NCBI RefSeq assembly: GCF_022760175.1
Contig: NZ_CP094326.1
Coordinates: 2,778,804 to 2,842,803 of the forward strand
Direction: 5' to 3'
DNA length: 64,000 nucleotides
DNA from: Zhouia spongiae
Lineage (GTDB): Bacteria > Bacteroidota > Bacteroidia > Flavobacteriales > Flavobacteriaceae
Below, in pieces: positions 1 to 64,000 of this stretch (the first letter of the stretch is position 1; each line of letters opens with the position of its first letter). The position numbers and the translations under genes are program-made. The notes beneath the pieces were generated by a model. That model searched no databases and was not told the DNA's origin. It saw only the letters and a program-made list of their open reading frames with translations.

Positions 1-1
1 G

Positions 2-118
2 GAAACTTTTGTAATCCCGGCTGAATCCGGCTCGTATAGGATTAACAATCTGGGACCAGGGATGGCCAAGGTTGTTAAATCGTATGTTAAACCAGAAGTA
101 TGTAATCATGAATTTTAA
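2..118 (+). CDS. C-terminal fragment of a probable mannose-6-phosphate isomerase-like cupin protein
   Basis: The window opens inside a reading frame of 38 codons that ends at TAA 116-118. Its visible end (ETFVIPAESGSYRI, then VVKSYVKPE) resembles the last cupin strands of class I phosphomannose isomerases, where an 'ETVLIPA' strand precedes the terminal strand. The gene overlaps the start of the sugar transporter by 11 bases, so the two are probably co-transcribed and translationally coupled, which fits a hexose uptake and isomerisation unit. Only the tail is seen, so the family call is tentative; another cupin-ended sugar enzyme is possible. Confidence 0.4.
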   Translation, partial: ETFVIPAESGSYRINNLGPGMAKVVKSYVKPEVCNHEF

Positions 119-1454
119 AATTGTATTTATTGCATTTGCGGCTGCACTGGCCGGATTTTTGTTTGGGTTTGACACTGCAGTGATTTCAGGCACAGTTGAA
201 TTGGTTAAGGAACAATTTAACCTTTCTGACGCCGGAATAGGCTGGTATGTTAGCTGTGCATTGGTAGGTGCTATTTCCGGTGTGGTATTTTCAGGTTACC
301 TGAGTGATAAATACGGCCGTAAATTTATGTTGATGCTATCCGGGGCCCTGTTTTTAATCTCAGCTCTGGGATGTACAGTTTCAGGGTCTTTTACAGAGCT
401 GGTACTTTATCGGTTAATAGGAGGTGTTGCCTTTGGGGTTGCATCTATGGTTTCGCCATTATACATCAGTGAAATTTCTCCGGCTCATATGCGAGGAAAA
501 TTGGTGTCGGTCTATCAGCTGGCTATTACACTTGGAATCCTTATAGCCTATTTTAGTAATTACTGGACGTCTCTCGCTCATGAAAGAGGACAGGATTCCG
601 GTTTTTTTCTGGCAAAACTTCTATATGGGGAACAATATTGGAGAGGCATGTTCTTTAATGAGGTATTTCCGGTGATTTTATTTTTAGGGTGCTTACTCTT
701 TATCCCTAAAAGTCCGAGATGGTTGATGGTAAAAAACAGGATAGATGCCGCCAGACAGATCATAGATGCATATCAAATAGAATATCAACAACAGAAAACG
801 GAGGTTAAAGAAGAAAAAACAGGTTTTTTTAAACTGGTAAAAGGAATTTACCGGCGTCCGATGCTTATAGCCATATTCTTGATGGTTTTCTCCCAGATAT
901 GTGGTATTAATGCAATTATTTATTACGGTCCCAGTATTTTGAATGAAGCCGGATTTACCCTGGGAGATGCCCTGGGAGGGCAGGTAACAATAGGTTTTGT
1001 GAATGTTGTTTTTACGTTTGTTGCAATCTATACCATAGACAGGTGGGGCCGAAAACCTCTTTTGAGGTTCGGTGCAACAGGTGTTATTTTGTCATTGTTG
1101 CTGATTAGTCTCATGTTCTTTCTGGGAGACAGCTATGCTAATTATGTTATAGTAGGAATACTGCTATATATTGCGTGTTATGCTTTTTCTCTGGGACCGG
1201 TTCAGTTTGTGATCGCATCTGAAGTATTTCCGACAAATATCAGGGGCAGGGCGCTGACTATAAGTACATTGTTTTTATGGGGAACAAATGCCATAGTTGG
1301 ACAGACTTTTCCAATGATATTATCGGAGTTAAAAGCTCCGCTTACTTTTTTGCTTTTTGGGGTAATCTGTATGCCGGCTATATGGATTATTAAAAAATAT
1401 ATTCCGGAAACAAAAGGAAAAACCCTGGAAGAAATAGAAAATTCATGGAAATAA
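108..1454 (+). CDS. MFS sugar porter (sugar:H+ symporter family)
   Basis: A 448-residue inner-membrane sugar transporter of the XylE/glucose-permease type with about 12 membrane helices. Hallmarks seen are the DKYGRK loop after helix 2, the long RLIGGVAFGVASMVSPLYIS stretch with SPAHMRG, the mid-protein PKSPRWL motif, the RWGRKP loop of the second half and the terminal PETKGKTLEEIE. I chose ATG 108 because its product begins directly at helix 1; in-frame TTG 72 and ATG 84 lie inside the upstream gene and would add residues not typical of the family. The start overlaps the preceding isomerase-like gene. The substrate is probably a hexose or xylose; the sequence does not say which. A related porter lies at 41906-43285. 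Confidence 0.9.
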   Translation: MNFKIVFIAFAAALAGFLFGFDTAVISGTVELVKEQFNLSDAGIGWYVSCALVGAISGVVFSGYLSDKYGRKFMLMLSGALFLISALGCTVSGSFTELVLYRLIGGVAFGVASMVSPLYISEISPAHMRGKLVSVYQLAITLGILIAYFSNYWTSLAHERGQDSGFFLAKLLYGEQYWRGMFFNEVFPVILFLGCLLFIPKSPRWLMVKNRIDAARQIIDAYQIEYQQQKTEVKEEKTGFFKLVKGIYRRPMLIAIFLMVFSQICGINAIIYYGPSILNEAGFTLGDALGGQVTIGFVNVVFTFVAIYTIDRWGRKPLLRFGATGVILSLLLISLMFFLGDSYANYVIVGILLYIACYAFSLGPVQFVIASEVFPTNIRGRALTISTLFLWGTNAIVGQTFPMILSELKAPLTFLLFGVICMPAIWIIKKYIPETKGKTLEEIENSWK

Positions 1455-1481
1455 AGGATTTTAAGAAAGATCAATATTAAA

Positions 1482-1516
1482 AGAGGCCGTCTAAGAATAT
1501 TAGGCGGCCTCTTTTT
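1482..1516. terminator. Bidirectional intrinsic terminator after the sugar porter
   Basis: AGAGGCCG-CTAA pairs with TTAG-CGGCCTCT around a short loop, followed by six T on the plus strand and preceded by an A-rich run for the minus strand. It lies 27 bases after the porter stop and also covers the 3' end of the remnant at 1500-1646. Confidence 0.75.
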
Positions 1517-1646
1517 TAGCGTTTTCAAGGGCTTCCATTTGCTTTAAAAATTGGTGACACCGAACTAGCCCTGCTACATTATGGAAATTACGCGATGTTC
1601 GTTCATCTAATAAGCCGCTTTATTCTTTTGCAGTTCTTAGAACTTC
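1500..1646 (-). pseudogene. Degraded 3' end of an unidentified gene
   Basis: On the minus strand, a frame ending at TAA 1500-1502 reads as about 40 residues of protein-like sequence (RNFHNVAGLVRCHQFLKQME, ending in an Ala/Lys-rich tail). An in-frame stop at 1620-1622 separates it from a further protein-like segment (EVLRTAKE), and another stop follows at 1647. The amphipathic, compositionally normal peptide and the terminator placed exactly at its end suggest the remains of a real gene. I do not recognise the family. It could be the tail of a decayed mobile-element gene, but nothing upstream can be read to confirm that. Confidence 0.3.
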
Positions 1647-2112
1647 TTAGACAAGAGATCTTTTAACATTTGATGAAACTGTCATTCTGCATGTCGGTTT
1701 AATGGTTTATAGCTTAAAAATTCAAACCCTCTTGCTTTTATTGAGGTTTCAAGGGAATGTTAGTAAAGAATGTTTAGACGTAATGACTCTCCTTCTAAAC
1801 TTTATTAATTATGGGCTGTCCTTACTTTTTGTGTGGTTTTGTCGAATGTTAGTGAGTTTGTAAAATTATATTTTAGCTTCTCAAATTTCAATGAAATGGA
1901 AAGGAATATTATCATAGTTTAACTAAGGAAATTTTAAAATGTTATTAATAAATTAATCTGATTTGTTAAAAACATTTACTATAAAAAAGATATTTCTATT
2001 TAAGGAAAAGAAAACCCTATGGTTTATAAATCATAGGGTTAGAACAATACCTTTTCGCGAAAGGAAGCCAAAGTTCTGATGGCTATATAACGTTCAGAAC
2101 AAATATAATTAT
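1647..2112. other. AT-rich intergenic stretch with two dyads
   Basis: I see no intact gene. It holds a perfect hairpin, AACCCTATG (2013-2021) with CATAGGGTT (2032-2040), followed in the minus direction by a T-rich run, so it could end minus-strand transcription. A second dyad, GTTCTGA (2073-2079) with TCAGAAC (2094-2100), sits 30 bases before the start of the small peptide gene and could be an operator or leader hairpin. Confidence 0.5.
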
Positions 2113-2130
2113 TTGTTAAAATTAATTGAA

Positions 2131-2325
2131 ATGAAAAAGTTAAGTTTAGATACCCTAAGGTTGAATTTTAAATACAAATTGCAACCAGAACAGTTGAAAA
2201 ATGTCTTAGGTGGAGACTATAATGAAGGTGGATTTAAATGTTATTCTAATGGACATCCGGTTGGTAATGCTGAGAATGCAGCTGGTTGTGCTGCGTTTGT
2301 TTGGCATGTGATTAACATCAAATAA
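2131..2325 (+). CDS. Double-glycine leader peptide, putative bacteriocin or RiPP-type precursor
   Basis: A 64-residue peptide starting MKKLSLDTLRLNF, with a leader ending EQLKNVLGG (Gly27-Gly28). This is the layout of Bacteroidota GG-leader natural-product precursors, in which a peptidase-containing ABC exporter cuts after the GG. The predicted core of 36 residues is Gly/Asn-rich with two cysteines (Cys37, Cys53) and a hydrophobic end (AAFVWHVINI), compatible with a disulfide-closed secreted peptide. ATG 2131 gives the usual leader start; TTG 2113 would add six residues. No C39-type exporter, LanM/LanB-like enzyme or other modification gene is in the window. The next gene, 52 bases on, encodes a small secreted protein. 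Function is inferred from the leader only. Confidence 0.6.
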   Translation: MKKLSLDTLRLNFKYKLQPEQLKNVLGGDYNEGGFKCYSNGHPVGNAENAAGCAAFVWHVINIK

Positions 2326-2377
2326 ATTAGATACGGTTTTTAAATTATCAAATACGTTAAAATTAAAACTCATAAAC

Positions 2378-2791
2378 ATGAAAGTGGTTTTATTTTCTAT
2401 AGTGATGACTATTATATGCTTAAATACTGAAATTTACGGACAGACTCTTCAGAATTCGTCCTATAATATTTATGTTTTAGTTGACTCAGATAAATCAGTT
2501 ACGATAAATGATTTTGAAAATGTTAAAAGATCATTGATTAGTAAAAAGGTTAAAGACATAACTTCTGGTCTAAAATTTAACGTCGACAAAAATGTTGTTT
2601 TTAAAATATATGGACATGAAAGTCTTAATTTAGGTGATATCTCCGATGTACAGGACTTATTATTAAAGGGATATACTGCCGAATGTGAAAGATATTTATT
2701 GTTAGAAAATGAAAAGATTAATTTCTTGGATGAGCCAAAATGGTATGAAAACCTTAAAGAACTTAAGGTTTTAAGATTAGAGAATAATTAG
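2378..2791 (+). CDS. Small secreted protein of unknown function next to the GG-leader peptide
   Basis: A 137-residue protein with an N-terminal signal peptide (hydrophobic residues 3-17, cleavage probably after IYGQ). The mature part is a mixed alpha/beta-looking domain with YNIYVLVDSDKSVTINDFE and paired charged segments, one cysteine and no recognisable motif. It lies 52 bases after the GG-leader peptide on the same strand in the same AT-rich pocket, so the two are likely co-expressed. It may be an immunity or accessory factor for that peptide, but that is inference from position alone. I do not recognise a family. Confidence 0.55.
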   Translation: MKVVLFSIVMTIICLNTEIYGQTLQNSSYNIYVLVDSDKSVTINDFENVKRSLISKKVKDITSGLKFNVDKNVVFKIYGHESLNLGDISDVQDLLLKGYTAECERYLLLENEKINFLDEPKWYENLKELKVLRLENN

Positions 2792-3097
2792 CTTGAAAGA
2801 ATATATCAGTATTAAAGATTAATTAATAGTTAAAAATACTTGGATGAAGTTTAGTTAATTAAAATTTTAATAATTCAAGTGCAGCCTATATCAAATCTAT
2901 AATCAACATATATTTCCTGAGACAGCAAGAACAAAAAAATGTAGAATTCTTCCTTTATAGATTAACTACAATTTTTGCATAAACACAACAATTGGGTAGG
3001 ATCCATATTTTTTGATATTAAATGAAAGTGTATAAAATGAAAAATCCCATAAACACTAATGTTTTATGGGATTTTGTTGAGTTTGTATTGCTCCTCG
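2792..3097. other. Intergenic stretch, no gene seen, ending in a tRNA terminator
   Basis: AT-rich and without a credible reading frame. Its only clear structure is the hairpin at 3041-3075 described separately. Confidence 0.5.
3041..3075 (-). terminator. Terminator of the tRNA-Ser gene
   Basis: AAAATCCCATAAA (3041-3053) pairs perfectly with TTTATGGGATTTT (3063-3075). It starts 22 bases beyond the 3' end of the minus-strand tRNA and is followed in that direction by a moderately T-rich run. Confidence 0.65.
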
Positions 3098-3182
3098 CGG
3101 AGAAAGAGGGATTCGAACCCCCGGAGGTGTGACCCTCAACAGTTTTCAAGACTGCCGCATTCGACCACTCTGCCATTTCTCC
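3098..3182 (-). tRNA. tRNA-Ser (anticodon TGA)
   Basis: On the minus strand GGAGAAA (from 3182) pairs with TTTCTCC (ending 3099), with discriminator G at 3098. The D arm (TGGCAGAGTGGTCGAATGCG), an anticodon loop CTTGAAA giving TGA, a long variable arm typical of serine tRNA and the T arm GGGTTCGAATCCC are all present. The 3' CCA is not encoded. A -7 promoter element lies just upstream and a hairpin terminator downstream. Confidence 0.95.
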
Positions 3183-3192
3183 TTTGCGGTTG

Positions 3193-3200
3193 CAAATATA
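3193..3200 (-). promoter_or_regulatory. -7 promoter element of tRNA-Ser
   Basis: TATATTTG on the minus strand matches the Bacteroidota -7 consensus TAnnTTTG and ends 11 bases before the tRNA 5' end, placing the start of transcription a few bases before the mature tRNA. Confidence 0.6.
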
Positions 3201-3324
3201 GAAACCTTTTTTATATCTGAAAAACAAAAAACAACCTTTTTTTTAATTCATTTTATAGTGGACTTATTATCAGTTTTATATGCTATTAAAAAAGAGAGAT
3301 TATCGAACTTTTTATGTAATAGTG

Positions 3325-3332
3325 TACTTTTG
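3325..3332 (+). promoter_or_regulatory. -7 promoter element of the TauE/SafE permease gene
   Basis: TACTTTTG fits TAnnTTTG and ends 16 bases before ATG 3349, implying a very short leader. A -33 TTTG is not clear. Confidence 0.5.
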
Positions 3333-3348
3333 CAACTAAACATTTCAG

Positions 3349-4101
3349 ATGGCACCCATATTAGAAGCAGGCTTGCTTATAGCAATTGGTTTTATAGTAG
3401 GTATAATCAATACAATATCCGGCGGAGGATCAACACTGACACTGCCTGTCCTTATTTTTTTAGGCTTAGACGCCGCTACTGCTAACGGAACCAATCGCAT
3501 AGCTATTTTAACACAGAATATAACTGCTATAGCCGGGTTTAAAAGTAAGGGTGTAAGGGTAAGTAAGATTAGTTGGTGGCTGGGGTTTTCAGCTTTGGCC
3601 GGCTCACTGATCGGTGCTAAAATAGCTATTGACATAAGAGATGAAACTTTTAATAGGGTTTTAGCCATAGTGATGCTTTTTATTGTTGGCCTAATGGTGT
3701 TTAAGCCTAAACGCAATTTTAATGAATTAGTGGAGCGGCTTACAGGTAAGTATTTCTGGATGTCATTTACAGCTTTTTTCTTTATCGGTATTTATGGCGG
3801 ATTTATTCAGGCCGGAACAGGTATTTTAATGATGCTGGCACTATCTCTGATAAACAATATGAGCCTGGTTAAAACTAACGTTGTGAAAGCGGTTACCATG
3901 CTTATATATACCATAGCAACCCTGTTGGTATTTTGGTATACAGATAACCTGAATTTTAAATATGGGCTTTTAATGGCTATAGGCCAGGCGGCGGGAGGAT
4001 GGCTTAGCAGTAGATGGTCTGTCGATAAAGGAGATGGTTTTGTAAAATTGTTTTTGATATTAATGGTGATAGTCATGGCCGTAAAACTATGGTTTTTTTG
4101 A
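3349..4101 (+). CDS. TauE/SafE-family permease (sulfite/anion exporter-like)
   Basis: A 250-residue inner-membrane protein with about eight hydrophobic helices in two related halves. The family's glycine-rich motifs are visible: GIINTISGGGSTLTLPVL at residues 19-36 and the matching GIYGGFIQAGTGILMM in the second half. TauE/SafE (DUF81) proteins move small organosulfur or other anions, but substrates are mostly unknown and no sulfur gene lies beside this one. It is monocistronic by position, transcribed away from tRNA-Ser from the -7 element at 3325. Family assignment is strong; substrate is open. Confidence 0.88.
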   Translation: MAPILEAGLLIAIGFIVGIINTISGGGSTLTLPVLIFLGLDAATANGTNRIAILTQNITAIAGFKSKGVRVSKISWWLGFSALAGSLIGAKIAIDIRDETFNRVLAIVMLFIVGLMVFKPKRNFNELVERLTGKYFWMSFTAFFFIGIYGGFIQAGTGILMMLALSLINNMSLVKTNVVKAVTMLIYTIATLLVFWYTDNLNFKYGLLMAIGQAAGGWLSSRWSVDKGDGFVKLFLILMVIVMAVKLWFF

Positions 4102-4215
4102 TTATTAGATAATTAAAACTTATTGAAGAGATTTGTTGTTCTGATGAATAACTTCTTATTTTGATCCAGTTACAGGGAAATTTGAACCCCCCGTTTATCT
4201 TAAAAATGATGAATA

Positions 4216-4848
4216 ATGAATATTCTAGATAAATTAAAATGGCGTTACGCGGTAAAGAAATTTGATTCAGAAAGAAAATTATCTGATGAAAAATTAAACA
4301 TATTAAAAGAGGCTTTCAACCTTACAGCGACCTCATATGGTTTACAACCGGTTAAATTACTGATTATAGAGAACAAGCAGCTCAAAGAAGAGCTGGTAAC
4401 TCATTCATGGAACCAGCGGCAGGTAGCTGATGCCTCTCATCTTTTAGTATTTTGTATACATAGAAACGTCGATGCGTTGTATATAAAGACTTATTTTGAA
4501 AGGGTAAAACATGTAAGAAATACTCCCGATGAAATACTCGATCCGTTTCGTAATTATCTTATAGACGATTTTGGAAGTAAAGACCAGCAGGAGGTCGATG
4601 ATTGGGCTATTAAACAGGCTTATCTTGTTTTAGGTAATTTACTGACCGTTTGTGCAGCAGAACAGATCGATTCTTGCCCGATGGAAGGATTTGTTTCTGA
4701 AAAGTATGACGAATTACTTGATTTACCAAAGAAGAATTTGAAATCCGTTTTGGTGATGCCTGTTGGTTACAGAGCAGCAGATGATATGTTTGCCGATTTT
4801 AAAAAGGTCCGTAAAGAATTATCGGAAGCTATAGAGGAGATAATTTAG
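4216..4848 (+). CDS. NAD(P)H-dependent oxidoreductase, nitroreductase family
   Basis: A 210-residue FMN enzyme of the NfsB/YdgI type, predicted cytosolic homodimer. Seen are the N-terminal WRYAVKKFD motif (FMN phosphate contact), SYGLQPVKLLII, WNQRQVADASHLLVFC and the late CPMEGFVSEKYDELL, then LVMPVGYRA, in the usual order and at the usual length. Such enzymes reduce quinones, nitro compounds or flavins; the physiological substrate cannot be read from sequence. It stands alone, ends before a bidirectional terminator and converges on the RibB gene. ATG 4216 gives the canonical family start. Confidence 0.9.
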   Translation: MNILDKLKWRYAVKKFDSERKLSDEKLNILKEAFNLTATSYGLQPVKLLIIENKQLKEELVTHSWNQRQVADASHLLVFCIHRNVDALYIKTYFERVKHVRNTPDEILDPFRNYLIDDFGSKDQQEVDDWAIKQAYLVLGNLLTVCAAEQIDSCPMEGFVSEKYDELLDLPKKNLKSVLVMPVGYRAADDMFADFKKVRKELSEAIEEII

Positions 4849-4943
4849 ATGAAAGAAGAGGTTTTGTAAAATCAGTATTGCTCATATGTATATATACCGG
4901 AACGTCCATTTGAGATTATTAAGTTCGTTCAATACAGTCTCAT

Positions 4944-4986
4944 GAAACACAAAAGAGGCAGCCATCGGCTGCCTCTTTTGTGTTTC
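4944..4986. terminator. Bidirectional terminator between convergent genes
   Basis: A perfect 20-bp inverted repeat (4944-4963 with 4967-4986) around a 3-base ATC loop. Its A-rich left arm and T-rich right arm let it act in both directions for the nitroreductase gene and the minus-strand RibB gene. Confidence 0.9.
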
Positions 4987-5000
4987 AATATATCGATCTA

Positions 5001-6146
5001 TTAATAATTTTTATAGTCCACTATTTCCAGACCGTAACCAATCATTCCCACTCGCTTGGTACGTTCGGAATTGCTCATTAAAACAATTTTGGAAATGTCT
5101 ATATCATGTAAAATTTGAGCGCCGATTCCAAAATCCTTACTATCCATATTGATCTTCGGAGCCTTCATTTCCCCCTCAGACTGAATTGATTTTAATTCCT
5201 TGATGCGTCTTAAGAGGTCTAAAGCTCTTACTTCCTGATTAATAAATAAAATGGCTCCTTTCCCTTCTTCATTGATTTGTTTAAACATGCTATCCAGTTT
5301 TTTATCAGCATCATTGGTCAAGGTTCCCAGAATGTCATTGTTAACAAGTGTTGAGTTGATACGTGTAAGGACAGGGTCGCCTAATTTCCAGCTCCCTTTT
5401 GTAAGGGCAATATGGATGTGTTTGTTAGTTGTCTGCTGATAAGCTCTTAATCTGAATGTTCCGAAACGTGTATTGATGTCGAAATCTTCTTTTTTGTCTA
5501 TCAGGCTATCGTGTTGCATCCTGTAAGCAACCAGGTCTTCTATGGAAACCAGTTTTAAATCAAACTTTTTAGCTACTTCCACCAATTCCGGTAAGCGCGC
5601 CATGGTTCCGTCATCGTTCATGATCTCACAGATTACGCCTGCAGGTTGAAATCCTGCCAAACGTGCAAAATCTATAGCAGCTTCGGTATGCCCGGTTCTT
5701 CTTAAAACGCCCCCTTCTTTAGCCGTTAGAGGAAAAATATGTCCGGGACGGGTTAATACATGAGGCTTGGTTTCTTTATCAACTAATGCCTTGATGGTTT
5801 TTGATCTGTCGGAAGCAGAAATACCGGTAGTAACACCATCGCCTTTCAGATCAACAGATATGGTGAAAGCGGTTTCCATGGCATCGGTATTATTATTTAC
5901 CATGGGTTGTAATTCAAGCTCTCTGCATCTTTTTTCGGTAAGAGGGGCACAAATCAGCCCTCTCCCGTGGGTAGCCATGAAGTTGATCATTTCGGGAGAA
6001 ACCTTATCAGCGGCAGCAACAAAGTCACCTTCATTTTCCCGGTCTTCATCATCAACGACAATAATCACTTTTCCATTTCTTATATCCTCAATAGCTTCTT
6101 CTATTGTATTGAGCTTTATCATATTTTCTGAAACTGTAGTTGCCAT
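5001..6146 (-). CDS. ribB: 3,4-dihydroxy-2-butanone-4-phosphate synthase with degenerate GTP cyclohydrolase II-like domain
   Basis: A 381-residue riboflavin-pathway protein. Residues 1-210 are a complete RibB domain making dihydroxybutanone phosphate from ribulose 5-phosphate: the acidic metal/substrate loop VDDEDRENEG (31-40), MATHGRGLI, HVLTRPGHIFPL and RTGHTEAAIDF are intact. Residues about 220-381 align in layout with RibA, but the zinc-binding Cys pattern (a Cys before HSE/TGD, then CDC) is absent: this stretch reads VLTRINSTLVNNDILG. GTP cyclohydrolase II activity is therefore unlikely. Other Bacteroidota carry RibBA-like proteins with a non-catalytic tail. A separate RibA would be expected elsewhere in the genome. 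The gene sits 36 bases beyond the stop of the LptF/G gene. Confidence 0.9.
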   Translation of the reverse strand: MATTVSENMIKLNTIEEAIEDIRNGKVIIVVDDEDRENEGDFVAAADKVSPEMINFMATHGRGLICAPLTEKRCRELELQPMVNNNTDAMETAFTISVDLKGDGVTTGISASDRSKTIKALVDKETKPHVLTRPGHIFPLTAKEGGVLRRTGHTEAAIDFARLAGFQPAGVICEIMNDDGTMARLPELVEVAKKFDLKLVSIEDLVAYRMQHDSLIDKKEDFDINTRFGTFRLRAYQQTTNKHIHIALTKGSWKLGDPVLTRINSTLVNNDILGTLTNDADKKLDSMFKQINEEGKGAILFINQEVRALDLLRRIKELKSIQSEGEMKAPKINMDSKDFGIGAQILHDIDISKIVLMSNSERTKRVGMIGYGLEIVDYKNY

Positions 6147-6159
6147 AACAAATTTTGTA

Positions 6160-6167
6160 CAAAATTA
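6160..6167 (-). promoter_or_regulatory. Candidate -7 element of the ribB gene
   Basis: TAATTTTG on the minus strand fits TAnnTTTG and ends 13 bases before the start codon. It lies in the short gap after the upstream gene. No good -33 is seen. Confidence 0.4.
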
Positions 6168-6182
6168 AGGATAACAGGAATA

Positions 6183-7715
6183 TTAGTTGTTATCTTGTTT
6201 AAAGAAGTTTTTTTTGACTTTAATAAAGCCTGATATTTTCTGAAAAAGTTTATTTGAGAATAATCTGTCCATACTCATAACAGCCTTGTCGGCAGTCGCT
6301 CTTCGGGTAAATAATACCCCGAGCGGAAGCATGATACTTGTTGCCAGCCACGAGCCTACAAATGGGGGGATACTGCCGTCTTCCGCATAGTTCTTGGCAA
6401 ATATTCCGATAAAGTGGTATACCAGAAACAGTACAATGGCGATTACCATCGGTAGTCCAATACCGCCTTTTCTGATAATGGCACCTAAAGGAGCACCTAC
6501 AAAAAATAAGATTACACAACCAAAGGCCAGAGCGAACTTATCGTTCAGAGCAAGGCGGTGAAGCATATAGATTTTGGTTTTGTTATTCAGAAATATTTTT
6601 TTGCCTTCAATGGTTGTTACAGTGTTGGAAACATTGTTCAAAGCATATTCGAACAGTTGCACCCTCTTGTAATCATCATACAGGGCAATAATATCCTGGG
6701 TAGAGTTAATGACAACAGTATCTTTTTTTATTTCTTCATTTCGTATTTCATCCGTATCTAAACTATCCTTGACCGGATCAGGGACATCAGGTTTGTTTAC
6801 AAATTTATTCAGATATATAATGCCTGATCTTTTGTAGATGCTCTCTCCGAAATCGGTTATTAACTTCTTATTTTCTTTTTTAAGGGTGTCGATAGTGCTT
6901 CGGAGTTCCATAACGGTAAGCATTTTATGGGTGTTAACTCCGTTTTCTTCTTCGAGGTCCTGATTATTCAGTTTTGAAAGGTCTACATTAATGGTGTAGG
7001 TTTCAAAATTTGCTTTTGCATGGGGAAGCTTTCTGTCTCTCTTGTTTTTGGACTGGATATCTTCGTAATAATTACCGTCTTTTAATACAAGCTGAAGAAT
7101 ACTGGATTTTTCGCTGCTCAGTAGTTCTCCTTCCTTGGCTTTGATGACTGTGGTATTATCTCCGGAAGCATTAGTTTTATGTATGGTAATGGTTTTCAGT
7201 AAGCGGTCATTATCGCCGTACTTGTCATCGACCTTGATATTCATGTTCGAATCGCCGATATCGGAAAAAACCCCTTCTGTAATAGCAAGTGCCGGCTTTA
7301 CCTGGGCTATATTTCTTCTGAGGTTAAATGATTTGTATTCGGCAGCCGGGATGACGTTGTTTGCAAAGAAAAAGGTACCAATAGCCAACAGGATAATAAA
7401 GATTATTAGTGGTCTCATGGCTCTTTGGAGTGAAATTCCAGAAGCTTTCATGGCTGCAAATTCATAATTCTCAGCAAAGGCTCCAAACGTCATAATAGAG
7501 GCCAGCAAGACCGTTAATGGCAATACCTGTGGTACCAGATTGGGCATGAAATAGAACAGAAACTTACCAATGATAATAAGATCCAGTCCTTTACCTGCCA
7601 GCTCATCAATAAACATCCATATGGTCTGAAAGACAAATATGAACATTAGAATAACGAACGAACTGGTAAAATTGAATAAAAACCTTGCTAAAATATAACG
7701 GTCTAGTATTTTCAC
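6183..7715 (-). CDS. LptF/LptG-family permease (lipopolysaccharide export)
   Basis: A 510-residue inner-membrane protein of the YjgP/YjgQ family. It has paired helices at the N-terminus (ILDRYILARFLFNF, then a helix near residues 15-35), a second pair around residues 55-110 including the ENYEFAAMKASGIS coupling segment, a large periplasmic jellyroll-like region (about 125-385) and two or three C-terminal helices. In the Lpt machine such subunits pair with LptB ATPase to pull LPS out of the inner membrane. Its length exceeds E. coli LptF/G (about 360) because of an extended, charged periplasmic insert, as often seen in Bacteroidota. LptF versus LptG cannot be decided. The next upstream gene encodes a LolA-like carrier, giving an envelope-lipid theme. 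Confidence 0.88.
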   Translation of the reverse strand: MKILDRYILARFLFNFTSSFVILMFIFVFQTIWMFIDELAGKGLDLIIIGKFLFYFMPNLVPQVLPLTVLLASIMTFGAFAENYEFAAMKASGISLQRAMRPLIIFIILLAIGTFFFANNVIPAAEYKSFNLRRNIAQVKPALAITEGVFSDIGDSNMNIKVDDKYGDNDRLLKTITIHKTNASGDNTTVIKAKEGELLSSEKSSILQLVLKDGNYYEDIQSKNKRDRKLPHAKANFETYTINVDLSKLNNQDLEEENGVNTHKMLTVMELRSTIDTLKKENKKLITDFGESIYKRSGIIYLNKFVNKPDVPDPVKDSLDTDEIRNEEIKKDTVVINSTQDIIALYDDYKRVQLFEYALNNVSNTVTTIEGKKIFLNNKTKIYMLHRLALNDKFALAFGCVILFFVGAPLGAIIRKGGIGLPMVIAIVLFLVYHFIGIFAKNYAEDGSIPPFVGSWLATSIMLPLGVLFTRRATADKAVMSMDRLFSNKLFQKISGFIKVKKNFFKQDNN

Positions 7716-7725
7716 ACGCTTAAAC

Positions 7726-7747
7726 TTACTCGATCATCGAGATTTAA
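7726..7747. promoter_or_regulatory. Palindrome CTCGAT-n-ATCGAG upstream of the LptF/G gene
   Basis: A 22-base motif centred on CTCGAT-C-ATCGAG, 10 bases upstream of the LptF/G start codon. On the other strand it is identical at 21 of 22 positions to the site at 27588-27609 upstream of susD. It looks like an operator or leader element. Confidence 0.45.
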
Positions 7748-7807
7748 ATGGTTATTCTGAAAAAAACAGTTTCATTTAAATAAAGATTCCTGCATATATC
7801 AGGTACT

Positions 7808-7824
7808 GTTACAGTATCTGTAAC
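7808..7824. promoter_or_regulatory. Perfect palindrome GTTACAG-tat-CTGTAAC
   Basis: A 7-bp perfect inverted repeat with a 3-base centre, in the gap between the lolA-like gene (stop at 7840) and the LptF/G start. No T-run follows, so an operator or an RNA-processing hairpin is as likely as a terminator. Confidence 0.35.
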
Positions 7825-7839
7825 ACGATATAATAATGT

Positions 7840-8487
7840 TTAGTTCTTTATAATGTAATACCCGTCATCTTCGTATTTGGACTCGTTAAAGGTAAACAAG
7901 GATTTCGAAAGAGGCTGGTTTGTTTTAAAAGAATTAACAGTTATGGTTGTTTGTGTACCGTTTTTGCCGGTTTCTATAAGATTGTAGATGTGTTTTGTCT
8001 GGGCATCGATACCTAAAAGAATCTGCCTGGTTTCGGCATTGGAATCTATAGGTGTCAGTTTAATGAACTGAATTTGTCGCCCTTTTACATTTTTGGCGAC
8101 ATCCCATGCATACCGGTACCCGTCTCTGTAAAATGTAAGCATTTTAGAAGGAGTGATAGTACCTTCCTCTTCAGCATCCTTATCTTCGATTACGACTTCT
8201 TCATTCTCGGGAATCACGGTGTAAACTTTTTTCCCATCAAACATTTTGGTCGCACCAAGATAATTGAAAAGGTATTTGTCGCCGGCTATGGTTACATTTC
8301 CTCGTGTTTCCTGGTGGATATTTTCTTTTGTGTTTTCCAGTACATATTTAAAGTCAACATAAATGTTGTCATAGCTTTTTACCTTATTGTATACTTCATC
8401 TAATAAAGATTTCGCTTTATCACTATTCTGGGCAAAACCAGTTATCGTAAACATCATTATTGATACAAAAAGCGCAACTTTTTTCAT
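7840..8487 (-). CDS. lolA: LolA-like outer-membrane lipoprotein carrier protein
   Basis: A 215-residue periplasmic protein with a signal peptide (MKKVALFVSIMMFTITGFAQ). The mature part follows the LolA layout: an N-terminal helix (AKSLLDEVYNKVKSYDNIYVDF), then a run of antiparallel strands including GNVTIAGDKYLFNYLGATKMFDGKKVYTV and the later MLTFYRDGYRYAWD. LolA-fold carriers ferry lipoproteins or other lipids from the inner to the outer membrane. It starts 10 bases after the ftsK stop on the same strand and is probably co-transcribed with it. Confidence 0.85.
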   Translation of the reverse strand: MKKVALFVSIMMFTITGFAQNSDKAKSLLDEVYNKVKSYDNIYVDFKYVLENTKENIHQETRGNVTIAGDKYLFNYLGATKMFDGKKVYTVIPENEEVVIEDKDAEEEGTITPSKMLTFYRDGYRYAWDVAKNVKGRQIQFIKLTPIDSNAETRQILLGIDAQTKHIYNLIETGKNGTQTTITVNSFKTNQPLSKSLFTFNESKYEDDGYYIIKN

Positions 8488-8497
8488 AATTATTTAA

Positions 8498-10936
8498 TTA
8501 TTGTTTTTTTTCATTTTCTAACAATTCATGCAAAGATACAATATCTGGTATTAACACCTGTCGTGCCTTGCTTCCTTCAAACGGACCTACAATTCCGGCA
8601 GCCTCTAGCTGATCAATAAGCCTTCCGGCCCGGTTATATCCTAATTTTAGTTTCCTCTGTAATAAGGATGCCGACCCTTGCTGGGCCGTAACAATAACTT
8701 CTGCCGCTTCGTTAAATAGGTTATCGCGTTCGGATATATCTACATCAATACCTGTGCCAGATTCTTCCCCGATATATTCCGGGAGCATAAATGCTTCAGG
8801 GTAAGCTCTCTGCGAGCCTATATAATCCGTTATTTTTTCAACTTCAGGGGTGTCTACAAAAGCACATTGCAAGCGAACAATATCATTTCCCTGGGTGTAA
8901 AGCATGTCTCCACGTCCGATAAGCTGATCAGCTCCCGGTGAATCCAGAATAGTCCTGGAATCAATCTTCGAAGTAACTCTAAAGGCAACCCTGGCAGGGA
9001 AGTTGGCTTTGATGATACCTGTAATAACATTTACGGAAGGGCGTTGCGTAGCAATGATCAGGTGAATACCGATAGCACGAGCCAACTGAGCCAGACGCGC
9101 AATAGGTGTTTCGACTTCTTTTCCGGCGGTCATAATCAGGTCGGCAAATTCATCGACAACCAGTACAATGTATGGTAAAAACTTATGCCCGTCATTTGGG
9201 TTCAGTTTACGGGCCTTGAATTTGGTATTGTATTCTTTGATGTTACGAACCATTGCATTTTTTAAGAGTTCGTAACGATTGTCCATTTCAATACAAAGTG
9301 AATTCAGTGTATTGATAACCTTTGTGTTGTCTGTAATAATAGCGTCCTCGCTGTCTGGTAACTTAGCCAGAAAATGTCGCTCGATCTTATTGAAAAGTGT
9401 TAATTCAACTTTCTTAGGATCTACCAATACAAATTTAATTTCTGCCGGATGTTTTTTGTATAGGAGGGAGGTCAGAATAGCATTTAAACCAACCGATTTA
9501 CCTTGTCCGGTAGCACCCGCCATCAATAAATGGGGCATTTTGGCAAGGTCGACCACAAACGTTTCATTGCTTATGGTTTTACCAAAGGCTATCGGGAGTT
9601 CCATTTCTGCTTTTTGAAACCTTGAGGAAGCAATAACGGAGCGCATCGATACTATAGAAGGGTTTTTATTAGGGACTTCGATACCTATAGTCCCTTTTCC
9701 GGGTATCGGCGCTATGATCCTGATGCCTAAAGCAGCCAGCGATAAAGCGATATCATCTTCCAGGTTCTTGATTTTAGAAATCCGAACACCTGCTGAAGGA
9801 ACAATCTCATATAACGTAACCGTAGGCCCGATGGTGGCTTTTATTTGGGAGATTTCGATTTTATAGTCCTTAAGGGTACGTACAATAGTGTTTTTATTTT
9901 CCTCCAGTTCTTCCTGGTTGATAGTGATGCCGGTATTACCGCCATGATCTTTCAGGAGCTCCAGGGTAGGGAACTTGTAGTGATTTAATTCTAGTTTAGG
10001 GTCAAATTCTCCAAAATCTTTTACAAGGCGTTCAGAGAGAATGTCGGTTTCTTCTTTTTCTTCCTCAATCTTCTCTACCTGTATTTGGAGGTGACTGTTA
10101 TCACTTTCTGCTTCTTGTTCAATTTTAACCTCAGCGGTAACAGTTTCTTGCTCTTCTTTAGCCAGTTTCACTTCAAAAGAGTCTTCAATAATAACATCCG
10201 GTACGTCTGTTGCTACCGGAGGCGTAATATTTTGACTATTAAAATTACCATTGTCTATATTACGGATCTCATGCTTTACAGTTTCTTGTCTCTCTTCTGT
10301 TACAGGAGCATTTTTTTTAGAATTCAATTCAAAAGCCAGTTCTTTTTTCACAGACTTAAAGAAATTAAAAACTTTTTCCGGTGTAGCTCCCCATCTTAAT
10401 ACGGTATAAGTAACAAAGGTAAAAGTGAGAAGTAGTACAATCCCCAGTTTGCCTATGTATGATTGTAGAAAGTCATTGAGTTCATACCCCATCACCCCGC
10501 CTAACAAAGGTTCTTTTTCGGCAAAAAAACCGAAGAGTATTGAAAACCATAAAATGGTCAGGATTCCCCAAAACCAGCGGTTGTATAGATTTTTCTTTTC
10601 CAGATTCAGGAAAAAATGTCCGCCCGTGATAAACATAAGAACAGGAATGGCTACTGAAGAAATTCCAAACCCTTTGTAAATAAACAAATGACCAATAGAT
10701 GCTCCAAATTTACTGAGCCAGTTCTTTGCTTCTGCATTTCTGTTGGCAAATTCAGAAAGGATACTCTGGTCTTGTTGCCATGTAAAGAAGTAGGAAATAA
10801 AAGCCATGAGGAATGCAATACTTAAAAGCATCAACAGGCTGCCAAAAATGATTTTTTGCTTTTTTGAGAATGTAAATCCGGATATTTTTTTAGTGGAAGC
10901 GGTATTATTTTTAGTTTTCTTCTTTTCTCTGGCCAT
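8498..10936 (-). CDS. ftsK: DNA translocase FtsK/SpoIIIE
   Basis: An 812-residue septal DNA motor that resolves and pumps chromosomes at division. Four N-terminal membrane helices (about residues 28-185) are followed by a charged Glu/Lys-rich linker (about 195-305) that is short compared with E. coli FtsK. The alpha/beta RecA-like motor follows with Walker A GATGQGKSVGLNA near residue 470 and Walker B YIVLVVDEFADLIM near residue 595. A C-terminal winged-helix gamma domain (RKLKLGYNRAGRLIDQLEAAG) recognises KOPS-like sites. All catalytic motifs are intact. It lies upstream of lolA on the same strand. Confidence 0.97.
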   Translation of the reverse strand: MAREKKKTKNNTASTKKISGFTFSKKQKIIFGSLLMLLSIAFLMAFISYFFTWQQDQSILSEFANRNAEAKNWLSKFGASIGHLFIYKGFGISSVAIPVLMFITGGHFFLNLEKKNLYNRWFWGILTILWFSILFGFFAEKEPLLGGVMGYELNDFLQSYIGKLGIVLLLTFTFVTYTVLRWGATPEKVFNFFKSVKKELAFELNSKKNAPVTEERQETVKHEIRNIDNGNFNSQNITPPVATDVPDVIIEDSFEVKLAKEEQETVTAEVKIEQEAESDNSHLQIQVEKIEEEKEETDILSERLVKDFGEFDPKLELNHYKFPTLELLKDHGGNTGITINQEELEENKNTIVRTLKDYKIEISQIKATIGPTVTLYEIVPSAGVRISKIKNLEDDIALSLAALGIRIIAPIPGKGTIGIEVPNKNPSIVSMRSVIASSRFQKAEMELPIAFGKTISNETFVVDLAKMPHLLMAGATGQGKSVGLNAILTSLLYKKHPAEIKFVLVDPKKVELTLFNKIERHFLAKLPDSEDAIITDNTKVINTLNSLCIEMDNRYELLKNAMVRNIKEYNTKFKARKLNPNDGHKFLPYIVLVVDEFADLIMTAGKEVETPIARLAQLARAIGIHLIIATQRPSVNVITGIIKANFPARVAFRVTSKIDSRTILDSPGADQLIGRGDMLYTQGNDIVRLQCAFVDTPEVEKITDYIGSQRAYPEAFMLPEYIGEESGTGIDVDISERDNLFNEAAEVIVTAQQGSASLLQRKLKLGYNRAGRLIDQLEAAGIVGPFEGSKARQVLIPDIVSLHELLENEKKQ

Positions 10937-10956
10937 TAGCTAAGTTAGGTTTGTAA

Positions 10957-10964
10957 CAAAAATA
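10957..10964 (-). promoter_or_regulatory. Candidate -7 element of ftsK
   Basis: TATTTTTG on the minus strand fits TAnnTTTG and ends 20 bases before the ftsK start codon, in the 53-base gap after the dgkA stop. The -33 is not clear. Confidence 0.35.
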
Positions 10965-10989
10965 CAAATTACAAACGTACCGATTCCAT

Positions 10990-11367
10990 TTATATTTTTA
11001 AAATTATTTTGGGCAGGTAGATGATAAGTCCCACTATAACGGCTGCAATAGCCACCATAAAGACAGCACCGGCAGCAATATCTTTTATAAACCCGATTTT
11101 TCTGTGGTGATCCGGATGCACAAAATCAGCCATTTTTTCTATAGCCGTATTAAGGCCCTCAACTCCTAATATTAATCCGATGGTAAGTATCTGGATGATC
11201 CATTCTGTTGAAGAAATATTAAAGACAAATCCTGCTATGGTAACTATGATGGTTATAGCAGCTTGTATTTGTACGCTCGATTCCGTTTTAACTAAAAGAT
11301 ACGCCCCTTTAAAGGCGTATCCTATACTTTTTATTCTGTTTTTAAGAAACGATTCTGTATTCTTCAT
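10990..11367 (-). CDS. Diacylglycerol kinase family protein (DgkA-like)
   Basis: A 125-residue integral membrane kinase of the prokaryotic DgkA/undecaprenol-kinase family, with three hydrophobic helices. The family signature GLILGVEGLNTAIEKMADFVHPDHHRK-type segment (residues 77-103; Glu and Asn of E-x-x-N-T-A-I-E) carries the catalytic and metal residues, and RIKSIGYAFKGAYLL provides the N-terminal amphipathic helix. It probably phosphorylates diacylglycerol or undecaprenol to recycle lipid carriers. Its ATG overlaps the tpx stop by one base (TAATG), so it is translationally coupled to tpx. Confidence 0.92.
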   Translation of the reverse strand: MKNTESFLKNRIKSIGYAFKGAYLLVKTESSVQIQAAITIIVTIAGFVFNISSTEWIIQILTIGLILGVEGLNTAIEKMADFVHPDHHRKIGFIKDIAAGAVFMVAIAAVIVGLIIYLPKIILKI

Positions 11368-11867
11368 TATGAAACAGCTTCCAGGGCAGAAGTATAATTA
11401 GGTTCGTCTACTGTTTCGGCAACCTGCTCGGTATAAGCTACTTTTCCTGATTCGTCTATGACGACAACAGCACGACTTAAGAGGTTTTGTAGAGGTCCGT
11501 CGGTGAACTCCAGCCCGTAATCTTTTCCGAATTGTCCGGTTTTAAAGTCAGATAATGAGACTACATTGTCGAGGCCTTCCGCTCCACAAAACCGGGCCAT
11601 AGCGAATGGAAGATCGCGGGAAATACAGAGAACAACTGTGTCTGGGTGTTCAGATGCTTTTTTGTTAAACTGCCTTACACTTGCTGCACATGTGCCTGTA
11701 TCTACAGACGGGAAGATGTTCAGGATTACTTTTTTGCCTTTATAATCGTTTAGGGAAACCGTTTCAAGGCTGGTATTGGTAAGTTGAAAACCAGGAGCCT
11801 GAGAGCCCTTCTCCGGCAGATTTCCATTGGTATTGATCGGATTTCCTTTTAATGTTACTTGAGCCAT
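11367..11867 (-). CDS. tpx: Thiol peroxidase (Tpx)
   Basis: A 166-residue atypical 2-Cys peroxiredoxin. The start MAQVTLKGNPI, the motif SVDTGTCAASVRQFN with peroxidatic Cys60, and resolving Cys94 in MARFCGAEGLDNV match Tpx in spacing and length. Cys81 (VLCISRDLPFA) is also present. It reduces alkyl hydroperoxides and H2O2 using thioredoxin; a thioredoxin-like protein and a second peroxiredoxin are encoded just upstream on the same strand. The downstream dgkA start overlaps its stop. Confidence 0.95.
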   Translation of the reverse strand: MAQVTLKGNPINTNGNLPEKGSQAPGFQLTNTSLETVSLNDYKGKKVILNIFPSVDTGTCAASVRQFNKKASEHPDTVVLCISRDLPFAMARFCGAEGLDNVVSLSDFKTGQFGKDYGLEFTDGPLQNLLSRAVVVIDESGKVAYTEQVAETVDEPNYTSALEAVS

Positions 11868-11933
11868 GATTCAATATTTATAGTGAGTTATAAAGGTAGA
11901 AATTAAAGCTAAAGAAAATAAACTTTCTGTCAA

Positions 11934-11970
11934 GAAAAATCCCCGTATGTTATACACTCGGGGATTTTTC
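11934..11970 (-). terminator. Terminator of the peroxiredoxin-thioredoxin operon
   Basis: A perfect 12-bp stem, GAAAAATCCCCG (11934-11945) with CGGGGATTTTTC (11959-11970). It is A-rich on one arm and T-rich on the other, lying between the end of the small gene at 12004 and the tpx start. Confidence 0.85.
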
Positions 11971-12003
11971 ATTTTTCATAGCAATTCTTCCTTAATGAAG
12001 GGA

Positions 12004-12261
12004 TTATTTGTCAATAGACCCAAGTACACGTTGCATAAATGTATTCAGAGCCTCTTTTTGAGATAAGCCTTCCTTTTTCATTTTATTGACCTCAATGGCA
12101 CCGTACATATTTGAAATGAGCTCTCCGATGACATCGAGCTCGTCATCTTTTAATGAAGGAACCTCAGTAATAGACTCCAGAGTTTCAATGGCCTCAATTA
12201 CAAAATCCTCATCGTTTTCTTCAATAAAAGTTGTAAGGTGTTTAATTATTGGCAGCTTCAT
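12004..12261 (-). CDS. Small acidic helical protein (DUF6952-type) in the thioredoxin operon
   Basis: An 85-residue acidic, cysteine-free protein predicted all-helical (MKLPIIKHLTTFIEEN, VIEAIETLESI, MKKEGLSQKEALNTFMQRVLG). It overlaps the end of the thioredoxin gene by 20 bases and so is translationally coupled to it. The same small protein is, as far as I recall, found beside the thioredoxin and peroxiredoxin genes of other Flavobacteriaceae and is known only as a domain of unknown function (probably DUF6952). A role in peroxide or thiol metabolism is suggested only by position. Confidence 0.7.
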   Translation of the reverse strand: MKLPIIKHLTTFIEENDEDFVIEAIETLESITEVPSLKDDELDVIGELISNMYGAIEVNKMKKEGLSQKEALNTFMQRVLGSIDK

Positions 12262-12556
12262 CTACAAAGGCTTTTAATACGTCAGTTTTATTTGTTTGTA
12301 CCTGATTTACCAGTTCCCCGCCTTTAAAGGCAGCAAACGTAGGTAAGTTATCTACTTTAGCCAGTTTTCTTGATTCCGGAAACTTTTCAGCGTCCACAAC
12401 GACAAACGTAGCATTTTCGTGTTCTTGCGAAAACTTCTTAAACTTGGGTTTCATAATACGGCAGTTACCGCACCATCCGGCAGAATACTGCACCAATACG
12501 TTTTCGTTTTCAGTAACTATTTCCTGCAAGTTGTCTTGCGATAATTCCTGTATCAT
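12242..12556 (-). CDS. Thioredoxin-family protein with CGNC active site
   Basis: A 104-residue protein with a full thioredoxin fold and no signal peptide, so cytosolic. The active site is WCGNC (Trp28, Cys29, Cys32) instead of the classical WCGPC; the Pro-to-Asn change should alter redox potential. The cis-Pro loop (DNLPTFAAFKGG) and the KPKFKKFSQE helix are intact. It sits 13 bases downstream of the 2-Cys peroxiredoxin gene and overlaps the next small gene, so it is a plausible dedicated reductant for that peroxiredoxin. Confidence 0.9.
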   Translation of the reverse strand: MIQELSQDNLQEIVTENENVLVQYSAGWCGNCRIMKPKFKKFSQEHENATFVVVDAEKFPESRKLAKVDNLPTFAAFKGGELVNQVQTNKTDVLKAFVDEAANN

Positions 12557-12569
12557 GATCTCTTATTTT

Positions 12570-13208
12570 TTAATTTAAGCTTAAATAATCAGCGACACCT
12601 TTTCTGTCTGCAGTCATGGCAGTTTTACCTTCTTCCCAGTTAGCAGGACATACTTCACCGTTTTTCTGAACGTGTGCGTATGCATCGATCAATCTCAGGT
12701 ATTCGTTTACATTTCTACCAAGTGGCATATGGTTAATGCTTTCGTGGAATACGGTACCTTCCTCATCGATAAGGTAGGTAGCTCTGTATGTTACATTGTC
12801 TCCTTCGTACAGGTAAGTGTTTGTTTCTTCGTCGAAAGTTTCGTTAGAAAGGTCTAATATTCCAAGGATGTTGGCAAGGTTGCGGTTACTGTCGGCAAGC
12901 AGCGGATATGTAACACCTTCAATACCTCCGTTATCTTTTTCGGTGTTCAGCCATGCAAAGTGAACTTCAGCAGTGTCGCAAGATGCACCTATAACAATAG
13001 TGTCTCTCTTTTCAAATTCGCTTAAGGCTGCCTGGAATGCATGTAATTCTGTAGGACAAACAAAAGTGAAATCTTTTGGATACCAGAAAAGCAATACTTT
13101 TTTATTATTTTTCTTAGCTTCTTCTAATACGTTTAGTTTAAAAGTATCTCCCATTTCGTTCATTGCGTTTACTGCAATATTTGGGAATTTTTTACCTACA
13201 AATGCCAT
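12570..13208 (-). CDS. 2-Cys peroxiredoxin (AhpC/Prx1 family)
   Basis: A 212-residue typical 2-Cys peroxiredoxin. The peroxidatic Cys51 is in FWYPKDFTFVCPTELHAF and the resolving Cys187 in NGEVCPANWEEG, with the C-terminal arm after it. It reduces H2O2 and alkyl hydroperoxides in the cytosol. It is the first gene of an operon with the CGNC thioredoxin and the small acidic protein, which suggests thioredoxin-driven recycling in place of an AhpF partner, none being seen here. Confidence 0.94.
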   Translation of the reverse strand: MAFVGKKFPNIAVNAMNEMGDTFKLNVLEEAKKNNKKVLLFWYPKDFTFVCPTELHAFQAALSEFEKRDTIVIGASCDTAEVHFAWLNTEKDNGGIEGVTYPLLADSNRNLANILGILDLSNETFDEETNTYLYEGDNVTYRATYLIDEEGTVFHESINHMPLGRNVNEYLRLIDAYAHVQKNGEVCPANWEEGKTAMTADRKGVADYLSLN

Positions 13209-13243
13209 ATTCTTGTTGTTTTTATGGGTTAATAATTCGTAGG

Positions 13244-13251
13244 CAAAATTA
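13244..13251 (-). promoter_or_regulatory. -7 promoter element of the peroxiredoxin operon
   Basis: TAATTTTG on the minus strand fits TAnnTTTG, 35 bases before the peroxiredoxin start and directly after the nhaC terminator. Confidence 0.5.
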
Positions 13252-13280
13252 AAAAGGTTTTCAATACAGAAAACCTTTTT
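13251..13280. terminator. Terminator downstream of nhaC
   Basis: AAAAAGGTTTTC (13251-13262) pairs perfectly with GAAAACCTTTTT (13269-13280). It separates the minus-strand nhaC-like gene from the peroxiredoxin operon. Confidence 0.8.
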
Positions 13281-13345
13281 GAATTGTATTCGTTTATTTA
13301 ATTATAAGTTTTGTATATGGGTATTGAAAACCAGATAGTTTGAAA

Positions 13346-14857
13346 TTATGAAAGTATGTCTTCAAGCCTGGCTTCTTTTTGTCCCGATAATTGGCGTATC
13401 TTAATATTTAATGCTGCATAGAGTAATGTCATGAACGGACTGAGGTAATTAAAGAAGGCGTAACCGGCAAAAGCAAAAGTATCAACCCCTAAAACTTTAC
13501 TATGGTATGCCCCACAGGTATTCCATGGAATAAGAACCGAAGTTACCGTACCGGAGTCTTCAAGGGTTCTGCTTAAATTCTCAGGAGCCAGCCCTTTATC
13601 TTTATAAGCCTTGGCAAACATCTTTCCGGGCACGACAATTGCCAGGTATTGGTCTGAAGCCGTAGCATTTAATGCCAGACAAGAAGTAACAGTGCTTGCA
13701 AATAAACCAAATGTGGTGTTAAACAGCTTTAATAGAGCTTCCGTTATTCTGCTTAATGCACCAATGGCTTCCATGACACCTCCAAATACCATAGCGCATA
13801 CGATAAGCCAAATGGTTCCCAGCATTCCAGCCATCCCGCCGGCCGAAAAGAGGTCATTCAGATCGGGATTGGTAGTTTCAATGGCTGTATCTATCGTCAT
13901 GGAATTCATGATCCCGACATAGGCACTTTTAAATGAAAGGGTATTACTTCCTCCTATATTAGCAACAATATCAGGTTGGAAGATTATAGCAAAAACCCCT
14001 CCTAAGATTGTCCCGACCAGCAAAGCTATTAAAGGTTGGGTTTTTCTGATGATCATAAAGATGACCAGGACCGGAACCAAAAATAACCAGGGGGAAATAT
14101 TAAAAGACGCTTCTATAGAATTCAAAATACCGGCTGTGTCAGGAGCCCCCGAAGTATCAATAGTGAATCCAAGGATGATAAAAAGTATAAGGGTAATAAC
14201 AATAGTAGGTACGGTAGTTAGCGACATATAGCGGATATGAGTAAACAAGTCGGTGCCGGCCATGGCAGGAGCCAGGTTCGTGGTGTCACTTAATGGAGAC
14301 ATTTTATCTCCGAAATAAGCACCTGATAAAACCGCCCCGGCTGTCATTCCCAGTGAAATACCCAGCGCATCACCAATACCGATCAGTGCAATACCCACAG
14401 TAGCAGAAGTAGTCCAGCTACTTCCGGTTGCAATAGAAATAATAGCACAGATAACAACACAAGCAGCTAAGAAGATGGTCGGGTTCAGAATCTGTAAACC
14501 GTAATATATCATAGATGGGATAATTCCGCTTATAAGCCAGGTTCCGGAAAGTGCCCCTACAAAAAGCAGGATAAGGATAGCACCGGTGGTAGATTTTACA
14601 TTCTGTGCCACTTCTTCGATCATGGCGTCGTATGATACCTTGTTAAAAAAACCTACGATAGCAGCAACAGCACCCCCCATAAGGAGAATGAATTGATTAG
14701 ACCCACTCAGGGCATCGTCTCCGTAAATAAAAACATTATAGGCTAACATTCCGATTAAGGCAAAGACGGGAATCAAGGCTTCCCATATGTTTAGTTCTCT
14801 GTTTGTTATAATTTGTTCATCCTGAGGTGACTGAGGCTTTATGTCTTTGCTTTCCAT
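13346..14857 (-). CDS. nhaC: Na+/H+ antiporter, NhaC family
   Basis: A 503-residue inner-membrane protein with about 11-12 helices. Family features include SSWTTSATVGIALIGIG in the first half, the GAYFGDKMSPLSDTTNLAPA segment with conserved Asp and Asn/Thr, and the late LEDSGTVTSVLIPWNTCGAY motif. NhaC exchangers export Na+ (some exchange malate/lactate or arginine/ornithine), helping pH and salt balance in a marine-type lifestyle. It has its own terminator and no co-directional partner close by, so it is probably monocistronic. Confidence 0.9.
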   Translation of the reverse strand: MESKDIKPQSPQDEQIITNRELNIWEALIPVFALIGMLAYNVFIYGDDALSGSNQFILLMGGAVAAIVGFFNKVSYDAMIEEVAQNVKSTTGAILILLFVGALSGTWLISGIIPSMIYYGLQILNPTIFLAACVVICAIISIATGSSWTTSATVGIALIGIGDALGISLGMTAGAVLSGAYFGDKMSPLSDTTNLAPAMAGTDLFTHIRYMSLTTVPTIVITLILFIILGFTIDTSGAPDTAGILNSIEASFNISPWLFLVPVLVIFMIIRKTQPLIALLVGTILGGVFAIIFQPDIVANIGGSNTLSFKSAYVGIMNSMTIDTAIETTNPDLNDLFSAGGMAGMLGTIWLIVCAMVFGGVMEAIGALSRITEALLKLFNTTFGLFASTVTSCLALNATASDQYLAIVVPGKMFAKAYKDKGLAPENLSRTLEDSGTVTSVLIPWNTCGAYHSKVLGVDTFAFAGYAFFNYLSPFMTLLYAALNIKIRQLSGQKEARLEDILS

Positions 14858-14921
14858 TTATATTTCAGAGTTATAAGGCTGTAATTATACAATAATATTT
14901 ATTGTTCTGCAAATACAAAAA

Positions 14922-14943
14922 AGCCCGAAGAAATCTTCAGGCT
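14922..14943 (-). terminator. Terminator of the PLP-enzyme gene
   Basis: AGCCcGAAGA pairs with TCTTCaGGCT (one mismatch), with a six-T run on the minus strand immediately after it. Confidence 0.65.
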
Positions 14944-14966
14944 CATCGTTTTTAGTGTGTGTTAAA

Positions 14967-16166
14967 CTATAAAATATTCAGCTCTTGCATGCACGCTTTC
15001 ATGAGCGAATACGTTCTTTTAATATCATTATCCAGTCCGATGGAAAACCTGATCAAGCCGTCGGTTAATCCCATTTCTGTTTGTTCTTCTTCAGGAATTT
15101 CGGAAGAGGTAGAGGTGCCCGGAGCACTGAACAATGTTTTGTAAAATCCTAGACTTACTGCCAGGTAACCAAGGTTTCTCTCTTGCATGAGTTCCATGAG
15201 TTCGTTGGCCTTTTCCAGCGAACCTACATCTATGGTTACCATCCCTCCGTAACCATATTCATCATTCAACTGCTTTTTCATTAATTCATGACCTGGATGC
15301 GATGGCAAACCGGGGTAACAGACCTTAAGTCCGTCCTTTTCAAATTGCGCTGCCAGATAATGAGCATTTTCACTATGTTTCTTTATGCGTATATGGAGCG
15401 TTCGCATGTTTTTCAGGATAGATGCACCGCGTAAGCTATCCATAGTACTTCCTAATAGCATGCCTGCGCCGTCATTTACATCCTTCAGACTCAGGCAGAA
15501 TTCAGCAGATCCACAAACAACCCCGCCTACACAATCGCTACTGCCGTTTATAAATTTTGTCAGGCTGTGTATAACAACATCAGCACCGAGTTTTGCCGGA
15601 GCTATACTCAATGGAGAAAAGGTGTTATCAACAACCAGGGGAATGTTATGCTTCCTGGCAATTTTAGACAAGCCTTCAATATCAGCTACTTCTAATAAAG
15701 GATTACTGATAGCTTCACAGTAAAGTATTTTCGTATCAGGAGTAATGGCTGCTTCTACCGTCTCCAGTTTGGTAATATCAACAAAAGAGGTATTAATATT
15801 CAGTTTCGGTAAAAAATTCTTCATAAATGCATAGGTACCACCATAAATAGTTCTGCTGGACACTATATGATGACCCGTGCCGCAAAGTTGTAAAATAACC
15901 GAGGTAATGGCCCCCATTCCACTGGCTGTAACATTCGCTGTTCCGGTACCTTCCATAGCAGCTAAAGCTTCTCCCAGATACAAGTTAGAAGGAGAGGAGT
16001 GCCTGGAATATAAATAACACCCTTCTGTATTTCCTTCAAAGGTATCAAACATGGTTTTCGCCGATAAGAATGTATATGTCGACGAATCGGAAATAGAAGG
16101 GTTGACTCCGCCAAATTCGCCGAAATACTGTAAATCCTGAATTTTATCTGCCGGGTTATATTTCAT
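14967..16166 (-). CDS. Cys/Met-metabolism PLP-dependent enzyme (gamma-lyase/synthase family)
   Basis: A 399-residue PLP enzyme of the cystathionine gamma-synthase / methionine gamma-lyase family. The PLP lysine is Lys204 in VIHSLTKFINGSSD. The YSR phosphate contact (residues 53-55), MEGTGTANVTASGMGA and VVDNTFSPL with the cofactor Asp180 are present. The position equal to Cys116 of Pseudomonas methionine gamma-lyase is Gly110 (TIYGGTYAF), so a classical MegL label is not secure; a cystathionine or other sulfur-amino-acid lyase is equally likely. It is divergent from an Lrp/AsnC regulator 153 bases away, which probably controls it in response to an amino acid. Confidence 0.85.
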   Translation of the reverse strand: MKYNPADKIQDLQYFGEFGGVNPSISDSSTYTFLSAKTMFDTFEGNTEGCYLYSRHSSPSNLYLGEALAAMEGTGTANVTASGMGAITSVILQLCGTGHHIVSSRTIYGGTYAFMKNFLPKLNINTSFVDITKLETVEAAITPDTKILYCEAISNPLLEVADIEGLSKIARKHNIPLVVDNTFSPLSIAPAKLGADVVIHSLTKFINGSSDCVGGVVCGSAEFCLSLKDVNDGAGMLLGSTMDSLRGASILKNMRTLHIRIKKHSENAHYLAAQFEKDGLKVCYPGLPSHPGHELMKKQLNDEYGYGGMVTIDVGSLEKANELMELMQERNLGYLAVSLGFYKTLFSAPGTSTSSEIPEEEQTEMGLTDGLIRFSIGLDNDIKRTYSLMKACMQELNIL

Positions 16167-16200
16167 AGTTGATTAATTTTTATCAAAATGAATAATTATT

Positions 16201-16216
16201 AGTTGTAAAATCAACT
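16201..16216. promoter_or_regulatory. Small dyad between the PLP enzyme and Lrp regulator
   Basis: AGTTG-taaaat-CAACT in the very AT-rich divergent gap. Lrp-type proteins bind such weak AT-rich dyads, so it is a candidate site; the match is not specific. Confidence 0.25.
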
Positions 16217-16319
16217 TGTTTTGGTTATTTATGAAAATAAATCTATTATTTTTACATATATCAGATTAATAATCATATTTTTATTGATGAAGCAGATTCA
16301 GGATTAAAATATTTCAGAT

Positions 16320-16775
16320 ATGTTGGATACGACAGATAAAAAACTATTAACATTGCTACAAACAGATGCTAAGAAAACCAATAAGGAACTATCTAATATC
16401 CTGGGGCTTTCAGTAACTGCCGTTTATGAACGCATCAGGAAGTTGGAACGTAATGGGGTTATAGACCGGTATGTGGCTCTGGTAAACAGGGATAAGGTAC
16501 GAAAGGGGTTTTCAGTATTTTGCCATATCAAGCTGGCGCAGCACTCCAGAGATTATATTCGTGTGTTTGAGGCAAAGGTAACCAAACTCAAAGAAGTGTT
16601 AGAGTGTTATCATGTTAGTGGAGACTATGACTACATCCTGAAAATAGTAGTAGACGACATGGACACCTATCGTGAGTTTATGATCAATAAGCTGACAACA
16701 ATTGAACATATTGGGAGTACACATAGTGTTTTTACCATAGGAGAGGTTAAGAATACCACGATTGTAGAAGTCTAG
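16320..16775 (+). CDS. Lrp/AsnC-family transcriptional regulator
   Basis: A 151-residue regulator. Residues 4-60 form the AsnC-type helix-turn-helix (LLTLLQTDAKKTNKELSNIL, then VYERIRKLERNGVIDRYVAL) and residues 65-151 the RAM ligand-binding domain with YHVSGDYDYILKIVVDDMD. Such proteins form octamers or hexadecamers that sense amino acids. It is divergent from the Cys/Met PLP-enzyme gene, its likely target, as in other Lrp-lyase pairs. ATG 16320 places the HTH at the normal distance from the N-terminus. Confidence 0.92.
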   Translation: MLDTTDKKLLTLLQTDAKKTNKELSNILGLSVTAVYERIRKLERNGVIDRYVALVNRDKVRKGFSVFCHIKLAQHSRDYIRVFEAKVTKLKEVLECYHVSGDYDYILKIVVDDMDTYREFMINKLTTIEHIGSTHSVFTIGEVKNTTIVEV

Positions 16776-16865
16776 GCGGTAAACACATCCTCAGTTCGGA
16801 TAATTCTTCTTACCATACATCAATGCACAGCATTTCTGTCGCTGCTACTTTTACACTGTAATAAA

Positions 16866-16873
16866 AAGGAGGT
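16866..16873 (+). promoter_or_regulatory. Strong Shine-Dalgarno site before the first pirin
   Basis: AAGGAGGT lies 5 bases upstream of ATG 16879. Genes in this window otherwise rely on A-rich leaders and rarely show a full anti-16S match, so this site stands out. Confidence 0.6.
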
Positions 16874-16878
16874 ATAAA

Positions 16879-17757
16879 ATGAAAACAAAAAAAGTAGAAT
16901 TGGTAGTAGCCCCGCCTGCTCCACACTTTGTGGGAGATGGTTTCAGAGTTCATAACTTCATACCGGGAGGATATCATTTAGACATGCAACGAATGGATCC
17001 TTTTATCATGTTCGATTATAACTCAAAGTTTTATTTTCCGCCAACCGATCGGCCTAAAGGAGTGGGCGTACATCCCCATCGCGGATTTGAAACCGTTACT
17101 ATAGCCTATAAAGGTAAAGTAGCGCATCACGACAGTACCGGAAACAGCGGAGTCATAGGTGAGGGAGATGTACAATGGATGACTGCCGCTTCCGGAGTAT
17201 TACACAAGGAATATCATGAAGAGAATTTCAGTAAAGAGGGAGGTGATTTCCAGATGGTACAACTATGGATTAATTTACCGGCAAAATATAAAATGTCCGA
17301 TCCGAAATACCAGGGGATTACCAACAGACAAATGGGGCGTTATACCCTTGAAAATAATCAGGGTAGTGTAGAGGTGATTGCCGGAGCGTATCGGGATGTT
17401 AAAGGCCCTGCATCAACATTTACTCCAATACATATGTATAACCTCACCTTAAATGAGGAAGGGAAAGCGCTATTTAGTTTCCCTGCTCATTATAATACAG
17501 CCTTACTGGTTTTAGAGGGAAGTATTCTGGTAAATGGTGAAGAAAAAGCAGGAACGGACAGGTTTGTATTGTTTGAAAATAAAGGAGAGGACTTTACTGT
17601 TGAAGCTTTTAATAGTGCTAAGGTATTAATGCTAAGTGGAGAGCCGATCAAAGAACCTATAGCCGCCCACGGACCGTTTGTTATGAATTACAAAGCCGAG
17701 TTGTTGCAAGCGTTTGAGGACTATAATATGGGCAAATTTGGTTATCTTGAAGATTGA
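16879..17757 (+). CDS. Pirin family protein (first of three)
   Basis: A 292-residue bicupin of the pirin family. The N-terminal cupin holds the metal ligands in GVHPHRGFETVTIAYKG (two His), with the later His and Glu in GVLHKEYHEE; the C-terminal cupin follows after about residue 170. Bacterial pirins include quercetin 2,3-dioxygenase-like enzymes and proteins that modulate metabolic enzymes or act as redox sensors; which applies is unknown. The opening AHFVGDGFRVHNF is typical. It is preceded by a strong Shine-Dalgarno site and followed 24 bases later by a second pirin, so the three pirins probably form one operon. Confidence 0.9.
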   Translation: MKTKKVELVVAPPAPHFVGDGFRVHNFIPGGYHLDMQRMDPFIMFDYNSKFYFPPTDRPKGVGVHPHRGFETVTIAYKGKVAHHDSTGNSGVIGEGDVQWMTAASGVLHKEYHEENFSKEGGDFQMVQLWINLPAKYKMSDPKYQGITNRQMGRYTLENNQGSVEVIAGAYRDVKGPASTFTPIHMYNLTLNEEGKALFSFPAHYNTALLVLEGSILVNGEEKAGTDRFVLFENKGEDFTVEAFNSAKVLMLSGEPIKEPIAAHGPFVMNYKAELLQAFEDYNMGKFGYLED

Positions 17758-17781
17758 TATTAACAATACAAAATTTATAAG

Positions 17782-18681
17782 ATGTCAAATATTCAGTTGA
17801 TTATAGAAGAACGTGCTGCCGATATCGGAAACTTTTTGGTAGGCAGGTTATTGCCCTTCAGAAAAAAGCGCATGGTAGGCCCCTTTATTTTTATAGATCA
17901 TATGGGGCCTGCCATTCTTAAAGAGTATCAGAATATCGATGTGGGGCCACATCCGCATATTGGATTATCAACCTTAACATATTTGTTTGAAGGAAGTATG
18001 ATGCACAGGGATAGTCTGGGTACTGAAATCGAAATACTCCCCGGAGCTGTAAATTGGATGACATCCGGCAAGGGAATTGTGCATTCAGAACGGACACCGG
18101 AATATTTGAGAACGTCTGAGAAGCATATGCACGGGTTGCAGATTTGGGTAGCCTTACCCAAGGAACTCGAATTTATGGAGCCAACATTTACCCATATAGA
18201 AAAAGAAGATTTGCCTTTCTGGGAAAAAGACGGCGTACAGTATAAATTGATAGCCGGAAAAGCCTTCGGAAAAGTATCACCGGTACCGGTTCATAGCGAA
18301 CTTTATTTTATTGAAATAAAAAACGATAAAGATGCTAAAGTTAATATAGGTGAACACCTGTATGGCGAAAGTGCGCTCTACATATTGGAAGGAGCAGTAG
18401 CCAGTGATGGAAATGTATACGAGCCAAAACAAATAATGGTTGCCAAAGACGCTACGCTTTGTGAGTTTGAAATAAAGGCAAACACAACGGTCTATGTTTT
18501 TGGAGGAAATCCTTTTCCGGAAGAACGACATATTTACTGGAATTTTGTGGCTACAGATAAGAAAACCATCGAAAGGGCCAAGAGCGATTGGAATGCAAAA
18601 CGCTTTCCGACAATTCCCAATGATCAAGGAGCACTTGTACCATTGCCCCCGGAAAGAAAAGAAGGACTGAAACGTAAATAA
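17782..18681 (+). CDS. Pirin family protein (second of three)
   Basis: A 299-residue pirin bicupin. The metal-site motifs are GPHPHIGLSTLTYLFEG and GIVHSERTPEY, both intact; the opening lacks the aromatic region seen in the first copy but has IGNFLVGRLLPFRKKRMVGPFIFIDH. Its C-terminal cupin ends with a proline-rich tail (LVPLPPERKEG). It is clearly homologous to, but well diverged from, the first copy, indicating old paralogy instead of recent duplication. It lies 24 bases downstream of the first pirin and 78 bases upstream of the third. Confidence 0.9.
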   Translation: MSNIQLIIEERAADIGNFLVGRLLPFRKKRMVGPFIFIDHMGPAILKEYQNIDVGPHPHIGLSTLTYLFEGSMMHRDSLGTEIEILPGAVNWMTSGKGIVHSERTPEYLRTSEKHMHGLQIWVALPKELEFMEPTFTHIEKEDLPFWEKDGVQYKLIAGKAFGKVSPVPVHSELYFIEIKNDKDAKVNIGEHLYGESALYILEGAVASDGNVYEPKQIMVAKDATLCEFEIKANTTVYVFGGNPFPEERHIYWNFVATDKKTIERAKSDWNAKRFPTIPNDQGALVPLPPERKEGLKRK

Positions 18682-18759
18682 TTAAAAAGAGGTTTTTAAT
18701 GAGACCGATATAGTTAAAATAACCGTTGGAGGTTACATGCGACAAAAAATAATAAACAG

Positions 18760-19470
18760 ATGAAAACAGTATTGCATAAAAGCGGAACAAGAGGACACGC
18801 CAGTCATGGCTGGTTAGATAGTTACCACACCTTTAGTTTTGCAAATTACCACAACCCAGAAAGAGTACATTTCGGGGCATTAAGAGTTTTAAACGATGAT
18901 ACCGTTTCCGGAGGAATGGGATTTGGCACCCATCCTCACGAAAATATGGAAATAGTGTCCATTCCTTTGGCAGGAGCGCTGGAGCATAAAGACAGTATGG
19001 GCAACCTGGGGGTTATAAACAAAGGAGATATCCAGGTAATGAGTGCAGGAACAGGCGTCTATCACAGCGAATACAATAAGAATAAAGATGAAGAAGTAAA
19101 ATTTCTTCAGATATGGGTATTCCCTAATAAAAGAGGGGTAGAACCGAGGTATGATCAAATGACCTTGAAAGAAGAAGACAGGCATAATACATTACAAGAA
19201 GTTATCTCACCGGGATTCGATACGGGTTTATGGCTACATCAGGAAGCCTGGTTTTATCTAGGCAAATTAGATAAAGGGAATTCTCAAACCTATCGGCTGA
19301 AAAAGGATACCAATGGAGTATATGTATTTGTATTGGAAGGAGAAATAACAGCAGGAGATCAGATACTTGGCAAAAGGGACGGATATGGCATCTGGGAAAC
19401 AGATGAGTTTGAAATAAACGTAAGCGAAAATACTGAAGTCCTTCTGATGGAAGTACCGATGGAAATATAG
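18760..19470 (+). CDS. Pirin family protein, short YhaK/YhhW-type (third of three)
   Basis: A 236-residue pirin of the shorter YhaK/YhhW class, whose E. coli YhhW member has quercetinase activity in vitro. Motifs include the start KSGTRGHASHGWLDSYHTFSF, GTHPHENMEIVSIPLAG with two metal His, and GVYHSEYN with His and Glu; a short C-terminal cupin ends LLMEVPMEI. It is the last gene of the pirin run and is followed by a MITE-like element. Role by position: possibly oxidative or aromatic-compound response, not provable from sequence. Confidence 0.9.
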   Translation: MKTVLHKSGTRGHASHGWLDSYHTFSFANYHNPERVHFGALRVLNDDTVSGGMGFGTHPHENMEIVSIPLAGALEHKDSMGNLGVINKGDIQVMSAGTGVYHSEYNKNKDEEVKFLQIWVFPNKRGVEPRYDQMTLKEEDRHNTLQEVISPGFDTGLWLHQEAWFYLGKLDKGNSQTYRLKKDTNGVYVFVLEGEITAGDQILGKRDGYGIWETDEFEINVSENTEVLLMEVPMEI

Positions 19471-19822
19471 CCTGGGTAGTATCGGCGATCAAGATGTTTG
19501 ATAAAAGCCCCCTTTACGGTTTTTAAAATGAAGAACGTCTTGGAAGCGTCGGGAGTTGCGCTTTTCGGTGTTGATAAGTGATACAAAAACAAAAGAGGGT
19601 GTCTGAAAAGTTATTTTTAAACTGGATGTCAGGTTGCGCTTTTCGGCCATTGCTCAGGATAAACTAAAGTCGAACCCCGTAGATAAGCAACTGTTATTAG
19701 TTTTCGATAGCTACACTATGTACTTTTAATGAAGATATACTTTCATTTCAGTAATGCCCGGACTGACAATGCTTATCTCTTTTCAGACACCCTCTTTTGC
19801 CTCTGATATAAAGTGAATTTTT
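19471..19822. other. Gap holding a MITE-like element and a small direct repeat
   Basis: No gene is seen between the third pirin and the S46 peptidase. Besides the inverted-repeat element at 19590-19799, a 14-base direct repeat GTTGCGCTTTTCGG occurs at 19555-19568 (outside the element) and 19633-19646 (inside it). Confidence 0.6.
19590..19799. mobile_element. MITE-like element with perfect 21-bp terminal inverted repeats
   Basis: Positions 19590-19610 are the exact reverse complement of 19779-19799 (outer bases CAAAAGAGGGTGTCTG and its complement). The enclosed 168 bases encode nothing. Total length is 210 bp. The ends resemble the GAGGGTGTCTGAAAAG-type termini found on several IS families, so a non-autonomous IS derivative is likely. 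No clean target-site duplication is obvious next to the ends. The T-rich arms could also act as terminators for the flanking convergent genes. Confidence 0.6.
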
Positions 19823-21997
19823 CTATTTACGGACTTTGGAACGTTTTGTTTTTTTTCCTTTTTTAGGATGTACCAAAGTCATTTCACCGATCAGGTTATC
19901 AGCACCGGCATATTTATCTATGATGAATAATACATAGCGGATGTCAACCATAATGTTTCTGCAGATTGCAGGATCATAGTATATGTCACTCATTGTACCT
20001 TCCCATACACGGTCGAAATTCAACCCTATAAGATTACCGTTAGCATCTATGGCTGGACTTCCTGAATTACCGCCGGTGGTATGGTTGGTGCCGATAAAAT
20101 TTACCGGAAGTTTGCCATTGTCTGCATAATCGCCATAATCTTTATTATTGTAGAGTTCTATAAGCTTTTCAGGAACATCAAATTCATAATCCTCAGGAAC
20201 ATACTTTTCCATAACGCCCTCCAGATAAGTTACAGGCTCGTAAGAAACAGCATCTTTAGGATCATATCCTTTTACTTTTCCGTATGTAACACGGAGAGTG
20301 CTGTTCGCATCCGGAAATATTCGGGCATCTTTAGGGCTTAACTCCAGTAATGCCTTCATATAATCACGCTGTAGTGCCTGGATCTGTAAATCTAATTGAT
20401 AGTAAGTGGGTTCAACTTTGGTATGATATGTCTTTGCAATATCATAAGCTAAGGTATAGCCGGGATCTTTACTCAGTTTTTCTAAAACTTCGTTAGCATC
20501 ACCTTCCAGCAAGCTTTTTAGCTTTTCCAGGCTCGTTAGGGCAGATTCCGTATATATTTTAGAAGTTACTGCTTCTACGTCAATATTTTTCAATGATTCA
20601 GGTAAGAATTCTTCAGGGATTCCTGAAGCGTATATATCAATCAGTTTTTCAAATACCTTCTCATCTACATTTTTATTATAATTTTTATAAGTAGATGTCA
20701 GTCGGGGTAGTATATTATCCTTTCTGGCCATGAACGATTGTTCCCCCTTATTTTTATAAGCTAATTCAAGTTGAACTAGCTGATAACCGATCGTAAGGAG
20801 TTCTACATTTCTGTTGGCGATTTCAAAAAAGTAATCCCTGCTAAGGGCATAAGGGGCTATTTCCTTATAGTATTTATCAAATTCAGGTAAGATATGGCCG
20901 TATTCATTTGATTTACCTGCTTTTTTAACGCTTTCAATAAAAGCTTTTTCCTGTGCTTTTTTAATAGCAATGGCATTCGATTTTTTGAGTCCCTGACTTT
21001 CACCGATCCATTTTTTCCAGTAATTGGCAATACGTGCATATTTAGAAGCATATTGTATTTTAATTTGCTGATCACTACGCATAAACTCATCCTGAACCTT
21101 TAAGGCGGCATCTCTGATAGCTATTTTAGCCGGATTAAGCTCTTCGACAATCTGTTCGACAGCTACAGCAGGTAAATATTCCTGGGTACGTCCCGGAAAA
21201 CCAAAAACAAGGGTGAAATCATCTTCTGAGACACCATCAAGTGATATCGGTAAATAATGTTTTGGCGTATAAGGAACGTTATCTTTTGAGTATTCGGCCG
21301 GTCGGTTGTTTTTATCAGCATAAATTCTGAAAAGAGAAAAATCTCCTGTATGTCTTGGCCAAACCCAGTTATCGGTATCTGAGCCAAACTTACCTATAGA
21401 AGACGGAGGTGTGCCCACTAAACGAATATCTTTAAAGGTCTCAACGACAAACAACATATATTGATTTCCTTCGTAAAAAGTTTTAATCCTGTTTTCCTGC
21501 CAGCTTTCTTTCGGATATGTTTTTGAAAGACTACTGATATTAGCTTGAATTTTTTGTTGTTTCGCTTCTTCTGAAGCAAGTGTATGTGTACCTTCTAAAA
21601 CCTGTTGTGTAACATCGTCTATTTTAACGATAAAAGTCACCGATACCCCGGGGTTAGGTAGTTCTTCATCGAAACTACGTGCCCAGAACCCATCGGTCAG
21701 ATAATCATTTTCCAAAGTAGAGTGCGATTGGATCATGCCATAACCGCAGTGATGATTTGTAAGAAGAAGTCCTTTCGGAGATATTACCTCCGATGTACAT
21801 CCGCCGTTAAAATGGGGGACTGCGTCTTTAAGACTGGAGTTGTTTACATCGTAAATGTCTTTCGCCGACATTTGCATTCCCAGTTCTTTCATTTCTTTTT
21901 CATTCATCCCTTCTAAAAGCGAAGGGATCCACATGCCGCCTTGTTGGGCAAACAATGGAAAAGCTGCCAGTAAAAACAGTAGTTTTATATACTTCAT
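19823..21997 (-). CDS. S46 family dipeptidyl-peptidase, DPP11-type
   Basis: A 724-residue exported serine peptidase that removes dipeptides from peptide N-termini in the periplasm. A signal peptide (MKYIKLLFLLAAFPLFAQ) precedes a chymotrypsin-like double barrel interrupted by a helical domain. The triad appears as His82/83 in LLLTNHHCGYG, Asp in NWVWPRHTGDFSLFR and Ser645 in GGNSGSPAID. Eighteen residues after the Ser, in IGLNFDRVWEG, is Arg663, matching the Arg673 that gives Porphyromonas DPP11 its preference for Asp/Glu; DPP7 has Gly there. An acidic P1 preference is therefore predicted. The C-terminus is unusually lysine-rich. It is monocistronic by position. Confidence 0.92.
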   Translation of the reverse strand: MKYIKLLFLLAAFPLFAQQGGMWIPSLLEGMNEKEMKELGMQMSAKDIYDVNNSSLKDAVPHFNGGCTSEVISPKGLLLTNHHCGYGMIQSHSTLENDYLTDGFWARSFDEELPNPGVSVTFIVKIDDVTQQVLEGTHTLASEEAKQQKIQANISSLSKTYPKESWQENRIKTFYEGNQYMLFVVETFKDIRLVGTPPSSIGKFGSDTDNWVWPRHTGDFSLFRIYADKNNRPAEYSKDNVPYTPKHYLPISLDGVSEDDFTLVFGFPGRTQEYLPAVAVEQIVEELNPAKIAIRDAALKVQDEFMRSDQQIKIQYASKYARIANYWKKWIGESQGLKKSNAIAIKKAQEKAFIESVKKAGKSNEYGHILPEFDKYYKEIAPYALSRDYFFEIANRNVELLTIGYQLVQLELAYKNKGEQSFMARKDNILPRLTSTYKNYNKNVDEKVFEKLIDIYASGIPEEFLPESLKNIDVEAVTSKIYTESALTSLEKLKSLLEGDANEVLEKLSKDPGYTLAYDIAKTYHTKVEPTYYQLDLQIQALQRDYMKALLELSPKDARIFPDANSTLRVTYGKVKGYDPKDAVSYEPVTYLEGVMEKYVPEDYEFDVPEKLIELYNNKDYGDYADNGKLPVNFIGTNHTTGGNSGSPAIDANGNLIGLNFDRVWEGTMSDIYYDPAICRNIMVDIRYVLFIIDKYAGADNLIGEMTLVHPKKGKKTKRSKVRK

Positions 21998-22172
21998 AGT
22001 ATGTGTTTTTTAAAGTTCCGCAATATAAAACTTTTCATGCAGCAGTTTATTAGAGGTTTCTTAAAATAAATTCAAAAAGGTATAAATGTGTATGCTTTGG
22101 GGAAGCAGCAGCAGGCAGGTTAATTAAACTATACTTAACAGTAATATAAACTTTTCTTTTTTGCAGATTTTA

Positions 22173-22775
22173 ATGAATTCAATTCTTTTGAAGTCGATGA
22201 AAAAGCAACATTCTTCATTATCAGATCACGACCTTCTGTCTAATTTTTCAGAAGGAAAACGTTATGCTTTTGATGCTATATTTAATCGTTACTGGAAACG
22301 TCTTTTTGTGTATTGCTATAAAGTCTATGAAGATGAGGCTATCTGTGAAGATGTTATCCAGGAGGTGTTCGTGAGTTTGTGGGAAAGAAGAGCAGACTTG
22401 GCAATCAACAATCTGGAATCTTACCTGTTTAGAGCTGTTAAATATAAAATGGCAGGTAAAATCAGAAAGTTAAAATTTACAGACTACCATATCGAAATTC
22501 TCGAAGAGGCAGAAAATATAGTCTCTTATCCCGAAAATACCTTGGAATATGTGGAGTTTGAAGACGAATTAACTTCCTTGGTCAATCAGTTACCGGACAA
22601 ATGTAAAGAAGTGTTTTGTTTAAGCCGCTACGAAAGGCTTAATAACAGGGAAATTGCCGAAAAGCTTAATATTTCGGTAAGAACGGTAGAAGCACACATT
22701 AGCAATGCCCTAAAGTATTTGAAAACTAATTTTACCATAGTTTCAATATATCTTCTTTTAATTAAATTTTTCTGA
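22173..22775 (+). CDS. ECF RNA polymerase sigma factor (FecI-like)
   Basis: A 200-residue ECF sigma factor. Region 2 (LLSNFSEGKRYAFDAIFNRYW, then EDEAICEDVIQEVFVSLWERR) is followed by a short linker and region 4 (LPDKCKEVFCLSRYERLNNREIAEKLNISVRTVEAHISNAL). This is the Bacteroidota FecI type paired with FecR anti-sigma factors and SusC receptors. ATG 22173 is preferred over TTG 22161; ATG 22197 is also possible. It is the first gene of a sigma, anti-sigma, SusC, SusD, phosphoesterase unit. Confidence 0.93.
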   Translation: MNSILLKSMKKQHSSLSDHDLLSNFSEGKRYAFDAIFNRYWKRLFVYCYKVYEDEAICEDVIQEVFVSLWERRADLAINNLESYLFRAVKYKMAGKIRKLKFTDYHIEILEEAENIVSYPENTLEYVEFEDELTSLVNQLPDKCKEVFCLSRYERLNNREIAEKLNISVRTVEAHISNALKYLKTNFTIVSIYLLLIKFF

Positions 22776-22912
22776 TATTATTATCCCTGGCCGGCGTTAT
22801 TCAGCTTCTGAAAAGACCAAGATTGTCGTTTTTGGCCTGCCTGCCTGCTTGTTTAACAAATCTTAGGGTAGTGTTACCCCAGTGTTAACAAAACAGTATT
22901 AAGTTTATGGTA

Positions 22913-22925
22913 ACGTTATTAACGT
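22913..22925. promoter_or_regulatory. Palindrome ACGTTA-t-TAACGT before the anti-sigma gene
   Basis: A perfect 13-base dyad in the 216-base gap between the sigma and anti-sigma genes. A small hairpin GGGTA-gtgt-TACCC lies at 22866-22879. Either could belong to a promoter or operator for the downstream receptor genes. Confidence 0.3.
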
Positions 22926-22991
22926 CATTTTTCTGATTTTTACTTACGTGTGCCGATGTGTTTATGACACTTGTTGTAAACGAAGGATACA

Positions 22992-23948
22992 TTGAGAAAA
23001 GAAGATTTTTTAGAATTAGCAGAGAAATACGCAACAGGAAACTGTTCAGATGAGGAGCGTAAAATAGTAGAATACTTTTTTGATAAACAGCAACGTAAAC
23101 AACTCCATAATGACGTAGCTGATCATGGGCAAAAAGAATTGATTTTGGCTCACCTCCGAAAAAGGATGCAACCCGATGGTGTTATTGATCTTAAGAAAAA
23201 GAATTACAGAAGAAGGTACATGGCAGTAGCAGCCACTTTTATAGTCATTCTGGGAATGTCATTTTTCTTAAAACATCTGAATAACTCAAGCGATTATATA
23301 GAGGCTGTAGCCTTACAAGGAGAACGAAAGAAAGTGGAGTTGTCTGACGGGACTTTGGTCTATATTAATTCCGGGAGTAAGATTAAATACCCTTCTTCAT
23401 TTTCTTCAATAAGAAACGTTGAATTAGATGGTGAAGCTTTTTTTGAAGTAAGCAGAGATACGACCAGACCTTTTATAATTACCAGTAACGGTATTAAGAC
23501 TAAAGTATTGGGAACATCATTCAATATTCGGGCTTATGCCGGGGCAGATGTAGCTGTTCATGTAAAAACGGGAAAAGTAGAAGTGAGTGAAGTGAAAAGG
23601 CCTGCCAATAAAGTTTACTTGTACCCGAACAGACAAGCAGTATTCCATATGCCGGAAAATACCTTTGTAGTTACTGAACAGGATGCCGGAAATTCAATTG
23701 CCTGGATGCATAATACAATGCTGCTTGAAAATAAAACATTAAAAGAAGTGGCTGTTATTTTAGAAAGGTGGTACGATGTGAAAATTTCTTTTGAAACACC
23801 TGATCTGGAAGATTTGGTCATCACCGGAAAATATAAAAACAATACACTTCCGGAAGTATTGGAAAGTATAAGCTTTTTGAAAAAAATTGATTACAGCTTT
23901 ATAACTGAAAAAAAGATCTTACTTAAATCAAATCATAAGCCTATGTAA
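22992..23948 (+). CDS. FecR-family anti-sigma factor
   Basis: A 318-residue membrane anti-sigma protein. A cytoplasmic sigma-binding segment (residues 1-75) precedes one membrane helix (about 76-92, MAVAATFIVILGMSFFL) and a periplasmic FecR domain (VALQGERKKVELSDGTLVYINSG region to about 205), then a C-terminal DUF4974-type STN-like domain (about 245-315). It holds the sigma factor until the SusC STN domain signals ligand. The frame opens with TTG 22992 just after GAAGGA; no ATG exists near the family start, so TTG is the likely initiator. Confidence 0.92.
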   Translation: MRKEDFLELAEKYATGNCSDEERKIVEYFFDKQQRKQLHNDVADHGQKELILAHLRKRMQPDGVIDLKKKNYRRRYMAVAATFIVILGMSFFLKHLNNSSDYIEAVALQGERKKVELSDGTLVYINSGSKIKYPSSFSSIRNVELDGEAFFEVSRDTTRPFIITSNGIKTKVLGTSFNIRAYAGADVAVHVKTGKVEVSEVKRPANKVYLYPNRQAVFHMPENTFVVTEQDAGNSIAWMHNTMLLENKTLKEVAVILERWYDVKISFETPDLEDLVITGKYKNNTLPEVLESISFLKKIDYSFITEKKILLKSNHKPM

Positions 23949-23961
23949 ATATTTTAAAAGA

Positions 23962-24013
23962 ACCCATTTCTGTTGCAGCAGAAATGGGTATGAATAACCG
24001 GTTGCAGCCGGTT
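23962..24013 (+). promoter_or_regulatory. Twin hairpins with identical TTGCAG loops upstream of susC
   Basis: ACCCATTTCTG (23962-23972) pairs with CAGAAATGGGT (23979-23989), and AACCGG (23996-24001) pairs with CCGGTT (24008-24013). Both enclose the same six-base loop TTGCAG. They lie between the anti-sigma stop and the susC start and probably shape the susC leader. Confidence 0.55.
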
Positions 24014-24053
24014 TAAATTGACTAATAAGAAAAATCTAATAGCCGAAAAAAAA

Positions 24054-27000
24054 ATGACTAGCAAATTACAAAAATTATTATTAAACATGTTAAAGCAAGG
24101 CACCTATATATTCATATCTGTTTTTACTGCCTTACAACTGTATTCCAATACTGGAAATGCACAAAGTACTGCCAATGTTCGAATTTCTGTTTCATTACAA
24201 AAGGGCTCTGTACTAAAACTACTTGAAGTAATTGAAAAAGAAACCGATTTTACATTTGTCTATGATGATGAGGTATCTCAAGACGATCGGATTTATACGT
24301 TCGATTATCAAAATAAAAGTGTTTCATACATACTGGATGATCTGGCAAAGAAGGGTAATTATGACTTTAAACAAATCAATAAAACCATTACAGTGGTTAG
24401 ACAAACGCCTGAATTTCAGCGTCTGCTGTTAAAAGGAGAGGTTAAAGATCCGAATGGGGTTCCATTACCGGGAGCAACGGTTGTACTTAAGGACACTAAT
24501 ATTGGTACTACAACAGATTTTGACGGACTTTTTACATTTAAAGTTCCTAAAGACAAGGGCACTGTTGTGGTATCGTTTATCGGATATAAAAGCAAAGAAC
24601 TGGCATACCGGGCTTCATCGTTCTTAAGTGTTCAACTTGAAGAGGATGTAAGTTCTTTGAGTGAAGTGGTGGTAACTGCCCTGGGAATTAAAAAAGAGGA
24701 AAAGAAATTAGGATATGCACAACAAACCGTTAGTTCGGAGCAATTAACAGACGCTCGTCCTAATAACTGGTCAGAAGCCTTACGTGGTAAAGTTCCCGGA
24801 CTTTCAATTCAATCTCTGGGAGGTCCTTTAAATTCTCAACAAATTAAGTTAAGAGGAGACAATTCATTAAATCCGGGTGCTAATTCAGCTTTAATCGTCG
24901 TTGATGGAGTTCCTGTTACCAGCGGACTTCCGTCATCAGGTGCTTCTAACTCATATATGGGAGGGGATGCTTCAAACGATACACCGGTAGATTTTGGAAA
25001 TGGAATAGCGGATATTAACCCGGAAGATATAGATAATGTATCAATTCTAAAGGGAGCAGGAGCAGCGGCTTTATATGGAAGCAGGGCTGCCAATGGTGTT
25101 GTTATTATAACAACAAAATCAGGTAAAAAAGGAAAAGGACTGGGAGTAAGTATCAGCTCAAATACAAAATTTGACGTTATCACCAGATGGCCCGATTGGC
25201 AATACGAATATGGTCAGGGTAGCGGTAAAGGAAGCTATTTAAAACCTAATGTAGATTCAGATGGAAATCCGGTCGATTACAACAACCGTTTGTATTATAC
25301 CTATGGAGCATCGGAAGATGGTAAAAGTACAGGAGGTAGTAGTAGTGCCTTTGGCCCCAAATTTAACGGACAGTATTATTATCAGTACGATCCGGTTGTA
25401 GAAGGACAGTCGCCTGAGCGACAGTTATGGAGACCCTATACAAATAACCGTAAAGGTTTCTGGAGAGTAGGTACTACCAATATTCAGAATATCTCTGTTC
25501 AGGGTGGAGGAGAAAAAGGAGCCATGAGAGCTTCTGTAACTCACCTCGATAACGAATGGATCATGCCTAATACTGGGTATGAGCAACTGTCTACTTCGGT
25601 AAACGCTAATTATCAGGTGTCTAATAAAATCAAATTGAGTACCGTTGTTAATTACAGAAACCGAAAAAGTAATAATCTACCCGGACATGGTTATAACAAC
25701 CATTCGATAGCATACTTTATGATTTTTCAAAATCCGAATGTAGACCTAAAATGGTATGAACCTATCTGGAAAAAAGATAAAGACCAGGTAGATATGATTC
25801 GCCCGTTTAGCGGATACATCGATAACCCTTATGCAATGGCGTATGAAATAATAAATACACTGGACCACAATGCGGTTACCGGAAACCTGAAAGCAGACAT
25901 TGATATTTCTCCTCGTTTCGATATGATGTTAAGAGCATCACTAAACAACTATAACAAGGAGTCTCAGCAAAAACGCCCTTACGACATTAACAGGTATGCC
26001 AATGGATACTTTAGAAAGACAAATGTGTATAAAGAAGAGGTAAATACAGATTTCTTATTGTCATATAACAATTTAAATAAGAGCGAATTTGACATCTCTG
26101 CTTCCGTAGGTGGTAATGTAATGAAATACAAGTACAGGAGAATGGACTCGTGGACTGAAGGTTTGGAGACTCCGGGAATCTATAACCTGGTTAACGGAAC
26201 AAATCTTTTTACCAGTGCTTACGACGGAAACGAGCAGGTAAATAGTATATACGGAACCGCTTCATTGGGTTATCAGGGGAAAGTATTTGTAGACCTTACA
26301 GGGAGAAACGATTGGTCGAGTACATTGCCTGAGCATAACTGGTCGTTCTTTTACCCATCGGTAAATACCAGTGTTATTCTGAGTGAGATATTTTCGATGC
26401 CTGAGAGTATCAATTTTACAAAACTGAGGTTCTCCTATGCCGAAGTAGGTAATGATGCCCCGAGATACAGCACGGCTAAATATTATGGTAAAGGCTCGTA
26501 TGAGTTTCCTAGTTCGGCTGTAGCGCCTACCACATTGTATAATACAGATCTGAAACCGGAACAAACCGAAAGTTTAGAGGCCGGATTAAATATTAAAATG
26601 TTTAATAATCGTATTGATTTTGATGCTTCAGCATACAGAACAATCACAAAAAACCAGATCTTAAAAGTGCCTTTAACGGCTTCTGCCGGATATAGCAGCG
26701 CATGGATTAATTCTGGTGAGGTAAGAAATTTAGGGATGGAGTTAATGCTGACGGCCAAACCAATAAAAACCCGGAATTTTGAATGGAGCACCACTTTAAA
26801 CTGGTCTGCAAACGAAAGTAAGGTATTAAGTCTCGATCCCAGGTTAGAGGGAAAACTTCAGATGCTTAGTTCATCTAATGCGCGCCTGGTTGCTATAGAA
26901 GGTAAATCGGCTACTTCATTATACGGAAGAGGTTTCGAGAGGTCTCCTGACGGAGCGGTTCTGTATGACAAAAATGGTTATCCGCTAAAAACCTCGGAAG

Positions 27001-27563
27001 ACATTTATATAGGTGAAACTACTCCTGATTGGGTTGGAGGGTTTCTCAATAGCTTCAAGTATAAAAACTTCAGACTTAATGTTGCCATAGACGGACAATA
27101 CGGGGGAGTAATCTATTCGCATACCCATCATAAATTAACCCAACAAGGAAAGCTTGCGCACACGCTCAGGGGTAGAGAAGAAGGGGAACTAGTCGGAGCG
27201 GGTGTGGTCGATAACGGAGACGGAACCTATTCACCGAATACGACGCCGCTTCCAATAGCAGTATATTACGATAAGCATTACGAACTCGTAAACACAGAAG
27301 CCAATTCTTTCGATGCATCCTTCATTAAATTACGAGAAGTCTCATTAGAGTATAACGTACCTAAATCGTATCTGAAAAACATGTTTTTAGAAGGCGTGAA
27401 GCTATCTGTTTACGGTCGGAACCTGGCGGTTATTTCAGACTTCCCGATTTACGACCCGGAAGTTGCAGGTCAGGCCGGAGGAACAAGTATGTTTTCAGGG
27501 GTAGAAGTTGGTCAGATGCCTGTTCCGACAGAATTTGGTTTTAATGTAAAATTAGATCTTTAA
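24054..27563 (+). CDS. SusC/RagA-type TonB-dependent receptor with STN signalling domain
   Basis: A roughly 1169-residue outer-membrane transporter. In order: signal peptide (helix near GTYIFISVFTALQLYSN), an STN domain (about residues 40-105) that signals to the FecR anti-sigma, a carboxypeptidase-regulatory-like domain (VKDPNGVPLPGATVVLKDT), the SusC TonB-box-like region and plug (NSALIVVDGVPV, then GAGAAALYGSRAANGVVIIT), and a 22-stranded barrel. ATG 24054 is chosen; TTG 24018 would add 12 residues. It works with the SusD lipoprotein 65 bases downstream, importing a bound ligand using TonB. The STN domain ties it to the adjacent sigma pair. Confidence 0.95.
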   Translation: MTSKLQKLLLNMLKQGTYIFISVFTALQLYSNTGNAQSTANVRISVSLQKGSVLKLLEVIEKETDFTFVYDDEVSQDDRIYTFDYQNKSVSYILDDLAKKGNYDFKQINKTITVVRQTPEFQRLLLKGEVKDPNGVPLPGATVVLKDTNIGTTTDFDGLFTFKVPKDKGTVVVSFIGYKSKELAYRASSFLSVQLEEDVSSLSEVVVTALGIKKEEKKLGYAQQTVSSEQLTDARPNNWSEALRGKVPGLSIQSLGGPLNSQQIKLRGDNSLNPGANSALIVVDGVPVTSGLPSSGASNSYMGGDASNDTPVDFGNGIADINPEDIDNVSILKGAGAAALYGSRAANGVVIITTKSGKKGKGLGVSISSNTKFDVITRWPDWQYEYGQGSGKGSYLKPNVDSDGNPVDYNNRLYYTYGASEDGKSTGGSSSAFGPKFNGQYYYQYDPVVEGQSPERQLWRPYTNNRKGFWRVGTTNIQNISVQGGGEKGAMRASVTHLDNEWIMPNTGYEQLSTSVNANYQVSNKIKLSTVVNYRNRKSNNLPGHGYNNHSIAYFMIFQNPNVDLKWYEPIWKKDKDQVDMIRPFSGYIDNPYAMAYEIINTLDHNAVTGNLKADIDISPRFDMMLRASLNNYNKESQQKRPYDINRYANGYFRKTNVYKEEVNTDFLLSYNNLNKSEFDISASVGGNVMKYKYRRMDSWTEGLETPGIYNLVNGTNLFTSAYDGNEQVNSIYGTASLGYQGKVFVDLTGRNDWSSTLPEHNWSFFYPSVNTSVILSEIFSMPESINFTKLRFSYAEVGNDAPRYSTAKYYGKGSYEFPSSAVAPTTLYNTDLKPEQTESLEAGLNIKMFNNRIDFDASAYRTITKNQILKVPLTASAGYSSAWINSGEVRNLGMELMLTAKPIKTRNFEWSTTLNWSANESKVLSLDPRLEGKLQMLSSSNARLVAIEGKSATSLYGRGFERSPDGAVLYDKNGYPLKTSEDIYIGETTPDWVGGFLNSFKYKNFRLNVAIDGQYGGVIYSHTHHKLTQQGKLAHTLRGREEGELVGAGVVDNGDGTYSPNTTPLPIAVYYDKHYELVNTEANSFDASFIKLREVSLEYNVPKSYLKNMFLEGVKLSVYGRNLAVISDFPIYDPEVAGQAGGTSMFSGVEVGQMPVPTEFGFNVKLDL

Positions 27564-27587
27564 AAATCGACGTTTACGTCAGAGTAC

Positions 27588-27609
27588 TTAAATCTCGATT
27601 ATCGAGTAA
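27588..27609 (+). promoter_or_regulatory. Palindrome CTCGAT-n-ATCGAG upstream of susD
   Basis: A 22-base motif centred on CTCGAT-T-ATCGAG, 19 bases before the susD start. It matches, on the opposite strand, 21 of 22 bases of the site before the LptF/G gene. A second small dyad, GACGT-tt-ACGTC, lies at 27569-27580. Confidence 0.45.
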
Positions 27610-27628
27610 AGCTGAAAAAAATAAAAAA

Positions 27629-29059
27629 ATGAAAAAAAATATAATCATAGTAATTCTTAGCTGTTCTGCCATATTCAGTGCATGTACAGGCGATTTTGAA
27701 GAAATAAATACCCATCCGAATCAATTGGAAGATATAACCGCGGGAAATCCGTTAAACCCTACCATTTATGCTTTGGCCCGTAGAAATACCTATCAGGCCA
27801 GAAACATAACCTTCGGTTTAATGCAGGTATTCTTCAGAATAGACGACCTGGTAGATCAACCGTATTTATACGATTTAACTCCAGATATAGGCGCTTCTTT
27901 CTGGAATGATTATTACAAATGGTTAACCAATATCAATGAAATTGAAAAAGCTGCTATCGAAGATGAAAAGCCTAATTACCAGGCTATAGCTCTCACTTTA
28001 AAGGCGTATGCGTTTTCTATGTTAACCGATACATTCGGCGATATTCCTATGGAGGAAGCACTAAATGCCGAAAATGGGGTGTTTTTCCCTGAATTCAGTA
28101 AGCAAGAAGATATTTATCAGATCATTCTGGATTATTTAGAAAAGGCCAATGAGCTGTATGATTCTGATAAAGGAATGGTATATACCGACGATATCCTCTT
28201 TGGTAATGATGTACATAAATGGCAAAAATTTACGAATTCATTACATTTAAGGTTGCTATTAAGAATATCAGATAAGCAAAATGGAGCATATGCTAAGATG
28301 ACCACGATGATTAATACACCCTCACAATATCCGGTTTTTACTTCAAATGCTGAAGATGCAGTGCTACAAGTAACCGGGGAAGCACCTAACATTTCGCCAT
28401 GGGACCGTTCTTCTGATTTTGGTTTGTTTAGATATTATGGCGCGTTTTTTATAGACAACCTTAACAAGTTTAATGATCCGAGAAGACCTGTTTTTGCTAC
28501 TGTAGCCAGAGGCTTAAACGATGAAGATTACGGATATATCGGACAACCGATAGATATAGTTCAAAATCCATTACCGGATAGTATAGCAACCGCCTCCAGT
28601 GTGCAAAAATCTTTAGTAGAAGAACCGATGATTATACCAATGTTAACGTATGCTGAGGTTGAATTTATAAAAGCCGAACTGGCACAAAAAGGATATATAG
28701 CCGACGCAAAGGAGCATTACGAAAACGGTACAAGAGCAGCCATCGAAATGTGGGGTGTTGAGGTTCCTGATCACTATTTTGAAAATGAATTTACCAAATA
28801 TGACGGTACGTTAGAAAGGATCATGTTGCAGAAGTACTACGCATTATACCTGACCGATTATCAGTCGTGGTTTGAGCACCGGAGAACAGGTTTACCTGTG
28901 CTGCCAACAGCTTCAACAATGTACAATGATGCTCTAATGCCGTCGAGATTAACCTATCCGATATCATCAAGTACCATGAACAGTGAAAATTATAAGGATG
29001 CTGTTGATGCCATGGGAGGAGACAATATCAACGTTAAAGTTTGGTGGGACATAGATTAA
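27629..29059 (+). CDS. SusD/RagB-family substrate-binding lipoprotein
   Basis: A 476-residue outer-membrane lipoprotein that lids the SusC channel. A lipoprotein signal ends at Cys19 (AIFSAC), followed by the acidic TGDFEEINTHPNQ stretch that often directs surface export. TPR-like helices (ALTLKAYAFSMLTDTFGDIP; YLEKANELYDS; WQKFTNSLHLRLLLRIS) are those of the SusD-like_2 subfamily, and the C-terminal YQSWFEHRRTGLP is characteristic. It lies between susC and the phosphoesterase gene, so all three should be made together. Confidence 0.95.
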   Translation: MKKNIIIVILSCSAIFSACTGDFEEINTHPNQLEDITAGNPLNPTIYALARRNTYQARNITFGLMQVFFRIDDLVDQPYLYDLTPDIGASFWNDYYKWLTNINEIEKAAIEDEKPNYQAIALTLKAYAFSMLTDTFGDIPMEEALNAENGVFFPEFSKQEDIYQIILDYLEKANELYDSDKGMVYTDDILFGNDVHKWQKFTNSLHLRLLLRISDKQNGAYAKMTTMINTPSQYPVFTSNAEDAVLQVTGEAPNISPWDRSSDFGLFRYYGAFFIDNLNKFNDPRRPVFATVARGLNDEDYGYIGQPIDIVQNPLPDSIATASSVQKSLVEEPMIIPMLTYAEVEFIKAELAQKGYIADAKEHYENGTRAAIEMWGVEVPDHYFENEFTKYDGTLERIMLQKYYALYLTDYQSWFEHRRTGLPVLPTASTMYNDALMPSRLTYPISSSTMNSENYKDAVDAMGGDNINVKVWWDID

Positions 29060-29081
29060 TGATTAACCGCACAATATTATT

Positions 29082-30572
29082 ATGGACAACAGAAGAGATT
29101 TTTTAAGAAAAATAGGTTTGGCTACCGGCGGGGTTACGGCCTTAGGATTGTTTCCGTCAGCCGTTTATGCCAATGCTGAAACAATAAACGAACCCTTCAA
29201 AACTATCAATATAAAAGGAAGGGTAACATCAAATAAAAAAGGCCTCCCGAATGTAGTGGTAACAGACGGACAAAGTGTAGTGAGAACCGACAGTAAAGGA
29301 CATTTTGAATTTATAAGCAGTAATAAAAGAGACTTTGTATACCTGAGTCTGCCTGCCGGATATAAAATTGACCGACTGCAAAATGGTTCAGCCGATTATT
29401 TTAAGCGTATCGATAAAAAGAAGTTAAAGAATGAATTTCACTTCGAATTGGAAAAATTAGAACAAGGAGATGATGAACACCATTTTTTGGTGTTAGCAGA
29501 CACTCAGATTCAAAATGAATATGAAGCAGAACAGTTATTAACTGTAGCGACTCCCGATCTTATTAAAACAATACAAGACCTGAACAGTCCTAATGTATTC
29601 GGAATAGGCTGTGGCGACCTTGTATTCGATAAACTTCACCTGTTTGAATATTATAATAAGGCTGTTAAGAATACAAACATTCCTTTTTTCCAGGTTATAG
29701 GTAATCACGACATGGATCTTGGAGGAAGAAGCGATGAGGTTACTACAACTACGTTTAATAATCTTTTCGGCCCGACTTATTATTCATTTAACAGAGGAGA
29801 GATACATTATGTGGTTTTAGATGATGTGTTTTTTATCGGAAGAGATAAAAAGTATATAGGTTATATTACCGAAGAACAGCTGGCCTGGCTCGAAAAAGAC
29901 CTTAGCTTTATTGAACCCGGTACTACCGTAGTTGTATCTGTTCATATCCCGACTAATACCGGTTCTCCAAAACGCTACCCGGACAAGGATCATATTGGAG
30001 GTGTAGTAAACAACAGGCAGCATTTATACCAGTTACTGGCGCCTTTTAATGCACATATTATGTCCGGGCATACCCATTTTAACGATAATATGATTAACGG
30101 AAATATTTACGAACACTGTCATGGTACCGTTTGTGGTGCCTGGTGGAGCGGACCGATTTGTCACGATGGGACACCAAACGGCTATGGAGTGTATGCAGCT
30201 AAAGGATCTGAACTTTCATGGTATTATAAATCTACCGGATTAGATAAAGATCATCAGATGCGAGTATATAAAAAAGGAGAACATCCCGATTTTCTGGATA
30301 GTTACAGTGTGAATGTATGGAATTGGGATCCGGAATGGAAGATTGTATGGTATGAAGATGGTGTTAAAAAAGGAATGCCGGAAAGAATTGTTGCGAAAGA
30401 CCCTTTAAGCATTCAGTTACACGAAGGTCCGGAGATGCCGAAACGCAGAAAATGGGTAGAACCGCAATTAAATGATCATATGTTTTTCTTCGAGCCTTCC
30501 AAAGATGCTTCAACCATTGTGGTCGAAGCAACGGACAGGTTCGGTAATGTATATGCTGAAAAATTAATGTAG
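29082..30572 (+). CDS. Secreted calcineurin-like phosphoesterase (MetallophosN-Metallophos-MetallophosC)
   Basis: A 496-residue exported metallophosphoesterase. The start MDNRRDFLRKIGLATGG resembles a Tat-type signal with RR. Residues about 42-115 form an N-terminal Ig/regulatory-like domain (IKGRVTSNKKGLPNVVVTD). The catalytic core shows metal-site motifs LADTQ, GCGDLVFD, VIGNHDMD, VVSVHIPT and MSGHTHFN. A C-terminal beta domain (about 370-496) follows. It lies 22 bases after susD and so belongs to the uptake unit, where it could release phosphate or process a phosphorylated ligand before import. The natural substrate is unknown. Confidence 0.9.
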   Translation: MDNRRDFLRKIGLATGGVTALGLFPSAVYANAETINEPFKTINIKGRVTSNKKGLPNVVVTDGQSVVRTDSKGHFEFISSNKRDFVYLSLPAGYKIDRLQNGSADYFKRIDKKKLKNEFHFELEKLEQGDDEHHFLVLADTQIQNEYEAEQLLTVATPDLIKTIQDLNSPNVFGIGCGDLVFDKLHLFEYYNKAVKNTNIPFFQVIGNHDMDLGGRSDEVTTTTFNNLFGPTYYSFNRGEIHYVVLDDVFFIGRDKKYIGYITEEQLAWLEKDLSFIEPGTTVVVSVHIPTNTGSPKRYPDKDHIGGVVNNRQHLYQLLAPFNAHIMSGHTHFNDNMINGNIYEHCHGTVCGAWWSGPICHDGTPNGYGVYAAKGSELSWYYKSTGLDKDHQMRVYKKGEHPDFLDSYSVNVWNWDPEWKIVWYEDGVKKGMPERIVAKDPLSIQLHEGPEMPKRRKWVEPQLNDHMFFFEPSKDASTIVVEATDRFGNVYAEKLM

Positions 30573-30607
30573 TTTTTTGTTTAACATGTAGTTGGTTTTT
30601 TTGATTA

Positions 30608-30644
30608 AAAAAGGCTGTGAACGATATCGCCTCACAGCCTTTTT
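30608..30644. terminator. Terminator closing the sigma-SusCD-phosphoesterase unit
   Basis: AAAAAGGCTGTGA (30608-30620) pairs perfectly with TCACAGCCTTTTT (30632-30644). It is usable in both directions and also ends the convergent gene at 30648. Confidence 0.85.
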
Positions 30645-30647
30645 ATT

Positions 30648-31055
30648 TTATAATGAAACCCTTATGGCGCCGTTTCTGAAAAATAATTCAGCATCTAAGG
30701 TAATTGGGGTTCTTGTTCTTCTGGAGTAATAAACTCCGTTTTGGTAGTAATAATTGTTATTATGATAGAAATGATGATTACATTTTCTGCAGCTTTCTAA
30801 ATGTCTCAATTCACGTTTTCTGAGATCTTTATTGTAATCTCTTTCTAACTTCGCTATTTTCCTTTGGTACTCCCGCTCCATTTTACTCCGTTCTCTGTAA
30901 TACTCGGCAACTTCTTTCCTATGTTCTTTTTTGTATTTATGATGTTTTTTATGAGCGTGCTTTTTGTGTTTCCGTCCTTGACTATGTGGAGGCTGAGCCG
31001 TAGCAAATGCAAAAGAAAATAAAACAAATGCTATAAATAATACTTTGGTTTTCAT
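30648..31055 (-). CDS. Small secreted Lys/His/Arg-rich protein of unknown function
   Basis: A 135-residue exported protein with a clear signal peptide (MKTKVLFIAFVLFSFAFATAQ). The mature protein begins with a strongly basic His/Lys stretch (RKHKKHAHKKHHKYKKEHRK), continues as a charged helix (MEREYQRKIAKLERDYNKDL) with likely coiled-coil character, has a CRKC pair and an Asn/Tyr-rich segment, and ends in a short hydrophobic beta-like tail. Metal or anion binding is suggested by the His content but is inference. No family recognised. A 21-codon hydrophobic ORF lies just upstream on the same strand. Confidence 0.7.
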   Translation of the reverse strand: MKTKVLFIAFVLFSFAFATAQPPHSQGRKHKKHAHKKHHKYKKEHRKEVAEYYRERSKMEREYQRKIAKLERDYNKDLRKRELRHLESCRKCNHHFYHNNNYYYQNGVYYSRRTRTPITLDAELFFRNGAIRVSL

Positions 31056-31060
31056 GACTT

Positions 31061-31126
31061 TTACTTTTTAATGTTCACCAGTAACATCCCAAGAGTCATG
31101 CCAAAAACAATGTGAATTAAATCCAT
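31061..31126 (-). CDS. Possible 21-residue membrane micropeptide
   Basis: An ATG-to-TAA frame on the minus strand encodes a single hydrophobic helix (DLIHIVFGMTLGMLLVNI) ending in Lys-Lys, with a G-x-x-x-G spacing. It lies five bases before the start of the small basic secreted protein on the same strand. Such short frames occur by chance, but the clean transmembrane profile and tight spacing make it worth listing. Confidence 0.3.
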   Translation of the reverse strand: MDLIHIVFGMTLGMLLVNIKK

Positions 31127-31154
31127 GAGTTCTATATGGTTTTAAATCAGTTTT

Positions 31155-31748
31155 TTAAGGAGTATTTTTTATTTCGTATTGCATATGCTCATATATTCCA
31201 TTTGCAAATGTGATGGTTTTTTCAACCTTAAACCCCAGGCGTGTATAGAGTTTTTTTGCCAGCGGATTTGTTTGGTCGACCAATAATCCGACTTTTGAAT
31301 AACCATTCTCCCCGGCCTTTACAATAAGCTTTTTAATAAGCTTGCTGCCAATTCCTTTACCTTGAAACTTATCAGAAACACTCAAAGTGTCTATATAGTA
31401 TTCACCGGCTTGAGTTTCATCTTCCAGAGAATCATGCCTGACATCATATGCTTTTTCTATATAATCCAGGAAGGGTTTTCGGTATGCTTCAAGCAGGGCA
31501 CCATCGTAACCGGTAATCGATCCGGCAACGATACCATTTTCAACAAAGACAAGAGTATTGTCAAAACTATATTGATTCGATGTTTGTTGAAAAAATTTTT
31601 CAAAAAGCGGTAAGGCATCGTACGGATTTTCAGCTTGTATAAGCTTACAGGCAACGTCTTCCATAGCCTGAATAATTAATGGAGCCACTTGGTTATAATC
31701 TTCAGGTTTTGCAGGTCTTATACTGTTGTTTTCTGTGTTTTCTTTCAT
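31155..31748 (-). CDS. GNAT family N-acetyltransferase
   Basis: A 197-residue acetyl-CoA-dependent transferase. The GNAT fold is seen with DTLSVSDKFQGKGIGSKLI (acetyl-CoA pyrophosphate loop Q-x-x-G-x-G), then KVGLLVDQTNPLAKKLYTRLGF, the usual C-terminal motif B. The substrate cannot be predicted. ATG 31748 (MKENTENN) is preferred over TTG 31760. It is monocistronic, divergent from the dicarboxylate symporter. Confidence 0.88.
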   Translation of the reverse strand: MKENTENNSIRPAKPEDYNQVAPLIIQAMEDVACKLIQAENPYDALPLFEKFFQQTSNQYSFDNTLVFVENGIVAGSITGYDGALLEAYRKPFLDYIEKAYDVRHDSLEDETQAGEYYIDTLSVSDKFQGKGIGSKLIKKLIVKAGENGYSKVGLLVDQTNPLAKKLYTRLGFKVEKTITFANGIYEHMQYEIKNTP

Positions 31749-31901
31749 ACTAAAATACAAAGCTTAAAACTACAAATCATTCAACAACCGATGTCTTCAT
31801 GAAATGTTAAACTTATAATCGTAACAAAACAGATCAGAAAATATTGGGAGACATTGTATCTTAGCGACTTATTTTTTTAATACCCGTTAGATTTGATTAT
31901 C

Positions 31902-33071
31902 ATGAAGCAAATTTTTTCAAACCTGTTGTTCAAGGTATTTATAGCTATAGTTCTGGGAGTTGTTTTCGGAGTTTATTTGCCCGAATGGATAAATAGAATT
32001 TTCGCAACGTTTAACGCGTTTTTCGGACAGTTTCTGAACTTCTCCATCCCGTTGATTATTATGGGACTGATTATGCCGGCGATAGCAGATCTGGGAAAAG
32101 GTGCTGGCAAAATGTTGTTATTGACGGCCGCAATTGCATATGGTTCAACACTTTTTTCGGGGTTTTTAACATATTTTACAGCATCTTCCGTCTTCCCGGG
32201 ATTATTAGAATCACAGGTAGATAGCGCAATGAGTATTTCTGAGACAGAAAGAGAGCTTTTACCTTATTTCTCAATTACGATCCCGCCGATGCTCGATGTA
32301 ATGAGTTCCTTGGTTTTTGCATTCATTATCGGATTGGGACTGTCTTTTCAGGAAAACTCGGGTTTAGGAAAGGTTGTCAAAGACTTTCAGTTAATCATTA
32401 TGCAGCTGATCGAAAAAGTGATTATCCCGCTTCTCCCTCTGTACATCTTAGGAATTTTTGCAGGGATGGCTTTCAATGGTAAAGTTTATGCGGTACTTTC
32501 TGTCTTTTTAAAAATAATAGGGGTCATTTTTGCCTTACATATCTTATTATTGCTGCTACAGTACGTAATTGCAGGTATGATTACCAAAAAAAATCCGGTC
32601 AGGCTGTTGGTAACAATGCTGCCTGCTTATTTCACTGCCCTGGGGACACAATCATCGGCAGCAACTATTCCGGTAACCCTCGAACAGACTCTCAAGAATG
32701 GAGTTTCTGAAAAAGTGGCAGGCTTTGTAGTTCCGCTTTGCGCCACGATTCATTTATCGGGGAGTATTATGAAAATTACTGCCTGTGCCATGGCGCTGAT
32801 GATTTTACACGGAATGCCATTTACGTTTACACTCTTTGCAGGTTTTATTTTTATGTTGGGAATTGCGATGGTAGCAGCGCCGGGTGTTCCCGGAGGAGCT
32901 ATTATGGCTGCAATAGGGATACTACATTCTATGCTGGGGTTTAATGAAGAAATGCAGGGATTAATGATAGCACTATACATAGCAATGGATAGCTTCGGAA
33001 CCGCCTGTAATGTAACCGGAGACGGAGCCATTTCCCTGGTCGTAAATAGATGTACAAAATCAATAACGTAA
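31902..33071 (+). CDS. Dicarboxylate/amino acid:cation symporter (DAACS family)
   Basis: A 389-residue inner-membrane Na+ or H+-coupled symporter of the GltP/DctA family. Eight helices and two re-entrant loops are indicated by the serine-rich hairpin ALGTQSSAATIPVTLE, the CATIHLSGS segment, the PGVPGGAIMAAIG loop and the late AMDSFGTACNVTGDGA motif carrying substrate-binding Asp and Asn. It takes up glutamate, aspartate or C4-dicarboxylates. ATG 31902 is chosen over TTG 31893. It converges on the two tandem membrane-protein genes. Confidence 0.92.
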   Translation: MKQIFSNLLFKVFIAIVLGVVFGVYLPEWINRIFATFNAFFGQFLNFSIPLIIMGLIMPAIADLGKGAGKMLLLTAAIAYGSTLFSGFLTYFTASSVFPGLLESQVDSAMSISETERELLPYFSITIPPMLDVMSSLVFAFIIGLGLSFQENSGLGKVVKDFQLIIMQLIEKVIIPLLPLYILGIFAGMAFNGKVYAVLSVFLKIIGVIFALHILLLLLQYVIAGMITKKNPVRLLVTMLPAYFTALGTQSSAATIPVTLEQTLKNGVSEKVAGFVVPLCATIHLSGSIMKITACAMALMILHGMPFTFTLFAGFIFMLGIAMVAAPGVPGGAIMAAIGILHSMLGFNEEMQGLMIALYIAMDSFGTACNVTGDGAISLVVNRCTKSIT

Positions 33072-33077
33072 CGGAGA

Positions 33078-33530
33078 TTATCGTTTTTTTAGTTTTCTAA
33101 AAAGTTGCTTTCTCAAAACAAGTATACCGTTGGTAACCTTTTTCTTTTTGTTCAGGAAAGGAATAGACAAGGTAGCCAGTAACGATATGCATGCTGCAGT
33201 ACCCAGTGCACCACCATATCCTTCAAAAAACTTACTCGTATTCAGGTAAAAAAATGAGAATATTAATCCTGAAAGGGCTATCAGAAGGTAGTTGGAAACA
33301 ACACGGGAAGAAACCATTCCGATAAACGTACCACCAATAAAAATAACAGGTATGTTTTGGGAAAGTTGTAGAGGTAAAGTATCAGGAAACAAATAAAAGA
33401 AGCCGCCTACAAGCAAGGCAAGCAGTGCCGATGCCCTTACCGGACCCTGTTTTAATTTTGTGTTGAGGATAAAAGTTCCCAGAGCGCCGACAATTCCTGT
33501 ACCGATTAGTATAATTTGTTCTGGATACAT
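33078..33530 (-). CDS. Polytopic membrane protein, paralogue of its upstream neighbour
   Basis: A 150-residue protein with about five hydrophobic helices and a basic C-terminal tail (NKKKKVTNG, then RKLKKR). It shares with the next gene upstream (33530-34084) the ordered motifs K-x-GPV-x-A, G-x-F-x-GM-x-S, LLIALSG/LFIVFAG and GGALGT/GGKLGT, so the two are homologous. Its start overlaps the stop of that gene by one base (TGATG), indicating translational coupling and possibly a heterodimer. I do not recognise a named family; a small transporter or channel is conceivable. Confidence 0.75.
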   Translation of the reverse strand: MYPEQIILIGTGIVGALGTFILNTKLKQGPVRASALLALLVGGFFYLFPDTLPLQLSQNIPVIFIGGTFIGMVSSRVVSNYLLIALSGLIFSFFYLNTSKFFEGYGGALGTAACISLLATLSIPFLNKKKKVTNGILVLRKQLFRKLKKR

Positions 33531-34084
33531 CAGAAGAGCATAAAAATTATAAAAGAAGCAAAAGCAACACCACCAAAGGCGATGGTACCCAGTTTTCCTC
33601 CCATATCCCTGAAAACACCTTTAGAAATAACCATAAAAATGCCCGCAGCCACCCCGGCAAAAACGATAAACAAGAAATCGGGGGCTACATTTCTATTGGA
33701 CATCCCTACGAAACACCCGCAGTAAATTGCTGTGGGAGCAAGGCTACAGACCTCAGATTTCTTATCTATAGCTGGTATAAAAGAAGCTAAAGTACCAACA
33801 ATACCAGCTGCAAGTACAGGTCCGGTTTTTAGATAGTGATGAAGAATGTATGTCGCAACAGCTCCGGCAGTTACAAAAACAACAGCCATAAAGTTTTCCA
33901 TAAAATGATCTTCATGATACAACGGTACCTTAGAATAGGCAAAAGAGGTAAGGCATACCAATATAATGACCAACAGAAATACCGGGAGAATGTTGACTTT
34001 TTCCAAAAGGACAGCGGATACGAATACCAGGTGTATGAGCGCTATCAGGAAAAAAGATGTAATACGTACGATTTTGGGTTTCAA
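33530..34084 (-). CDS. Polytopic membrane protein, first of a tandem paralogous pair
   Basis: A 184-residue membrane protein with about six helices: two N-terminal helices absent from its partner, then the shared block (YLKTGPVLAAGIVGTLASF; YCGCFVGMSNRNV; LFIVFAGVAAGIF; FRDMGGKLGTIAFGG). The shared GPV-A, GM-S and GG-LGT motifs probably mark the functional core. No catalytic or known transport motif is seen. It is transcribed together with the shorter partner through a TGATG overlap. Confidence 0.75.
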   Translation of the reverse strand: MKPKIVRITSFFLIALIHLVFVSAVLLEKVNILPVFLLVIILVCLTSFAYSKVPLYHEDHFMENFMAVVFVTAGAVATYILHHYLKTGPVLAAGIVGTLASFIPAIDKKSEVCSLAPTAIYCGCFVGMSNRNVAPDFLFIVFAGVAAGIFMVISKGVFRDMGGKLGTIAFGGVAFASFIIFMLF

Positions 34085-34191
34085 AGCAAAATTTTTTAAG
34101 CAACCGCAAAAGTATTCAAGAATGATGATTTAGCCATAAAGGTTTTACTTTTTAACGCATTCTCCTGTATAATAGAAAAAACATAACAGTT

Positions 34192-35187
34192 TTAGTTCCC
34201 TTTTAAGCGTATCCATAATTGTGAGAGCAGGATTTTGGCATGATCCCTGTTTTTAGGTACCTCGGTTATTTTAAGAGTGTGGTTGTCTGTCTGTAGCAGA
34301 TAACTAAAAGCAAAATCGTTACTTTCGGGCAATACGCTTAACGTTCCGAATCGCAGATCGTTAAAGTATAACGAACTGTTCTTTTCAGAAATAGTGTACC
34401 ATCCATTGGTGATTTTGATCAGACGCTTGATCGTATCATTCGAGTTAAGATCCCTTATTAAATGGTGGTTTTTCCGTACTGCTTTGAATTCAACAGGCTG
34501 AGAGTCAAAAAAAGAATAGTATCCGATAAGGTAGTGGTCTTTGGTATCGACATTGGCAGTCCACAAAATAGAGTTAAACGGACTCGGTCTGGTATCTATT
34601 TGTGTATAACTTATTTGTTGCTGCTCAAGAGCATGAGTAAATTTTTGATGAACGATGCCTTTTAAAATAAGCGTGAGAACTAAATATGAAGAACTGATAA
34701 TAAGTCCCAGCTTATTAAGTTTTCGTCGTTTTATACTTTCTCTTTTAAGGAAAGAAGCCCAAATGAGAAAAAATAAAAACGGGAGGGTGTACAATGGGTC
34801 TATCACAAAGATATTTTTGTAGGCGAGTCGTAAATCTAAAGGCCAGAATAGTTGTGTTCCCCAGGTGGTGTGGGCATCGAGTAGGGGGTGCGTAATTAAT
34901 GTCAGGAACATAAGTTTAGACCAGTCTTTCCAACCAGCACCTTTTTCCCAAAGGGAGATCAACCATCCAAAGACAAAACCAAAAACAAGGGAAAAAACGA
35001 TCGAATGCGTAAAGCCTCTATGGATTTCCAGGGCAGTCACAGTATCGTAAAACTTACCGATATAAACATCAAGGTCCGGGATGGTGCCGCCAATAGCACC
35101 ATAAAGCATGGCTTTGTTGCCTACCTTTTTACCTAAAGCTGCTTCACCGACCGCAGCACCTAATACAATTTGAGTCAGAGAATCCAT
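34192..35187 (-). CDS. YdjM-type membrane-bound metal-dependent hydrolase family protein
   Basis: A 331-residue inner-membrane protein. The N-terminal motif MDSLTQIVLGAAVGEA, GGTIPDLDVY and HRGFTHSIVF, then LITHPLLDAHTTWG, are the conserved Asp/His signatures of the YdjM/DUF457 family, which resembles phospholipase C-like metal hydrolases. Three or four helices are followed by a C-terminal soluble region (about residues 195-331) with no clear motif. ATG 35187 is chosen because it starts at the family's MDSLTQ; the frame stays open 25 codons upstream to TTG/ATG candidates. Substrate unknown; a membrane-lipid role is inferred from the family. Confidence 0.85.
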   Translation of the reverse strand: MDSLTQIVLGAAVGEAALGKKVGNKAMLYGAIGGTIPDLDVYIGKFYDTVTALEIHRGFTHSIVFSLVFGFVFGWLISLWEKGAGWKDWSKLMFLTLITHPLLDAHTTWGTQLFWPLDLRLAYKNIFVIDPLYTLPFLFFLIWASFLKRESIKRRKLNKLGLIISSSYLVLTLILKGIVHQKFTHALEQQQISYTQIDTRPSPFNSILWTANVDTKDHYLIGYYSFFDSQPVEFKAVRKNHHLIRDLNSNDTIKRLIKITNGWYTISEKNSSLYFNDLRFGTLSVLPESNDFAFSYLLQTDNHTLKITEVPKNRDHAKILLSQLWIRLKGN

Positions 35188-35731
35188 ATAAACCACACTC
35201 TTTATGCCGTAAAAATAAGATATCGCTGTTATTTTAGGTGTATAGTCCATAAATCTTAACAATTTTTAATGGACAATAGTTAAAAAAACTTACCGGATGT
35301 CTATTCCCAGCGGTTAACTGTTTACTTCGCACAGCTAACCCCCATACCAATTCATAATTCATGAATCAAAAAACTCCTGACGCACTATCGCAGCATCACA
35401 GCATCACCGGATAGCAAGATAACAACACCATCACAAGTCCTGCGACGTACGGGGTGTAGTGATCTTATGCAGCTTCCTGAAAATTTAAACGGACAAATAA
35501 TTAAAAAACGTTGTCTTTATATACAATCTAAAATACTTAATACTAAAAACCTCAATTCTAATTAAAACAAGTTAAATGTATAGAGTTATTAATTTGTGTC
35601 AGGCAAAAAACAATGTTTTAAAAATCACGAACAGACCATGTTAGTAAACAAATTAATTGCTTTTAAACATGATAATTATCATAAGATGGCTTAAGGGATA
35701 GTTTGACATTTGGAATTTATAAATACACCCT
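35188..35731. other. Intergenic stretch with octamer repeats and an ATGATAATTATCAT palindrome
   Basis: No gene is seen. Around 35380-35440 lies a tract of the CATAACAY/CATCAC low-complexity repeat found at several other places in the window. A perfect 14-base palindrome ATGATAATTATCAT is at 35669-35682 and TTAAGGGATA at 35691-35700, both upstream of the 595-residue protein gene. Both words recur at 38854-38871. Confidence 0.5.
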
Positions 35732-37519
35732 ATGAACAGAAGTAAACTACATGATTTTCACATTCCGGTTATGGGATTGGCTTATACTGTAGACAGTCCG
35801 GTAAGAATAGCACATTATGGTATTAATTCAGTAGTATCGATTATTGACGATGAACTATTAGAGTCAATGACTGCTTATTACAGCAGTAAATTTCAGTTTC
35901 CTTACCATGCGATTACAAAAAAAATGCAGGATTACAGGGCTCAGCGAATTTCTACATACCTGAACTTAATAGACAAAATAGTAAAGAAGAAATTTGATGA
36001 TTTTAAAAAAGAATTACTTGTTAATCGATCATCATTAGATGATTTATTAAAAATTTTATCACCTAAGTCAGAAATAGTAAAGAAAATCAGGGCTTATTTA
36101 AATCATGAAAAAACTTTGAGTAAAGACCTTAAAAACATTTTAGATCATTATCTGTTTCCCGGAAAAATAGACGTAAACATCATGACTAAGGTCGACAGGG
36201 AAAATTATGTGGGGAATAAAAAGCTGGCTGTCGAGTATAACGATGCACATGCTTCTCTAAGAGGATTTGCCCAGAGCAACCTGGATTCATCAGTGGTTTT
36301 CTCTGCCGGAATGAACCCGCGACTATATAATTATTTGACGAGTTTCAATGACTTTTTTCCAGATAAAAAAGGATACCTTAAGAAGAAGATCATAATAAAA
36401 GTAAGCGATTACAGGTCGGCCTTTATACAAGGGCAATTTTTAGCCAAGAAAGGTTTATGGGTTTCAGAGTACAGAATAGAATCAGGCTTAAATTGTGGTG
36501 GGCATGCTTTTGCCAGTGAGGGTAGTTTGTTAGGTCCGGTACTGGAAGAATTTAAAGAAAGAAAGGAGGAGCTTCTCAACGGAACATACGAAAGTTTATG
36601 TCTGGCTTTAAAGAGAGAAGGATGGCCTGTTCCTGATTCTCCTTTGGATATGAAGATCAGTGTACAGGGAGGGGTAGGAACATCGGAAGAACATCGTTTT
36701 TTGACAGATCATTACCAGGTTGATTCAGTAGGATGGGGGACACCTTTCTTATTGGTTCCGGAGGCAACATTGGTTGACTCCAAAACAAGAAACTTATTAA
36801 TGGGGGCTGGAGAAAAGGAATTATACCTTAGTAATATATCCCCCCTTGGAGTGCCTTTCAATACCGTGAAAAATACCACCAATGAATATATAAAACAGCA
36901 AAGAATAGCACGGAAAAAACCGGGGAGTTCATGTCCTAAAAAGCACTTGGCCTTAAACTACGAGTTTTCGGTTAAGGGGCAGTGTACCGCTTCGAGAAAG
37001 TATCAGGATCTTAAGCTGAAAGAGCTGGAATCTGAGGGTCTTAATACGCACGAAAACATAAAGGCAGTAACAGAAAAATCTTGTTTATGTGTCGGATTGG
37101 CGAACTCGGCTTATATAGATCATAAAATAAGTGTTAAGCAAGAGGCACAAGGTGTAGTGATATGCCCCGGGCCTAACATGGCTTATTTTAATAAAGAGAT
37201 CAGTTTGATAGATATGATCGGACATATTTACGGTAGGAATGATGTATTGAAAGATGAGATACGTCCCAATATGTTTATAAAAGAATTACAGTTGAATATA
37301 GCTTATTTTGAAACAGCTATAAAACAGTTTAAAACCGGAAGTTCGAGTCTTACACCAAAGAAATTAGAGCTGTTTAAATCGAATCTTTTAAATGGGATTA
37401 CGTATTATAAAAAATTGTTTCAGCAAAAGTTCTCTTTAAGTGAAAAACAAAAGGCAGGTTTGTTTAGCGAGCTGAGCAATATGGAACATAAAATAGGAGG
37501 TGTTTTACTTGATTCATAG
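35732..37519 (+). CDS. 595-residue protein of unknown function, possible flavin TIM-barrel relative
   Basis: A long cytosolic protein without signal or membrane segments. The start HIPVMGLAYTVDSPVRIAHYGINSVVSIID, the later ESGLNCGGHAFASEGSLLGP, the SVQGGVGTSEEHRFL and VDSVGWGTPFLLVPEA segments recall the phosphate-binding and substrate loops of nitronate monooxygenase/IMPDH-like TIM barrels. An inserted helical region (about residues 75-145) and a C-terminal helical part (about 500-590) are extra. A cysteine-rich stretch (about 410-455: SSCPKKH, KGQCTAS, KSCLCVGL) could bind metal or an Fe-S cluster. The gene stands alone. I cannot name it; the flavin-enzyme idea is a weak structural inference. 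Confidence 0.6.
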   Translation: MNRSKLHDFHIPVMGLAYTVDSPVRIAHYGINSVVSIIDDELLESMTAYYSSKFQFPYHAITKKMQDYRAQRISTYLNLIDKIVKKKFDDFKKELLVNRSSLDDLLKILSPKSEIVKKIRAYLNHEKTLSKDLKNILDHYLFPGKIDVNIMTKVDRENYVGNKKLAVEYNDAHASLRGFAQSNLDSSVVFSAGMNPRLYNYLTSFNDFFPDKKGYLKKKIIIKVSDYRSAFIQGQFLAKKGLWVSEYRIESGLNCGGHAFASEGSLLGPVLEEFKERKEELLNGTYESLCLALKREGWPVPDSPLDMKISVQGGVGTSEEHRFLTDHYQVDSVGWGTPFLLVPEATLVDSKTRNLLMGAGEKELYLSNISPLGVPFNTVKNTTNEYIKQQRIARKKPGSSCPKKHLALNYEFSVKGQCTASRKYQDLKLKELESEGLNTHENIKAVTEKSCLCVGLANSAYIDHKISVKQEAQGVVICPGPNMAYFNKEISLIDMIGHIYGRNDVLKDEIRPNMFIKELQLNIAYFETAIKQFKTGSSSLTPKKLELFKSNLLNGITYYKKLFQQKFSLSEKQKAGLFSELSNMEHKIGGVLLDS

Positions 37520-37869
37520 AAACGATTAAAAACAATGACCCTCTTTGAATTATGTATTATCGATTCAAGAGACTGCCATACGTCGACTGCCGCCAGTACA
37601 GGCTGGGTTTTATCAAAGCGCGTAGTGACATGACATCATAACACCGTAACTCCAATCAATATTTATACTGGGTCACTAGCAAATGATATCAAAGAATTGT
37701 AACTTTAATACCAGGTTAAAATCGACGATTCCACATATGAAAGTCAGTAATAATCTTGTAAAAAAATAAGATTTAGCTGATATGGGATCATATAAAACCC
37801 GGAGGTTGTTAAAAGTTGATAGCTTAAGCACCTCATCGAAAAAAGATATTATTTAAGCGATAATAAGAA
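37520..37869. other. Intergenic stretch with no gene seen
   Basis: AT-rich spacer before sixA. It contains one short octamer-type tract (CATCATAACACCGTAAC near 37640-37660) and no clear terminator or reading frame. Confidence 0.5.
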
Positions 37870-38355
37870 ATGAAAAAATTAGTATTGATGCGTCATGGAA
37901 AGTCATCGTGGGAATACGATGTAGAAGATTTTGAACGCCCCCTGAAGAAAAGAGGGGTGAAAGATACCCGGAAGGTAGCAACCAGGTATGCCAAAACCCA
38001 TTCTTTCCCCGAACATATTTTTTCGAGTCCCGCGAATCGTGCGTTAACGACCTGTAAGAACTTTATGGACGAAGGCGGTATTTCTGAAAACAGGCTGACC
38101 GTTGTCGATCAACTATACGATTTTGGAGGAAATTCTGTGGTGAGCTATATAAAATCCCTGGATGATAAGCTTGACCATGTAATGGTCTTTGGTCATAATC
38201 ATGCGTTTACTTCCATAGCCAATATTTTTGGTAGTCAGTTTATCGACAATCTGCCTACCGCAGGGCTTGTGGTAATTAATTTTAATGTAGCTTCTTGGAA
38301 AGATATCGATAAAGGAACAACAGAGCTCGTAATTATCCCTAAAACCTTAAGATAA
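37870..38355 (+). CDS. sixA: SixA-type phosphohistidine phosphatase
   Basis: A 161-residue histidine-phosphatase-superfamily protein. The catalytic LMRHGKSSW (RHG, His9) opens the protein, and the second His lies in MVFGHNHAF. The DFERPLKKRGVKDTRKVA stretch is typical of SixA-like proteins, which remove phosphate from histidine in phosphorelay or PTS proteins. In many flavobacteria, as I recall, a sixA gene directly precedes ppk1 and ppx; here those genes lie 13.5 kb downstream, past an accessory block. Confidence 0.9.
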   Translation: MKKLVLMRHGKSSWEYDVEDFERPLKKRGVKDTRKVATRYAKTHSFPEHIFSSPANRALTTCKNFMDEGGISENRLTVVDQLYDFGGNSVVSYIKSLDDKLDHVMVFGHNHAFTSIANIFGSQFIDNLPTAGLVVINFNVASWKDIDKGTTELVIIPKTLR

Positions 38356-38412
38356 CAGCATCACAGCATCATTAGATAACAACATCACTAGATAACAGCA
38401 CTCCCTAAGCCA

Positions 38413-38820
38413 TCAGCTTTCCAGCTCCTTAATACGTAACTCCAATAAAACTTTAATCTCTTTTAAAGTAGTATTACTTTCCTTTAGCGCAGTATTGGTT
38501 TCCTGTAAGATCATAATTCGTTCTTCTAATACTTTTATTTTTTCACGGAGTTCATATTCTGCCCCCTCTTCCGAAATAGGATGTAAACCATCTGTAGCAG
38601 CAGCCCTGAGCATAGTCCCTTTACCGGTTAGGATCCATTCCGGACTGTATTCAGGATAATTTTCAACTAAATTGATCAGCCACTTTGTTTGAATATCAGT
38701 ATCATTCTTCAAAGCACGTGACAACACCCCCTTGCTGGCCCCTATTCGTTTTTCAAGGGCTGAAACAGTAATCCCTTCATGTGCTGCAATGGCACTAAAA
38801 ACTGTTAAAATTTTACTCAT
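38413..38820 (-). CDS. XRE/CI-like DNA-binding protein with C-terminal coiled coil
   Basis: A 135-residue putative regulator. Residues 1-70 form a phage-repressor-like helix-turn-helix domain (SALEKRIGASKGVLSRALKN) followed by ENYPEYSPEWILTGKG, a segment common in Bacteroidota CI-like proteins. Residues 80-133 are a coiled coil with an imperfect heptad repeat (NTALKES, NTTLKEI), likely for dimerisation. It is divergent from a near-consensus promoter at 38844-38876 whose -7 box lies inside a TCCCTT/AAGGGA dyad, so it may repress that promoter. The next gene on that side encodes a HEPN protein. Confidence 0.75.
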   Translation of the reverse strand: MSKILTVFSAIAAHEGITVSALEKRIGASKGVLSRALKNDTDIQTKWLINLVENYPEYSPEWILTGKGTMLRAAATDGLHPISEEGAEYELREKIKVLEERIMILQETNTALKESNTTLKEIKVLLELRIKELES

Positions 38821-39477
38821 CAGAAGAAAATAATCGCTTTTTGTTTGTTTTTAATGATAATTATCCCTTAAATTTGCTTCAAGGGAATACAACACTAACA
38901 AATCTACGGAAAAATTAAGAAATACCCTTTCTGAGCTGTAATACATAGCTGTAAAAACAAAGAGAGGGACTTAATGAGTAGGTATATGATGTATTCAACG
39001 CAAATAAAATGTGTTATGGGATTGACGTTTAGCCTTAGTTTTTCCGGTACTCAAAATCCTTAAGCCAATAATATTGGCCTGTGTCCCATAACTGACGACT
39101 ACACTTTTTCATGGTATCCGGCCATGTGACGAATCTGATCTTAATCAATAAAGCATTTAGCAGCCATTTACGCTTGTTTGTAGATCAGTTGTTTACCGAA
39201 TAATTTATTCGATTGCGACAAGCTGAATGGTAAAAAGAGAATCGCTGCGGTCTCCGGCAATTAATCCGTTTATGGGATTAATATATGACCGGGGTAATTG
39301 CGAATGGGTTTTCAATGCAAACAGAGGTTATAAAAGATAAATGAGGTTCAGTATCAAGCATCTGGTAATAGATAAAAGCCTCAAAAATTTATCTCCGTAA
39401 CAAGATAACAAGATAACAAGATAACTGGATATCAGGATATCAGGATAATCAAATAACGTCATAATAACAAAAGGATC
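38821..39477. other. Structured 650-base gap between the XRE regulator and the HEPN gene
   Basis: It starts with a plus-strand promoter (38844-38876) and has no gene of normal size. Several perfect dyads follow: GTTATGGGA (39013-39021) with TCCCATAAC (39084-39092), which encloses GCCAATA-a-TATTGGC (39064-39078); CGAATAA-t-TTATTCG (39197-39211); and ATTAATCC (39260-39267) with GGATTAAT (39275-39282). A 29-codon frame (38974-39063, MSRYMMYSTQIK start) follows an AGAGAGGGA. Just before the HEPN gene is a tract of AACAAGATA and ATATCAGG tandem units (39398-39448). It could be a long leader or a separate RNA. Confidence 0.45.
38844..38876 (+). promoter_or_regulatory. Near-consensus Bacteroidota promoter with overlapping dyad
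   Basis: TTTG (38844-38847), a 21-base spacer and TAAATTTG (38869-38876) match the -33/-7 consensus (TTTG, 19-21, TAnnTTTG). The dyad TCCCTT (38864-38869) with AAGGGA (38881-38886) overlaps the -7 box and looks like an operator. It fires away from the XRE gene towards the HEPN gene about 600 bases downstream. Confidence 0.6.
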
Positions 39478-40662
39478 ATGAAAACATCTGTAAAACAAAC
39501 CATCAACAAAGTTACTTCCTTACTTGAAGTGAAATATATTTATCGATCAACAACGAGAACCGGAGAACACGATAAATCTTTATATATCATTATCCTTAAG
39601 GGAAATTGTACTTCACTAACGCTGGAATTATCCACCATGGCAGCAAAAATATTTCAGGAGGAGTCCGATGTGTTGTACCGCATTTTTTCTTTCGAGTACG
39701 CGTGTCAACAAGTAAGTGCTCAAAATCTATTCTTTATAGATCGCTGCAGTCCATCCAGTTTAATTTATAAAAGTCCCGATGCAGAGGGAGAACTGATAAA
39801 TCTAACGATAGATGACAAGGTGATAACGAACATACGAGCCGGTTTTAAAAGAGAGTGCGATAAAATTAATTCCTTTATGGATGGAGCAATCTTCTTCCTG
39901 AAAAAAGAGAATTATCCACAGGCAGCTTTTATGTTACATCAATGTATCGAGCTATGGTATCGCTATGCAAGTCTTTTTATCATGGGGAAAGAGCGCAAAA
40001 GCCATAGTATCAAAGAACTACAAACCTACATAAGAATATTTGTCCCGGAGCTGGGAATATTGTTCCATACGGAAATAGAAGAGGAGCGACATTTACTTAA
40101 GCAATTAGATGAGGCATATGTTAATGCCCGTTATGGAAATAATTACCATATCAATCGCGATCAAATAATAAAAATAAAAGAAAAGACCAATGCGGTAAAA
40201 AAAAAGGTGGTGCAGCTATTTGAAGAACGGTGTGAGGCATGTGAAGAATTTTTTGCTCCACAACGTACCTTTCTTAAAGAGAGCTCAAAACTCCCAACGG
40301 ACGAAACAGATCAACCGGACTCTCTAATGAATGAAAGTAAAATATTCGCTACTCTAAAAGCATATATTGGAGAACATTACTATCTGCTCAAACAGGATCG
40401 ACGCCGTAAGGAGAGGTATCACCTTCATATACAGACAAAAGGATACCTGGATACTTCCTTTATGATTTCCAGCTTGTTAAAAGTGTGTTTTCTGGCCCTG
40501 GATACAGAGTATATGCCCAATCATATAGTTCAAGATTCCGGGTACAATGTAAAAGAGGTACTAGGGTATGTATTACAAATGATTCCTCATGAAGAAATGG
40601 ATTTTCTGGATAAAGTACGGGAGCTTTTAACAGCTACAGAAGCAAAAGAAAATACAGACTAA
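39478..40662 (+). CDS. HEPN-domain protein
   Basis: A 394-residue cytosolic protein. Residues about 120-250 are a HEPN domain: a helix with AAFMLHQCIELWYRYASLFIMG, the KSHSIKELQTYIR segment and the diagnostic R-x5-H in NARYGNNYH (Arg218, His224), the residues used by HEPN ribonucleases. The N-terminal 110 residues form a small alpha/beta domain that could be a diverged nucleotidyltransferase-like fold, though no clear GS-x(n)-D-x-D is seen. The C-terminal part (about 290-394) has no recognised motif. AAAGGA lies six to eight bases before the ATG. HEPN proteins occur in toxin-antitoxin, defence and RNA-processing systems; which applies here is unknown. Confidence 0.75.
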   Translation: MKTSVKQTINKVTSLLEVKYIYRSTTRTGEHDKSLYIIILKGNCTSLTLELSTMAAKIFQEESDVLYRIFSFEYACQQVSAQNLFFIDRCSPSSLIYKSPDAEGELINLTIDDKVITNIRAGFKRECDKINSFMDGAIFFLKKENYPQAAFMLHQCIELWYRYASLFIMGKERKSHSIKELQTYIRIFVPELGILFHTEIEEERHLLKQLDEAYVNARYGNNYHINRDQIIKIKEKTNAVKKKVVQLFEERCEACEEFFAPQRTFLKESSKLPTDETDQPDSLMNESKIFATLKAYIGEHYYLLKQDRRRKERYHLHIQTKGYLDTSFMISSLLKVCFLALDTEYMPNHIVQDSGYNVKEVLGYVLQMIPHEEMDFLDKVRELLTATEAKENTD

Positions 40663-40779
40663 AGTATTAATTAACGGGACTCCCCGTTGTTCTGACCGAT
40701 TACAACTGCCCAAATTTTGATCAGGGATACTTATGACGCACTTTTTAAACAGATTCTGAATATAAAACAACAACTCTCT

Positions 40780-40870
40780 CCCACCGTAACAGGATAACAG
40801 CATCACAACATAACAGCGTAACATCATAATATCATAACATGATAACTCGATAACACCACTATCATCCCAT
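40780..40870. repeat. Low-complexity CATAACAY octamer tract
   Basis: A run of near-8-base units of the form ATAACATC/ATAACACC (with ATCATAAC and ATGATAAC variants) between the HEPN and AraC genes. Similar tracts occur near 35380, 38350, 51710, 55890, 57520 and 58070. Confidence 0.6.
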
Positions 40871-40888
40871 TTCCAACATCGTCCTGTC

Positions 40889-41764
40889 CTATTTATTTCT
40901 ATAAGCACGGGGCGATAACCCAATATATTTTTTAAAGACCCTTGAAAAGTATAACTGATCCTGAAACCCGGTTTTTAAGCTGATTTCTTTAATACTAAGA
41001 TCTGTATAGCTAAGGTATTCACAAGCTTTTTGAATTTTTTTCATATTGAAATAATACATTAATGAGTGCCCGGTTTCTTTCTTAAAATAATTGAACAGGT
41101 GGGAGCGGGAATAATTAAACTTTTTTGCAATCTCATCAGCTCCCAAAGGTTTATCGATATTCTCAATTAAAAAATCAACGATGTCGTTCCTCAGATTACT
41201 ACCCCTTTCCGATACCATTTCTTTTGCACTTTCAAAAAAGATAAAATCTGAAATAAATTTATAGGTCAGAATACAGGCATATCTTAGATGGGCTTCTGAA
41301 AAATTGTTTTCGGTCAAACCCAAAAGTAATTCAAACAGATCGATAAATTGTTTTTGGTACCCAACATCACAAGGGATATTAGCACGATCTTTATGAATGG
41401 CTATTAAACTATCTGCGGTAACCCCATTAAAATGAAGCCAGTAAATACTCCAGGGCTTTTTTTTATTGGCACCATAACTGTGAGGAGTGTGTTTTGGAAG
41501 GACAAAATACATTCCCGGATGGATTTCATGAAGAATATCATCTACCCGTATCCATCCGCTTCCGGAAACACAGTATATAAAGATGTGTTCATCAGACCCT
41601 TGCTTTCGCTCCCTTTGATGGTAATGCGCATTAGGATAATAACCCAGATCGCCAAAATAAAACGGATTACAAACAACATCTTTGGTGAGCCATTTTTTTA
41701 ACCGTTTCGGTACGGCGACAATCTGTTGGCCCGGGAAACCTTCTTTAATAGTGATATTGTCCAT
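40889..41764 (-). CDS. AraC-family transcriptional regulator
   Basis: A 291-residue regulator. An N-terminal AraC-type cupin sensor (about residues 30-150; FIYCVSGSGWIRVDDILHEIHPGMYFVLP and PHSYGANKKKPWSIYWLHFNG) precedes a C-terminal double helix-turn-helix (about 190-288; LGADEIAKKFNYSRSHLFNYF and LSIKEISLKTGFQDQLYFSRVFKKYIGLSPRAYR-type end). It is divergent from the sugar-porter and sulfatase genes and probably activates them in the presence of a sugar. The divergent promoter region contains mirrored TAGCTTTG boxes. Confidence 0.93.
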   Translation of the reverse strand: MDNITIKEGFPGQQIVAVPKRLKKWLTKDVVCNPFYFGDLGYYPNAHYHQRERKQGSDEHIFIYCVSGSGWIRVDDILHEIHPGMYFVLPKHTPHSYGANKKKPWSIYWLHFNGVTADSLIAIHKDRANIPCDVGYQKQFIDLFELLLGLTENNFSEAHLRYACILTYKFISDFIFFESAKEMVSERGSNLRNDIVDFLIENIDKPLGADEIAKKFNYSRSHLFNYFKKETGHSLMYYFNMKKIQKACEYLSYTDLSIKEISLKTGFQDQLYFSRVFKKYIGLSPRAYRNK

Positions 41765-41787
41765 ATTTATCCTTTTCTTATCTATAT

Positions 41788-41814
41788 CAAAGCTAGTAAA
41801 AAATAATAGCTTTG
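41788..41814. promoter_or_regulatory. Mirrored -7 boxes of the divergent AraC and sugar-porter promoters
   Basis: CAAAGCTA (41788-41795) and TAGCTTTG (41807-41814) form an 11-base-spaced inverted repeat. Each arm read outward is TAGCTTTG, a TAnnTTTG -7 box: the left arm for araC (24 bases before its start) and the right arm for the sugar porter. Confidence 0.55.
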
Positions 41815-41905
41815 TTGTTATTAAGGGTAGTACGAGTGTTTTGGTGTAAAAGTGTACTCTTGGTTGTATGGTATAAATATCTATATTTTATAATGCTTTT
41901 TTTAG

Positions 41906-43285
41906 ATGAATCATATCAAATTCAATAATAAATATCTGCTGACTATAGTTTTCATATCCGCTCTCGGTGGCTTTTTATTTGGATATGACTGGGTGGTTAT
42001 TGGTGGAGCAAAACCATTTTACGAAGTATATTTTGATATTACCGATTTACCGGCTCTTCAAGGCTGGGGTATGAGTAGTGCATTGATCGGTTGTGTATTT
42101 GGAGCCATGATATCCGGGTTGATTTCAGATCGGTTCGGAAGGAAAAAACCATTACAAATAGCAGCAGTATTATTCGTGTTATCAGCTTTAGGTACAGGAG
42201 GGGCAAATAGTTTTAATGTGTTTATCCTTTACCGTATTATTGGTGGTGTAGGTATAGGAATAGCATCTACACTATCGCCGTTATACATAGCAGAAGTTTC
42301 CCCGGCGAAATACAGGGGGCGTTTTGTTGCCATAAACCAGCTTACCATCGTAATAGGTATTTTGGCAGCCCAAATTGTCAATTGGATCATAGCTAAAAAT
42401 GAAATAGATGGAGACGCCATGCTGTGGAACCAGCAAACGGGTTGGCGACTCATGTTCTGGGCCGAGCTCATACCCGCAATACTATTCTTCGGATGTCTTT
42501 TTCTGGTGCCTGAAACTCCAAGGTTTCTGATAAAATCGAATATGACGGTGAAGGCCCTCAAGGTTCTTAAGAAAATAGGTAATGAATCTTATGCTTTTAA
42601 AGAGCTGGCATTAATAGAAGGCACATTGCAAACACATCAAAAAACAAAGGGTATAAATAAAAAAGAACTCAAAAAATTGTATCCTATTTTAATCATTGGT
42701 GTCGTTCTGTCGGTGTTCCAGCAGTGGTGTGGGATAAACATAGTGTTCAATTACGCAGATGAAATTTTTACTACAGCCGGTTATAGCGTAGGTGATATGC
42801 TTTTTAACATTGTTATTACCGGGAGTATAAATCTTGTATTCACTTTTGTAGCTATGGGTACAGTAGATAGCTGGGGAAGGAGGAAGTTGATGCTGTTCGG
42901 AGCACTTGGTTTAGCCATAGTTTATGTAGTTCTGGGGGCGGCCTATTATTTTAATTTTCAGGGCTGGCCTATATTGTTGTTAGTGCTCATGGCAATTGCA
43001 ATTTATGCAATGACCCTGGCACCGGTCACCTGGGTGGTAATATCAGAAATATTCCCTAACCGTATCAGAGGAGTAGCGATGTCGGTAGCAACACTTTCCC
43101 TTTGGGTAGCTTCCTTTGTTTTAACCTATACCTTTCCGTTTTTAAATACATTTTTAGGAGCCTACGGTACATTTTGGTGTTATAGTGTTATTTGTTTGTT
43201 GGGTTTTGTTTTTGTCTATAGAAAGCTACCTGAAACAAAAGGAAAGACACTGGAAGAAATAGAAGAAGAATTAATTAAAAAATAA
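41906..43285 (+). CDS. MFS sugar porter (second copy type)
   Basis: A 459-residue sugar:H+ symporter with 12 predicted helices. Motifs are SDRFGRKKP after helix 2, RIIGGVGIGIASTLSPLYIA with SPAKYRGR, PETPRFL mid-protein, DSWGRRKLM in the second half and the end PETKGKTLEEIEEE. It resembles the porter at 108-1454 but is clearly a different paralogue. It lies nine bases before the sulfatase gene in the same operon and probably imports the monosaccharide freed by the sulfatase and GH2 enzymes. Confidence 0.93.
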   Translation: MNHIKFNNKYLLTIVFISALGGFLFGYDWVVIGGAKPFYEVYFDITDLPALQGWGMSSALIGCVFGAMISGLISDRFGRKKPLQIAAVLFVLSALGTGGANSFNVFILYRIIGGVGIGIASTLSPLYIAEVSPAKYRGRFVAINQLTIVIGILAAQIVNWIIAKNEIDGDAMLWNQQTGWRLMFWAELIPAILFFGCLFLVPETPRFLIKSNMTVKALKVLKKIGNESYAFKELALIEGTLQTHQKTKGINKKELKKLYPILIIGVVLSVFQQWCGINIVFNYADEIFTTAGYSVGDMLFNIVITGSINLVFTFVAMGTVDSWGRRKLMLFGALGLAIVYVVLGAAYYFNFQGWPILLLVLMAIAIYAMTLAPVTWVVISEIFPNRIRGVAMSVATLSLWVASFVLTYTFPFLNTFLGAYGTFWCYSVICLLGFVFVYRKLPETKGKTLEEIEEELIKK

Positions 43286-43294
43286 CCAGGTATA

Positions 43295-44755
43295 ATGTTC
43301 TCTAAACAGATAAGTATTATTGTACTATGTAGTACTGCGCTTTTCGGATGTAGTGAAAAGCACATAGCTAAAAACGATAAGCCTAATATTCTCCTTATTA
43401 TTACAGATGATCAGGGATATGCAGATTACAGTGCTTATGACGGAGCGCCGGATGCTGTCACCCCCCATATGGATCGAATTGCCAGCAATGGTATCCGTTT
43501 TACAGACGGATATGCAACTGCCCCGGTGTGTAATGCTTCACGGCAGGCAATTATAACAGGAGCATACCAGGAGCGTTGGGGAACCTATTATTACGGGGGT
43601 AAAATTTTTCCGGAAAATCAATATACCATTCCGGAAATATTAGGAAGGCAAGGATATCGATGTGTGAAAATAGGAAAGACGCATTATGCCGATATTTTAG
43701 ACAATAATGTTAAAGTTGATAATCCGCTCGAATATCGCGAATTTCCATTAAACCATGGTTATGAAGAGTTTTTGGGTTTTTGTGCACATCGGCATGATTA
43801 CTTTAAGTTAAAAGCATCTGATGACTGGGTCGAAGATCCTGATGATGATAGAATGTCTCAGTTTGGACCCTTATGGAGAAACAAAGAAAAAGTAGATTTT
43901 GAGGGATACACCACCGATATTTTTGGAGATGAGGCGGTAAAACAAATAGAGAAGAAAGACGACAGACCTTTCTTTATGGAATTATCGTTCAATGCTGTAC
44001 ACCACCCTATTTATCAGGCGCCTGATAAATATTTAAAACGTTTCGGTATAGAAAAATTCCCTGAATGGAACCCGGAAGAGGAATCGTTTTTAGATTATCA
44101 TGCCCGTACCTGTTGGCGTATGGAGGAAGATCCGGACGGCCGCAAACGATACCTCGCCAATCTGGCTTGTCTAGATGATAATATAGGGAAAGTTTTAGAT
44201 GCACTTGAAAAAACCGGAAAGCTTGAAAACACCCTTATATTTTTTATTTCCGATAATGGAGGATCTCAAAATACCTATGCAGATAATGGTGTGTTAAATG
44301 GCCATAAATATATTCTCAGAGAAGGAGGCATTCGAACACCATTTGTTATGAGTTGGCCGAAAAAAATTAAAAACACCCAGGTTATAAATGCTCCCGTCTC
44401 TCATATGGATATCCTTCCGACCAGTTTAGCAGCAGCAGCTTCAAAAGCTGTTGACAGTCTTGATCTAGATGGGAAGAACCTTTTGACTTTTGCTGAATCC
44501 CGATCACAAATACCCCATGAAGTATTGGTGTGGGATACGGGTAATGAATGGGCCGTTCGCAAAGGCGATTGGAAGCTACATGTCGTAAAAAAAGACAATC
44601 ATTTTAGAAGTATCCACCTTGATAAAGGCACTTATCTGTACGATCTAAAAGAAGATATAGGAGAGACAACTAATCTGGCAGACCGGCAACCGGATAAAGT
44701 AAAAGAACTTACGGCAGCTTACAAGTACTGGAAAGAAGAAGTGTCAGCGAAATAA
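43295..44755 (+). CDS. Lipoprotein sulfatase (type I, formylglycine-dependent)
   Basis: A 486-residue sulfatase that removes sulfate esters from glycans. A lipobox ends at Cys19 (STALFGC), so it is membrane-anchored. The modification motif is Cys78-Asn-Ala-Ser-Arg82 (APVCNASRQ), where Cys becomes formylglycine; metal residues include DDQG near 37-40 and FFISDNGG. KIGKTHY and HKYILREGGIRTPF complete the family pattern. A formylglycine-generating or anaerobic maturase is needed elsewhere in the genome. It is co-transcribed with the sugar porter upstream. Subfamily and glycan target cannot be set by eye. Confidence 0.93.
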   Translation: MFSKQISIIVLCSTALFGCSEKHIAKNDKPNILLIITDDQGYADYSAYDGAPDAVTPHMDRIASNGIRFTDGYATAPVCNASRQAIITGAYQERWGTYYYGGKIFPENQYTIPEILGRQGYRCVKIGKTHYADILDNNVKVDNPLEYREFPLNHGYEEFLGFCAHRHDYFKLKASDDWVEDPDDDRMSQFGPLWRNKEKVDFEGYTTDIFGDEAVKQIEKKDDRPFFMELSFNAVHHPIYQAPDKYLKRFGIEKFPEWNPEEESFLDYHARTCWRMEEDPDGRKRYLANLACLDDNIGKVLDALEKTGKLENTLIFFISDNGGSQNTYADNGVLNGHKYILREGGIRTPFVMSWPKKIKNTQVINAPVSHMDILPTSLAAAASKAVDSLDLDGKNLLTFAESRSQIPHEVLVWDTGNEWAVRKGDWKLHVVKKDNHFRSIHLDKGTYLYDLKEDIGETTNLADRQPDKVKELTAAYKYWKEEVSAK

Positions 44756-44788
44756 CATTTAACCTCCCTGGGATGAATACAGCGGAGC

Positions 44789-44857
44789 CCTCTTGTGGAT
44801 ATTCAGCATAAATAATGAACCTTATATCCGGCTGAAAGGCACCGTATGCACAAGAGG
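44789..44857. promoter_or_regulatory. Inverted repeat in the sulfatase-DUF5107 gap
   Basis: CCTCTTGTG (44789-44797) pairs with CACAAGAGG (44849-44857) across a 51-base loop. It may be a folded RNA or operator between the first and second part of the glycan locus. Confidence 0.3.
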
Positions 44858-44976
44858 AAAGATTGATGTTCATAACAATAAGCCTGAGACTCCCGGAATA
44901 TTGAAATCTCGATTATAAAATGAAGCTGGTTATTTAATCGGCGTATAAAGTTTAATATGAATAGCTAGCGTTAATT

Positions 44977-47900
44977 ATGAGTATGGTTAAAGCCTGGAAA
45001 GATATTGTTATCATACCTACTTACGAAGTAGGGAAGCCTGAAAAGTATCCTGTTTTTTTAGATAAACGGGTATATCAGGCCAGTAGCGGAGTAGTGTATC
45101 CGAATCCCGTGATTGAGTCTATAAGTGATGAAAGAACCTATAAAGAGTGGGAAGTCGTTTTTCTCGAAAATGACTATGTGAAAATAATGATTATTCCCGC
45201 ATTGGGAGGAAGAATTCAAATGGCTTACGATAAAGTAAGAAGCCGCCACTTCGTCTACTACAACCAGGTGATCAAACCTGCGTTGGTGGGATTAACCGGA
45301 CCCTGGATTTCCGGGGGGATAGAGTTTAACTGGCCACAACATCACCGTCCGAGTACCTACGATCCGACTGATTTTAATATAGAAAAAAATAAAGACGGCA
45401 GTATAACGGTCTGGGTTAGTGAACTGGAACGGATGTTCAGAACCAAAGGAATGGCAGGGTTCACTTTATATCCGGATAAGGCGTATCTGGAAATAAAAGC
45501 ACAGCTGTATAATCGTACGCCTCATCCGCAGACTTTTTTATGGTGGGCCAATCCGGCAGTGGCCGTTAATGATCATTACCAATCGGTTTTTCCTCCGGAT
45601 GTACATGCTGTATTTGATCATGGCAAACGCGATGTATCAGAATTTCCTATAGCCAAAGGAGAATATTATAAGGTGAATTATGCTCCGGGAACAGATATTT
45701 CGAGGTATAAAAACATACCGGTACCTACTTCGTATATGGCTATTACTTCTGATTATGATTTTGTAGGAGGATATGAGAATGACACCAAAGGAGGCCTGTT
45801 GCATGTAGCCGACCATCATATATCACCGGGTAAAAAACAGTGGACATGGGGTAATGGCGATTTCGGACATGCCTGGGACAGAAACCTAACCGACGAAGAC
45901 GGACCATATATCGAGCTTATGTGTGGTGTATACACTGACAATCAACCCGATTTTTCATGGTTACATCCCTATGAAGAGAAAGGCTTTAAACAATATTTTA
46001 TGCCTTATTATAATGTGGGTGTTGTTAAAAATGCTACCAAAGAAGCATTATTGAATCTGGAACTTAAGGATGGAGAGGCGCTCCTGAAAATACACGTAAC
46101 AGCTGTTTATAGCAATTGTAATGTTAGCCTGCGTAATACACAAAAAATCCTCTTTGAGGAAACATTGGATTTGTGCCCGAAAAATGGCTTTGAAAAAAAC
46201 ATTGCAGTAGGGCAAACAGTATATGAAGACCTGACTGCTGTCTTGACTGCTGCTAATGGTAAAGTATTGGTGTCGTGGTCGCCGGAGGTTACTACTGATA
46301 TAGAAATTCCTGAAGCCGCCAAAGCCGCTAAGCAACCTGAAGAAATAACAAGTACAGAACAATTATACCTTCGCGGTTTACATCTCGAACAATACAGGCA
46401 TGCTACTTACGATCCGACCAGATATTATCTGGAAGCGCTTTCACGCGAACCCGGCGATGTGCGTTGCAACAATGCCATGGGATTGTGGTACCTTCGGCGT
46501 GCCAAGTTCGAAGAAGCTTTGAAGTATTTCGACAGAGCCATTGAGACGCTAACCGAACGCAATCCGAATCCATACGATGGAGAGCCCTACTTTAATAAAG
46601 GACTTGCTTTAAATTTCCTGGGAAGGAAGGAAGAAGCTTATGCCGCTTTTTATAAGGCTTGCTGGAATGCCGCCTGGCAAGATGCCGGATACTTTCACCT
46701 GGCCCAGATAGATTGTTTAAGAGGCAATACGGATAAAGCCCTGGAACTGGTAGACAAGGCACTTGTTAAAAACTGGCATAACCATAAGGCACGGCACTTA
46801 AAAGTGCTTTTGTTGAGAACAATGCAAAGAACTGAACAAGCCAATCAATTGGTCGGAGAGTCTCTGGCTATCGATAACTTTAATTTTGGTGTGCTCTTTG
46901 AAAAATACCTTTTGAGTGCAAAAGAAGAGGATCTTGTATATTTTAAAGATTTAATACGCGATAACCCTCATAATTATATGGAGTATTCTTTAGATTACGC
47001 TCAGGCCGGACATTTTGATGAAGCTATTGCCCTCTTGGAAGTGCATGCGGACGGAAAAGATACTATTTATCCGATGATCGCCTATTTTTCAGGATGGTAT
47101 TATGAGCAGAAAGGAATGTCGGAAAAGGCAAAGGCAGCCTATCAGAAGGCATCAGCTATGCCCGGCGATTATTGTTTTCCGAATCGCTTAGAAGAAGTTG
47201 TGGTGTTACAATCAGCTATGCGTAATAATGCGTCAGATGCAATGGCTCCTTACTATCTGGGGAACTTCTGGTATGCATTCAAACAATATAAAGAAGCTCA
47301 AAACTGCTGGGAGCTTTCAGTAGCATTGAATGGAGAAAATGCCATTTGTCATCGAAACTTAGCATTGTTATACTTCAATAAAACCAGGCAAAGAGAATTG
47401 GCCAGAACACATCTGGAACGTGCTTTTGAATTAGATCCTCATGATGCTCGTTTATTAATGGAGTTAGATCAGTTGTATAAAAAAATAAATATGCCATTAA
47501 AAGACCGTCTTCATTTACTGGAGTCAAATTTTGAATCAACCAAAATGAGAGACGATTTGTATTTGGAGTGGATTACCCTGAATAACTTTAAAGGAGATTA
47601 TAAGCGGGCGTTAGAGGGTATTAAACAACGTCAGTTCCATCCGTGGGAAGGAGGAGAGGGGAAAGTGCCTTTCCAGTATATAACCGTACTTGTCGAACTG
47701 GCCAAGGCTTCCGTTAAGCTCGAAGCATACGATAGCGCCATAGCTTTATTAGAAGCGGCACAGGAATATCCTCATAACCTGGGAGAAGGAAAATTATTTG
47801 GAGCCCAGGAGAATGATATATTTTATTGGTTAGGGTGTACCTATGAAAAACTGGGAAAAACGAATAAAGCTATACAGTATTGGACAAAAGCATCTGAAGG

Positions 47901-48291
47901 ATTAAGCGATCCGAGTCCAGCGATGTTTTATAATGACCAACAGCCCGATAAGATTTTTTACCAGGGCCTGGCATTGCAAAAACTAGGCAGGCACGAAGAA
48001 GCAAAACAGCGATTCGATAACCTGATTTCTTATGGCGAGTCACATATAAACGATGATGTTACATTAGATTATTTTGCAGTCTCATTACCGGATTTACTGA
48101 TCTGGGAAGAAGACCTGAGTAAGCGTAATAAAATTCATTGTTATTATCTGATCGGGTTAGGTCAGTTGGGACAAGGGAATTATGAGTTGGCAGAAGCGAC
48201 ATTAAATAAAGCTTTAGGGAATGACCGTTACCATATGTCGGCCCATATACACCTCCATATGGTTTATGATAACATTCAACAACAAGGATAA
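44977..48291 (+). CDS. DUF5107 domain and TPR-repeat protein
   Basis: A 1104-residue cytosolic protein with no signal peptide. Residues about 1-340 form a DUF5107 domain, a beta-sandwich related to the aldose-epimerase fold (FLENDYVKIMIIPALGGRIQMAYDK, WISGGIEFNWPQHHRPSTYDP, TWGNGDFGHAWDRNLTDEDGPYIELM). A linker follows, then many TPR-like units from about residue 465 to the end (for example FEEALKYFDRAIE, YFNKGLALNFLGRKEEAYAAF, YYLGNFWYAFKQYKEAQNCWE). Such proteins recur beside glycoside hydrolases in Bacteroidota glycan loci; the enzymatic role is not known to me. It is 17 bases upstream of the GH2 gene. Confidence 0.85.
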   Translation: MSMVKAWKDIVIIPTYEVGKPEKYPVFLDKRVYQASSGVVYPNPVIESISDERTYKEWEVVFLENDYVKIMIIPALGGRIQMAYDKVRSRHFVYYNQVIKPALVGLTGPWISGGIEFNWPQHHRPSTYDPTDFNIEKNKDGSITVWVSELERMFRTKGMAGFTLYPDKAYLEIKAQLYNRTPHPQTFLWWANPAVAVNDHYQSVFPPDVHAVFDHGKRDVSEFPIAKGEYYKVNYAPGTDISRYKNIPVPTSYMAITSDYDFVGGYENDTKGGLLHVADHHISPGKKQWTWGNGDFGHAWDRNLTDEDGPYIELMCGVYTDNQPDFSWLHPYEEKGFKQYFMPYYNVGVVKNATKEALLNLELKDGEALLKIHVTAVYSNCNVSLRNTQKILFEETLDLCPKNGFEKNIAVGQTVYEDLTAVLTAANGKVLVSWSPEVTTDIEIPEAAKAAKQPEEITSTEQLYLRGLHLEQYRHATYDPTRYYLEALSREPGDVRCNNAMGLWYLRRAKFEEALKYFDRAIETLTERNPNPYDGEPYFNKGLALNFLGRKEEAYAAFYKACWNAAWQDAGYFHLAQIDCLRGNTDKALELVDKALVKNWHNHKARHLKVLLLRTMQRTEQANQLVGESLAIDNFNFGVLFEKYLLSAKEEDLVYFKDLIRDNPHNYMEYSLDYAQAGHFDEAIALLEVHADGKDTIYPMIAYFSGWYYEQKGMSEKAKAAYQKASAMPGDYCFPNRLEEVVVLQSAMRNNASDAMAPYYLGNFWYAFKQYKEAQNCWELSVALNGENAICHRNLALLYFNKTRQRELARTHLERAFELDPHDARLLMELDQLYKKINMPLKDRLHLLESNFESTKMRDDLYLEWITLNNFKGDYKRALEGIKQRQFHPWEGGEGKVPFQYITVLVELAKASVKLEAYDSAIALLEAAQEYPHNLGEGKLFGAQENDIFYWLGCTYEKLGKTNKAIQYWTKASEGLSDPSPAMFYNDQQPDKIFYQGLALQKLGRHEEAKQRFDNLISYGESHINDDVTLDYFAVSLPDLLIWEEDLSKRNKIHCYYLIGLGQLGQGNYELAEATLNKALGNDRYHMSAHIHLHMVYDNIQQQG

Positions 48292-48308
48292 AAAATAATT
48301 AACTCATT

Positions 48309-51300
48309 ATGTTTAAAAACGTTACAATATTCATAACACTGGTTCTCAATCTGGTATTTGTACACGCTCAGGAAAACGTTCTTGATCTTTCAGGGGAGTG
48401 GCAGGTAACCCTGAGTAAAAACAGGCCAGAGATAGCAAATACAACCGATTACAAAAGGGAAGGAATTATTAAACTACCATCGTCATTAGCCCGGCAGGGT
48501 TATGGTTTAAAAACAACCGGATCAGACTTTGGAGTGCTGACACCAACATACAAATATCTCGGTGTTGCCGTATTTGAAAGAACTATAGATATTCCTGAAG
48601 AATGGGAGCATAAACAGATTCAGATCTTTTTAGAACGTGTTTTATGGCAGTCTAAAATATTTATAGACGATGTAGAATTAAGCACACAGGATGCCCTGGG
48701 GACACCTCATATCCATAAGTTGGGTGTTCTTACTCCCGGTAAACACCGGCTTAAAATAGCGGTGAATAACGATATGATCCACAATATAGGAGATAAGGGG
48801 CATGCGTATGGAGCGTATACACAAAGTATTTGGAACGGGATTGTAGGAAGAATGGAGCTAACGGCACACGATCCTACTTTTATTTCAAAAATCCGCACTT
48901 TCCCAATGTTGGATAGCGATCAGTTAGGTGTCGAACTGGATATTACAGCAGCTAAAAAAGAAAAGGGTAAACTCACTTTAGATATCAGAGAACTAGGCAG
49001 TGAAAAAGTAGTGAAATCAGTTGAAGTAAGCTATAAACTGGAGGAAGGAACACAACAGAAAAATGTCCTTATAGATTTGAATGGGGTGTTGAAAAAATGG
49101 AATGAATTCGATCCGTCCGTGTATATTTTAACTGCCGACCTTAACACAAGAAAATATAATGATGTTAAAGAAACCGAGTTCGGATATCTTAAAATAAGTC
49201 ATAACGGCACCAATGTGCTTATCAATGATACCCCGGTTTTTTTACGGGGAAACCTCGATTGTGTGCATTTTCCGCAGACAGGTTACCCGTCAGCTAAGGT
49301 GGAAGACTGGGTACGGATATTTAAAATTTATAAAGACTATGGTTTAAACCATGCCAGGTTCCATTCATGGTGCCCCCCTGAAGCTGCTTTTAAAGCCGCC
49401 AACAGGGTAGGGATCTATTTACAGGCGGAAGCTTCTATCTGGATCGATTGGTGGATGAGTGTCGACAATACCGAGCGCGGACGTCCTGAAATGAATACCA
49501 AAGGCTTTCCTCAGGGACTTGGAAAAGATCCTGAGCGCGATCAGTTTGTAGTAGAAGAAATGAATCGCGTAGTCGATTATTACGGGAACCATCCTTCCTT
49601 CACCATGTTTTGTATTGGGAATGAACTCGGAAACTCCGATTTTGATGTCATGAAAAAATGGGTGAAAGACCTGAAAGAAAAAGATAGCCGACGTCTCTAC
49701 TCGGTTTCTACCGCCAGAAAAATTACCGAAGCAGACGATTATATGGCCACTCATTACATACAAAATGTAGGGAGAACAAGAGGTTTAAACGGAGCGCATA
49801 CCGATTGGGATTTTGAAAAGGTATACAGCCAGATGGATATTCCGATTATAGCCCATGAGATAGGGCAATGGCCGGTGTATCCGTCATGGAGTGAAATAGC
49901 GAAGTATAAAGGTGTTTTAAAAGCCAGGAATTTCGAGGAATTTAAAGCGGTAGCGGAGAAAAACGGTATAGCCGATCAGGCGGATGATTTTAAAATGGCT
50001 TCCGGTGCGCTAAACCAGATCATGTACAAGTACGAAACAGAATCTTTTTTAAGAACAAAAAGCTGTGCCGGAGTGCAGTTATTGAGTATGCAGGATTACC
50101 AGGGACAGGGAGAAGCGCTTATCGGCTGGTTAGATGCTAACTGGGAAAGCAAGGGGATAACAACCCCTCAGAAATTTAAGGCACATTTTAATGAAACCGT
50201 TCCTTTGTTGCGTATGGAAAAATTCGTGTGGACAACCGAAGAGCAGTTTAAAGGAGTTATACAGTTATCGCATTACGGCCGGTATCCGATTAAAGAAGGG
50301 AAAATCATAGCAAAAATTTCAACTTCATCAGGGCGTATTTTAAAAAGTAAAGAATGGGAAGTGCAAGATCTGGAGGTAGGGAGTTTGACAGATATCGGGA
50401 CTATTACCGAGTCGTTAAATACCATAGGGGAGCCACAGCAACTAACAGTTTCGGTAGCACTTGAAGGTACGGAATTCAAGAACGAATGGCATATATGGGT
50501 ATATCCAACTGCTGTGCCGGAAATTGACGATAAAGATATTATAGTTTCTCAAATGCTCGACAAAAAAACGCTTGAAGCATTAAAGAAAGGAAAAAATGTA
50601 TTGTTGTTGGCTAATAATTTGGGGACGGAAGAAACGAGTACTAATCTTTCTTTTAATCCCTTGTACTGGTCGCTTACTTTCTTCCCCGGACAAGGAAAGA
50701 CCAACCTGGGACTATTAATTAAAGATAAACATGCGGCCTTTAACAAGTTTGTAACCGACTACCATAGCGATTGGCAATGGGAAACGATAATGAAAGGTTC
50801 TAAAGGATTTATTTTGAACGACACTCCAAAGTTGTATAAGCCTATTGCGCAGGTAGTAGACGATTTTCATAGAAACAATAAAGAAGGTGCTGTTTTTGAG
50901 TTCAAGGTGGGTAAAGGGAATTTATTGGTTTGCGGTTTTAATATCGCTAACAGCGATTTACCGGTGGCAAAACAACTTTTATACAGTCTTAAATCTTATG
51001 TAGGGTCAGTCGACTTCAAACCTTCAACCCCTATCGCAGAGAACACCCTGAAAGAATTGTTTCCATATATCCCTAAGGCAGATAATGTGGCCGTTAAAGG
51101 AGCGTTTAAAAATGCAGTTCTCCAGGTTTTTGCAGCTAAAAACCTCGAGACAGAAAATGAAAGTGTCACTTGGGAAGGCACAAGTGATCAGGTTCTGATT
51201 CAAAAAGAAGTGAAGTATAATGTAAAAGCAGACGGAACATGGAAAGATGATAAAGGAACGGCCTGGCATGGTAAAGAAATGACGATCACAATGGAATGTC

Positions 51301-51545
51301 CGGAAGGAATGCTGGGTAGCTTTTATGTTTTGTTTGACGATTGGAATAAGCAGGATCGAGAAGGTATCGTGGAATTTGAAGGCAGAAAAGTACAGTTAGG
51401 AGCCCACAGCACAAAAGGCGGACAATGGGTTAAGTTTCATGTAATGAGGGAAGATAGTAATGATGGAAAATTAATCTTAAAGGCGAAAGCCACCAAGGGA
51501 AATAATTTAATGATCCGTGAAATAGCATTAGAAAAAGAAGAATAG
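48309..51545 (+). CDS. Glycoside hydrolase family 2 enzyme (secreted, beta-galactosidase/glucuronidase-like)
   Basis: A 1078-residue exported retaining glycosidase. A signal peptide (ends LVFVHAQ) is followed by the GH2 sugar-binding domain (FERTIDIPEEWEHKQIQIFLERV), an Ig-like domain and the TIM barrel (HARFHSWCPPEAAFKAANRVGIYL). The acid/base is Glu439 in CIGNELGNSD and the nucleophile probably Glu517 in IIAHEIGQW. Roughly 400 further residues form extra beta domains, making it longer than LacZ-like enzymes of about 800-1000 residues. With the sulfatase it should act on a sulfated glycan; the exact sugar is unknown. Confidence 0.9.
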   Translation: MFKNVTIFITLVLNLVFVHAQENVLDLSGEWQVTLSKNRPEIANTTDYKREGIIKLPSSLARQGYGLKTTGSDFGVLTPTYKYLGVAVFERTIDIPEEWEHKQIQIFLERVLWQSKIFIDDVELSTQDALGTPHIHKLGVLTPGKHRLKIAVNNDMIHNIGDKGHAYGAYTQSIWNGIVGRMELTAHDPTFISKIRTFPMLDSDQLGVELDITAAKKEKGKLTLDIRELGSEKVVKSVEVSYKLEEGTQQKNVLIDLNGVLKKWNEFDPSVYILTADLNTRKYNDVKETEFGYLKISHNGTNVLINDTPVFLRGNLDCVHFPQTGYPSAKVEDWVRIFKIYKDYGLNHARFHSWCPPEAAFKAANRVGIYLQAEASIWIDWWMSVDNTERGRPEMNTKGFPQGLGKDPERDQFVVEEMNRVVDYYGNHPSFTMFCIGNELGNSDFDVMKKWVKDLKEKDSRRLYSVSTARKITEADDYMATHYIQNVGRTRGLNGAHTDWDFEKVYSQMDIPIIAHEIGQWPVYPSWSEIAKYKGVLKARNFEEFKAVAEKNGIADQADDFKMASGALNQIMYKYETESFLRTKSCAGVQLLSMQDYQGQGEALIGWLDANWESKGITTPQKFKAHFNETVPLLRMEKFVWTTEEQFKGVIQLSHYGRYPIKEGKIIAKISTSSGRILKSKEWEVQDLEVGSLTDIGTITESLNTIGEPQQLTVSVALEGTEFKNEWHIWVYPTAVPEIDDKDIIVSQMLDKKTLEALKKGKNVLLLANNLGTEETSTNLSFNPLYWSLTFFPGQGKTNLGLLIKDKHAAFNKFVTDYHSDWQWETIMKGSKGFILNDTPKLYKPIAQVVDDFHRNNKEGAVFEFKVGKGNLLVCGFNIANSDLPVAKQLLYSLKSYVGSVDFKPSTPIAENTLKELFPYIPKADNVAVKGAFKNAVLQVFAAKNLETENESVTWEGTSDQVLIQKEVKYNVKADGTWKDDKGTAWHGKEMTITMECPEGMLGSFYVLFDDWNKQDREGIVEFEGRKVQLGAHSTKGGQWVKFHVMREDSNDGKLILKAKATKGNNLMIREIALEKEE

Positions 51546-51575
51546 TGTTTACCGAATAATGATGGTTAGGTTTTA

Positions 51576-51610
51576 CCCGCTGCGAATCTCAGGTTCAGGC
51601 GGGCTTTTTT
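51576..51610 (+). terminator. Probable terminator of the glycan locus
   Basis: CCCGC (51576-51580) pairs with GCGGG (51599-51603), followed by CTTTTTT. The stem is short and the loop long, so strength is uncertain. Confidence 0.5.
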
Positions 51611-51639
51611 ATGGTAGATGACATATAAACACAACTCCA

Positions 51640-51745
51640 ACCTCCCGATTGCCCGCTGCCCACTGCCTACTGCTCACTGCCAACTGCCCGCTGCCTACTG
51701 CTGATTGCCTCACCCCATAACATCATAACATGATAACTCGATAAC
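51640..51745. repeat. Composite low-complexity tract (CTGCCYACTG units then CATAACAY units)
   Basis: About 60 bases of 7-8-base units of the form ACTGCCTACTGC are followed by CCCCATAACATCATAAC-type octamers. The same two-part order is found at 57481-57545 and in reverse order at 58561-58630. Confidence 0.6.
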
Positions 51746-51867
51746 AACTCCAAACCCCTGTAAAATAAACTAACAAACAAACTTTGTTCATCAACATTTA
51801 TCCGTTAACTTTAAACCTCGATCCGATAAAGAATAAACGTATTACACAAAGACCTCACATATTATAT

Positions 51868-53976
51868 ATGAATACAGTACAGAAACAGTATGTTAATCGT
51901 GAGATAAGCTGGTTACAATTTAATGCAAGAGTACTTCAGGAAGCTGCAGATGAAACAGTTCCTTTAATAGACAGACTTCGGTTTGTAGGTATATTTTCAA
52001 ACAATCTGGATGAGTTCTTTAAAGTCCGCTATGCCACTGTAAAGCGGATTGCACAAGCAGGAAAAACAGGGAAAAGCTTCCTGGGGGGAGTCAATGCCAA
52101 AGAGTTACTCGATGAAATTACCCAGATAGTAATCAAACAGCAATCAGAAAGCCTGGCCATATTAAGAAGGATAGAGTCGCTACTCGATGAGGAGAATATC
52201 TATATGATTAATGAAAATGACGTAAGCCCTAAACAAGGGGAGTTTCTGAAAAGTTATTTCCTGGAGAAGGTAAGTCCGGCATTGGTGACCATCATTCTGA
52301 ATGATCTCGATAAAATTCCTTTACTAAAGGACAGTGCAGGGTACCTGGCTGTAAAAATGGTTATGAAAAACAAGAATGAACCCAAAGGGGTGAATAGGTT
52401 TTTTACCAATGTAACCAATGAAGTGCAATATGCCCTGATCGAAATTCCGAGAACTGTCGACCGCTTTGTTGTATTGCCTAAGGAGGGAGATAAAAGCTAT
52501 ATCATCTTTTTAGACGATCTGATCCGGTATAATCTGGGTAGTATCTTTAGTATTTTCGATTACGAATCGCTGTCTGCACATATGATTAAAATCACCCGTG
52601 ATGCAGAGCTTGATATTGATAACGATTTATCAAAGAGTTTTATCGAAAAAATATCTTCCAGTGTCCGCGACCGTCGAATCAGCGAGCCGGTACGCTTTGT
52701 ATATGACGATCAGATAGAAAAAGACACCCTGAAGTTCTTAAAAGACAAAATGGAAATAGAAGAAACGGATAGTGTAATTCCCGGAGGGAGATACCACAAC
52801 CGTCGCGATTTTATGAATTTCCCAAGTCTTGGAAGAACCGATCTGATGTATAAACATTATCCGCCATTGCCGATTGAAGGATTGCGTATGGAGGGGAGTT
52901 TACTTGAGCAGATCAGTAAAAAAGATTACCTGCTTTATGCTCCGTATCATACATTCTCATATGTGATTAAACTATTGCGGGAAGCAGCTTTAGACCCGAA
53001 GGTAAAAACGATCAAAATTACCTTATACCGCCTCGCAAAAAATTCACAGATTGCCAGCTCGTTGATCAATGCTGCTAAAAACGGTAAAGAAGTAACCGTT
53101 CAAATAGAATTACAGGCACGTTTCGACGAGGCGGCCAATATTCAATATGCAGAACAGTTACAGCAAGAAGGCATCAAACTTATTTTTGGTGTCCAGGGAT
53201 TAAAGGTCCATTCTAAAGTATGTCTGATAGAAAGAGAAGAGGGAAGTAAAATAATGCGTTACGGGTTTATCAGTACAGGTAATTTTAATGAGTCGACAGC
53301 CAGGCTCTATACCGATTATACGCTATTCACTTCCCATCAGCCGATACTGAAAGAGATAGCAAAAGTATTTAACTTTTTCGATACCAATTATAAGGTACAT
53401 AAGTACAAACACTTGGTTATATCGCCACATTATACCAAAAGTGTATTTTCAAAACTGATTAAGCAGGAGATTCAGAATGCGAGAGCCGGGAAGGAAGCGT
53501 TTATAAAACTAAAAATGAACAGCCTTACCAGTTATAAGATGGTCGATAAGTTATATGAAGCCAGCCAGGCCGGCGTTAAAATCCAGTTGATCGTACGGGG
53601 CACCTGTTGCCTGGTACCGGGTATCAGCGGATTGAGTGATAATATCGAAGCGATCAGTGTGGTAGATAAATATTTAGAGCATCCCCGTCTGTTCATTTTC
53701 AATAACGGGGGCGATCCTAAGGTGTATATATCCTCTGCCGATTGGATGACCCGAAATCTCGATTACAGGGTAGAAGTAGGATGTCCGATCTACAACGAAG
53801 AAATTAAACAAGAACTGATAGATACTTTTAATATCTGCTGGAGCGATAATGTAAAAGCCAGGATACATTCTGTAAAACAAGATAATGCCTATCGTAAAAA
53901 TAACAATGTAAAGGTAAGATCGCAGATAGCTACCTACGAATATTATCTGAAAAAAATGACCAAGATAGAAAATTAA
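51868..53976 (+). CDS. ppk1: Polyphosphate kinase 1
   Basis: A 702-residue enzyme building inorganic polyphosphate from ATP. The N domain starts YVNREISWLQFNARVLQEA with RLRFVGIFSNNLDEFFKVR. The two phospholipase-D-like catalytic domains contain IQIELQARFDEAANIQYAEQ-type and GLKVHSKVCLI (the autophosphorylated His), then DKYLEHPRLFIF with the second His. ATG 51868 is chosen because the family starts at this point; TTG 51784 would add 28 atypical residues. Exopolyphosphatase follows 100 bases downstream, giving a make-and-break polyphosphate pair. Confidence 0.96.
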   Translation: MNTVQKQYVNREISWLQFNARVLQEAADETVPLIDRLRFVGIFSNNLDEFFKVRYATVKRIAQAGKTGKSFLGGVNAKELLDEITQIVIKQQSESLAILRRIESLLDEENIYMINENDVSPKQGEFLKSYFLEKVSPALVTIILNDLDKIPLLKDSAGYLAVKMVMKNKNEPKGVNRFFTNVTNEVQYALIEIPRTVDRFVVLPKEGDKSYIIFLDDLIRYNLGSIFSIFDYESLSAHMIKITRDAELDIDNDLSKSFIEKISSSVRDRRISEPVRFVYDDQIEKDTLKFLKDKMEIEETDSVIPGGRYHNRRDFMNFPSLGRTDLMYKHYPPLPIEGLRMEGSLLEQISKKDYLLYAPYHTFSYVIKLLREAALDPKVKTIKITLYRLAKNSQIASSLINAAKNGKEVTVQIELQARFDEAANIQYAEQLQQEGIKLIFGVQGLKVHSKVCLIEREEGSKIMRYGFISTGNFNESTARLYTDYTLFTSHQPILKEIAKVFNFFDTNYKVHKYKHLVISPHYTKSVFSKLIKQEIQNARAGKEAFIKLKMNSLTSYKMVDKLYEASQAGVKIQLIVRGTCCLVPGISGLSDNIEAISVVDKYLEHPRLFIFNNGGDPKVYISSADWMTRNLDYRVEVGCPIYNEEIKQELIDTFNICWSDNVKARIHSVKQDNAYRKNNNVKVRSQIATYEYYLKKMTKIEN

Positions 53977-54076
53977 AAAATAGATATATTAGTAGCCCTG
54001 AAGAAAGAAAATAAATGTCAGACCCGAATGGATCAGGTATTCCGGTACCCGATTTCAGCAAATAAAATGTAAGCGA

Positions 54077-54985
54077 ATGAAAATCCGAAAATTTGCCGCT
54101 ATCGATATAGGATCGAATGCTATTAGACTGTTAATTAACAATGTTATTGAATCAGAAGGAAAAGATACCCAGTTTAAAAAAAGTTCGTTGGTCCGTGTTC
54201 CAATTCGCCTGGGACAAGATTCATTTACCGTAGGAGAGATATCTAAAAGCAATGCAACCCGTATGGTCGAAGCTATGAAAGCCTTTAAACTACTTATGAA
54301 AGTGCATAATGTAGAAAAATATATGGCTTGTGCTACATCGGCAATGCGAGAAGCAAATAACGGTAACGAACTTGTAGAAGCCATTCGCGATAAATCGGGG
54401 ATCAATATTGAGATTATAGACGGAAGAAAGGAAGCTGCGATTATAGCATCGACAGATCTGCATACCCTTATCGAAAAAGATAAAACCTATTTATATATAG
54501 ACGTAGGCGGGGGGAGTACAGAATTCACCATTTTTAACAGCGGTAAAGTATTGGCCTCCCGGTCGTATAAGATAGGGACGGTACGATTGCTGAATGAGAT
54601 GATTACAGAAGAGGTATGGAGAGATATCGAAAAATGGATCAAAAAGAAAACGAAGGAGTATAAGAAAGTAGAAATTATCGGCTCGGGCGGTAACATCAAT
54701 AAGCTGTTTAAGATGAGTGGCCGCAAACCGGGTACTCCGTTATCATATATCTTTTTAAATGCGCAATATCAGTTCTTAAAAGAAATGAGCTACGAAGACC
54801 GCATTTCCGAACTGGGACTGAATCCGGATAGAGCCGATGTGATTATTCCGGCGACACGTATTTACCTGAATGCTTCCAAGTGGAGCGGAGCTAAAAAGAT
54901 ACATGTCCCTAAAATCGGACTCTCAGATGGTATTATCAAGTTATTGTATAGTATAGAAAAAGACAAAGAACTGGCTCTTTTGTAA
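54077..54985 (+). CDS. ppx: Exopolyphosphatase, Ppx/GppA family (short form)
   Basis: A 302-residue member of the sugar-kinase/Hsp70 fold. ATP/phosphate-loop motifs FAAIDIGSNAIRLLI, YLYIDVGGGSTEFTIF and EIIGSGGNINKL are intact, as is CATSAMREANNG. It contains only the two catalytic subdomains and lacks the C-terminal HD-like domains of E. coli Ppx (about 510 residues), which is usual for the short forms. It removes terminal phosphate from polyphosphate or from pppGpp. It lies after ppk1 in the same direction. Confidence 0.93.
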   Translation: MKIRKFAAIDIGSNAIRLLINNVIESEGKDTQFKKSSLVRVPIRLGQDSFTVGEISKSNATRMVEAMKAFKLLMKVHNVEKYMACATSAMREANNGNELVEAIRDKSGINIEIIDGRKEAAIIASTDLHTLIEKDKTYLYIDVGGGSTEFTIFNSGKVLASRSYKIGTVRLLNEMITEEVWRDIEKWIKKKTKEYKKVEIIGSGGNINKLFKMSGRKPGTPLSYIFLNAQYQFLKEMSYEDRISELGLNPDRADVIIPATRIYLNASKWSGAKKIHVPKIGLSDGIIKLLYSIEKDKELALL

Positions 54986-55137
54986 ATGATTAACCCGATA
55001 TTTTGAGTGTTTTGTCAGAAGTGTAAAAAATGTATCTAAAAGAGAGCAGACTGCTTGGTTCAGGAGCTGTTCTGACAAAAGACGATAACCGATTGAGAAT
55101 CTGTAAAATTAATATCATAACAAGATAACCACGTAAC

Positions 55138-55891
55138 ACCATCACAATTAAAACCAATATACTTCTGAAACAAATTTAAAGCGTTAAATAAAAAACGTTA
55201 GTCCAATTTCTACATATAAAAACCTGCCATAGTCCTTTACAGGCGGGCACCTCATAAGTGAGAAATGTGTTAAGAATTAAACGCTGTTTGAGTCACACCC
55301 TAGCGAGGGGAGTTCGTTTAATTTAACATTCGAGCTTCCATGAGATCGCCGAAAAGGCAAGGCTTGATTTTTTGGTTCGTTTTGCATCAAGAACTGCGAA
55401 GCACATCATGAGAACCTTTAAAAATAATAGGGAACCCCTCGAATACAAATGCTTAGCATTCATGAGTTCCTTATCAAACAATAGAGGTCTCACGAATAAA
55501 ATGAACATAAATAAAACCATCACAATTAAAACCAATATACTTCTGAAACAAGTTTAAAGCGTTAAATAAAAAACGTTAGTTCAATTTTTACATATAAAAA
55601 CCTGCCATAGTCCTCTTTACAGGCGGGCACCTCATAAGTGAGAAATGTGTTAAGAATTAAACGCTGTTTGAGTCACGCCTTAGCGTGGGGAGTTCGTTTA
55701 ATTTAACATTCGAGCTTCCATGAGGTCGTCGAAAAGGCAAGGCTTGATTTTTTGGTTCGTTTTGCATCAAGAACTGCGCAGCACATCATGAGAACCTTTG
55801 AAAAACAATAGACAAGGTATCGAATACAAATGCTTAGCATTCATGAGTTCCTTATCAAACAATAGAGGTCTCACGAATAAAATGAACATAA
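55138..55891. repeat. Tandem duplication, unit about 378 bp (subtype A folded repeat)
   Basis: Copy 1 (55138-55515) and copy 2 (55516-55891) are nearly identical with scattered substitutions and a two-base indel (offset 378, then 380). Each contains a core (55275-55392 and 55655-55772) with the stem AATTAAACG / CGTTTAATT (55275-55283 with 55315-55323) followed by GATTTTTTGGTTCGTTTTGCATCAAG. The core is related to that of the 550-bp repeat at 57501. Apparent minus-strand frames through it are not genes. Confidence 0.85.
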
Positions 55892-56045
55892 AGCACCATA
55901 ACACCATAACACCATAACATCATAACATCATAACCCCAACAACCAATAATCCATTATCAATCGTTAATCAAAACTCTCCTGACTTCGGTCTTTTGACAAA
56001 AACCAACTTTCAAACTTTTAAGAGATTGCTAAACCCAATGATTTG

Positions 56046-56077
56046 TTTGTTGTATAAAACAAAAAATAATATATTTG
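56046..56077 (+). promoter_or_regulatory. Consensus promoter of the AAA ATPase gene
   Basis: TTTG (56046-56049), a 20-base spacer and TATATTTG (56070-56077) match the Bacteroidota -33/-7 consensus closely. The -7 box ends 49 bases before ATG 56127. Confidence 0.7.
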
Positions 56078-56126
56078 TTTGTTAAAGAAAACATTTTTTG
56101 AGTATAAATGTATTTTGTAGAGAACA

Positions 56127-57323
56127 ATGGATCGATTAGTAGAACAATTTCAAAGAAAATTAAAAGCCACTCCGCTTAAATTAGTACGATCTCTTATGAG
56201 TGATATAATATGGGATGCTCGATTAATTGGAATAAAAGGCGCCAGGGGTGTAGGAAAAACTACACTTATGTTGCAATACATCAAGTTAAACCTAAAAGAT
56301 GAAATAGATAAAACCTTATATGTTAGTTTAGACTCTTTTTGGTTTTCAGATAACAAGCTTATAGATTTAGTAGATCATTTTACAAAGACAGGTGGAAAGT
56401 ACCTCTTTTTAGATGAGGTTCATAAATATCCTAATTGGTCTCAGGAGTTAAAGAATATATATGACGATTTTCCTGAACTTAAAATTGTATTTACAGGTTC
56501 CTCGTTGTTAGAAATATTAAATGCCAGGGCAGACTTAAGCAGGAGGGCTATCGTGTATAACCTCCAGGGACTTTCATTTCGTGAATATTTAGTGCTAGAA
56601 ACAGGAGTTGAGTTTAAGCCCCTTACACTACCATACATATTACAAAACCATGATAGTATTTCTGAGGCAGTGTTAGAAAAAATAAGGCCGTTAGCTTATT
56701 TTCAATCTTATTTAAAGTCGGGTTATTATCCATATCATTTCGAGGGAAAGGAGAGTTATTATTTACGACTGAGAGAGGTTGTTAATCTGATGTTGGAAAT
56801 TGAATTGCCGTTATTACGAGGGGTTGATATTAACTATGTGCCTAAAATTAAACAGTTGCTTTATATTGTTTCCCAATCAGTTCCATTTATACCTAATGTA
56901 AGTAAGCTTAGTATTAAAATAAATATACAACGTACTACCTTGCTGGGTTATATGCATTATTTAGAAGAAGTAAAGCTTACCAATAACCTCTTTAAACAAG
57001 CTAATGGAATTAGTAAGTTGCAGAAACCGTCTAAAATTTACCTAGAGAACACAAATTTAAATTATCTATTGGCTCAGGATAAAGTAGATATAGGGAGCTT
57101 AAGAGAGACTTTTTTTGTAAATCAGTTGGTCTATAATCATCAACTGGAGTATGCTGATAAAGGAGATTTTGTTGTAGATGGCATATATACCTTTGAAATA
57201 GGAGGAAAAAATAAAACCAATCAGCAAATTAAAGGAATGACAAATGCATTTATTGCTGCAGATGAAATAGAATATGGTTTTCATAATAAAATCCCCTTAT
57301 GGATGTTTGGTTTTTTATATTAA
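56127..57323 (+). CDS. AAA_14/DUF4143-type ATPase
   Basis: A 398-residue ATPase. Walker A GARGVGKTTL (residues 38-47), Walker B KYLFLDEVHKY (91-101), a sensor FTGSSLLEI and the LSRRAIVYNLQGLSFREYL segment are those of AAA_14 proteins. A winged-helix region (about 245-300) precedes a C-terminal DUF4143-like domain whose FVVDGIYTFEIGGKNKTNQQ resembles a PD-(D/E)XK-type core (Asp, Glu and Lys in the right order). Roles of these widespread ATPases are unclear. It is a single gene with its own promoter, AT-rich, and set between two tandemly duplicated repeat blocks, which suggests acquisition by transfer. Confidence 0.85.
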   Translation: MDRLVEQFQRKLKATPLKLVRSLMSDIIWDARLIGIKGARGVGKTTLMLQYIKLNLKDEIDKTLYVSLDSFWFSDNKLIDLVDHFTKTGGKYLFLDEVHKYPNWSQELKNIYDDFPELKIVFTGSSLLEILNARADLSRRAIVYNLQGLSFREYLVLETGVEFKPLTLPYILQNHDSISEAVLEKIRPLAYFQSYLKSGYYPYHFEGKESYYLRLREVVNLMLEIELPLLRGVDINYVPKIKQLLYIVSQSVPFIPNVSKLSIKINIQRTTLLGYMHYLEEVKLTNNLFKQANGISKLQKPSKIYLENTNLNYLLAQDKVDIGSLRETFFVNQLVYNHQLEYADKGDFVVDGIYTFEIGGKNKTNQQIKGMTNAFIAADEIEYGFHNKIPLWMFGFLY

Positions 57324-58805
57324 GCACTAGTATTGAGTATTAAGAAAATGGAATAGAGTAAAGAAAAAAGAACAAAGAGTAAATAAGATATGTTATAGCA
57401 TAACAAGCATTCGTCTTCACGAGCCTTAGCGTTGATAGGGCGTGTTGATCTCATGGAGACTTGCGAACTCCATCACATAAAAGACTGCCTACTGCCAACT
57501 GCCTACTGCATCACCCCATAATCGTATAACAACATAACAGGTTAACTGTATAACTATATTAAAAAACATCTCCCCGTCATTTCGACATGAGGCGATAGCC
57601 GATTGAGAAATCTGTATGACTGGTAACCGCCATCCAGATCGCCAATCAAAAATCGTAACAAACTTTCAAATTTCAAACTCCATAACCTCATATCGGGATA
57701 AATTTATAGGTATATAGAAATAAAATCCCGCCCTAGGGTTTGGCAGGCGAGGACCCACTTTTCGACGAATCCGTTGAAATCAAACGCTGTTTGAGACTGT
57801 TCCAAAGAACAGGTGAGTTCGTTTGATTTAGGATTCAAGAAACTAGTGGATCGCCGAAAACCTAAGGCTTGACTTTTTGTTTCTTTTGCGTCAAGGCAAA
57901 AGAAAGGAAGTAATAATATATGAATCAATTGTTAATTATAAGAAGGACTTCTAAATACAATAACTATTCATCCATACAAACCTAAACCCACCAAACAAAC
58001 TTTACATTTCCTTAACACCATAACTTGATAGCACCATCACATAAAAGACTGCCTACTGCATCACCCCATAATCGTATAACAACATAACAGGTTAACTGTA
58101 TAACTATATTAAAAAACATCTCCCCGTCATTTCGACATGAGGCGATAGCCGATTGAGAAATCTGTATGACTGGTAACCGCCATCCAAATCGCCAATCAAA
58201 AATCGTAACAAACTTTCAAATTTCAAACTCCATAACCTTACATCGGGATAAATTTATAGGTATATAGAAATAAAATCCCGCCCTAGGGTTTGGCAGGCGA
58301 GGACCCACTTTTCGACGAATCCGTTGAAATCAAACGCTGTTTGAGACTGTTCCAAAGAACAGGTGAGTTCGTTTGATTTAGGATTCAAGAAACTAGTGGA
58401 TCGCCGAAAACCTAAGGCTTGACTTTTTGTTTCTTTTGCGTCAAGGCAAAAGAAAGGAAGTAATAATATATGAATCAATTGTTAATTATAAGAAGGACTT
58501 CTAAATACAATAACTATTCATCCATACAAACCTAAACTCACCGAACAAACTTTACATCTCCTTAACACCATAACTTAAAAGACTGTCTGCTGAATACTGC
58601 TGACTGCGAACTGCCTACTGCCTACTGCTAAGAGCAAACCAACAACCAGAAGCAAAAAATCCGTTTTCCCTTACAACTTCTCTAAAATATTATGTAGTTT
58701 TGACGCTGTTTAAAAATAACGGTCAAAGAACGTAATATGTAAAAGAGTGAGTCGTTGTTTTTTATGTAAAATAAACTAAGAGGTTTTAGTTTTAATAATA
58801 ATTAA
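57324..58805. other. Repeat-rich gap between the AAA ATPase and the polysaccharide locus
   Basis: No gene is seen. It contains ACTGCCTACTG and CATAACAY tracts (57481-57545; 58010-58070; 58561-58630) and the 550-bp tandem duplication. Reading frames at 57704-57928 and 58254-58478 are two copies of repeat sequence, not genes. Confidence 0.7.
57501..58576. repeat. Tandem duplication, unit 550 bp (subtype B folded repeat)
   Basis: Copy 1 (57501-58050) and copy 2 (58051-58576) align at a constant offset of 550 with only a handful of substitutions (for example at the bases following CCGCCATCC and CATAACCT). Each unit holds a GTCATTTCGAC...GAGAAATCTG element (57576-57614 in copy 1) of the kind widespread in Bacteroidota intergenic DNA. 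It also has a core with stem AAATCAAACG (57777-57786) / CGTTTGATTT (57830-57839) and inner hairpin CTGTTC-caaa-GAACAG. Confidence 0.9.
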
Positions 58806-59225
58806 ATGAAAGTAGGTATTACCTTTAGCACATTCGATTTACTTCATGCCGGACATATAAAAATGTTAGAAGAGGCAAAACAGCAATGTGATTATTTGAT
58901 AGTGGGTCTACAAACGGATCCCACCATTGATCGTCCTGAAAAAAATAAACCTTCACAATCAGTGGTAGAGAGATATATACAACTCAAAGGGTGTGTTTTT
59001 GTTGATGAAATCATTCCTTATACTACCGAACAGGACCTTGAAGATATACTCCGTGCTTTTAAAATAGATGTGCGTATTATAGGAGAAGAATATAAGGATA
59101 AGAATTACACGGGTAGATCTTATTGTGAAGAAAAAGCGATTGAGCTGCACTATAATAAAAGAGAACATAGGTTTTCAAGTACAGCATTACGTCAAAATGT
59201 AGCAGAATTAGAATTCAAAAAATAG
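58806..59225 (+). CDS. Cytidylyltransferase-like protein (TagD/adenylyltransferase type)
   Basis: A 139-residue nucleotidyltransferase. The HxGH motif is His14-Ala-Gly-His17 in [14 protein letters not shown], and the C-terminal RFSSTALR is the second nucleotide-binding signature. Length and layout match glycerol-3-phosphate cytidylyltransferase (TagD) and related enzymes that activate phospho-polyols as CDP derivatives for surface polymers. It lies 13 bases before ugd and opens the polysaccharide locus. The exact substrate is open. Confidence 0.88.
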
Positions 59226-59238
59226 CATTACAAATACC

Positions 59239-60642
59239 ATGAAAATAAAAAACATTTGCTGTATTGGAGCCGGATACGTAGGCGGACCAACCATGGCTGT
59301 TATAGCACAGAAATGTCCAGATATAAAAGTAACTGTAGTTGATATCAATGCCGATCGTATAGCTGCATGGAATGATGAAGATATAAGTAAATTACCGGTT
59401 TACGAACCGGGTTTGGATGAGGTGGTAGCAGAAGCAAGAGGAAGAAACCTGTTCTTTTCTACCGATGTGGATAAGGCTATAGACGAATCGCAAATGATTT
59501 TCATGTCGGTAAACACACCTACCAAGACCTATGGTAAAGGAAAGGGAATGGCTGCCGATCTAAAATTTATTGAGCTTTGTGCACGACAGATAGCAAAGGT
59601 GGCTAAAGATGATAAAATTGTTGTAGAAAAATCGACATTACCGGTGCGGACAGCATCGGCCATTAAAAATATATTGGATAATACAGGAAATGGTAACGGA
59701 ATTAAATTCCAGATACTTTCCAATCCTGAGTTTTTAGCCGAAGGAACGGCTATTCCCGATTTAATGAATCCCGACCGGGTATTAATAGGTGGTGATACTA
59801 CCCCGGAAGGACAAGAGGCAATTCAAGCCTTGGTAGATGTATATGCCAACTGGGTTCCAAAAGAACAAATACTCACTACCAATATCTGGTCTTCTGAGCT
59901 GTCTAAACTAACAGCAAATGCTTTTTTAGCACAACGTGTATCATCCATCAATGCAATGTCGGAACTATGTGAAAAAACTGGTGCTGATGTAAACGAGGTG
60001 GCAAAAGCTATTGGAATGGATAGCCGTATCGGACCTAAATTTTTAAAAGCCTCTGTTGGTTTTGGAGGATCGTGCTTCCAGAAAGACATACTCAACCTGG
60101 TATATATTGCAAAGACCTATGGATTGAATGAGGTGGCAGATTACTGGGAGCAAGTAATTATCATGAACGATCATCAGAAAAAACGCTTTGCAGATAATAT
60201 CGTAAGTACATTATACAACACCGTATCGGGTAAGAAAATAGCCTTCTTAGGTTGGGCTTTCAAAAAAGATACCAATGACACCAGAGAATCTGCAGCCATT
60301 TATGTAGCTGACGATTTATTGAATGAACAAGCCAGGGTTAGTGTATACGATCCAAAGGTTGTAGCAGAACGCATGTATGCGAATCTGGATTATTTAAACA
60401 CCCGCACGGCAGAAGAAAACAGAGAAGGTTTAGAGGTTTGCAAAGATCCTTATCAGGCCTGCGAAGGATCACATGCTATTGCAGTACTTACGGAATGGGA
60501 CGAGTTTAAGACCTACGACTGGCAAAATATATATGATAAGATGCAAAAACCGGCATTTGTTTTTGATGGAAGAGGGATATTAGACAAACAACAATTAAAG
60601 GACATAGGATTCGTTTATTACAAGATCGGAGAAGATAATTAA
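59239..60642 (+). CDS. ugd: UDP-glucose 6-dehydrogenase
   Basis: A 467-residue enzyme oxidising UDP-glucose to UDP-glucuronate with two NAD+. The N-terminal Rossmann motif [20 protein letters not shown] and length resemble the animal-type UGDH class. [19 protein letters not shown] and the catalytic Cys279 in [12 protein letters not shown] are intact, as is the C-terminal [16 protein letters not shown]-binding half. It supplies uronic acid for the polysaccharide built by the genes downstream; the last gene in the window is an alginate-lyase-family protein that fits a uronate-containing polymer. Confidence 0.96.
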
Positions 60643-60721
60643 ACGGTACTTCTACATTGTGTTCAGAATACATTTGTTAAAGATTATTATAATGCTTTAA
60701 TTATAATGATATTAATGGAAT

Positions 60722-62137
60722 ATGGGGAATAGTAAATCAAATAGTCTTTTACAAAAAAGTTTTATTTATGCTATAGGGACTTTTGGTTCTAAAGTTTTAG
60801 CTTTTTTGTTAGTTCCCATCTATAGCTATTACCTTAATCAAGATGAGTTTGGTTATTTTGATATTGTAATTACTGGAATAAATTTATTAGTACCATTTTT
60901 GACATTGCAAATTTCCGATAGTGTCTTTAGATGGTTATTAACAAATAAAGATGAACGAGAAAGGGAAAATATTATTACCAACAGTTTAATTTTGTTGCTT
61001 TTTAATGTCGTCATTACAAGTCTTTTATCATTTTTTTTATTTTTAGTTTATCCATTAAGAGGGCAGTTTTTGGTTACACTTGTATGTTGTTCAGCAATGG
61101 TTTATCCATATATGCAACAGGTAGCAAGAGGGGTTGGGAAGAATAAATTGTTTGCATTTAGTGGGTTATTGTATACAATAACATATTTACTATGCAATAT
61201 CTTTTTTTTAATATATCTAGGTTTAAAGCTGGAAGCATTGTTTTATTCGAACATATTAGCTTATGTGATAGGTTCATTATTTTTGTTTTGGAGGGTTAAA
61301 TTAAGCATATTCATAAAATTTAGATGTTTTGACTTTTTATATATTAAATCATTATTATCCTATTCTCTGCCTTTAGTGCCAAATACGATAAGTTGGTGGT
61401 TAATAAACTCTGCGAGTAAATACATTATTTTGATTTTTATCGGAGTTAGTGCAAATGGAATTTATGCCATGGCTGGAAGATTTCCTGTAATATTAGTGAT
61501 GGTTAATCAGGTTTTTACCTTGGCTTGGCAAGAAAAAGCTATTGTTGATCATCAAAAGAAGGTGGATAAGAAAAGCTATAAAAAAATATTACAAAATTTA
61601 ATTAAAATCCAATTTTCACTAGTAGCTGTACTATCTCTAGGCTCTCAATTTATGGTAGATTTTTTGTTGAGCAAAGATTATTATGAGTCATGGTTGTACA
61701 TGCCTTTGTTATATGTTAGTGTAGCATTTCTATCTTTTTCCGGATTTTATGGAGCTTTTTATTTGGGGGCTAATAAAACCAAGGAAGTTTTTCTAACGAC
61801 AATTGTTGGTGGAATAGTAAATGTAGTTCTAGCCTTATTATTAGTGAAGCTCATTGGGTTGTGGGGAATAGCGATTGCAAGTGCTATTGGTTATATAACT
61901 CTATTTATTATAAGAATTAAATCAACGAAAAAGATTATAAAATTAAATTTCCCTTGGAAAATTTGTATTAAATATGGCGTTCTGTTAATAGTTAGCTTAT
62001 TTGTAACATATATACAGAATGAGATTTATTCTTTAAGTTTTTTAGTGTTAATAGTTTTATTATTGATTGTAGATAATAAATTATTAATAAAATCACTTAT
62101 AGAAAGAATAGAAATAAAATCAATCACTAACAGATAA
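60722..62137 (+). CDS. Polysaccharide flippase (Wzx/MOP superfamily)
   Basis: A 471-residue inner-membrane protein with 12-14 helices and few charged segments, opening with SLLQKSFIYAIGTFGSKVLAFLL, the typical Wzx/RfbX start. It should flip undecaprenyl-linked repeat units to the periplasm. Strong AT bias (frequent AAA, ATA, TTA codons) contrasts with ugd just upstream, as is common for the variable, transferred part of surface-polysaccharide loci. It is followed two bases later by the pyruvyl-transferase gene. Confidence 0.9.
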   Translation: MGNSKSNSLLQKSFIYAIGTFGSKVLAFLLVPIYSYYLNQDEFGYFDIVITGINLLVPFLTLQISDSVFRWLLTNKDERERENIITNSLILLLFNVVITSLLSFFLFLVYPLRGQFLVTLVCCSAMVYPYMQQVARGVGKNKLFAFSGLLYTITYLLCNIFFLIYLGLKLEALFYSNILAYVIGSLFLFWRVKLSIFIKFRCFDFLYIKSLLSYSLPLVPNTISWWLINSASKYIILIFIGVSANGIYAMAGRFPVILVMVNQVFTLAWQEKAIVDHQKKVDKKSYKKILQNLIKIQFSLVAVLSLGSQFMVDFLLSKDYYESWLYMPLLYVSVAFLSFSGFYGAFYLGANKTKEVFLTTIVGGIVNVVLALLLVKLIGLWGIAIASAIGYITLFIIRIKSTKKIIKLNFPWKICIKYGVLLIVSLFVTYIQNEIYSLSFLVLIVLLLIVDNKLLIKSLIERIEIKSITNR

Positions 62138-62139
62138 AA

Positions 62140-63147
62140 ATGAAATTTGTAAATAAAAATAGAATAGAAGGACTTAAAAATATAGTAAGGAAAGAGCTTA
62201 CTAAGTATGTAAATTCTGATTACGTTTTATTGGATTTACCAAATCATAGAAATATAGGTGATTTATTAATTTGGGAAGGAGAGCTTAGTTATCTTCAAGA
62301 AATAAATCATAAATTGATATATAGCTGTAATTTAAACACTTATCAGGAGTCTAAGATATCGGAAGGTAAAGTTATATTATTACATGGTGGAGGAAATTTT
62401 GGGGATGTATGGAAAGTTAATCAAGAGTTTAGAAATAATATAATTTCAAAATTTAAGAATAATAGAATAATAATTTTTCCTCAAACAATACATTATAATA
62501 ATCAGGGCAACTTGTCTAGGGATGCGGAGTTATATAACTCACACCCAGATTTAATAATATGTGTTAGGGATACAGTATCATACGATTTAGCAAAAAAACA
62601 TTTCTATAATTGCACAATTCTGTTGATGCCCGACATGGCGTTCTTTGTTGATCTTTCCTCAAAGCAAACAAAAGTGAAAACAAATAAAACTTTAATAATG
62701 AGAAGGTACGATAAAGAATTAGGTAATGTTAAATTACTTAATAAGATTAAGCAAAGCTTGCTATCAGATGGTGATATGTTTGAGGAAAAAGATTGGCCTG
62801 GTTTTTATAAAGAGGGTACTTTAATTAGAAGAATTCAGGCTTATTTAATTAGAGCAGAAATAATTGGATCTAAAAAACTATTGAAAATACCATTTCTATG
62901 TCAATTAGTAGATGATAACCATGGTTTGAAAAATAGGAATTATAAGAACAAACAAATAAATAAAGGAATCAAATTTATAAATGAGTATGATAAAGTGTAC
63001 TCTACAAGGCTACATGGTTTTATCCTATCCGTTTTATTAAATAAGGAGATTTTTATTTTTGATAATAGCTATGGGAAAAATAAAAACTTTTTTAATACAT
63101 GGTTGAGTGATTTTGAAAAGGTTAAACTAATTGGAGATAAGGGGTAG
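62140..63147 (+). CDS. Polysaccharide pyruvyl transferase family protein
   Basis: A 335-residue protein with the family's two-lobed layout: NHRNIGDLLIWEGELSYL at the N-terminus, VILLHGGGNFGDVW, IIFPQTIHYNN, then LIMRRYDKE and the late YSTRLHGFILSVLLNKE motif. Members add ketal-pyruvate or act as glycosyl-type transferases on exopolysaccharide sugars. It is coupled to the flippase gene (two-base gap) and very AT-rich, like that gene. Confidence 0.88.
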   Translation: MKFVNKNRIEGLKNIVRKELTKYVNSDYVLLDLPNHRNIGDLLIWEGELSYLQEINHKLIYSCNLNTYQESKISEGKVILLHGGGNFGDVWKVNQEFRNNIISKFKNNRIIIFPQTIHYNNQGNLSRDAELYNSHPDLIICVRDTVSYDLAKKHFYNCTILLMPDMAFFVDLSSKQTKVKTNKTLIMRRYDKELGNVKLLNKIKQSLLSDGDMFEEKDWPGFYKEGTLIRRIQAYLIRAEIIGSKKLLKIPFLCQLVDDNHGLKNRNYKNKQINKGIKFINEYDKVYSTRLHGFILSVLLNKEIFIFDNSYGKNKNFFNTWLSDFEKVKLIGDKG

Positions 63148-63229
63148 TATATGTATAGGTATAACATTTATAGTGAGAGACGATAGTGCTAAATAAAAAT
63201 TATTCGTTTATATAATAATCTATGATTAT

Positions 63230-64000
63230 ATGAGGAAAAATGTTGTTTTTATCTTTTGCTTCTTTACTATTCAGTTTTTAGCCTCTCAAACATTCTCATT
63301 CAAATATGAAGATATACAGAGAATTAAAAGAAAAATTGCATCTTCTGAATCAGAAAACTATAATGAAGCCTATAATTTACTTATTGAAGTAGCAGATTCG
63401 GTTAGGAATAGTAGGTATTTTCCAAGGGTGACTTCAAAAAAAATTACAGATGTAACTGCTGATATCCATGATTATGTGAGTATGGCAACATATTGGTGGC
63501 CTGATACAACAAAGAATAATAAAGTTCCTTATATTAGAAAAGACGGTGTTGTTAATCTAGAGGTTAAAGTGATTACCGATAATTACAATCTGGTTAGGTT
63601 TTGCCGTTCTATTAAGATACTTGGATTGGCTTATTTTTATTCAGGTGATGAAAAATATGCGAAAAAGGGAGGTGAGATGTTAAGAACATGGTTTATCCAT
63701 CCGGAAACAAAGATGAACCCTAACTTACAACATGCTCAATTTATTAAAGGAGTTAATAATGGAAGGATTGAGGGAATCGTAGACGCTCGTTTTTTTATAG
63801 ATATGATTGATGGGCTACAATTAATGAAAAAGAGTCGTTATATTACTGATGATAATGTTTTAAAAATAGAGGAATGGTTTAAAACTTTTTTAAATTGGAT
63901 GGAAACAAGCGAACAAGGAAGGCAGGGAATGAGTTTAAATAATAATATTGGAACTTCCTATCATTTGCAAAGATTAGTTTACCATGCTTTTATTAATGAT
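63230..64000 (+). CDS. Alginate lyase family protein (N-terminal part, cut by the window edge)
   Basis: An open frame of 257 codons reaches the window end. A signal peptide (MRKNVVFIFCFFTIQFLASQ) is followed by the alpha-toroid alginate-lyase domain: HDYVSMATYWWPDTTKNN and VPYIRKDGVVN near residues 80-107, then MNPNLQHAQFIKGVNNGR and the GMSLNNNIGTSYH segment with likely catalytic Asn and His. These are signatures of the PL5/PL17-type alginate_lyase domain. In a polysaccharide-building locus it may trim or release a uronate polymer in the periplasm instead of feeding on it. Confidence 0.85.
   Translation, partial: MRKNVVFIFCFFTIQFLASQTFSFKYEDIQRIKRKIASSESENYNEAYNLLIEVADSVRNSRYFPRVTSKKITDVTADIHDYVSMATYWWPDTTKNNKVPYIRKDGVVNLEVKVITDNYNLVRFCRSIKILGLAYFYSGDEKYAKKGGEMLRTWFIHPETKMNPNLQHAQFIKGVNNGRIEGIVDARFFIDMIDGLQLMKKSRYITDDNVLKIEEWFKTFLNWMETSEQGRQGMSLNNNIGTSYHLQRLVYHAFIND

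Follow-up and report, generated by a model that had tools for sequence, protein, structure and literature searches.

A new family of palindromic MITE-like repeats with a hairpin core common to two bacterial phyla

ERIC and YPAL, together with other bacterial MITEs, are intergenic, non-coding repeats of about 70-300 bp that form one long stem-loop; ERIC itself measures about 127 bp, is intergenic, should by prediction fold into a single long stem-loop and is listed for Enterobacteria and Vibrio (PMC3733652, PMC2267715). REPs are 20-40 bp long, carry a GTAG or CGTC tag and are linked to RAYTs (PMC3733652), and BrickBuilt of Porphyromonas gingivalis is a MITE with a 23-nt minisatellite inside (PMC4596501). 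The repeats described here lie in a 64-kb window (the whole stretch of DNA that was analysed) at 2778804-2842803 of the genome of Zhouia spongiae, a member of the Flavobacteriaceae. They resemble ERIC and other MITEs in being intergenic and non-coding and in forming a single long hairpin, a likeness in form. Unlike ERIC and YPAL, the element has its own sequence and hosts, its stems vary freely, and an apical core common to two phyla is combined with differing ends. It shares with REP, BIME and REPIN repeats palindromes whose stems change in a complementary way from one subfamily to another, and dimers in some genomes, whereas its length of about 140-180 nt sets it apart, as does the lack of a RAYT in the genome and of any beside an element in 30 Y1 loci. 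BrickBuilt is likewise a Bacteroidota MITE-like repeat with tandem short repeats, a likeness by description, but here the arrays, of octamers and heptamers, stand beside the element instead of lying inside it. Integron attC sites, IS200/IS605 ends and N4 promoters are recognised as folded single-stranded hairpins in which the stem is variable and the loops or bulges are constant. Our element has the same combination of variable stem and constant loops, read here from sequence alone and with no integrase or HUH partner shown. A literature search whose coverage lacked most subscription journals showed no paper on this element among the matches listed. We regard the family as new: palindromic, MITE-like and with a hairpin core that crosses phyla.

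Four copies stand in the window. They were delimited with model R1, which was built from nine copies of the Z. spongiae genome and keeps the first drawing of helix 1 that is discussed below. The features are as follows.

55223..55506, + strand: element A1 (model R1 match 55223-55406; 3' parts from sequence and alignments)
55226-55363: long hairpin of A1
55375-55385 and 55498-55506: arms of the A1 3' hairpin, with ~107 extra bases between
55601..55887, + strand: element A2 (model R1 match 55601-55774; alignment)
55604-55743: long hairpin of A2
55654..55704, + strand: core of A2, stem (G)AATTAAACG / CGTTTAATT(T), tip stem CACGC(C) / (A)GCGTG
55755-55765 and 55879-55887: arms of the A2 3' hairpin, with ~107 extra bases between
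55894..55938, + strand: tandem octamer array (CACCATAA)n, adjoining A2
56127..57323, + strand: orphan gene for an AAA_14 ATPase, separating the A and B pairs
57727..57906, + strand: element B1 (model R1 match, fold, inverted repeat)
57730-57868: long hairpin of B1
57777..57829, + strand: core of B1, stem AAATCAAACG / CGTTTGATTT, loops CTGTTTGAG and GAGTT, tip stem CTGTTC / GAACAG
57880-57905: 3' hairpin of B1
58277..58456, + strand: element B2 (model R1 match; tandem copy of B1, 300 nt, 99%)

A reading of the sequence-only kind had proposed two subtypes, A and B, each tandemly duplicated. Both pairs are real: subtype A gives direct repeats of 190 nt (96%) at a spacing of 380 and of 103 nt (96%) at a spacing of 378, and subtype B gives a 300-nt direct repeat of 99% identity at a spacing of 550. 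Exact GCTGTTTGAG occurs in the window only at 55283, 55663, 57786 and 58336. The combination TCGCCGAAAA...AAGGCTTGA is matched exactly three times (A1, B1 and B2) vs 0 in 100 shuffles, and A2 carries GTCGAAAA in its place. The proposed compensated change is also borne out, with the stems as they had been written: a T-A pair of the subtype A stem is C-G in subtype B. That stem does pair as proposed and is now placed as the inner section of a hairpin that extends further outwards, while the TTTTGC...TCAAG part that had been noted on the 3' side is present as a separate hairpin, distinct from the long one. In A1 and A2 this second hairpin is split by ~107 bases that set its right arm apart from its loop. 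These bases are absent from the copies at L014:14806 and L014:17957. The inserts occupy window positions 55392-55497 in A1 and 55772-55878 in A2, with a GCGNAGC mini-hairpin inside, and similar sequence is found elsewhere in the Z. spongiae genome and in genome G014 (locus L122). Amid the repeats at L014:16137-17314 are a DUF5675 protein and a neighbour with no Pfam match; L122 has, next to elements, a protein that by eye looks similar to this neighbour. For the AAA_14 ATPase gene, no link to the elements was shown.

The element is a single long imperfect hairpin of ~140 nt with constant internal loops, running from a GCC close to the 5' end as far as the GGC that precedes CTTGA, and in Bacteroidota it is followed by the second hairpin on the 3' side. 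The extent of the outer helices was first read from sequences and then tested by outer-arm pairing. The shared apical core is AAAT-N5-GCTGTTTGAG-(tip)-GAGTTC-N5-ATTTA, in which the constancy of AAAT, GCTGTTTGAG, GAGTTC and ATTTA is by construction because many loci were fetched with a pattern containing them; the pattern left the five N on each side free. The outer stem and the lower inner stem vary freely with pairing kept. Across the nine genome copies, 92.2% of cells are paired (37-52% in slid registers) and 12 pairs have changed on both sides. The nine-copy structure has four helices, of which helix 1 was probably mis-drawn: in this helix of model R1 (CCCGCC/GGCGGG) no pair has changed on both sides, and outer helices replace it. 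In a set of 42 cores from Bacteroidota and Desulfobacterales-type bacteria (43 diverse cores chosen by script, minus one with a long tip), 96.6% of cells are paired and covariation reaches 0.534 vs 0.113 when shuffled. Two weaker measures were less decisive, with both-side changes reached by 14/500 shuffles and further pair types by 30/500.

Pairing beyond the core was assessed by matching each element's 75-nt arm to its own partner and to foreign arms (loci L013-L244). The own arm paired better than the mean of foreign arms in 61/62 Bacteroidota elements and in all 38 of the other group, which is composed mostly of records titled Desulfobacterales or Deltaproteobacteria with one 'Proteobacteria' and one 'bacterium'. 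About 57 positions per arm were aligned on average in Bacteroidota and 65 in the other group. With the inner 12 bases removed, the own outer arm remained the best partner when set against up to 10 foreign arms in 36/43 Bacteroidota and 17/18 other elements. Because own arms mostly pair best even without these 12 bases, the element is one long hairpin. The earlier call for a covariation check across genomic copies has thus been answered with a very strong signal: in 99/100 elements the own arm is a better match than foreign arms are on average.

Covariation this strong also speaks for a structured RNA family, either a small RNA or an mRNA-stabilising hairpin, that is multicopy by chance and under selection at the level of the transcript. 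GNRA and UNCG are the usual tips of RNA hairpins, and GNA and GNNA loops are unusually stable in DNA. Tetraloops called with our own parser close 52 of 100 distinct cores, and 26 of these are GNNA, 8 CNNG, 4 GNRA and none UNCG, unlike usual RNA tips; among triloops, 19/25 are GNA. Judged by this general criterion, the tip loops look DNA-like. Comparison of isolated G·T and A·C mismatches as a test of DNA vs RNA gave a mixed answer. Over whole arms the ratio is 42:42 in 48 Bacteroidota elements, a comparison blurred by loop positions because the same arms have another 120 isolated mismatches that are neither G·T nor A·C, and it is 22:8 in 22 other (mostly Desulfobacterales) elements. In the fixed ten-pair inner stem the ratio is 11:2 for Bacteroidota and 1:1 for the other group. 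The excesses of G·T in the Desulfobacterales arms and in the Bacteroidota inner stem favour RNA, but several of the eleven G·T cells in that inner stem represent a single change that subtype A copies of one genome have in common. A control of 20 tRNAs gave 35 G·T and 0 A·C and is biased, as the tRNA finder disfavours A·C. The transcript-based explanation also draws on position: two Tenacibaculum genomes, at loci L170 (5518-5681) and L222, have a copy in the same short gap of an apparent thiamine gene cluster, and G147 (L292) has one at the matching place. Against it, a search of 14 kb (window 50000-64000) with Rfam covariance models gave nothing at E ≤ 1, and the many tandem and nested copies are atypical of an RNA gene. 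On this evidence we regard a structured RNA as unlikely, though deserving of serious attention.

Copies elsewhere, which the sequence-only reading had asked for, were found both in the Z. spongiae genome and in other bacteria. In the closed 4.04-Mb genome, model R1 returned 24 rows at E ≤ 1 and 21 at E ≤ 1e-7, the latter at 1.13, 1.37, 2.83, 2.87, 2.89, 3.09, 3.32 and 3.88 Mb. Nineteen of these 21 are on the plus strand and 2 on the minus strand, a count whose members are not independent because many copies are tandem. Six subtypes (A to F) were named, and the copies at 3.32 Mb include a variant of A. Several short-repeat arrays adjoin elements, and octamers of the CATAACAN type have 19 matches in the window (up to 3 mismatches) vs 0 in 100 shuffles. 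Intergenic arrays of this type lie at window positions 39398-39457, 40787-40846 and 55894-55938 and beside elements elsewhere in the genome too; CTGCCTA-type heptamer repeats lie at 51650-51710 and 57490-57510. The tandem units of A and B span their octamer or heptamer flanks. Since each duplication takes in a whole unit together with its flanks, the tandem pairs of the window are most likely a later product of recombination or slippage between these flanking repeats.

Scanning genome contigs with a strict core pattern gave at least 120 stretches. By record title, those listed comprise 41 Bacteroidota, 75 Deltaproteobacteria or Desulfobacter-type, 3 'Proteobacteria' and 1 'bacterium', the hosts being Flavobacteriaceae, Pedobacter, other Bacteroidetes MAGs and many Desulfobacterales-type MAGs. 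The relatives in distant bacteria have the same hairpin tip and different stems, which suggests a mobile element that conserves its fold rather than its sequence. Within the family, R1 matched 32/60 genomes (E ≤ 0.001), some through the 3' hairpin only. The strict pattern matched 7/395 Bacteroidota genomes, 6 of the 7 in the same family, with 0 matches to the reversed pattern, and a core model (R2) gave 6 matches at E ≤ 1e-5 over 296 genomes; both tools are insensitive, and the pattern recovers only 3/21 places in the Z. spongiae genome. Twenty-five genomes picked for holding a match have 1 to 72 copies each, and most multi-copy genomes carry them on both strands, the exception being G473 with 19 on one strand. 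Plasmids queried with subtype B only and phages queried with subtype A only gave no match. One strict core match was seen among viral contigs, on an IMG/VR contig (L350:7493-7533). That two unrelated repeats resemble each other by chance might be entertained from the window, which holds only two subtypes, but six subtypes in the genome, the same core in at least 120 stretches elsewhere and no reversed-pattern control in 395 genomes leave that idea with a negligible probability.

One form of the element, found in Desulfobacterales MAGs, has the terminal inverted repeats CGTAAAAAG / CTTTTTACG with ends about 176 bp apart, so that it is, like a MITE, non-coding, under about 300 bp and bounded by terminal inverted repeats. 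As in transposed MITEs, direct repeats of 6-7 bp stand at its ends in 10 of 15 copies. Among 15 copies with both CGTAAAAAG ends intact (two mis-paired rows having been dropped), at least 5/6 flanking bases are repeated in 10 and all six in 8, and the mean flank repetition of the set was reached by 0/2000 shuffles. Bacteroidota copies form an inverted repeat over their full length and have a vague left end, and inspection of the flanks of 37 copies gave no consistent target duplication. In Desulfobacterales the CGTAAAAAG ends are not confined to elements with the core, because most solitary ones flank other short inserts. Short Desulfobacterales elements with CGTAAAAAG ends and other interiors are found at L179:2032-2169, L194:6014-6152 and L206:2213-2357. 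The congener G021 is without the three-copy array of the 3323-kb (3.32-Mb) locus, with flanks conserved at 75-78% and no core in the corresponding locus (L345). Inverted element pairs about 50-80 bp apart occur in apparent Rhs-type regions of G016 (L124, L126).

None of the copies examined has an obvious gene of its own. Together with the Desulfobacterales inverted-repeat ends and target duplications, this makes the earlier proposal of mobilisation in trans plausible, while the RAYT-like transposase that had been named as the candidate was not supported by the search. REP/BIME-type repeats mobilised by a RAYT (a Y1 HUH transposase) would account for multicopy, intergenic hairpins with compensated stems and for the inverted pairs of G016. 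Yet the complete Z. spongiae genome has 0 matches to PF01797 (4 candidates scored), and around 30 Y1 transposase loci, with flanks of ≤1.5 kb (shorter at contig ends), no R1 match was found below E 0.04. Several of these loci carry other palindromes; Flavobacteriaceae Y1 genes at L140, L143, L144, L147 and L148 are beside other GC-rich palindromes. A Y1 match is present in 16 of the 32 family genomes with an R1 match and missing from the other 16, and 9/28 genomes without an R1 match have one. Since the element is also about 140-180 nt and not 20-40, we consider RAYT mobilisation very improbable. Among the matches listed from 5 fragmented MAGs, no autonomous relative bounded by these ends at an IS-like distance appeared, and the searches of this analysis found no mobilising enzyme.

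The copies are clustered, and their surroundings bring up another explanation, in which old palindromes sit in variable regions such as polysaccharide clusters and are copied passively by homologous recombination or gene conversion. Downstream of the window pairs are cytidylyltransferase-like, UDP-glucose dehydrogenase, Polysacc_synt and PS_pyruv_trans genes, and the polysaccharide region of Z. spongiae has element arrays on both sides. Elements are often near polysaccharide genes and, by reading, also in the Rhs regions of G016. Among 140 proteins near elements (of 151) there are 6 Epimerase, 6 Glycos_transf_1, 3 Bac_transf and 3 UDPG_MGDP_dh matches, families absent from the 25 commonest of 110 control proteins (of 115 sampled from 166), with proteins above 750 aa left out. 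This enrichment is a lead only because the loci are not independent, several proteins being counted from the same few loci, and because the 25 commonest families per set were compared, so that single-match control families are not all listed. Passive copying also sits poorly with the Desulfobacterales target duplications and with dispersed copies on both strands, and we judge it quite improbable.

We therefore favour, with a confidence that is real but modest, the view that these repeats are mobile elements of a MITE-like (ERIC-like) family, palindromic and non-coding, that have a common hairpin tip and are recognised in trans by an enzyme. Such an enzyme would recognise the folded core and move the element, presumably seeing folded DNA rather than RNA, and tandems would form afterwards by recombination or slippage at the flanking octamer or heptamer repeats. 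Distinct ends and target duplications are seen in Desulfobacterales copies only, and one common mechanism in both phyla is something that we infer, because the outer stems of Bacteroidota and Desulfobacterales differ. More tentatively, and as a possibility that we would not yet bet on, the core with its constant loops and GNA or GNNA tips, carried in Bacteroidota and Desulfobacterota by elements whose stems and ends are unrelated, may be the site at which a transposase or replication enzyme, so far undescribed, recognises DNA in a folded single-stranded or cruciform state. If the mobile-element reading is true, selection preserves the shape and a small number of letters in the loops while nearly all stem letters turn over, in elements of two phyla with differing outer stems and ends. 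The hairpin would then offer a defined substrate for finding the enzyme that reads it, and the family would account for a class of assembly-breaking repeats around the polysaccharide loci of marine Flavobacteriaceae.
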